Notes under the pieces: generated by a model
The model's database searches: none
Told to the model about the DNA's origin: nothing
What the model saw: the letters and a program-made list of their open reading frames with translations, nothing else
In this document: one piece after another, positions 1 to 33,084 of the stretch
How positions within the stretch are numbered: position 1 is the first letter of the stretch
Layout of the letters: every line of letters starts with the position of its first letter
Program-made: the position numbers and the translations under genes
Assembly: GCA_019911765.1 (NCBI GenBank)
Contig: JAIOJU010000088.1
Location: 1-33,084 of the forward strand
Reading direction: 5' to 3'
Length of the DNA: 33,084 nt
DNA from: Thiobacillus sp.
GTDB lineage: Bacteria; Pseudomonadota; Gammaproteobacteria; Burkholderiales; Thiobacillaceae

Positions 1-159
1 GGCCGGGGTGATGATGTCGTAGTTTTCACGGCCGAGGTTGTCCACGGCCTTGTCGGCGACACGCCAGGTGGTTGAGGCAACTGCCGAGGCAATTTCTTCG
101 GCGGTTCGTTCGCCATCTTTCTTGAACCAGATAGTGCGGACTCTGACGGGTTTGACCAT
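1..159 (-). CDS. Conserved hypothetical protein, truncated by the left edge (N-terminal 53 aa: MVKPVRVRTIWFKKDGERTAEEIASAVASTTWRVADKAVDNLGRENYDIITPA...)
   Basis: Open minus-strand frame from ATG at 159 to the window edge; upstream AGGAG-like RBS (caggagaataagcATG). Confidence 0.6.
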   Translation of the reverse strand, partial: MVKPVRVRTIWFKKDGERTAEEIASAVASTTWRVADKAVDNLGRENYDIITPA

Positions 160-161
160 GC

Positions 162-1010
162 TTATTCTCCTGTGGCGATGGGGCGGGCGGGATCGCGGAT
201 CCACTCGCTCCACGAGCCGGGATACAGACGCGAACCGGGGAGTCCGGCGATTTCCATCGCCAGAATGTTGTGACAGGCCGTGACGCCGGAACCACACATG
301 TGTAGCACCTGCCAGGCGGGTTTGCCCTTGAGCAATGCCTGGTAGTTTTCGCGCAGCGCCTCGGGCGGCAGAAAAGTGCCGTCCACATCGAGATTTTCAT
401 CAAACGGATAGTTGATGGCACCGGGCACGTGTCCGGCTACCGGGTCGAGTGGCTCAAACTCGCCGGAAAAACGGCGATCAGGGCGTGCATCGATGATGAG
501 CTGCTCGCCTGTGCGGGAGGCGTGCATCACTTCGTCGGCCCCGACGACCTGGGTGGGCTCAGGCAGGCAGGCGCAGGCGGCTTTGTGCGGCGTGGGAATA
601 TCGGCATCGACCGGGTGTTTTTCGCGCAGCCACTTGGGATAGCCGCCATCGAGCAGGGCCACGCCGGGGTGACCGAGCCAACGCATCATCCACCACAGCC
701 GCACGGCCATGGCGCCATAACTGTCGTCATACACCACGACTTGCTTGTTGACACCGATTCCCCATCCGCAGAGCTTTTCGGCCAGCGCGTGCGGGTCGGG
801 CAGTGGATGTCGTCCGGTTGTATCGGTAACGAGAGCCGAGAGGTCTTCGTCCAGGTGAACATAACGGGCGCCCGGAATATGGGCTTTCATGTAAGCCTGC
901 CGACCGGCCTCGGTGTCGGTGAGGGTGAAGCGGCAATCCAGGATGACCCAGTTCGGGTCGTCCAGATGTGCGGCCAGGTCTTCAGTGGTAACGAGCGTAT
1001 TGGAAAACAT
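162..1010 (-). CDS. sseA: Rhodanese-type sulfurtransferase (thiosulfate/3-mercaptopyruvate sulfurtransferase, SseA-like)
   Basis: 282 aa with two rhodanese-like halves; VILDCRF...HIPGARYV and IIDARPDRRFSGE...GHVPGAINYPF; active-site loop CGSGVTAC; C-terminal YPGSWSEW. Confidence 0.9.
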   Translation of the reverse strand: MFSNTLVTTEDLAAHLDDPNWVILDCRFTLTDTEAGRQAYMKAHIPGARYVHLDEDLSALVTDTTGRHPLPDPHALAEKLCGWGIGVNKQVVVYDDSYGAMAVRLWWMMRWLGHPGVALLDGGYPKWLREKHPVDADIPTPHKAACACLPEPTQVVGADEVMHASRTGEQLIIDARPDRRFSGEFEPLDPVAGHVPGAINYPFDENLDVDGTFLPPEALRENYQALLKGKPAWQVLHMCGSGVTACHNILAMEIAGLPGSRLYPGSWSEWIRDPARPIATGE

Positions 1011-1100
1011 GAATGGAGCCTGGAGAGGTCAATTGCAAGTAAGAAGCGGGCAGGGTGGCGAGTGCCACACTGCCCGCTCGGCGGGGATGCGCTACCTGGA

Positions 1101-1433
1101 TCAGTAGCCGCCCTTGCCGAAAGGCTTGGGCAGACCGGCAACACGGCAACCCTGGCGGGCGGGCATGTTGGGGAACAGCTCATACAGCGTTTTTTTCCAG
1201 TCCACGCCATCGTGCAGGTCGGTCAGTTCGGCGACCATATTGCGGAAGTTGGGGGTCTGGCCGTCTTCCTTGTACTTCTCGCGCAGGTAATTGATGACTT
1301 GCCAGTGCGCGTCGGTCAGCTTGATACCTTCGGCCTCTGCGATAACCGGGACGATTTCATCGCTGAAATTGGCTTCCAGCAGAAAGTTTTCTTCGCCTGT
1401 TTCCAGTTCTTCGCCGTTCAACATGTACCCCAT
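1101..1433 (-). CDS. DsrC/TusE-family sulfur carrier paralog with atypical C-terminus
   Basis: 110 aa: LTDAHWQVINYLREKY...LYELFPNMPARQGCRVAGLPKPFGKGGY; aligns with the canonical DsrC in this window (6353..6688). Confidence 0.9.
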   Translation of the reverse strand: MGYMLNGEELETGEENFLLEANFSDEIVPVIAEAEGIKLTDAHWQVINYLREKYKEDGQTPNFRNMVAELTDLHDGVDWKKTLYELFPNMPARQGCRVAGLPKPFGKGGY

Positions 1434-1461
1434 GATTACTACTCCTTTCAGGTTTGGTTTT

Positions 1462-2070
1462 TTAAAGAATCACCGGTGCGACCGGTGCAATGGATTTGTG
1501 CGGGATAAATATCCCGCAGCCTAACAAACGGTTGCGACCCAGACCTTCGTCTTGAATTTGCAGGGATTTGTGCGGCGGCACGTCGTGCAACATCAAGCTA
1601 AAGCCGGTGAGCGGGCCGGACGCGCCTTGCAGCGTCTGCGGCTTGCCGCAGATAAATCCACAGCGCAGTTTGAAGTGCCCGTCCAGTTCACGCATCACAT
1701 CCTGGACGAATTGTTCTTCACTGACGCTGCCCGTGTCAACGAAATGGGCGTAGATGTGGGCGAATGGACTGAACTCACGGGTCTTGAAATTGCCGATCTG
1801 CAGGGTCTGGCCATCCAGGTCCAGTATCTGGCCGATCAGTTGTTGTGCGGCGCTCACCCGTGTTTTGGGTACGCGTATATACAGTTTGGTGCGCCGGTTG
1901 ATGATGAGCGAACTGTCGCCGCTGTTGGTTTCCGCGCCTTTCAGGTGCTGGATGCCGCTGCCCATTTCTTCACCAAGCCATGGCAAGGCTTTCTGCAGGG
2001 CGTCAGACAACATCTGGGCGCTGTCGGCCGGTATGGTCGTGCCGACCAGATCGAACTGCAGGTCGATCAT
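1462..2070 (-). CDS. Cas6/Cmx6-family (type I-MYXAN Cas6-like) protein, orphan
   Basis: N-terminal MIDLQFDLVGTTIPAD; C-terminal GFSLMLHDVPPHKSLQIQDEGLGRNRLLGCGIFIPHKSI, which matches my recollection of the Cmx6-type G-rich C-terminus. Start moved from the ORF-track start (2172) to ATG at 2070, which has an AGAGGAA RBS. Confidence 0.75.
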   Translation of the reverse strand: MIDLQFDLVGTTIPADSAQMLSDALQKALPWLGEEMGSGIQHLKGAETNSGDSSLIINRRTKLYIRVPKTRVSAAQQLIGQILDLDGQTLQIGNFKTREFSPFAHIYAHFVDTGSVSEEQFVQDVMRELDGHFKLRCGFICGKPQTLQGASGPLTGFSLMLHDVPPHKSLQIQDEGLGRNRLLGCGIFIPHKSIAPVAPVIL

Positions 2071-2117
2071 GGTAGGCGTGTATTCCTCTGGCTTGTTCTC
2101 TGGCCAGCCTGCCCAAC

Positions 2118-2339
2118 TCAAGATGCGTCTCCTTGATGATCCTTGCCCCATGCCTGCATCAGCGCACCCCACTTCTGGGCGCTGAGAGGGTCCACGTCAA
2201 AAATGGTGAAGCGCTTGTCTTCACGAATACGGACACGTAGAAACGGCACGCCACCCGATTCATGGGTCAGATGTTGAAATTCAATTTCCTGACCGCCAAA
2301 GGGCAGCCGCATTTTGTCTAGAGGCGTAATTTCTGGCAT
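2118..2339 (-). CDS. Small hypothetical protein (73 aa)
   Basis: MPEITPLDKMRLPFGGQEIEFQHLTHESGGVPFLRVRIREDKRFTIFDVDPLSAQKWGALMQAWGKDHQGDAS; internal ATG at 2339 with a GAG-type RBS preferred over the 2417 start; first gene of the minus-strand unit. Confidence 0.65.
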   Translation of the reverse strand: MPEITPLDKMRLPFGGQEIEFQHLTHESGGVPFLRVRIREDKRFTIFDVDPLSAQKWGALMQAWGKDHQGDAS

Positions 2340-2549
2340 GTAATCTCGATCTGAATGGCTATTTACGTTTAAGGTACTCCGCCTTAATTTATGGGCGAAA
2401 CCACGGAACTCCAGCATTTATGGGGGGCGTACCCCGTATTTCAACCCTTTTGTGGCTAGGGGCTTGCGCTTGCAACAATATTTTAATACTCTTATTTGTT
2501 CCTGTGGCGGACGCGTAATGCCCCGATCTGCAGTGGGCAATGCGTTTAA

Positions 2550-2565
2550 AGCGTTGGAAAACGCT
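2550..2565. repeat. Perfect inverted repeat agcgtt-ggaa-aacgct upstream of dsrA
   Basis: 6-bp arms with a 4-nt loop, read directly. Confidence 0.7.
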
Positions 2566-2611
2566 GCCTACTCCTTTTGGGTAGGTAGTTGCCTACCATG
2601 ATGGGGTAGGC
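2566..2611. promoter_or_regulatory. Tandem palindromic operator-like sites GCCTAC-N9-GTAGG (two copies, 25-bp period)
   Basis: gCCTACtccttttggGTAGGtagtt (2566-2590) and gCCTACcatgatgggGTAGGcgatt (2591-2615): identical half-sites and spacing, about 110 bp upstream of the dsrA start. Confidence 0.6.
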
Positions 2612-2722
2612 GATTTACCCATGAGAATGATGGTGGCGCGGCCGCCAAGCCAATACGATGTTGGGATACCGTTAAGCTATCGGCTAAAGCGGGCATTTCG
2701 AAATGTTCTAGGAGAGAAAACT

Positions 2723-4024
2723 ATGGCAAAGAAGATGATTGATACGCCCAATCTGGACGAGCTTGAGAAAGGCCCGTGGCCCAGCTTCGTGACCGGACTG
2801 AAGCGTCTGGCTAATGATAACGACATGATGGTTGACCTGATGGGGCAGCTGGAAACGTCCTACCAGCACATGAAGGGTTACTGGAAGGGTGGTACGGTTG
2901 GTGTGTTTGGTTACGGTGGTGGCGTGATCCCCCGTTTCACCGAGCTGAAAGATGAAAATCACCAGCCGCTGTTCCCCGAGGCTGCCGAATTCCACACACT
3001 GCGTATCCAGCCGCCCCCTGGCATGCATTACACCTCCGATCTGCTGCGCAAGATGTGCGACGCCTGGTCGGCAACCGGTGGTTCCGGTCTGATCGCGTTC
3101 CATGGCCAGTCTGGCGACATCATGCTTCAAGGGTGTAAGACTGCTGACGTGCAGCCCGCATTTGATGCGTTCAATGAAATGGGTTTTGACCTTGGCGGCG
3201 CTGGTCCTGCGTTGCGCACCTCGATGTCTTGTGTTGGTGCAGCTCGCTGCGAAATGTCCTGCTTTGATGAGGCCAAGGCACTGCGCACCGTCATCAACAA
3301 CAACATTGATGACATGCACCGCCCGTCCCTGCCCTACAAATTCAAGTTCAAGTTCTCGGGTTGTCCGAATGACTGTGTCAACGCCATTCAGCGTTCCGAC
3401 ATGGCAACCATCGGCACCTGGCGCGACAACATCCGCGTGAACGAAGCTCAGGTTCAGGACTACATGAAGGCTCATGGCATGTCCGATCTGGTCAATGACG
3501 TGGTCAGCAAGTGCCCGACCAAGGCAATCACCCTGGTTGCTGCAGACAAGGTTGTTGCCAGCGACACCGTGTCGGTCGCCAATTTGGGCGACGGCAATGC
3601 CATGTGCATTGACAACAAGAACTGCGTACGTTGCATGCACTGCCTGAACGTGATCCCCGGTGGCCTGCTGCCTGGCGTTGACAAGGGTGTCAGCATCCTG
3701 GTGGGCGGCAAGAGCGTACTGAAAATTGGTGCAACCATGGGTACCGTGGTGATTCCGTTCATGAAGCTCGAGTCCGACGAGGATTTCGAAAAGCTGAACG
3801 AACTGTCACGCAACATCATCGACTTCTTCGCCGAAAACGCGCTGGAGCATGAGCGTACCGGTGAAATGATCGAGCGTATCGGTCTGGCCAACTTCCTCGA
3901 AGGCATGGATATCCCGGTTGATCCTCGCATGATCAGCCAGCCGCGTGCCAACCCCTACTTCCGTTCCGACGATTGGGACGAGCAGGTCGAGAAGTGGAAC
4001 GAGTACAAAGAGTCCGCAGCTTAA
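2723..4024 (+). CDS. dsrA: Reverse-type dissimilatory sulfite reductase alpha subunit
   Basis: MAKKMIDTPNLDELEKGPWPSFVTGLKR...; siroheme/[4Fe-4S] ligand motifs CVGAARCEMSC and FSGCPNDC; ferredoxin cysteines CVRCMHC. Start moved to ATG 2723, preceded by AGGAGAG. Confidence 0.97.
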   Translation: MAKKMIDTPNLDELEKGPWPSFVTGLKRLANDNDMMVDLMGQLETSYQHMKGYWKGGTVGVFGYGGGVIPRFTELKDENHQPLFPEAAEFHTLRIQPPPGMHYTSDLLRKMCDAWSATGGSGLIAFHGQSGDIMLQGCKTADVQPAFDAFNEMGFDLGGAGPALRTSMSCVGAARCEMSCFDEAKALRTVINNNIDDMHRPSLPYKFKFKFSGCPNDCVNAIQRSDMATIGTWRDNIRVNEAQVQDYMKAHGMSDLVNDVVSKCPTKAITLVAADKVVASDTVSVANLGDGNAMCIDNKNCVRCMHCLNVIPGGLLPGVDKGVSILVGGKSVLKIGATMGTVVIPFMKLESDEDFEKLNELSRNIIDFFAENALEHERTGEMIERIGLANFLEGMDIPVDPRMISQPRANPYFRSDDWDEQVEKWNEYKESAA

Positions 4025-4089
4025 GTTTCGTTTAACGCGGGTTCCGGCGTGAGTCGGGACCTGTGCAATCAATCAGTTGGAGATAGAAC

Positions 4090-5160
4090 ATGGCAGAACT
4101 ACGTCCGCCTATTGAATCCGGCGCACCGGATCCGATGCCCTACATGCACCCTGTGATGGTGAAAAACTATGGCAAGTGGTCTTTCCACAGCCATCCGAAG
4201 CCGGGTGTTCTTTATCATCGCGCCGAGTCGGGCGATGAGGTCTGGACCGTCAAGGCCGGTACGGCACGTCAGATGGATCACTACACCATCCGTGAACTGG
4301 CAGATATTGCTGACCAGTTCGGCGACGGTTTCGTGCGTTTTACCGCGCGTTCCAATATCGAATACATGGTGGCCGATGGCGCCAAGGTTGAGCCGCTGAT
4401 CAAGGCGCTGAGCGACAAGGGTTACCCCATTGGCGGTACCGCCAATTCGGTGTCGATGATTGCGCACACCCAGGGTTTCCTGCACTGCGACATTCCGGGC
4501 ACCGATGCTTCCGGCGTGGTCAAGGCGCTGATGGACGAGCTGTACGACGACTTCGTCAAGTGCGAGATGCCTAACCGCGTCAAGCTGTCGACTTCCTGCT
4601 GCGAAATTAACTGTGGCGGCCAGGCTGACATCGCCATCATCATGCAGCACACCAAGCCGCCGAAGATCAATCATGATCTGGTTGCCAACGTGTGTGAGCG
4701 TCCTTCCGTGGTGGCACGTTGCCCGGTTGCGGCAATCCGCCCTGCTCTGGTGAACGGCAAGCCGTCACTGGAAGTGGATGAGAAGAAGTGTATTTGCTGC
4801 GGCGCCTGCTTCCCGCCCTGTCCCCCGATGCAGATCAATGACCCCGAGCATTCCAAGATTGCAATCTGGGTGGGTGGCAAGAACTCGAACGCACGTTCCA
4901 AGCCGACTTTCCACAAGCTGGTTGCAAGCGGCCTGCCGAACAAAGGCCCGCGTTGGCCGGAAGTGGGCGAAGTGGTTCGCAAGATCCTGGCTACCTACAA
5001 GGCAGATGGCAAGCCTTGGGAGCGCATGAATGACTGGATCGAGCGTATTGGCTGGCCTGCATTCTTTGAGAAGACCGGTCTGCCCTTCACCAAGTATCAC
5101 ATTGATAACTGGCGTGGCAGCCGTTCCAACCTGAACGCTTCGGCGCACATTCGCTTCTAA
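4090..5160 (+). CDS. dsrB: Reverse-type dissimilatory sulfite reductase beta subunit
   Basis: 356 aa; GFLHCDIPGTDASG, STSCCEINCGG, ferredoxin motif CICCGACFPPCPP; directly follows dsrA. Confidence 0.97.
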   Translation: MAELRPPIESGAPDPMPYMHPVMVKNYGKWSFHSHPKPGVLYHRAESGDEVWTVKAGTARQMDHYTIRELADIADQFGDGFVRFTARSNIEYMVADGAKVEPLIKALSDKGYPIGGTANSVSMIAHTQGFLHCDIPGTDASGVVKALMDELYDDFVKCEMPNRVKLSTSCCEINCGGQADIAIIMQHTKPPKINHDLVANVCERPSVVARCPVAAIRPALVNGKPSLEVDEKKCICCGACFPPCPPMQINDPEHSKIAIWVGGKNSNARSKPTFHKLVASGLPNKGPRWPEVGEVVRKILATYKADGKPWERMNDWIERIGWPAFFEKTGLPFTKYHIDNWRGSRSNLNASAHIRF

Positions 5161-5183
5161 GCTGTTTCGGGACGCTATCGGTG

Positions 5184-5207
5184 CCGCCGTGGCCTCGGCT
5201 GCGGCGG
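5184..5207. repeat. Inverted repeat ccgccg...cggcgg in the dsrB-dsrE gap
   Basis: 6-bp GC arms, 12-nt loop; no T-run directly after it. Confidence 0.35.
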
Positions 5208-5251
5208 TTTCCTGATAAAAATGACAGATTTTTTCGGAGTTTGAGCTAGCC

Positions 5252-5611
5252 ATGCAATTCGGCATACTTGTTAACGAAGGCCCATACAGCCATCAGGCAA
5301 GCGATTCTGCTTACCTTTTCGCCCGTACGGCAATCGAGAAGGGACACAAAGTCCCGCGTGTGTTTTTTTACCATGACGGCGTGTACAACTCGTCGCGTTT
5401 GGCAACCCCGCCGCAGGATGACCGTAATGTAGCCGCTCGCTGGTCGAAGCTGGCTGCTGATCACGGCGTCGATCTGGTGGTGTGCGTGGCTGCGGCACAG
5501 CGTCGTGGCATCACGGACGGTGTGTTGGGCGACAATTTCCGCATCTCGGGTCTGGGCCAGTTGGTGGAAATGGGTATTCAGTACGATCGTCTCGTGACGT
5601 TCGGTGATTGA
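5252..5611 (+). CDS. dsrE: Sulfurtransferase DsrE (DsrEFH complex)
   Basis: 119 aa; MQFGILVNEGPYSHQASDSAYLFARTAIEKGHKV...DLVVCVAAAQRRGI with conserved Cys; order dsrE-F-H-C. Confidence 0.95.
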   Translation: MQFGILVNEGPYSHQASDSAYLFARTAIEKGHKVPRVFFYHDGVYNSSRLATPPQDDRNVAARWSKLAADHGVDLVVCVAAAQRRGITDGVLGDNFRISGLGQLVEMGIQYDRLVTFGD

Positions 5612-5622
5612 GGAATAACGAG

Positions 5623-6018
5623 ATGAGTGATATGGACGATATGGACGAAGGCTCAGGCATCGTCAAAAAATTCATGTTCCTGAACCGCAAGGCGCCGCAC
5701 GGTACCGTGTATGCGCTGGAAGGCTTGGAAGTGGTGCTGATTACCGCCGCTTTCGATCAGGATGTGAGCATGGTGTTCACCGATGACGGTGTCTACCAGC
5801 TCTTGAAGGGCATTGATACCAAGGGCATCGAAGTCAAGGATTTCTCCAAGACTTATCGGGCGCTGGATGGCTACGACATCGAGAAGCTCTACGTCGATCA
5901 GGCATCGATGGATGCGCGTGGTCTGACCGAAGATGACCTGATTGTCGATGTGACGACGCTTTCTGTCGCCGAGATGGCTAATCTCATGGCAGAGCAAGAC
6001 GTCGTGATCAGCTTCTAA
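5623..6018 (+). CDS. dsrF: DsrF subunit of the DsrEFH complex
   Basis: KFMFLNRKAPHGTVYALEGLEVVLITAAFDQDVSMVFTDDGVYQL; ATG 5623 preferred over 5608. Confidence 0.95.
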   Translation: MSDMDDMDEGSGIVKKFMFLNRKAPHGTVYALEGLEVVLITAAFDQDVSMVFTDDGVYQLLKGIDTKGIEVKDFSKTYRALDGYDIEKLYVDQASMDARGLTEDDLIVDVTTLSVAEMANLMAEQDVVISF

Positions 6019-6029
6019 GGGATACGGAT

Positions 6030-6329
6030 ATGCTGCATATTGTAAATAAATCGGCCACAGATCGCGGTTCGCTGGAAAGCTGCCTGCGTATGGCCACCAA
6101 AGGTTCTGCTGTATTGCTGATCGAAGACGCGGTTTACGCGGTAACGAACGGCAGCGCGGCAGCAGCGAAAATCCAGGCAGCAGCGGCTGACCTCAAGATT
6201 TACGCACTCGGTCCTGATCTGGCTGCGCGTGGTATGGCTGGGCGTGTGCTGGACGGAGTCAATGTCGTGGATTACGGCGGTTTCGTGGATCTGGTCGCAG
6301 AACACAACAGCTGTCAGTCTTGGCTGTAA
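6030..6329 (+). CDS. dsrH: DsrH subunit of the DsrEFH complex
   Basis: MLHIVNKSATDRGSLESCLRMATKGSAVLLIEDAVYAV...DLVAEHNSCQSWL. Confidence 0.95.
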   Translation: MLHIVNKSATDRGSLESCLRMATKGSAVLLIEDAVYAVTNGSAAAAKIQAAAADLKIYALGPDLAARGMAGRVLDGVNVVDYGGFVDLVAEHNSCQSWL

Positions 6330-6352
6330 CTTTTAATTAAAGGAGTATTGCT

Positions 6353-6688
6353 ATGCCCATGGTGGATATCGCAGGTAAGGATTACGAAGTCGATGAAGAA
6401 GGTTATCTGATCGACCTGTCGCAATGGAACGAAGATGTCGCCAAATATATGGCGGTCGAAGAGAAGGTCGAACTGACCGACAGCCACTGGGAAGTGGTCA
6501 ACTTTCTGCGTGAATACTACGCCGAATATCAGATTGCACCCGCTGTGCGCGTGCTGACCAAGGCCATTGGCAAGAAGCTTGGTCCCGATAAAGGCAACAA
6601 CAAGTACCTGTACGAGTTGTTCCCCTACGGCCCCGCCAAGCAGGCATGTAAGATTGCCGGCCTGCCCAAGCCGACTGGCTGTATCTAA
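6353..6688 (+). CDS. dsrC: Canonical DsrC sulfur carrier with two C-terminal cysteines
   Basis: ...KYLYELFPYGPAKQACKIAGLPKPTGCI with both the inner and penultimate cysteines; AAAGGAG RBS. Confidence 0.97.
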   Translation: MPMVDIAGKDYEVDEEGYLIDLSQWNEDVAKYMAVEEKVELTDSHWEVVNFLREYYAEYQIAPAVRVLTKAIGKKLGPDKGNNKYLYELFPYGPAKQACKIAGLPKPTGCI

Positions 6689-6706
6689 GCCATCAGGTTT
6701 TCGGGT

Positions 6707-6730
6707 CGCCCCGGTGAAATTGCCGGGGCG
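6707..6730. terminator. Stem-loop cgccccgg-tgaaattg-ccggggcg downstream of dsrC (attenuator or RNA 3'-end stabiliser)
   Basis: Perfect 8-bp GC-rich inverted repeat 19 nt after the dsrC stop; followed by gctttgattc, so only a weak T stretch. Confidence 0.5.
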
Positions 6731-6833
6731 GCTTTGATTCAGCGGTGTGTTTCCAAATCGAATGCCTGCCTGAGATGGTTCGCAAGGCGGCGGCGTTTAA
6801 TTTGAAAACAGACACGTAGTTAGGGGATAGGGA

Positions 6834-7568
6834 TTGTCTACATTGACGATGGTTTACGCCGGGATGTTCTACGTTGCGGCCTTGGTGCTGGTGATCGGGC
6901 TGGCATTCAAGGTGCTCGACTATAGCCGCACGCCTGCACCGTTGAAGATTCCGACTACACCTGCGCCGACAACGCGCAGTGGGGTTATGTATCGCATGGC
7001 CAAGGAAGTGGTGGTATTCGAATCGCTGTTCAAGTCCAACAAGTGGATCTGGGTATTCGGCTGGCTGTTTCACTTTGGCATGTTTCTGGTGCTTGCACGT
7101 CATCTGCGCTATTTCACCGAGCCGGTGTGGCTGTGGGTCAACATTATTCAACCATTTGGCAAATATGCCAGCCTCATGATGGTGATCGGCCTGGCTGGAT
7201 TGCTCGCGCGTCGTTTCCTGGTTGATCGCGTGCGCTATATCTCCACGCCGTCCGATATTCTGATGCTGGTGCTGCTGATCGCTATTGGACTAAGCGGCAT
7301 GATGATGACCTTTGTCGTGCATACCGACATTGTTTCGCTGAAGGCTTTCTTCATGGGGCTGATGTATCTGGATATCCAGCCTTTGCCGCAAGACCCCATT
7401 TTGATGGTGCATCTTGCGCTGGTGGCGTTGTTGATGCTGATTTTTCCGATCAGCAAGTTGCTGCATGCACCGGGCGTGTTCTTCAGCCCTACGCGTAACC
7501 AGGTTGATAATCCGCGCGAACAACGCCACTTGGCGAAGTGGGCCGCACGACTTGATCAGAAGAACTGA
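6834..7568 (+). CDS. dsrM: Membrane-bound DsrM (cytochrome b / NarI-like)
   Basis: 244 aa TTG-start ORF with hydrophobic segments and conserved His residues (GWLFHFGMFLVLARHLRY, HLALVALLMLIFPISKLLHA); precedes dsrK. Confidence 0.93.
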   Translation: MSTLTMVYAGMFYVAALVLVIGLAFKVLDYSRTPAPLKIPTTPAPTTRSGVMYRMAKEVVVFESLFKSNKWIWVFGWLFHFGMFLVLARHLRYFTEPVWLWVNIIQPFGKYASLMMVIGLAGLLARRFLVDRVRYISTPSDILMLVLLIAIGLSGMMMTFVVHTDIVSLKAFFMGLMYLDIQPLPQDPILMVHLALVALLMLIFPISKLLHAPGVFFSPTRNQVDNPREQRHLAKWAARLDQKN

Positions 7569-7617
7569 TCGCCTGGCGTTAAGTAACGATAAATAAGCAC
7601 GGACAAAGGACTTACAA

Positions 7618-9150
7618 GTGGCCGCTCCAGTATTTGATGTTCCGGAAATCAAGGACGAAATCGAAGTTCCCAAGTTGCAGGAAGGCGCGATGGCGCACAT
7701 CAAAACCTTTCCTGCGCCCAAGGCTACCCAGGACTTCATGGGCTATCCGCATGAGCTGGGCGAGGACTGGAAAGAGCGTGCTATCGACAAGATGGGTGAT
7801 TTGCTGGGCAAATACCGCTCGCTGAAAGTCTTTCTGGATGCATGCGTTCACTGCGGTGCGTGTACCGACAAATGCCACTACTATCTGGGCACATCCGATC
7901 CGAAAAACATGCCGGTGGCCCGTCAGGACCTGATGCGCCAGGTTTACCGCCGCTACTTCACGACGGCGGGCAAGCTGTTCCCCAAACTGGTGGGTGCCAA
8001 GGACCTGACCCAGGATATCCTGGGTGACTGGTACAACTACTACCATCAGTGCTCGGAATGCCGTCGCTGCTCGGTATTCTGCCCATACGGCATCGATACG
8101 GCCGAGATCACCATGGCCGGCCGTGAAATTCTGAACCATGTCGGCATGGGGCAAAAATACTCAAACGATATTCTGGGCAAGGTCCAGAAGATCGGAAACA
8201 ACCTCGGCCTGCCCGGCCCCGCGTTGTTGGACACCCTTGAAGGTCTGGAGGAGGATGTCGAAGCGGATACCGGCGTAGCGGTCAAACTGCCGCTGGATGT
8301 CGTTGGCGCAGAAGTGCTCTTGATTACGCCGTCCGCGGACTTCTTTTCCGAACCGCACGTGGAATCGCTGGTGGGCTATGCCAAGGTGTTTCATGCAGCG
8401 GGCATCAGCTGGACCCTGTCGTCTTATGCGTCTGAGGCGGGCAATTTCGGCCTGTTCAACGGCAATTACGAAACCATGCGCAATGTCGCCATGCGGATTC
8501 GTGACGAGGCGCTCCGATTGGGTGCCAAGCGTATTGTGGTCGGTGAATGTGGCCATGCCTGGCGCGTTGCCTACAGCTTCTGGAATACGCTGACTGGAAT
8601 CGGTTATGGCGGCAATGATCCTTTCTCGATTGAGCTGCAGAAACAGCTTGACCCGGCCTATCCGCAGCCACAGCACATCTGTGAATTGACGAATGACCTG
8701 ATCAAGTCCGGCAAGATCAAGGTCGATCCCTCTGCCAATGACGATCTGGTGGTTACCTTTCACGACTCGTGCAACGTTGCGCGCGGCTCCCGCATGGGTA
8801 CCGAGCCGGGTGGGCAGTTCACCATTCCTCGCGAATTGATCAAGTCGGTCGTGAATAATTTCCACGACATGGCGGACGAAACGATAGGCGAGGCCACCTT
8901 CTGCTGCGGCGGCGGCGGGGGTGTATTGACCGACGACTTGCTGGAAGTCCGCGTCAAGGGTGCTTTGCCTCGCGTGACGGCGCTTAATAATGTAGTCAAG
9001 GAACAGCAAGTCAATTTCCTGGCTTTGATCTGCGCCATTTGCAAGGCGCAGTTCACCAAGGTTTTGCCCAGGTATGGCTTCGACATGAGCATGGTGGGCG
9101 GAGTACATCAATTGGTCAGCAAGGCAATCAAGCTGGACACCAATCCATAA
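7618..9150 (+). CDS. dsrK: Iron-sulfur protein DsrK (HdrD-like)
   Basis: 510 aa; CVHCGACTDKCHYY, CSECRRCSVFCPYGID, CCG-type motif TFCCGGGGGVLTDDL; GTG start. Confidence 0.95.
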   Translation: MAAPVFDVPEIKDEIEVPKLQEGAMAHIKTFPAPKATQDFMGYPHELGEDWKERAIDKMGDLLGKYRSLKVFLDACVHCGACTDKCHYYLGTSDPKNMPVARQDLMRQVYRRYFTTAGKLFPKLVGAKDLTQDILGDWYNYYHQCSECRRCSVFCPYGIDTAEITMAGREILNHVGMGQKYSNDILGKVQKIGNNLGLPGPALLDTLEGLEEDVEADTGVAVKLPLDVVGAEVLLITPSADFFSEPHVESLVGYAKVFHAAGISWTLSSYASEAGNFGLFNGNYETMRNVAMRIRDEALRLGAKRIVVGECGHAWRVAYSFWNTLTGIGYGGNDPFSIELQKQLDPAYPQPQHICELTNDLIKSGKIKVDPSANDDLVVTFHDSCNVARGSRMGTEPGGQFTIPRELIKSVVNNFHDMADETIGEATFCCGGGGGVLTDDLLEVRVKGALPRVTALNNVVKEQQVNFLALICAICKAQFTKVLPRYGFDMSMVGGVHQLVSKAIKLDTNP

Positions 9151-9204
9151 GCAACTGATTGCGATTTATCTATCTTTAGTTACGTAGGCGTTAGGAGAAC
9201 CAAC

Positions 9205-11166
9205 ATGGCTGTCACGACGAACAAAGCAAAATCCGAAGGCGTTCAATGGCGTCGTTATAAGGATGGCGAGACCGAGAGCAATTTCCGGTCCTCGCAGGAC
9301 AAGATTTTCCAGGCTGGCTGGACGCACAAGTGCCCGGAGTACATGCTGTCCACGCCGCCTTGCCAGGGTTCGTGCCCGGCCGGTGAAGACATTCGCGGTT
9401 ACCTCAACATCGTACGTGGTATCGAAAAGCCGCCCGCAGGCGTGACCTGGCAGGAATATGCCTTCCGCCGCATCACCGAAGCCAACCCCTTCCCGGGCGT
9501 GATGGGCCGCGTTTGCCCCGCGCCGTGTGAATCCGGTTGTAACCGCAACATGGTTGAAGACCATGTCGGCATCAATTCCGTCGAGCATTTCGTTGGCGAC
9601 TGGGGCATTGAAAACAACATGGCCTACACGTCCACGGCAGCCGAAACCGGTAAGAAAGTGGCCGTGATTGGCGCCGGCCCTGCTGGTCTGGCTGCGGCTT
9701 ACCAGCTGCGCCTGCGTGGCCATGGCGTCACCATTTTCGACGAGCACGAAGAACTTGGCGGCATGATGCGCTACGGCATTCCCGGTTTCCGTACCCCGCG
9801 TGAAATGCTCGATGCTGAAATCAAGCGCATCATCGATCTGGGCGTTGAAACGCGCCTGAAGACCCGTATCGGCTCCGACATCAGCTTTGAGCAGATCGAC
9901 AAGGATTACGATGCCATTTTCATGGCTATGGGTGCCCAGGCTGGCCGTCCGCTGCCGGTTCCCGGTGCTGAAGCCCCGAACTGCGTGACTGCGGTCGCAT
10001 TCCTGCGCGCATTTAACGAAGGCCGCCTGCAGCACGTCGGCAACCGCGTAGTCGTCATCGGCGGTGGCGACACCTCGATCGACGTGGCAACCGTTGCCCG
10101 TCGTCTCGGTAACATCACCAAGACAGGGACTGCAGACGATCGTCCGGAAGCCGTGATCGCCGGTCACATGGCGCATGACGTGGCCTCGATCTCCGCTCGT
10201 GGCGGCGCTGAAGTCGTGCTGGTATCACGTGCCACCATGGACAAGATGGCTGCCAACAAGCATGAAATCGAGCATGCACTGCAGGAAGGCATTGAAATCA
10301 TCGGTGGTGTGACCCCGGTTGCCGTGGTCGTTGATGCCAACGGCCGTGCAACTGCACTCCGCGTGGCTGACTTCGTGATGGAAGGCAAGGAAACCAAGAT
10401 TGTCGAGGGCACCGAGCGTGATATCGAGGGCGATCTGATCGTGTCGGCAATTGGCCAGGGTGTCGATTTCACCGGTCTGGAGCAGTTCAACAACAACAAT
10501 GGCCTGATGAAGGCTGACAAGAACTACCGCTTCCCCGGCAGCGAAAAGATTTTCGTTGGTGGCGACGTGCTGCGGCCGCACCTGCTGACCACTGCCATCG
10601 GCCATGCTTCTATCGCGGTCGAAGGCATCGATGCTTTCCTGAAAGGGAAGAAAGAGCTGGATCGCCGTCCGAAAGTGGACGTGCATCACTTCGATCAGAT
10701 CCGCAAGTGGCTTGAAACGGGCCATGAATATCACGAGATCCATGGCCAGGACTGGGGCACGTCAGAGCGCAAGGACCTGCTGCACAACTTTGAAGACCGC
10801 TCGAACCGGCACATCATTCCGCATAACGACCTTTTCCTGGGCCACTTCCCCAACGTTCCGCGTCACATCCGTGAAGTGACCACGCTGGACAAGGAAGGCG
10901 CACTGGGCAACTTCGAAGAGCGTCTGCATGCGCTGTCCGACAAGGATGTCGTCGACGAAGCCAAGCGCTGCATGTCCTGCGGCCAGTGTTTCGAGTGCGA
11001 CAACTGCGTGGTCTATTGCCCGCAGGTTGCCGTGTTCAAGGTGAAGAAGAAGGACAACCCCACCGTGGGTCGTTACGTCGACACCGACTACACCAAGTGT
11101 ATCGGCTGCCATATTTGTGCAGACGTCTGCCCGACCGGCTACATCATCATGGGTATGGGTGACTAA
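9205..11166 (+). CDS. dsrL: Iron-sulfur flavoprotein DsrL (NAD(P)H:acceptor oxidoreductase)
   Basis: 653 aa GltD-like flavoprotein; VAVIGAGPAGLAAAYQLRLRGH; C-terminal ferredoxin clusters CMSCGQCFECDNC and CIGCHICADVCP. Confidence 0.96.
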   Translation: MAVTTNKAKSEGVQWRRYKDGETESNFRSSQDKIFQAGWTHKCPEYMLSTPPCQGSCPAGEDIRGYLNIVRGIEKPPAGVTWQEYAFRRITEANPFPGVMGRVCPAPCESGCNRNMVEDHVGINSVEHFVGDWGIENNMAYTSTAAETGKKVAVIGAGPAGLAAAYQLRLRGHGVTIFDEHEELGGMMRYGIPGFRTPREMLDAEIKRIIDLGVETRLKTRIGSDISFEQIDKDYDAIFMAMGAQAGRPLPVPGAEAPNCVTAVAFLRAFNEGRLQHVGNRVVVIGGGDTSIDVATVARRLGNITKTGTADDRPEAVIAGHMAHDVASISARGGAEVVLVSRATMDKMAANKHEIEHALQEGIEIIGGVTPVAVVVDANGRATALRVADFVMEGKETKIVEGTERDIEGDLIVSAIGQGVDFTGLEQFNNNNGLMKADKNYRFPGSEKIFVGGDVLRPHLLTTAIGHASIAVEGIDAFLKGKKELDRRPKVDVHHFDQIRKWLETGHEYHEIHGQDWGTSERKDLLHNFEDRSNRHIIPHNDLFLGHFPNVPRHIREVTTLDKEGALGNFEERLHALSDKDVVDEAKRCMSCGQCFECDNCVVYCPQVAVFKVKKKDNPTVGRYVDTDYTKCIGCHICADVCPTGYIIMGMGD

Positions 11167-11169
11167 ATC

Positions 11170-11667
11170 GTGACTGGCAAGCTGAAACGTCTTCTTGCTT
11201 TGGGTGCGGTTGTGTTGACAACCGCAACCCTGGCATGGGCCGGGTCTGATACCCAGCCCAAGGCCAGCGGTGCGCCCAAGCCGGTCATCACAAAATCTGT
11301 CAAGGCTGAGCAGTGTGTAGAAGATACTGCTTACATGCGACGCAATCACATGAAGGTGCTCGATGGCCACCGTGACAAGACGGTGATCGAAGGTATCCGC
11401 ACCAAGAAGCACAGTCTCAAGGAATGCATCAACTGTCATGCCAGTGAAAAAACTGGCAGTGTTGCTGCAGCTAAAGACGATTTCTGTGTGAGTTGCCACA
11501 GTTATGCGGCGGTAAAGATCGACTGTTTCGAATGCCATTCCACCAAGCCGAAAGGCTCGATGGCCATGCATCCGCTGAACGCTGAAACAGCGCACTTGAA
11601 ACATGCGTTGGCTGTCAACGCCGATGTAAAGGTGAGTGCTGAAGAGATGGCAAAGGTTGCCCAATGA
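11170..11667 (+). CDS. dsrJ: Triheme cytochrome c DsrJ
   Basis: N-terminal hydrophobic segment; three CxxCH sites (CINCH, CVSCH, CFECH); EQCVEDTAYMRRNHM; GTG start. Confidence 0.95.
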   Translation: MTGKLKRLLALGAVVLTTATLAWAGSDTQPKASGAPKPVITKSVKAEQCVEDTAYMRRNHMKVLDGHRDKTVIEGIRTKKHSLKECINCHASEKTGSVAAAKDDFCVSCHSYAAVKIDCFECHSTKPKGSMAMHPLNAETAHLKHALAVNADVKVSAEEMAKVAQ

Positions 11668-12440
11668 GCGAACACGATACGAAGTCTGAAAAAGAGCCCA
11701 ATTCGCCTGAACGCCGCCGTTTTATTGGTGCAGCCACGGCTGCAGCAGGTTTGGCGATTGCACCGGGCGTGATGTTGTACGAAGTGGCGCATGGCCGTCC
11801 GGAAGAACAGGCTGCCAGCAGCGCGGTGCGCTGGGGCATGCTGGTCGATGCGACACAATGCGCAACCGGTTGCGATGATTGTGTGTCGGCCTGTAGTACC
11901 GAAAACGGCTGGACGCCTGTGGCTGAAAGCAGGCACCCCAAACAGGCACCGCAGTGGATCCGCAAGCTGGAACTGCAGGACCCGCTGACGCAGATGGAAA
12001 CCAACCTGCCGATGATGTGCCAGCATTGCGCAGATGCGCCTTGCGTGGATGTCTGTCCGACGGGCGCATCGTTCAAACGTGCCGATGGCATTGTGCTGGT
12101 TAACCGCCACACCTGCATTGGCTGCCGTTATTGCATGATGGCATGCCCCTACAAGGCGCGCTCGCTGGTGCATGAGTCGCTGAATGATACTCAGCTGGCC
12201 GATGTGCCGCGCGGCATGGGTTGTGTCGAAGCGTGCACCTTGTGCGTACAGAAAATCGATCGTGGCGATGGCAATACCGCGTGTGCCGAAGCGTGTACCG
12301 CTGCCGGCCACAATGCCTTGCTGTTCGGCGACATGAATGATCCTGAGAGCGAGATCTCCAAGCGCCTGCGCGAACTGCCGACCAAGCAGGTTCGTGCCGA
12401 CCTGAATCTCAATCTCGGCGTTCGCTATCACGGAATCTAA
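11664..12440 (+). CDS. dsrO: Periplasmic iron-sulfur protein DsrO with Tat signal
   Basis: RRRFIGAATAAAGLAIAP twin-arginine signal; multiple 4Fe-4S motifs (CQHCADAPCVDVCP, CIGCRYCMMACPY); ATGA overlap with dsrJ. Confidence 0.95.
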   Translation: MSEHDTKSEKEPNSPERRRFIGAATAAAGLAIAPGVMLYEVAHGRPEEQAASSAVRWGMLVDATQCATGCDDCVSACSTENGWTPVAESRHPKQAPQWIRKLELQDPLTQMETNLPMMCQHCADAPCVDVCPTGASFKRADGIVLVNRHTCIGCRYCMMACPYKARSLVHESLNDTQLADVPRGMGCVEACTLCVQKIDRGDGNTACAEACTAAGHNALLFGDMNDPESEISKRLRELPTKQVRADLNLNLGVRYHGI

Positions 12441-12446
12441 ATCAAC

Positions 12447-13649
12447 ATGGCAAGCATTACTTTCCGCGAAGTAGAAGGCAGCAGCCTGAAATACTGGATG
12501 CTGTTCGGGGTCCTCGGCCTGTTCGTGCTGTTTGGCGCACTGGCCTGGAATCATATGCACCACTACGGCCACGTTGTGACCGGCATGGACAACCAGATTG
12601 TCTGGGGCCTGCCGCACGTATTCGCGGTGTTCCTGATTGTGGCCGCGTCGGGTGCGCTGAACGTGGCCTCGATTGCATCGGTTTTCAACAAGCCGATGTA
12701 CAAACCCCTGGCGCCCCTGTCGGCCATCCTGGCGCTGGCCTTGATGCTGGGCGGCTTGCTGGTCCTGGTGCTTGATCTTGGCCGCTCCGACCGGCTGATC
12801 GTTGCCATGACGCATTTCAACTTCAAGTCGATGTTTACCTGGAACGTGTTCCTGTATTCGGGTTTCTTCGGTCTGGTGGGTGCGTACCTGTGGACGATGC
12901 TGGATCGCAACGTCAAGCCCTACTCCAAGACGGCGGGTACGGCTGCGTTTATCTGGCGCTTGATCCTGACGACCGGTACGGGATCCCTCTTTGGCTTTCT
13001 GATTGCGCGTGAGTTGTATGGCACAGCGATGCTGGCACCGATGTTCATCATCATGTCGTTTGCTTATGGCCTGGCCATTTACCTGATGGTCCTGGCCGCA
13101 GCGTACAGCTGGACCGGGCGCACCTTGGGAGACGCAGTCATGATGCGGCTGAAAAGCCTGCTGGCCGTCTTTGTGGCAGCAGTGTTGTACTTTGTTGTCG
13201 TGCACCATATGACCAACCTGTACTTCACCAAGTACCATGCGGTTGAGGCCTTTATTTTGCGCGACGGTGGAATCTTCACCACGCTGTTCTGGGTGGGGCA
13301 GATCCTCATCGGTTGCGTCGCACCGCTGGTGATTTTGCTGAGCAGCCTGGGCAAACAGCGCACATGGATCATGATTGCCTGCGTGTTGATCGTTCTGGGC
13401 GGCATTGCACAGATGTACGTCACGATCATCGGTGCCCAGGCATTTCCGCTGGACATGTTCCCAGGGCTGAAAGAGACAAGCAGCTTCTTTGACGGCGAAG
13501 TGCACAGCTATGCACCCAGCGTGCCTGAGTTCTTCCTGGGCCTGGGTGGCGTAGCAATCGCACTACTGGTGACAACTTTTGCGGTGAAGTTGCTGCGCCT
13601 GCTGCCAGCCAGCCTGGACGACGCGACGGTCGCCAAACTGGAACATTGA
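12447..13649 (+). CDS. dsrP: Membrane protein DsrP (NrfD/HybB family)
   Basis: 400 aa, about 10 hydrophobic helices; immediately downstream of dsrO. Confidence 0.95.
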   Translation: MASITFREVEGSSLKYWMLFGVLGLFVLFGALAWNHMHHYGHVVTGMDNQIVWGLPHVFAVFLIVAASGALNVASIASVFNKPMYKPLAPLSAILALALMLGGLLVLVLDLGRSDRLIVAMTHFNFKSMFTWNVFLYSGFFGLVGAYLWTMLDRNVKPYSKTAGTAAFIWRLILTTGTGSLFGFLIARELYGTAMLAPMFIIMSFAYGLAIYLMVLAAAYSWTGRTLGDAVMMRLKSLLAVFVAAVLYFVVVHHMTNLYFTKYHAVEAFILRDGGIFTTLFWVGQILIGCVAPLVILLSSLGKQRTWIMIACVLIVLGGIAQMYVTIIGAQAFPLDMFPGLKETSSFFDGEVHSYAPSVPEFFLGLGGVAIALLVTTFAVKLLRLLPASLDDATVAKLEH

Positions 13650-13696
13650 TGCATAACCTGCCAGGCGCCTGCCTGGCAGGGGATCGTTCGGCATGA
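13649..13696 (+). other. Candidate short ORF 1 (MHNLPGACLAGDRSA*), TGATG overlap with the dsrP stop
   Basis: ATG at 13649 overlaps the dsrP TGA (13647-13649); its own TGA (13694-13696) overlaps the next ATG in ATGA. Not in the supplied ORF track because it is short. Confidence 0.4.
13657..13680. repeat. Perfect 10-bp inverted repeat cctgccaggc-gcct-gcctggcagg
   Basis: Starts 8 nt after the dsrP stop; no following T-run. Confidence 0.7.
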
Positions 13697-13788
13697 ACCA
13701 GCAAGCCCCTTCGAACGACGCATCTAAACGTGGGGCTCAAATGTCCCACAAGGGGACCCCGACTTTCTGTGAGGTTAAAACCCCATGA
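13693..13788 (+). other. Candidate short ORF 2 (MNQQAPSNDASKRGAQMSHKGTPTFCEVKTP*)
   Basis: ATG 13693; TGA 13786-13788 overlaps the next ATG (13785) in ATGA. Confidence 0.4.
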
Positions 13789-13858
13789 AAAGTCGTATGC
13801 CCGACAAGCGGACTCCGACTTTCTATGAGGATGAATCCTCATGAAAGATCGTATGCCC
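13755..13858 (+). repeat. Imperfect 56-bp tandem duplication of the dsrN translation-initiation region
   Basis: gaccccgactttctgtgaggttaaaaccccatgaaaagtcgtatgccc (from 13755) and gactccgactttctatgaggatgaatcctcatgaaagatcgtatgccc (from 13811), exact 56-bp offset, about 9 differences over 48 nt. Confidence 0.8.
13785..13844 (+). other. Candidate short ORF 3 (MKSRMPDKRTPTFYEDESS*), ATGA overlap with the dsrN start
   Basis: ATG 13785; TGA 13842-13844 overlaps the dsrN ATG 13841-13843; N-terminus resembles DsrN (MKDRMP). Confidence 0.45.
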
Positions 13859-15223
13859 CGCGTCTTTATTTCTGCTGCGCATAAATCCTCCGGCAAGACC
13901 ACGCTGACGCTCGGTCTGTGTGCTGCGCTGCATGCGCGCGGCCATGCGGTGCAGCCGTTCAAGAAGGGGCCGGATTACATCGACCCCCTGTGGCTGGGAA
14001 TGGCGGCCAGGCGATCCTGCTACAACCTCGATTTTCACATGATGCAGCGCGACGAAATCGCACAGCATTTCGTACGCAAGGCGAGTACTGCGCGGATCAG
14101 CCTGATCGAAGGCAACAAGGGCTTGTACGACGGGCTGGATCTGGACGGCAGCAATAGCAACGCGGCACTCGCCAAACTGCTGGGCGCCCCTGTGGTGCTG
14201 GTGATCGATGCACGCGGCATGACGCGTGGCGTGGCCCCGCTGATACTGGGATACCAGGCGTTTGATCCGGATATCCGGATCGCTGGTGTCATTCTCAACA
14301 ATATGGGGGGTAGTCGCCATGAATCGAAGCTGCGTGCGGTGATCGAGCATTACACCGATGTAGAAGTCATCGGTGCGGTGCAACACGATACGAGCATGCA
14401 GATTGCCGAACGCCACCTGGGGCTGGTGCCGGCCAATGAACAACAGGCCGCACTGGAACGGATTCACCATGTGGGGGCACGGGTCGCGGATCAGGTTGAT
14501 CTGCACCGCCTGCTGGCGATTGCGGACAGTGTGGCGCCTTTAAGCGTTACGTTGCCGGCAGCGTTCCCGGCGCCAGCCGAACGGGTTCGTGTCGGCCTCG
14601 CACACGACCAGGCCTTTGGTTTTTATTACAGCGAAGACCTGGAGAACCTGCGTGCCGCCAATGTCGAACTGGTCGAAATTGACACGCTGCATGAACAGGT
14701 GTTGCCAAACCTGGATGGGCTGATCATCGGCGGCGGTTTTCCGGAAATGTTCATGGAACAGCTGGAGGCCAACACATCATTGCGTTCCAGTATCCGGCAG
14801 GCAGTTGAGGGTGGCCTGCCAACCTATGCTGAATGCGGAGGGCTGATGTACCTGTCGCGCAGCCTCTGCTGGCAGGGGAAGACGCGACAGATGGTCGGCG
14901 TTGTTCCGGGCGATACAGTGATGCATGAGCGGCCGGTGGGACGTGGTTATGCGCGTTTGCAGCCGACGGGAGATGATCATTGGCAGGAGCCGGATAACAT
15001 TCCCGCTCATGAATTTCATTATTCAAGCTTGGAAAACCTGCCCAGCGACTCCATATACGCTTATCAGGTGACGCGTGGTCATGGCATTGATGGCATGCAT
15101 GATGGCTATCAAAGCCATCAGCTGCTTGCGGGTTATGCGCATCGACGCGGGTCCGGCGCGCAAGGCTGGATCACGCCATTTTTAAATCAGGTGCGTGCGC
15201 ATAAGCTGCGTGCTGCCACTTAA
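13841..15223 (+). CDS. dsrN: DsrN, glutamine amidotransferase-class siroheme amidase (cobyrinic acid a,c-diamide synthase/CbiA-like)
   Basis: MPRVFISAAHKSSGKTTLTLGLCAAL P-loop; FKKGPDYIDPLWL; amidotransferase nucleophile region YAECGGLMYLSRSL. Confidence 0.95.
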   Translation: MKDRMPRVFISAAHKSSGKTTLTLGLCAALHARGHAVQPFKKGPDYIDPLWLGMAARRSCYNLDFHMMQRDEIAQHFVRKASTARISLIEGNKGLYDGLDLDGSNSNAALAKLLGAPVVLVIDARGMTRGVAPLILGYQAFDPDIRIAGVILNNMGGSRHESKLRAVIEHYTDVEVIGAVQHDTSMQIAERHLGLVPANEQQAALERIHHVGARVADQVDLHRLLAIADSVAPLSVTLPAAFPAPAERVRVGLAHDQAFGFYYSEDLENLRAANVELVEIDTLHEQVLPNLDGLIIGGGFPEMFMEQLEANTSLRSSIRQAVEGGLPTYAECGGLMYLSRSLCWQGKTRQMVGVVPGDTVMHERPVGRGYARLQPTGDDHWQEPDNIPAHEFHYSSLENLPSDSIYAYQVTRGHGIDGMHDGYQSHQLLAGYAHRRGSGAQGWITPFLNQVRAHKLRAAT

Positions 15224-15241
15224 TTGATAAAGGATTTCCCC

Positions 15242-15577
15242 ATGATCAAAATTACCGATGCAGCTGCGGCGCAGATTCGCGTAGCCGCCAATAACCCCGA
15301 TGTCTTCGACATGGTGTTGCGCGTGGCGGCTTACCAGGAAGATGACGGCAGCGTGAATTACGGCATGGGATTCGATCAGGAGCGCGAGGCCGATGAGCAA
15401 CTCATCTGCAACGGCATTCAAATTCTGATCGCGGCTTCCAGCACGCCGTACCTGCAAGGCGTGACGCTGGATTTCGTTGAAATGAAACCGGGCGACATGC
15501 GCTTCATTTTCATCCCGCCATATTCCAATGAATCCGAAACTGACGCCGGACCTGAATCCGACGCCGCCACCGAGTAA
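15242..15577 (+). CDS. dsrR: DsrR, A-type (IscA-like) scaffold-fold protein without the conserved cysteine set
   Basis: MIKITDAAAAQIRVAANN...MGFDQEREADEQLICNGIQILIAASSTPYLQGVTLDFVEM; ATG 15242 with AAAGGA RBS preferred over 15224. Confidence 0.9.
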   Translation: MIKITDAAAAQIRVAANNPDVFDMVLRVAAYQEDDGSVNYGMGFDQEREADEQLICNGIQILIAASSTPYLQGVTLDFVEMKPGDMRFIFIPPYSNESETDAGPESDAATE

Positions 15578-15582
15578 ATTGC

Positions 15583-17022
15583 ATGAACTACCTGCCCATA
15601 TTTCTTGATCTGCGTGAGCGCCACTGCCTGGTGGTGGGAGGGTCCGAAACGGCCGCGCGCAAGGCTGAACTGCTGCTTCGCGCCGGCGCTCGTGTTGATG
15701 TGGTCGCTCCTGAACTGCACGAAGGGTTCGAGCACCTGCCTCACCCGGACCATTTGAATCATGTGGCAGAGGGTTTCAGTCCAGCATTGCTCGACGGCAA
15801 GGATGCCGTGATAGTGGTCGAAGACGATGCCGCTGCCGCCCGGTCCGTTGCCGATGCGGCGCGTGCGCGGCACATTCCCGTCAACGTGGCAGACAAGCCC
15901 GCGCTGTGCAGTTTCATCCTGCCCTCGATCATCGATCGCTCGCCGATTGTGGTGGCGGTTTCCAGCGGTGGCGAGTCGCCGGTGCTGGCGCGCATGCTGC
16001 GCGCACGACTGGAAACCCTGGTCCCGGCTGCGTATGGGCGCCTGAGTTCGCTGGCATCCCGTTACAAGGACCAGGTGAAGGCCGCGATCAAGCCGCAACA
16101 GCGCCGCGCCTTCTGGGAAAAGGTGTTTTTGTCGCCCGTGGCGGAAATGGTGTTTTCCGGTCGTGATGTCGAGGCCGAGACACAACTCAAGTCCATGATC
16201 AAGGACGGTGGCGGGGACGATCTCAGCCATGGCGAGGTGTATCTGGTCGGGGCCGGCCCCGGCAACCCTGACCTGCTCACGTTCCGCGCATTGCGCTTGA
16301 TGCAGCAGGCCGACGTGATTGTGTACGATCGCCTGGTGTCGCAGCCGATACTCGATATGTGCCGGCGCGATGCCGAACGTATCTATGTCGGCAAGGAGCG
16401 CGACGACCACGCGGTGCCGCAGGAAGAGATCAACCTGATGCTGGTGCGCTTGGCCAAGGAAGGCAAGCGCACCCTGCGCCTGAAAGGTGGCGATCCCTTT
16501 ATCTTCGGCCGCGGCGGCGAGGAAATCGAAACCCTGGTCGAACATGGTGTTTCGTTCCAGGTCGTGCCGGGCATCACCGCGGCGGCGGGGGTGGCATCCT
16601 ATGCCGGCATTCCGCTCACCCATCGTGATTATGCGCAGTCGGTCGCATTTGTTACCGGCCATCTGAAGGAAAACACCTTCAATCTCAACTGGGAAGGCAT
16701 CGCCCGCAAAGATCAGACCATCGTCATCTACATGGGGTTGAAAGGCCTGCCGCTGCTGTGCGAGGCGCTGATCAAGCACGGCCTGACAGCCGAGACCCCG
16801 GCGGCCATCGTGCAGCATGGCACCCTGCCCACGCAACGCGTCATCACGGGCACGCTGGACACGCTGCCGGAGCTGGCCGAGAACGCCGGACTCAAGGCGC
16901 CGACGCTCATCATCGTCGGCAACGTCGTCAAGCTGCGCGAAAAGCTTGGCTGGTTCCAGCCTGAAATGCACAGCGAGCAGGCGCAGTTCACCCCGCTCGA
17001 ATCACCGGATCATCTGCGCTGA
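15583..17022 (+). CDS. cysG: Siroheme synthase (precorrin-2 dehydrogenase/ferrochelatase and uroporphyrinogen-III methyltransferase)
   Basis: MNYLPIFLDLRERHCLVVGGSETAARKAELLLRAGA; VYLVGAGPGNPDLLTFRALRLMQQADVIVYDRLVS; RLKGGDPFIFGRGGEE. Confidence 0.96.
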   Translation: MNYLPIFLDLRERHCLVVGGSETAARKAELLLRAGARVDVVAPELHEGFEHLPHPDHLNHVAEGFSPALLDGKDAVIVVEDDAAAARSVADAARARHIPVNVADKPALCSFILPSIIDRSPIVVAVSSGGESPVLARMLRARLETLVPAAYGRLSSLASRYKDQVKAAIKPQQRRAFWEKVFLSPVAEMVFSGRDVEAETQLKSMIKDGGGDDLSHGEVYLVGAGPGNPDLLTFRALRLMQQADVIVYDRLVSQPILDMCRRDAERIYVGKERDDHAVPQEEINLMLVRLAKEGKRTLRLKGGDPFIFGRGGEEIETLVEHGVSFQVVPGITAAAGVASYAGIPLTHRDYAQSVAFVTGHLKENTFNLNWEGIARKDQTIVIYMGLKGLPLLCEALIKHGLTAETPAAIVQHGTLPTQRVITGTLDTLPELAENAGLKAPTLIIVGNVVKLREKLGWFQPEMHSEQAQFTPLESPDHLR

Positions 17023-17030
17023 TCGACAGG

Positions 17031-17852
17031 ATGACGCCTGCGCGCCCGCAACTGGGGAGCCGCGCCGACATCGACGCCGAGGTGGTGGCACTGGTGCAGG
17101 CCGGCCGGCATATCCAGCCGGTGCAATGGCAAGGTCGGCCGGCCTGGCTCAAGCTGAGCGTGTCGCAGCCCCCGGCCTGGCGCTATCAACTGTTGGCCGG
17201 GATGGCCAGACTGCTGCACCAGCCGGCCCTGCAGCCGGTGCGCCCACAGGGCGGTGTGGCCGGCATCCATAACGAGGTGCAACGATTGACCGCACTGGCC
17301 GCGGCAGGCTTGCGCGTACCGCAATTGCTGGCGCATGACGATCACTGGCTACTGGTTTCGGATCTGGGCCACACCACGCTTGAATCGCTGATCCGGCATG
17401 CCGATATCGAGGTGAAATGGGCACACTGGCAGTTCGGTGCGGACTACATTCACCAGGTCCATCAGGCCGGTCAATATCTCAGTCAGGCGTTTGCCCGCAA
17501 TCTGGTATGGTCGTCCGAGCATGGTCTCGGCGCCATCGATTTTGAAGACGACCCGGCCAGCGTCATGTCGCTGGAGCACGCGCAAGTCCGTGACTGGCTG
17601 CCCTATTTTTTTTCGACTGCGCATTTTTTCGAGGATAGTCTGCCGGAACTGGGCCGGGAAATAGACAGCGTATTGGCGCAGGAGACGGCATCGGTGCGCG
17701 AGGGGGTCTACGTGGCCCTGCGCCGCGTGCGCTGGCTGCGGGCGTTACGCTGGCTGCCACGCAGCATGCAGCGCCGCGATGTACTGAAAACGCAATGCCT
17801 GGGCGAACTGGCATCCCTCTGCAGCAGGCGTGCAGCCAGCGAGCAAACCTGA
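17031..17852 (+). CDS. Protein-kinase-like fold protein (LPS kinase/RIO-like)
   Basis: GVAGIHNEVQRLTALAAAGLRVPQLLAHDDHWLLVSDLGHTTLESL; DFG-equivalent GAIDFEDDP. Confidence 0.6.
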   Translation: MTPARPQLGSRADIDAEVVALVQAGRHIQPVQWQGRPAWLKLSVSQPPAWRYQLLAGMARLLHQPALQPVRPQGGVAGIHNEVQRLTALAAAGLRVPQLLAHDDHWLLVSDLGHTTLESLIRHADIEVKWAHWQFGADYIHQVHQAGQYLSQAFARNLVWSSEHGLGAIDFEDDPASVMSLEHAQVRDWLPYFFSTAHFFEDSLPELGREIDSVLAQETASVREGVYVALRRVRWLRALRWLPRSMQRRDVLKTQCLGELASLCSRRAASEQT

Positions 17853-17880
17853 ATTGATATTCGAGTAATCGATACTCTTT

Positions 17881-19734
17881 ATGGTTGAACACACCCTGAT
17901 CAGCCTGAGCGCTGTGGTTATCCTGGGCATTGCTGCCCAATGGCTGGGTTGGCGTATCCGCATCCCGTCGATCCTGCTGCTGCTGGTGTGCGGCATTCTG
18001 GCCGGTCCGGTGATGGGCTGGGTCAACCCCGACACCTTGCTGGGGCCATTGCTGTATCCCGTGGTCTCGCTGGCGGTGGCGATGATTCTGTTTGAAGGCG
18101 GGTTAAGCCTGTCGGTGAAGGAGTTTCGTGCCATTGGCGGGGTCGTGGCCTGGCTGGTCACGCTGGGCGCGGCCATCACCTGGCTGGTCGGCGGCCTAGC
18201 TGCGCACTGGATACTGGGACTCAACTGGCCGCTGGCGATCCTGCTCGGCGCAGTCCTGGTCGTCACCGGCCCCACCGTGATCGGACCCATGCTGCGGTTC
18301 ATCCGCCCGACCGGGCAGACCGGTGCCATCCTCAAGTGGGAAAGCATCGTCATTGACCCCATTGGCGCCATGCTCGCCGTGCTGGTGTTTCAGGTGCTGA
18401 TCCATTCCGGCGAGGGGACCGGGATGGTGGTGGCGATCCTCGTGCTGAAAACCGTGGCGATCGGCGTGGCGCTGGGTGTGGCCGGCGCACTGGTTTTGGG
18501 CTTTTGCATGAAGCGGGACTACATCCCCGACTATCTGCATAATCCCGTCTCGGTGATGTTTGTCGTCGGGGTTTTCACCGGCTCCAATCTGTTGCAAACC
18601 GAATCCGGCCTGCTGTCGGTCACCATCATGGGCTTTGCGCTGGCCAACCAGAAAGCCGTATCGGTCCAGCACATCGTCGAGTTCAAGGAGAATCTGCGGG
18701 TGCTCCTGATCGCCGCCGTCTTCATTTTGCTGGCCGCGCACCTCAAGCCCGCCGATCTCGAACAGATTGGCTGGGCCAGCGTCGCGTACCTGCTGGTATT
18801 GGTGCTTGTCGCTCGTCCTGCCTCCGTGTTTATGTCCACGCTGGGCAGCAAGCTCAGCATCAGGGAAAAGCTGTTTTTATCGTGGATGGCCCCGCGCGGC
18901 ATCGTGGCTGCGGCGGTGGCATCGATCTTTGCCCTGCGCCTGGAAGAGGTGGGACTGGCGGGTTCCGACGTGCTGGTGCCGCAAACCTTCTTTGTCATTA
19001 TCGGGACGGTGGCGCTGTATGGACTGACTGCGCCCTGGGCGGGACGGCACTTGGGCCTGGCCAAGGAACACCCGCAAGGCGTGCTGTTCATGGGCGGACA
19101 GTATTGGGTGCGCGACATGGCCAAGACCCTGCACGACGAAGGCTATCCCGTGATGCTGGTGGATAACAGCCGGCACAATGTCGCGGCCGCCCGCATGGCC
19201 GGCATCCCGGCTTTCTACGCCAGTATTTTTTCGGACAATGTGCTGGATCGCGTCGAGATCAGCGGTATCGGCAAACTGATGGCGATGACCACCAACGATG
19301 ACGTCAATTCACTGGCGGCGCTGCACTTTGCTCCGCTGTTTGGCCGCTCACAGGCCTATCAGTTGATGCCGGAGGATGAGAAGCAGCTGGATGCCCATTC
19401 GCGCCATCTGCGGGGCCGCTTCCTGTTTGGCAAAGGCATGACCCACTCCGTCCTGACCCAACGCTTCACCGAGGAAGCCGTCATCAAGAAAACCCGCCTC
19501 AGGGAAGACTATGGCCTGGAAGAACACAAAGCCCGATATGGGGGGGAGGTGTTGCCGCTGTTCCTGATCACGGAAGGTGGGGAACTGCAGGTATTTACCG
19601 CCGAAGCGAAACTCAAGCCACAAGCAGGCCAGACCCTGATCAGTTTGGTTCAGACGCCGGCCGAAGGAGCCGAGCCAGCCGAGTCATCCGGTGGCAAGGA
19701 CAAGCCGAATCAGGCACGGTCCCGACAGTCGTAG
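17881..19734 (+). CDS. Cation:proton antiporter (CPA family) with C-terminal TrkA-N-like domain
   Basis: 617 aa; about 12 hydrophobic segments; FEGGLSLSVKEFR; LTAPWAGRHLGLA followed by a soluble nucleotide-binding-like domain. Confidence 0.88.
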   Translation: MVEHTLISLSAVVILGIAAQWLGWRIRIPSILLLLVCGILAGPVMGWVNPDTLLGPLLYPVVSLAVAMILFEGGLSLSVKEFRAIGGVVAWLVTLGAAITWLVGGLAAHWILGLNWPLAILLGAVLVVTGPTVIGPMLRFIRPTGQTGAILKWESIVIDPIGAMLAVLVFQVLIHSGEGTGMVVAILVLKTVAIGVALGVAGALVLGFCMKRDYIPDYLHNPVSVMFVVGVFTGSNLLQTESGLLSVTIMGFALANQKAVSVQHIVEFKENLRVLLIAAVFILLAAHLKPADLEQIGWASVAYLLVLVLVARPASVFMSTLGSKLSIREKLFLSWMAPRGIVAAAVASIFALRLEEVGLAGSDVLVPQTFFVIIGTVALYGLTAPWAGRHLGLAKEHPQGVLFMGGQYWVRDMAKTLHDEGYPVMLVDNSRHNVAAARMAGIPAFYASIFSDNVLDRVEISGIGKLMAMTTNDDVNSLAALHFAPLFGRSQAYQLMPEDEKQLDAHSRHLRGRFLFGKGMTHSVLTQRFTEEAVIKKTRLREDYGLEEHKARYGGEVLPLFLITEGGELQVFTAEAKLKPQAGQTLISLVQTPAEGAEPAESSGGKDKPNQARSRQS

Positions 19735-19768
19735 CAGTCTTCCCTGGCAGAATCAGCCAGGCCCCGTT

Positions 19769-20263
19769 TTATTTTTCAACTGCCGCAGGGGGCGAACCCC
19801 TGTCGAGTTTGTCTTCCACTTCACCGATATACGCCGACAGGCTGCGGCCGGATTCCTCTATGACATTCCGCAGTGTCTGCTCCATGCCATCCAGTCGCGT
19901 ACCGAGTTCCTTGCGGGTGGTGTCTGCCATATCGCGCAATTCTGCAAACGACTGCTCAAGTTGGCTCCGCAATTCACTTAGCCGTGATGCTTCCGCCTGT
20001 TCCGCCAGTTTCTGCTGGGAACGCAATTCCCGTTCATGGCGGCGCGCATCCATCAGCATCGCCGTGCGCAGGATAAGTGTGTAAGCGGTGAAAAGGGCCA
20101 CGAATGCGACAATGGCTCCCAGCAGAACAATCCCCAAAGGAGCCTCAAGATGGAAAACAAGAAAGGACAGGTTGGCCGGGGTATTTAGCGCGTCCCAGTT
20201 GGCGAGGGTAAATACGCCAAGCACAATCAAGCCTGTAAAAATGAGCGGCCCCAGAATTTTCAT
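19769..20263 (-). CDS. LapA-like/DUF1049-type membrane protein with long coiled coil
   Basis: Two N-terminal hydrophobic helices followed by a charged heptad-like segment (RRHERELRSQQKLAEQAEASRLSELRSQLEQSFAELRDMADTTRKEL). Confidence 0.65.
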   Translation of the reverse strand: MKILGPLIFTGLIVLGVFTLANWDALNTPANLSFLVFHLEAPLGIVLLGAIVAFVALFTAYTLILRTAMLMDARRHERELRSQQKLAEQAEASRLSELRSQLEQSFAELRDMADTTRKELGTRLDGMEQTLRNVIEESGRSLSAYIGEVEDKLDRGSPPAAVEK

Positions 20264-20427
20264 CCTGCTTCTCCAATAAATGGTTTTATCGTTCTCTTTA
20301 TAGCCAAATATGGGAAATCACGGATGGGGCCTCAAGTGCTTTTCCGGCTCACCTGTCTCGGCTAATTGTGATCGGGTGTGGAAGCGGTACGCGATCGGTT
20401 GTTACGAGAAACAGGAAAAGCGCCACA

Positions 20428-20450
20428 AAAACAGGGTTTCTCTCTGTTTT
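20428..20450. repeat. Inverted repeat aaaacag-ggtttctct-ctgtttt upstream of the OGT-like gene
   Basis: Perfect 7-bp arms in the divergent intergenic region. Confidence 0.4.
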
Positions 20451-20514
20451 GTCCGTAGTGCAAGTCCGCATAATACAAGTGCAAAATTCAAACTAATGAG
20501 TTGAACCGAACCGA

Positions 20515-23421
20515 ATGACACCCAATGTCACCCAGTTGCAACCTGTGTCACAAGCGACAGATCAACTGTTGCAACAGGCTATTGCACACCACCAGTCGGG
20601 CCGGCTTCAGGAAGCTGGAGTGCTTTACCAGACCATCCTGCAACATCAGCCCAGCCACCCTGAAGCAAACCACAATCTTGGCGTGATCGCGATTCAGGCA
20701 CAGCAGCCTGCTGCAGGTTTGCCGTATTTCATGGCGGCGCTGGATGCCGACCCGACATGCGGACAATACTGGCTGAATTACATTGACGCCTTGTTTCAGG
20801 CGGGTCAGCAGGAGGACGCGCGTGCCGTATTGGCGCTTGCCCGACAGCAGGGTTTGCAGGGAGAAGAGGTAGATGCATTGGCGGCGCACCTGAATGGGAA
20901 CGCACCGGTTGCAGTGCAACGGGACTTGGCCCCGTGGGATGGCGAGGAATCGCACCCGGTTTCACTGGCGGGTCCTCTGCCTGGAAACACCCCCGGCCAT
21001 CAGGAAATGGATGTGATCGTGGCACTGTTTGGCGAAGGGCGCTACGCGGAGGTCGCAACCCTTGCGCAGAGACTGACAGTGCACTATCCCCTGCATGAGT
21101 TTGGCTGGAAGATTCTGGGCGTTGCGCTCAAGCTGCTGGGCAGGGGGCAGGATGCACTGGAGCCGATGCGGAAAGCCGCCATGTTGTTGCCCACCGATGT
21201 CGAATCCCACTACAACCTGGGTGTAACCCTGCAGGAACTGGGCCGCATGGAGGAGGCTGAGGCCAGCTATCTGCGAGTGCTGCAGATCGATCCCGTCTAT
21301 GCCGATGCGTACCTCAACCTGGGCGTGACCCTCCGCACTCTGGGCCGCCTGGACGAGGCCGAAGAGCGCCTTCGACAGGCTCTGCAGATCAGGCCGGATT
21401 ACGCTGAGGCACATGGCAATCTTGGCACCATGCTTCAAGAACGAGGCTGCCTGGATGAAGCCGAGGCCAGCTTCCGCAAGGCGTTGCAGCTCACCCCGGA
21501 CCACGCGGTGTTACATGACAATCTGGGCGTCACGCTCTATCGTCTGGGGCGCCTGGAGGAGGCCGAAGGCAGTTTCAGGCAGGCTTTGCGGATTAATCCG
21601 GATAATGCCAGAACGCATAATGATCTGGGTGTCACCCTGCAGGAGCTGGGCCGGTTGGACGAAGCGGACGCACACTTTCAAATGGCACTGCTTATCAACC
21701 CGGATGATGCCAGGACGCACGATAACCGGGGCAACCTGCTTTGCTACCTGGGACGCCAGAACGAAGCCGCGGCCAGTTACCGACGGGCGCTGGAGATCAC
21801 TCCGGATGATGCCGGGATGCATGCCAACCTGGGACGATGCTTTCGCAACCTGCGGCATTGGAAAGACGCAGAAAGCCATTTTCGAAAGTCGCTGGAAATC
21901 AATCCGGATGATCTTGAAACCCATAACAACCTGGGGCTTACGCTTCAAGATCTGGGGCTCCTGGATAAAGCCGAAGCCTGCTTTCGAGATATTCTGCAGA
22001 TAAAACCGAATAGCGTAGGTGTCATAGGCAACCTGGGGCTTGTCCTGCAGAGTCTTGGCCGGCTGGACGAGGCCGAAGCCTGCTTCCGGCAGGCGCTGCA
22101 GATCAAGCCGGAACAAGCGTCGCTTTATAGCAACCTGCTTTATTTTCTTCTGCTCAGCGCGACAATGGATGTGAAGTCGGTTTTCTCTGAGCACGCCAGA
22201 TTTGGCGAACAGTTTGAATCCGCCCTAAGCCTTGATTGGCCTGAACACACTCATACACGAGACCCTGAACGCTGCCTGCAGATTGGTCTTGTTTCGCCCG
22301 ATTTCAATAATCATGCCGTGGCCACGTTTATCGAACCGGTACTGGAGCATCTATCAAGCTACCCGCAATTGTCATTGCATGCCTACTACAACAGCGTCAT
22401 CAATGACAAAGTTACGCATCGCCTGCGGGGTCACTTCGCACATTGGTACCCGGTTACTGGCTTGTCGGATGCAGAGTTGGCAGAAAAAATCCGTGCTGAC
22501 GGTATCGACATACTGATTGATCTGACTGGCCACACGGCTCGTAACCGCCTGCTGACCTTTGCCCGCAAACCGGCGCCCGTGCAAGCCAGCTGGATGGGCT
22601 ACCCTGGAACGACTGGCTTGAAATCAATGGATTACTTTTTGGCAGACCGGTTCTTTCTGCCGCCTGGCCAATTCGACGGGCAATTTACGGAAAGAATTGT
22701 ATATTTGCCTGCAGGCGCCCCTTTCTTGCCGTCCAAGGATGCCCCGCCAGTCAACGGTCTGCCTGCACTGAGCAATGGCTATTTGACTTTTGGCAGCTTC
22801 AGCCGGCCGAACAAGCTGAGTCCAGCGGTCATTTCCCTTTGGGCGGAACTCCTCCGGGCATTGCCCGATTCCAGGATGTTGCTGGGGGGGATGCCAGAGG
22901 AGGGCAATTACGATGCCCTGATCAAATGGTTTGAAATGGAAGGTATCGGCTGTGAACGGCTGATCTTTCATGCACGTTGCGGCATGGAGAACTACTTGAA
23001 TCTGCATCAGCAAGTGGACTATTGTCTGGATACCTTCCCTTACAACGGCGGTACCACGACCCTCCATGCGCTCTGGATGGGGGTGCCGACGCTCACCTTG
23101 GCGGGAGACACGGCAGCGGGACGGTCGGGTGCCTCGATTCTTGGCCATGCTGGCCTGGAGTCGTTTATTGCCCGTGATGCGGCGGATTTCTTAAACAAGG
23201 GCTTGTCCTGGGCCGGCAATCTTGCCGCACTGTCCGATATCCGGTCAGGGTTGCGGGAACGCTTTACCAAGTCGGCGATGGGTCAGCCGGTGCTGGTTGC
23301 CACGGGGGTGGAGCGTGCCCTGCGCATGATGTGGCAACGCTGGTGTGCGGGCCTGCCGGCGGAATCGTTCGAAGTGCCGCTGCAGGCTGTTAACAGCACA
23401 GTATCGGAGGTTGATTCATGA
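20515..23421 (+). CDS. TPR-repeat O-GlcNAc transferase-like (SPINDLY/GT41 family) glycosyltransferase
   Basis: Long TPR array, then VSPDFNNHAVATFIEPVLEHL, IDILIDLTGHTARNRLLTFARKPAPVQASWMGYPGTTGLKSMDYFLAD, LTFGSFSRPNKLSP, YCLDTFPYNGGTTTLHALWMGVPTLTL. Confidence 0.93.
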   Translation: MTPNVTQLQPVSQATDQLLQQAIAHHQSGRLQEAGVLYQTILQHQPSHPEANHNLGVIAIQAQQPAAGLPYFMAALDADPTCGQYWLNYIDALFQAGQQEDARAVLALARQQGLQGEEVDALAAHLNGNAPVAVQRDLAPWDGEESHPVSLAGPLPGNTPGHQEMDVIVALFGEGRYAEVATLAQRLTVHYPLHEFGWKILGVALKLLGRGQDALEPMRKAAMLLPTDVESHYNLGVTLQELGRMEEAEASYLRVLQIDPVYADAYLNLGVTLRTLGRLDEAEERLRQALQIRPDYAEAHGNLGTMLQERGCLDEAEASFRKALQLTPDHAVLHDNLGVTLYRLGRLEEAEGSFRQALRINPDNARTHNDLGVTLQELGRLDEADAHFQMALLINPDDARTHDNRGNLLCYLGRQNEAAASYRRALEITPDDAGMHANLGRCFRNLRHWKDAESHFRKSLEINPDDLETHNNLGLTLQDLGLLDKAEACFRDILQIKPNSVGVIGNLGLVLQSLGRLDEAEACFRQALQIKPEQASLYSNLLYFLLLSATMDVKSVFSEHARFGEQFESALSLDWPEHTHTRDPERCLQIGLVSPDFNNHAVATFIEPVLEHLSSYPQLSLHAYYNSVINDKVTHRLRGHFAHWYPVTGLSDAELAEKIRADGIDILIDLTGHTARNRLLTFARKPAPVQASWMGYPGTTGLKSMDYFLADRFFLPPGQFDGQFTERIVYLPAGAPFLPSKDAPPVNGLPALSNGYLTFGSFSRPNKLSPAVISLWAELLRALPDSRMLLGGMPEEGNYDALIKWFEMEGIGCERLIFHARCGMENYLNLHQQVDYCLDTFPYNGGTTTLHALWMGVPTLTLAGDTAAGRSGASILGHAGLESFIARDAADFLNKGLSWAGNLAALSDIRSGLRERFTKSAMGQPVLVATGVERALRMMWQRWCAGLPAESFEVPLQAVNSTVSEVDS
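21208..22126 (+). repeat. Array of about nine consecutive 34-aa (102-bp) TPR units
   Basis: Recurring H/Y-x-N-L-G-x-x-L-x-x-L-G-R-L-x-E-A-E-x-x-F-R-x-A-L-x-I-x-P-D units in the translation. Confidence 0.85.
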
Positions 23422-24539
23422 CGGAATCACGTGACCCCCCGCCCATTTATGTCACGCAGCCCTCGCTGCCTCCCCTGGAGGAGTTCATACCCTATCTGGA
23501 GCAAATCTGGGAGAGCAAGCGGCTGACCAATAGTGGCCCGTTTCACGAGCAGCTGGAGCAGGCATTGTGCGACTATCTCGACGTTCCGCATATTGCCCTG
23601 TTTGCCAACGGAACCCTTGCGCTCGTTACTGCATTGCAGGCCATGCGCATTACGGGCGAAGTCATCACTACTCCCTATTCATTTGTGGCAACTGCACATT
23701 CGCTGCTGTGGAATGGCATCAGACCCGTGTTTTCCGATATCGATCCGCTTACGCTCAATCTGGACCCGGACAGGATCGAGGCCGCGATCACTCCGCAAAC
23801 CACCGCCATCATGCCGGTGCATTGTTATGGGCATTCATGCGATGTGGATCGCATCGAAAGAATTGCCGACAACTATGGGCTGAAAGTCATCTACGATGCT
23901 GCTCACGCCTTTGGTGTGCAATGTCAGGGCGGCAGCGTACTCAACCATGGCGATCTGTCGGTGCTGAGTTTCCATGCGACCAAGGTGTTCAATACGTTTG
24001 AAGGTGGCGCCATCGTCTGTCACGATGCCAAAACCAAGCAGCGTATCGATCACCTGAAGAACTTTGGTTTTGTGGATGAGGTGACGGTGGCTGCGCCCGG
24101 CATCAATGGGAAAATGAGTGAAATCAATGCGGCCTTTGGATTGCTGCAGCTCAAGGGGATTGATGAAATCCTGCAAAAACGCAAAGCCATTGATACCCGT
24201 TATCGCGAAGTGCTTACCGGGGTCAAGGGAATCCATTGTCTGTCAGCCACAGACGAGAAGCCTAACTACGCCTATTTTCCGATTCTGGTGCAGCCAGACT
24301 ATCCGCTCAGTCGCGATGCCTTGTATCAAGAGCTACAGGATAGCGGCATTCATGCGCGCCGCTATTTTTACCCGTTGATCAGCGATTTTCCGATGTATCG
24401 GGGAATTCCATCGGCGGCACCTGCGAACTTGCCAGTAGCGAGGGCTGCGGCGGAGCGGGTGATTTGCCTGCCGATTTATCCGTCACTGACCAGCAAGCAG
24501 GTTGATCTCATCATCGGGATAATCGTGGGACAGTGCTGA
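23418..24539 (+). CDS. DegT/DnrJ/EryC1/StrS-family PLP-dependent sugar aminotransferase
   Basis: RLTNSGPFHEQLEQAL; VITTPYSFVATAHSLLWNGIRPVFSDID; PLP Lys motif SFHATKVFNTFEGGAIV; ATGA overlap with the preceding gene. Confidence 0.93.
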   Translation: MTESRDPPPIYVTQPSLPPLEEFIPYLEQIWESKRLTNSGPFHEQLEQALCDYLDVPHIALFANGTLALVTALQAMRITGEVITTPYSFVATAHSLLWNGIRPVFSDIDPLTLNLDPDRIEAAITPQTTAIMPVHCYGHSCDVDRIERIADNYGLKVIYDAAHAFGVQCQGGSVLNHGDLSVLSFHATKVFNTFEGGAIVCHDAKTKQRIDHLKNFGFVDEVTVAAPGINGKMSEINAAFGLLQLKGIDEILQKRKAIDTRYREVLTGVKGIHCLSATDEKPNYAYFPILVQPDYPLSRDALYQELQDSGIHARRYFYPLISDFPMYRGIPSAAPANLPVARAAAERVICLPIYPSLTSKQVDLIIGIIVGQC

Positions 24540-25495
24540 TGAAATGGAGAAAGCTCGGAAAAATATTCGATCCTACCCAGTTCAAGCTGCCACACGGTTG
24601 CATGGGATTTGCGCAATCTCCCCAGGCGATCATTTTCGAGGACTTCGTAAGGATCTACTTTTCCACGCGTTCGCTGGACCGCAGCAATGGACAGTACCTG
24701 AGCCATATTGCTTTCGTCGACATGAAGAAGAATTTCCGCGACATCATTGCAGTATCCGGGCATACCGTCATCGAACTGGGAAAGCTGGGCTGCTTCGATG
24801 AACACGGGATTTTCCCGATGAATGTGGTTCGTCACGGTGATCTGATTTACGGTTATACCTCTGGTGTGAACAGAAGAGTGTCGGTACCCGCAGACGGTGC
24901 CATCGGGCTCGCGATCAGTCGCGACGACGGCTACACTTTCCAGCGGCTCGGTGACGGACCGGTGCTCGCGCCCTCGTTGCATGAACCCTGCATCGTTGTC
25001 GATCCTTTCGTGAAGGTCTGCGGCGACACCTTCCACATGTGGTACGTCTTTGGTCTGGGCTGGAAGCGCTTTGCCCCGGACGCGGCGCCCGACCGCATCT
25101 ACAAGATCGGCCATGCCACGTCGCGCGACAGCGTCCACTGGGTCAAGGAGGAGGCGAGGCAGATCATCGAAAGCCGGCTGGGCGCTGACGAATGCCAGGC
25201 GCTGCCGACGGTGATCGACATCGATGGCCGCCACCATATGTTCTTCTGTTATCGCCAGTCGTTCGACTTCCGTACCAATCGTGACCGCGCCTACCGCATC
25301 GGCCATGCCTGGTCGGACGACCTTTTCGACTGGGTGCGCGACGACGACAGCCTGGCGCTCGACGTGACCGAAGGTGACTGGGATTCCGACATGCTGTGCT
25401 ACCCGCACGTCTTCGAATGCGACGGCCGCATCTACATGCTCTACAACGGCAACGCATTCGGCCGCTATGGCTTCGGCCTGGCGGTGCTGGAGTAA
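24539..25495 (+). CDS. GH43/32-like beta-propeller-fold protein (copy A)
   Basis: MKWRKLGKIFDPTQF...FHMWYVFGLGWKRF...DECQALPTVIDIDGRHHMFFCYRQSFDF; homologous in sequence to 26267..27235; TGATG overlap with the aminotransferase gene. Confidence 0.7.
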   Translation: MKWRKLGKIFDPTQFKLPHGCMGFAQSPQAIIFEDFVRIYFSTRSLDRSNGQYLSHIAFVDMKKNFRDIIAVSGHTVIELGKLGCFDEHGIFPMNVVRHGDLIYGYTSGVNRRVSVPADGAIGLAISRDDGYTFQRLGDGPVLAPSLHEPCIVVDPFVKVCGDTFHMWYVFGLGWKRFAPDAAPDRIYKIGHATSRDSVHWVKEEARQIIESRLGADECQALPTVIDIDGRHHMFFCYRQSFDFRTNRDRAYRIGHAWSDDLFDWVRDDDSLALDVTEGDWDSDMLCYPHVFECDGRIYMLYNGNAFGRYGFGLAVLE

Positions 25496-25497
25496 GC

Positions 25498-26247
25498 ATG
25501 GCGCCGGCTTCCCCGAACCACTCGCAAAGCGTGGCTGCGATGCCTGGCGTGTCCGGGCTCGTCGGCATCATGCAGCCTTACTTTTTTCCCTACTTCGAGC
25601 AGTTCAGGCTGATCGCCGCGTGCGACATGTGGGTGGTTTTCGACACCGCCCAGTTCACGCGCAAGTCGTGGATGGTGCGCAACCGCATCCTCAATCGCGA
25701 CAAGGGTACCGCCTATGTTTCGGTTCCGGTGCAGCACACCGGCCTGGGGACGCACATCCAGGATGCGCTGGTCGACCACGGCCAGGACTGGCGCGGCCGG
25801 ATCATGGACAGGCTCAAGGTCTACCAGGCCGAGGCGCCGCATTATGCGGCTGTTCGCGATTTCATCGGCGATACCCTGGCCGGGCACCACGAGACTCTCG
25901 CCAGCCTGAACACCGAGGTGCTGCGGGCCGTGTGCCGCTATTTGGAAATCGCTACCCCGATCGAGCTTGCCTCGGCCCTGCCCCTCGATCTGCCGACGGC
26001 GTGCGAGCCGGGAGAGTGGGCGCTGCACATCTCGAAGCAGCTGGGGGCGACCGAATACCGCAACGCCGCTGGCGGCAAAGACCTGTTCAACGAAGCGCTT
26101 TACGCGAGCCATGGTATTGCGCTGAGTTTCCATGAGCATCACCAGCGGCAATACGCCACCGGCAGCTTCGACTTCGTAGCCGATCTGTCGGTCATCGACT
26201 GGATGATGTGGAACGACCGCGAGACCCTGCATGCCTGGCTGGGTTGA
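25498..26247 (+). CDS. WbqC-like family protein
   Basis: GIMQPYFFPYFEQFRLIAACDMWVVFDTAQFTRKSWMVRNRIL; LGATEYRNAAGGKDLFNEALYASHGIAL; ATG 25498 chosen over 25396. Confidence 0.88.
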   Translation: MAPASPNHSQSVAAMPGVSGLVGIMQPYFFPYFEQFRLIAACDMWVVFDTAQFTRKSWMVRNRILNRDKGTAYVSVPVQHTGLGTHIQDALVDHGQDWRGRIMDRLKVYQAEAPHYAAVRDFIGDTLAGHHETLASLNTEVLRAVCRYLEIATPIELASALPLDLPTACEPGEWALHISKQLGATEYRNAAGGKDLFNEALYASHGIALSFHEHHQRQYATGSFDFVADLSVIDWMMWNDRETLHAWLG

Positions 26248-26266
26248 ACCGCTGATGCTCGTCCGC

Positions 26267-27235
26267 TTAGCGCGTGGACTTGCCCATCATTTCGGCGATG
26301 CCGAAGCCCTCGCGGCCGAACTGGTTGCCGCAGTAGAACAGCAGGATGCGCCCATCCAGATCGATGGCCTGGGAGGAACCCATCATCTGCGAATCCCATC
26401 CCGTCGCCGACACATCGATGCCCAGCTGCGCATCGTCGCGGGTCCAGTGTGCCAGGTCTTCGGACCACGCATAGCCCAGGCGATACATGCATGCCGGGCC
26501 GCTACGGAAGCCGATGGGCCTGCGGTAGGCGAAGACGGCATGCCATCTGCCATCAAGAAAAAACGGCAGGAAGATGTCCTGGCATTCGTCTGCCGACAGG
26601 GTCGGGATGATCAGCTTGCCGTCTCGATTCCAGGCGATCCCGTCGGTCGATGTGGCGTGGGCAATCTGGAAGACGGATTCGGGTTTGCCTTCGTCCAGCA
26701 GCCATTTGGTCCCTGTCAGATACCACATGTGCCACGTGTCGCCGATGATGCGGACGGCGGGGCTGTTCACCAGATAGGGTTCGTTCAGGGTCAGTCCCAG
26801 GACCGGCCCTTCACCCAGTTTGCGGAAGGTTTCGCCACCGTCGTGGCTGACCGCTGCGCCGATGCCGACGGTGTAGGGAACGGACGCCATGCGCGTCCAA
26901 CCGGTGTAATAGAGATAAACCTTATCCCCCTTGCGTACCACGCTGCTCGGCATGATCCCGAATTCGTCGAAGGCACCAGGTTCGCCCAGCGGCAGCAGCG
27001 GCGTATCTGCTATGCGCACGACCCGTGTGATGTCGTCACGCGCCAGGTCGACGTAGCCGGGATACGAGACGTACTGCATGTCGGCCCCGCGCTGCGGCCG
27101 GCATGCGATATAGACGCGCAGGATGTCGTCGTTCAGCACGAAGGGCGTGGGGCACTGCGCATATTCCTGCATCCACGGCCGGGGCCTGCTCGCCGTCGGG
27201 TTGAAGATGTTGCCGAGCTTGTTCCACGAGAACAT
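26267..27235 (-). CDS. GH43/32-like beta-propeller-fold protein (copy B)
   Basis: MFSWNKLGNIFNPTASRPRPWMQEYAQCPTPFVLNDDILRVYIACRP...TWHMWYLTGTKWL...DECQDIFLPFFLDGRWHAVFAYRRPIGFR; paralogous to 24539..25495. Confidence 0.7.
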   Translation of the reverse strand: MFSWNKLGNIFNPTASRPRPWMQEYAQCPTPFVLNDDILRVYIACRPQRGADMQYVSYPGYVDLARDDITRVVRIADTPLLPLGEPGAFDEFGIMPSSVVRKGDKVYLYYTGWTRMASVPYTVGIGAAVSHDGGETFRKLGEGPVLGLTLNEPYLVNSPAVRIIGDTWHMWYLTGTKWLLDEGKPESVFQIAHATSTDGIAWNRDGKLIIPTLSADECQDIFLPFFLDGRWHAVFAYRRPIGFRSGPACMYRLGYAWSEDLAHWTRDDAQLGIDVSATGWDSQMMGSSQAIDLDGRILLFYCGNQFGREGFGIAEMMGKSTR

Positions 27236-27262
27236 GGACTCACTCCTGCCGCGTGCGGCACA

Positions 27263-27961
27263 TCACTTGTGGCCGGGGCCGATGGCCGCCATGCGTGTCA
27301 TCTGAAGGAATTCGTCACTCGCCAGGCGGAATTTCTCGGTGCCGGGGGCGATGAATACGCTGCGCGGCGGCGCGCTCTTGAGCACCAGCGTGGCCGCGCC
27401 GAGGAAGGAGTCGGGGCCGATCGACAGTTCGCCACCGACGGTGGCGTTGAGGCCGACGAAGCAGCGCTCGCCCAGCACGGCGACGCCGCCCAGTGTCGCG
27501 CCTGCAGCGATCCAGCAATGATCCTCGACGGTCGAGTGGTGGCCGATCAGCACGTTGTTCCACAGCGAGACGTTGTGGCCGATGCGTGCGCCGGGCTGAA
27601 TGCCGACGCCGTCGAGGATGAGGCAGTTCTCGCCCACCTCGACCCAGGGTCCGAGGTCCGCGCGCGGGCTGACGTAGCTTGCCAGCGTGTAGCCCTTGGC
27701 CTTGGCCTCCTGGCATTTCTGCGCCCGCACGGCGTTGAGCTCGTGGTAGCCGATCGCCGCGAACAGCGCGACCGACTCCGACGGATAATGGCACTCGATT
27801 TCTTCGAAGGGCACGACGGGGAGACCGTAATGCGTGCCCGATGGCGGAAGCCACTCCGCGTCGCAGGTAAAAGCCACCACCTCGTATTCCCCGTCGCGGA
27901 GGAAGTGGTGGTAGGCGACGTCAGTGATCTTGCCCACGCCGAAAATGACAAGCTGTTTCAT
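27263..27961 (-). CDS. NeuD/PglD-like sugar O/N-acyltransferase (left-handed beta-helix)
   Basis: MKQLVIFGVGKITDVAYHHF; hexapeptide repeats VEVGENCLILDGVGIQPGARIGHNVSLWNNVLIGHHSTVEDHCWIAAGATLGGVAVLGERCFVG. Confidence 0.85.
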   Translation of the reverse strand: MKQLVIFGVGKITDVAYHHFLRDGEYEVVAFTCDAEWLPPSGTHYGLPVVPFEEIECHYPSESVALFAAIGYHELNAVRAQKCQEAKAKGYTLASYVSPRADLGPWVEVGENCLILDGVGIQPGARIGHNVSLWNNVLIGHHSTVEDHCWIAAGATLGGVAVLGERCFVGLNATVGGELSIGPDSFLGAATLVLKSAPPRSVFIAPGTEKFRLASDEFLQMTRMAAIGPGHK

Positions 27962-28151
27962 CGTTCGTCTCCCCTATTCTGTCTGCCTTCACGCATGGCC
28001 GTGACCATGCTGGCAACCCGCGAAGGGTATCAGCGGCCCTCCCGGATTTGCAAAAATATATTTGCCCAGGGCCTTTACATTGCACCGATGATTGCCGAAA
28101 TGAAACTGAAACCGCGAGTCGGCGTCGTGCCGGCCAGCCCAAGGAGAAAAT

Positions 28152-29168
28152 GTGCGCTTAGGTGAAGAAAAATTCTACGTCGACCCCGCGACGCTCGAGC
28201 CGCTGAATCTGGGGAACGCCGTGTGCGACGGCGACCAGATCGTCTCGGGTGTGCTGGTGAGTCCGTCCGGGCATCGCTTCGAGATCACCGGCGGCGTGCC
28301 CAACTTCGTCTACCCTTTTGAGCTGCCGAAAGCCGACCGCGATGCGCGGCAACAATCCGAGGATCGTGTCGAGGGGTACGACCGCTATCTGCCCTTGACC
28401 TTCCGCACCTATGGCGAGGACGAGCAGGCGGTGCGCAATACCATGGTCGACAAGCTCGACCTCAAGCCCGGATCGGTCGTACTGGAGACCGGGGCTGGAA
28501 CGGGGCGTGATTCCGAAATCATCGCGCAGCGGCTCGGCGCGGACGGTAAGCTCTATATCCAGGATATCTCACCTTCGTTCCTGGCGAAAAACATCGAGCG
28601 CATGCGCGATACAAGTAGGCACGTCGAACCGGCGCTGGCGAACGGCTACTACCTGCCATTCGCCGACAACAGCTTCGATGCCTGTTTCCATTTCGGCGGC
28701 ATCAACGCCTTTGCCGACATCAAGCGCGCCTTTTCCGAAATGGCACGTGTCACCAAGCCCGGCGGCAAGGTCGTGGTCGGTGATGAGAACATGCCGCCCT
28801 GGCTGCGCGAGACGGAGTTTGCCCGCATTCTGATGAACTCCAACCCGGAGTTTGCCTACTCGCTGCCGCTCGACAAGCTGCCTGTCGAGGCGCGCAAGAC
28901 CCGTCTGGAATGGATTATCGGGGGCGTTTTCTATGTCATCGATTTCGTGGTCGGCGAAGGTGAGCCGATGGCAAACTTCGACTTTCCGATTCCGGGCGTG
29001 CGCGGCGGCACCCACCGCACACGTTATTACGGACATCTTGAGGGTGTCACGCCCGAAGCCAAGCGCCTGGCCTATGAGGCACGTGCCAGGACGGGCAAGA
29101 GCATGCACCAGTGGCTGGACGACGTGGTGCGCGAGGCCGCAATGCGCGATATCGGACAGAAGGACTGA
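28152..29168 (+). CDS. Class I SAM-dependent methyltransferase (UbiE/Methyltransf_11-like)
   Basis: VVLETGAGTGRDSEIIAQRLGADGKLYIQDIS; LPFADNSFDACFHFGGINAF; GTG start after AAGGAG. Confidence 0.85.
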   Translation: MRLGEEKFYVDPATLEPLNLGNAVCDGDQIVSGVLVSPSGHRFEITGGVPNFVYPFELPKADRDARQQSEDRVEGYDRYLPLTFRTYGEDEQAVRNTMVDKLDLKPGSVVLETGAGTGRDSEIIAQRLGADGKLYIQDISPSFLAKNIERMRDTSRHVEPALANGYYLPFADNSFDACFHFGGINAFADIKRAFSEMARVTKPGGKVVVGDENMPPWLRETEFARILMNSNPEFAYSLPLDKLPVEARKTRLEWIIGGVFYVIDFVVGEGEPMANFDFPIPGVRGGTHRTRYYGHLEGVTPEAKRLAYEARARTGKSMHQWLDDVVREAAMRDIGQKD

Positions 29169-29268
29169 TCGTTCGAGGCGATGGGACTTAATATTGGCGA
29201 CATACCTGTGACGAGCAGATCGCGATGAGAACGCAGGAGACCCTTCCGCAGAGTAAGCGATACCTTCA

Positions 29269-30357
29269 ATGAAAAATCCAAATGAAAACTGTGCAACGCT
29301 GATCTTCCCCGCCGTCAATCAAACGGCTGTGGAATACTTGAAGGCAGCGCGAGACCGAGGCGAGCAGGTGGTCTGCGCCGCTTCGGTGGCGAACGACGAG
29401 ATTGCCGCAGAAGGGGGGGGGCTGCATCGCCTACCCTCAATTTATGATGAGGATTTCGCCCGGAGCTTTTTGTCCCTGGTAGGAGAGCAATCCATATGCC
29501 GCCTGTTTTGCCCGGTATCCACGGTATATGCCTTCATGGCGCAATTTATTTCCGCCCATCGCCTTGAAATCAAGTTGATCGGCCAATCGCCGGTACGGCA
29601 GCAGATTGAGCAACACCGCCAGTTGAAGACGCGTGCAAGGCGATTGCTCCCGCTCGTGGAACTTTGCGCAGAGGGTGCCTCCACGCTTTCCTTGCTGGAA
29701 GTAGGCGGAATACTGCGGCAGGCATCGCTGATTTACGGTGAGTCGAACGACGACAAGCTGGCCGCCATGATGGGGATTTTTTCCAGCGCACCAGCGGGAG
29801 ACGTGGTTGAAATTGGTTCCCTGATGGGAAGGTCGGCATTCGTGCTGCTGTTTCTCGCCTGGCGCCACAGTATCGGTCCGGTGCTGACCATCGACCCCTG
29901 GCGAGCGGCTGACTGTATCCAGCGGGAGTCCCCCGATGCGCTGCAAACGGTGACGGATGAGTGGGATTACGAGATATTGAGCGAAGGCTTCATGGTGAAC
30001 ATGGTCCCGTTTCGTACGGACGACCACGCCCATCTGCGTCTCACATCGGATGAGGCATTCAACGTATATGCCCGGGAGGAGCCCATTCTGTCTTCAATTG
30101 GCAGACCTATCACTTATTCGGGAAAGATCGCGGTTATTCATATCGACGGTAACCATGACTATGATTGCGTCAAGAAGGATTGCGAACTTTGGCTGGGCAG
30201 GATGCTGCCGGGCGCGTGGCTGATTCTGGATGACTATATATGGGCACACGGCGATGGCCCTTTTCGTGCAGGGAATGAATTGCTTCATGACCAGCCGGAC
30301 CGGGTCGAGCGCGCCTTTGTGTGTGGCAAGGCACTTTTCGTCAAGCTTCGTTACTGA
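29269..30357 (+). CDS. Two-domain protein: N-terminal alpha/beta domain plus C-terminal class I SAM methyltransferase (Methyltransf_24/CmcI-like)
   Basis: C-terminal VVEIGSLMGRSAFVLLFLA...VLTIDPW...VIHIDGNHDYDCVKKDCELWLGRMLPGAWLILDDYIW. Confidence 0.7.
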   Translation: MKNPNENCATLIFPAVNQTAVEYLKAARDRGEQVVCAASVANDEIAAEGGGLHRLPSIYDEDFARSFLSLVGEQSICRLFCPVSTVYAFMAQFISAHRLEIKLIGQSPVRQQIEQHRQLKTRARRLLPLVELCAEGASTLSLLEVGGILRQASLIYGESNDDKLAAMMGIFSSAPAGDVVEIGSLMGRSAFVLLFLAWRHSIGPVLTIDPWRAADCIQRESPDALQTVTDEWDYEILSEGFMVNMVPFRTDDHAHLRLTSDEAFNVYAREEPILSSIGRPITYSGKIAVIHIDGNHDYDCVKKDCELWLGRMLPGAWLILDDYIWAHGDGPFRAGNELLHDQPDRVERAFVCGKALFVKLRY

Positions 30358-30475
30358 CAGGTTTCAGGGCGCAGAAAACTGAATTGTGACAGGCCTGAAA
30401 TTTTTCATACGTTATATTAATTGGCACCATTTCTCTTAACCCGGTCTGCTTTCCAGGGCCTGCAAAAACACTGTC

Positions 30476-30703
30476 ATGAGTCTAGAAAAAAAAATTTCCG
30501 AAGTGTTCGGCCTTCCTGAGTCATCCATCGTGGATTCCCTAACCCTGAATGAGATCCCAACCTGGGACTCCCTGGCGCACATGATGCTCATTGTCAGCCT
30601 GGAAGAGGCTTATCAAATCCAGTTTTCCGGAGATGAAATCGCTGACCTGAAATCCGTAGGTGATGTGCGGACCGCCCTGCGGGCGCATGGTGCCACCTTA
30701 TGA
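30476..30703 (+). CDS. Acyl carrier protein
   Basis: 75 aa with phosphopantetheine attachment motif TWDSLAHMMLIVSLEE. Confidence 0.9.
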   Translation: MSLEKKISEVFGLPESSIVDSLTLNEIPTWDSLAHMMLIVSLEEAYQIQFSGDEIADLKSVGDVRTALRAHGATL

Positions 30704-31452
30704 AGATTGCAGGTGCCCGTGTTCTGGTAACGGGCGGCGGCTCGGGAATCGGGCGTTTTCTGGTCGAGCGACTGGCCGCCGAGTCTGCCGAAGTCGGGGT
30801 GCTCGAACTGAACGGGGAGCGTTGCGCCGAACTTAATGAAGCATCCGGCGGGCGGATCAGGACCTGGCCCTGTGATGTCACCGATGCCGCTGCCGTTGAC
30901 GCGGCACTCGAATCCCTGTTCGCCACCGGTTTTGAACCCGATGTGCTCATCAACAACGCCGGCATCATTCACAGCGAACCTCTGGTGAACATGCTGTCAC
31001 GGGGAGAGCGGGTGCATTCACGCGAATCCTGGCGGCGTGTGATATCGACCGATCTCGACTCGGTCTTTTTTGTGACGAGTCGGGTTGTGGATCGGATGCT
31101 GGCGAAACGCAAGAAAGGCGTTGTGATATCCATCAGTTCCATTTCTGCCAATGGCAATCCCGGGCAATCCGCTTACGCTGCCGCCAAGGCGGGCGTGAAT
31201 GCGCTGACATGCACATGGGCAAAGGAACTGGGCGGGATGGGGCTGCGCTTTGTGGCGATCGCGCCAGGATTTATTGATACCCCCTCCACCCGTGAGGCGC
31301 TCAGCGAGGCCGCACTTGCACGCCTGCAACAGCACATTCCTTTGCGCCGCCTGGGAGACTTGGAAAGCATCTATCTGGCCGCTCGCCATGCCATCGAGAA
31401 CGACTACCTGACCGGCACCGTGCTTGAGGTGGATGGCGGTTTGGTGATCTAG
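30700..31452 (+). CDS. Short-chain dehydrogenase/reductase (FabG-like)
   Basis: VLVTGGGSGIGRFLVERLA; NNAGI; catalytic S...YAAAKAGVNALT; ATGA overlap with the ACP gene. Confidence 0.92.
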   Translation: MKIAGARVLVTGGGSGIGRFLVERLAAESAEVGVLELNGERCAELNEASGGRIRTWPCDVTDAAAVDAALESLFATGFEPDVLINNAGIIHSEPLVNMLSRGERVHSRESWRRVISTDLDSVFFVTSRVVDRMLAKRKKGVVISISSISANGNPGQSAYAAAKAGVNALTCTWAKELGGMGLRFVAIAPGFIDTPSTREALSEAALARLQQHIPLRRLGDLESIYLAARHAIENDYLTGTVLEVDGGLVI

Positions 31453-31463
31453 CCTACTTTACA

Positions 31464-33020
31464 ATGTCTTTTGCCCCGAATCTTGGCATCGCTTTCGAGG
31501 AAGTCGCAACGCGGCATGAAGTCCGAACCGCGCTGATCTATCCGGCTACCGGCGAGCAAATCAGCTACGGCGCATTGAGCCGGCTTGTGGATCGCATCTC
31601 GGGCGCCTTGTGGGCGAAGGGGTTGCGTCAGGGTCAGGTGGCGGCGATTTTTCACGATAAATCTCCCGCTGCTTTCGCCGCCATGCTTGCCTGCCTTCGA
31701 CTCGGCATCATCTACACCAACCTTGACCCGGGCAGCCCCTGGGAGCGGCTGCGTAGAATTCTCCATATCTGCCAGCCAGGCTTGATCATCAACGCTTTCC
31801 CAATGATGCCTTGTGCCGCCGAACTGGAGGCGGATGGCTACCTGGATACGCTGCACCTGCGCGATATCCGATCATCTGGCGAAATCGATCCGGTGCCGGA
31901 TTATCCGGTAATCGGGGGGGGCAGTCCGGCATACATCATGTTTACCTCCGGTTCGACAGGAATGCCCAAAGGCGCGGTTATGTCCCATGCCAATCTGTTG
32001 TGGTTCATCGCCTGGGCGCGCGAACGTTTCGCGATCACATCCGAAGATGTACTGACGAACGTCAATCCGATCTATTTTGACAATTCCGTTTTCGACTTTT
32101 ACACGGCCGTGTTCTCCGGGGCTGCGTTGGCTCCCATCACTTCGGATCAGGTGCGCGATACGCGTCTCCTGGTTCGGCTTGTCCGTGATGCGTGCTGCAC
32201 GATCTGGTTCTCCGTGCCGTCGTTGCTCGTTTATTTGCTGACGACCCGTGCGCTTGCAGCCACGGATTTTCCTGGCATTCGAAAGATCATCTTTGGTGGA
32301 GAGGGCTTCCCCAAAACCAAGCTGCGTCAACTCTATGAAATGTTCGGTGCGCGCGCCGGGCTGGAGAACGTGTACGGCCCGACTGAATGCACCTGCATCT
32401 GTTCGGCTCAGACTATCCGTGCGGCCGACTTCGAGGATATGCACAATTTTGCGCCGCTTGGTCTGCTGGCGGAAAATTTCGACTTTGAAATACTTCCGCT
32501 GGACGGGAACGCCCCGGATTCTGGCGAGCTCTTTCTGCGTGGAACCCAGGTGGGCCTTGGGTATTACAACGATCCCGAGCGCACAGCCCGGGCTTTCATT
32601 CAAAACCCACGCCATTCGCTGTATGCGGATATTGGCTATCGTACCGGGGACCTGGTTTACAGGGATGCGCGCGGCTGGCTGTATTTCAGGGGGCGCGCGG
32701 ACTTTCAGGTCAAGCACATGGGTTACCGCATCGAGTTGGAGGAAATCGAGGCTGCGTTCAACAGCTTGCCCGTCGTCAGGGAATGCGCAGTCATTTACCA
32801 GAAACTGGACGAGGGGCTGGGACAGATTCTTGCCTTCGCCGCCACGAGTGTGTCGGTGCCATCGGAAGAGCTGCTGCAGGACGTCTCCGCTATTGTGCCG
32901 CCCTATATGGTGCCTCGCCGCGTGATGCTTATCGATTCTCTACCGAAGAACGCAAATGGCAAGATTGACCGAGTTGCGCTGCAAGCCCTCGTCACGCCAC
33001 ATGACACACGCTCCGCGTGA
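31464..33020 (+). CDS. AMP-forming adenylate ligase (acyl-CoA synthetase / NRPS A-domain-like)
   Basis: YIMFTSGSTGMPKGAVMSHANL; NVYGPTECTCIC; YRTGDLVYRDARGWLYFRGRADFQVKHMGYRIELEEIE; NANGKIDRVAL. Confidence 0.92.
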   Translation: MSFAPNLGIAFEEVATRHEVRTALIYPATGEQISYGALSRLVDRISGALWAKGLRQGQVAAIFHDKSPAAFAAMLACLRLGIIYTNLDPGSPWERLRRILHICQPGLIINAFPMMPCAAELEADGYLDTLHLRDIRSSGEIDPVPDYPVIGGGSPAYIMFTSGSTGMPKGAVMSHANLLWFIAWARERFAITSEDVLTNVNPIYFDNSVFDFYTAVFSGAALAPITSDQVRDTRLLVRLVRDACCTIWFSVPSLLVYLLTTRALAATDFPGIRKIIFGGEGFPKTKLRQLYEMFGARAGLENVYGPTECTCICSAQTIRAADFEDMHNFAPLGLLAENFDFEILPLDGNAPDSGELFLRGTQVGLGYYNDPERTARAFIQNPRHSLYADIGYRTGDLVYRDARGWLYFRGRADFQVKHMGYRIELEEIEAAFNSLPVVRECAVIYQKLDEGLGQILAFAATSVSVPSEELLQDVSAIVPPYMVPRRVMLIDSLPKNANGKIDRVALQALVTPHDTRSA

Positions 33021-33084
33021 ATGAGGGAAGAGGGCGATTACTGGGATTGATGGTGAAAGTGCACATTTAATAAATGGCTAAACG

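Follow-up and report, generated by a model that had tools for sequence, protein, structure and literature searches.

A dispersed palindromic repeat probably split dsrN in Thiobacillus and may have supplied the signal for its translational restart

The three tiny open reading frames that lie between dsrP and dsrN in the window (the whole analysed stretch of Thiobacillus sp. DNA, 33,084 nt) are best explained as the trace of an insertion. A dispersed palindromic repeat split dsrN, and the gene would be rescued by termination-reinitiation at the ATGA of the repeat; we assign a probability of roughly 0.85 to this account as a whole. That the insertion explains the three ORFs is very nearly certain, and for reinitiation as the main route of dsrN translation, a deduction from sequence, the odds are about even. 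We count as firm the origin and the site of the insertion, its absence in relatives, the structure of the unit, the frame break, and the fact that the last ATGA and the body of dsrN are conserved. Apparently three micro-genes in a sulfur-oxidation operon are thereby replaced by a traceable repeat-insertion event.

All features of the locus are on the forward strand. The upstream gene dsrP (12447-13649), whose stop codon TGA was placed at 13647-13649 by ORF re-derivation, codes for an NrfD-like membrane subunit (PF03916, E=7e-50). dsrN (13841-15223) codes for a CobB/CbiA-type amidase with matches to the CbiA and GATase_3 domains; its ATG at 13841 stems from the repeat, and its body is homologous to the relatives from 13853 onwards. 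An Fe-S_biosyn (dsrR-like) gene and a siroheme synthase gene follow on the 3' side. The gap is filled by ORF1 (13649-13696, MHNLPGACLAGDRSA and a stop), ORF2 (13693-13788, closing with SHKGTPTFCEVKTP and a stop) and ORF3 (13785-13844, MKSRMPDKRTPTFYEDESS and a stop). According to the original prediction, dsrP, the three ORFs and dsrN are joined by stop/start overlaps alone, and this is correct: frames, peptides and overlaps were all re-derived. Among 20,000 dinucleotide shuffles of the gap, 82 (0.4%) yielded a complete chain of this kind. The arrangement is locally unusual, though picked post hoc.

The origin of ORF2 becomes clear from the relatives. A full-length match to dsrN was found in 53 Thiobacillus genomes; the open frame comprises at least 470 codons in 44 of them and 461-462 codons in nine, and these nine are exactly the carriers of the repeat (the genome of the window and eight others). 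In the repeat-free genomes the gap measures about 85-99 nt, and the start that corresponds to that of ORF2 is in frame with dsrN, nearly always as an ATG 42-51 nt 5' of the body. The first part of ORF2 (13693-13740, codons MNQQAPSNDASKRGAQ) is the original 5' end of dsrN, and the frame of the dsrN body is open here in 44/44 repeat-free genomes. Several of these have AGG, CGG or ACA at 13853, which leaves them dependent on the upstream start.

The first ~20 codons of native dsrN include a hairpin. In the window, its left arm (CGTGGGGC, 13729-13736) and its right arm (GCCCCGCG, 13855-13862) can form a stem of 8 bp. All 36 distinct aligned native sequences of the form CGCGGGGC-loop-GCCCCGCG pair at all eight positions, and three compensatory double changes were found, one of which alters the protein (RGA to REA, in G074). 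The compensated stems read GGGAC/GTCCC in G068, GGGGT/ACCCC in G027 and CGAGG/CCTCG in G074. Two further genomes possess a similar hairpin with a different loop, and none of the native type was evident in three other families inspected. The uninterrupted form is present in L006, L238, L219 and others. The repeat occupies the hairpin loop, some 16 codons into the gene, and in the carriers pairing of the outer arms is still possible at 7-8 of the 8 positions.

The inserted sequence consists of two tandem copies of 56 nt. Positions 13741-13796 and 13797-13852 are 80% identical; in element coordinates, the first copy occupies 13744-13799 (covariance model score 49.0 bits, E=3e-10) and the second 13800-13855 (57.8 bits, E=9e-13). 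The second copy holds a GAGG at 13827-13830, the sequence TCATGA and the new ATG of dsrN. When 60 relatives were searched with the region, the orthologous dsr locus was accompanied by many unrelated places that match only around 13798-13859. In a DNA-level search, 38 of 56 genomes from the genus contain the repeat, and the covariance model detects 21 copies in the genome of the window. In a sample from the order, the model finds it in 15 of 250 genomes and 8 of 120 genera; named records with the core motif include Thiobacillus, Sulfuricella, Sulfuriferula and a Methylotenera bin, among others. The searchable literature contained nothing relevant on the repeat sequence or on palindromic repeats of Thiobacillus.

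A gapless alignment of 68 dispersed units over 54 nt yielded a consensus with a 4-bp hairpin (CCCC-ACAA-GGGG), which is followed by a 14-bp hairpin that ends in TCGTATG. The stems covary: 93.3% of the cells in the alignment are paired, 118 cells are changed on both sides, and such double-sided changes affect 13 of the 18 stem pairs. The covariation score is 0.341, compared with 0.154 for shuffled alignments and 0.038-0.107 for slid partners. The repeat also accounts for the motif TPTF[C/Y]E that ORF2 and ORF3 have in common. The motif itself is real; it does not indicate small genes and is the translated ACTCCGACTTTC stretch of the two repeat copies.

Comparison of filled and empty sites revealed a clean gain of the unit CCCC...TATG after a target NNG. 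Wherever this could be told in filled/empty pairs (a PFOR-like gene, the CCGGACGCATCCGG site and a site resembling a CGTC-type REP), no target-site duplication of at least 3 nt was found. A preference of the element for palindromic targets is weak (8 sites; p=0.008 with dsrN, 0.07 without it). Exactly 54 nt, i.e. 18 codons, is the length of 90 of the 108 dispersed units, and 44 of the 94 arrays outside dsrN lie inside ORFs predicted by a simple gene finder. At the dsrN site, 10 of the 14 units are 56 nt long and none has 54 nt. Because most dsrN copies have 56 instead of 54 nt, the frame is shifted and the TCATGA junction is created. A repeat family of mostly 18 codons can thus land harmlessly in genes, and at one site it has gained a frame-breaking form that would also supply a restart signal.

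In the window, the two tandem 56-nt copies lie in the loop of the native hairpin and have shifted the frame of dsrN, and the old start now yields a peptide of 31 amino acids (ORF2). Each copy ends with a stop codon that overlaps a start codon (ATGA), the last of which reopens dsrN at 13841. For the translation of the split gene, the following course is plausible. Ribosomes would enter at the old dsrN start, read into the repeat and open the hairpin that hides the GAGG and the new ATG. At each copy they would terminate at the TGA and resume at the ATG that overlaps it, and would finally arrive in dsrN. If this coupling holds true, a mobile hairpin can disrupt a gene and simultaneously supply the means of its translational repair.

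The junctions in the carriers are consistent with this mechanism. The last junction before dsrN is ATGA in 9/9 carriers, as TCATGA or CCATGA. Reading that begins at the native start arrives at dsrN in frame in 9/9 carriers after one or two terminations, with restart ATGs located between 4 nt back and 6 nt forward of the stop; three carriers differ at the first break, where a TAA precedes the next ATG by 4-6 nt without overlapping it. Because the nine carriers are not independent of one another, such counts overstate the significance; moreover, with the dsrN ATG fixed, dsrN is also reached in frame by 9-60% of the shuffles, depending on the genome. When 107 dispersed units were inserted computationally into the empty dsrN site, 72 gave an in-frame peptide, 29 a dead end, one an out-of-frame product and five a stop/restart, compared to stop/restart from all 13 of the units actually located at dsrN. 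A GAGG located 10 nt 5' of the new start, within the arm of the hairpin, occurs in 10 of 13 dsrN units versus 1 of 107 dispersed ones; it is missing in two of the nine carriers (G030 and G061). For two carriers that share the insertion, dN is 0.014 and dS is 0.125 in dsrN. These values imply that dsrN is still under purifying selection and that the gene matters after the split.

It is possible, if on balance not probable, that the insertion simply provided dsrN with a new start at which ribosomes bind directly, either at 13841 by means of the GAGG or at 13853, and that ORFs 1-3 are by-products. The location of the GAGG 5' of the new ATG is compatible with such independent initiation, and in three genomes of other families (L212-L214) the start of dsrN is the codon that corresponds to 13853. 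However, folding predicts that in most carriers both the GAGG and the new ATG are base-paired in a strong hairpin, and the non-start codons at 13853 in several Thiobacillus genomes argue against this position as the start of the genus there. Furthermore, all nine carriers retain the native start together with an in-frame route from it to dsrN, and for this reason the data moderately favour reinitiation over direct initiation at the new ATG.

An extension of the insertion and termination-reinitiation account is speculative and rather unlikely to hold in full. It assumes that the palindrome was domesticated at dsrN as a hairpin-gated termination-reinitiation device that drives this gene and was kept or spread across several Thiobacillus species, other copies staying frame-neutral at 54 nt. 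The dsrN copies would then have evolved the two extra nucleotides, the GAGG in the hairpin arm and the TCATGA after the gene had been split. With respect to the history of the site, the distribution of the carriers over the dsrP+dsrN tree is patchy (8 changes, no fewer than with shuffled labels), and the units at dsrN tend to be mutually nearest, with weak margins. A single ancient gain followed by precise losses, transfer of the locus and repeated insertion at a hot spot are all possible histories. The insertion is flanked by direct repeats ATGCCC, which would allow a precise loss.

A programmed switch is conceivable in principle, in which the repeat-built hairpins together with ORF2 and ORF3 act as an attenuator or leader-peptide device that regulates dsrN upon a signal. 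Short upstream ORFs are present, a hairpin covers the GAGG and the ATG, and a conserved hairpin existed already in the native 5' coding region. Nevertheless, regulation of this type is improbable: ORF2 and ORF3 lack conserved regulatory codons, their peptides are derived from the repeat, and no Rfam family scored above its gathering threshold in 13400-14100.

The interpretation put forward originally, an evolved translational relay that leads from dsrP through three small coding ORFs to dsrN, is highly improbable in spite of the exact overlaps in the window and their low frequency in shuffled gaps. Passage by reinitiation is plausible, but it would begin at ORF2 and not at dsrP. A TGATG at the dsrP stop exists in only 5 of 33 genomes and is joined to the next start in only three of them, where this junction is complete; a relay linked to dsrP was rejected, since the dsrP-ORF1 junction is not conserved. 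The idea of three small coding genes was likewise discarded, because ORF2 is the displaced N-terminus of dsrN, and the tail of ORF2 and ORF3 are sequence of a dispersed repeat. In 44 of the 53 genomes ORF3 is absent and ORF2 is fused to dsrN. Of the expected conservation of the junctions across relatives, only the last ATGA stood, namely among the repeat carriers; most relatives do not have any chain of ORFs. An assembly or sequencing error as the cause of the frameshifts can practically be dismissed, as the same site is filled in nine separate genomes with related yet different sequences, even though the genome of the window is fragmented (292 contigs).

ORF1 is a spurious ORF that spans a native spacer hairpin (CCTGCCAGGC....GCCTGGCAGG, 13657-13680). 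This hairpin is a strong 10-bp inverted repeat between dsrP and the native dsrN start; similar inverted repeats occupy the same place in many relatives, and it is possibly a processing or coupling element.

The Thiobacillus repeat resembles several known classes of elements. Rickettsia palindromic elements (RPE) and other intragenic REPs are short dispersed palindromes, many of which are read in frame inside ORFs as extra peptide (PMC3733652). Like these, the Thiobacillus repeat is dispersed, palindromic, present in multiple copies and found in frame inside open ORFs, with a unit length divisible by three. Unlike RPE, to which it is likened by description, it is a two-hairpin unit from another host group (Thiobacillus, Sulfuricella and kin), and its copies in dsrN mostly break the frame rather than add peptide. 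With REP/BIME elements and their RAYT (Y1) transposases it shares covarying hairpins, tens of copies and arrays. However, across 56 genomes a Y1 transposase gene accompanies the repeat in 26/38 genomes and is found in 14/18 genomes without it (p=0.54), which is no association, and a GTAG or CGTC tag is absent at the unit ends, the consensus of the 68-copy alignment ending in CCCC.. and ..TATG. Mobilisation by RAYT was rejected on the grounds of the missing association with Y1_Tnp. MITEs are similar in being small, non-autonomous and dispersed, but differ in that several empty/filled pairs of the Thiobacillus repeat show no target-site duplication.

Short stop/start overlaps of the ATGA/TGATG type support termination-reinitiation (PMC6728339, PMC10666635). 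dsrN agrees with such systems in its conserved ATGA overlap and in start signals that are predicted to be hidden in a hairpin at the restart. The difference is that the overlap was delivered by a mobile repeat within one gene and does not connect two standing genes; the coupling itself is putative. For the annotation of such genomes it should be noted that the start of dsrN, the small ORFs and the TPTF peptides are derived from the repeat.

Several copies elsewhere illustrate how the repeat is accommodated. In a gene which we presume, by eye and from its sequence, to be pyruvate:ferredoxin oxidoreductase-like (PFOR-like), the 54-nt repeat was found in frame at two sites ~40 codons apart in different species (L054, L067, L071, L075, L078, L080, L105). 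The gene stays open, with 1163-1173 codons in the longer loci, and empty counterparts exist. In the genome of the window itself, a copy at ~1502-1553 of L036 is apparently in frame near the N-terminus of an FAD-monooxygenase-like gene. In L099, L061 and L062, copies are nested within another palindrome that resembles a CGTC-type REP (GTCATCGCGAGGAGCGAAGCGACGTGGCGATCC-like). Variant units of 72-73 nt, in which a second small hairpin is nested in the main loop, are located in L095 (2153-2213) and L047 (1433-1493).
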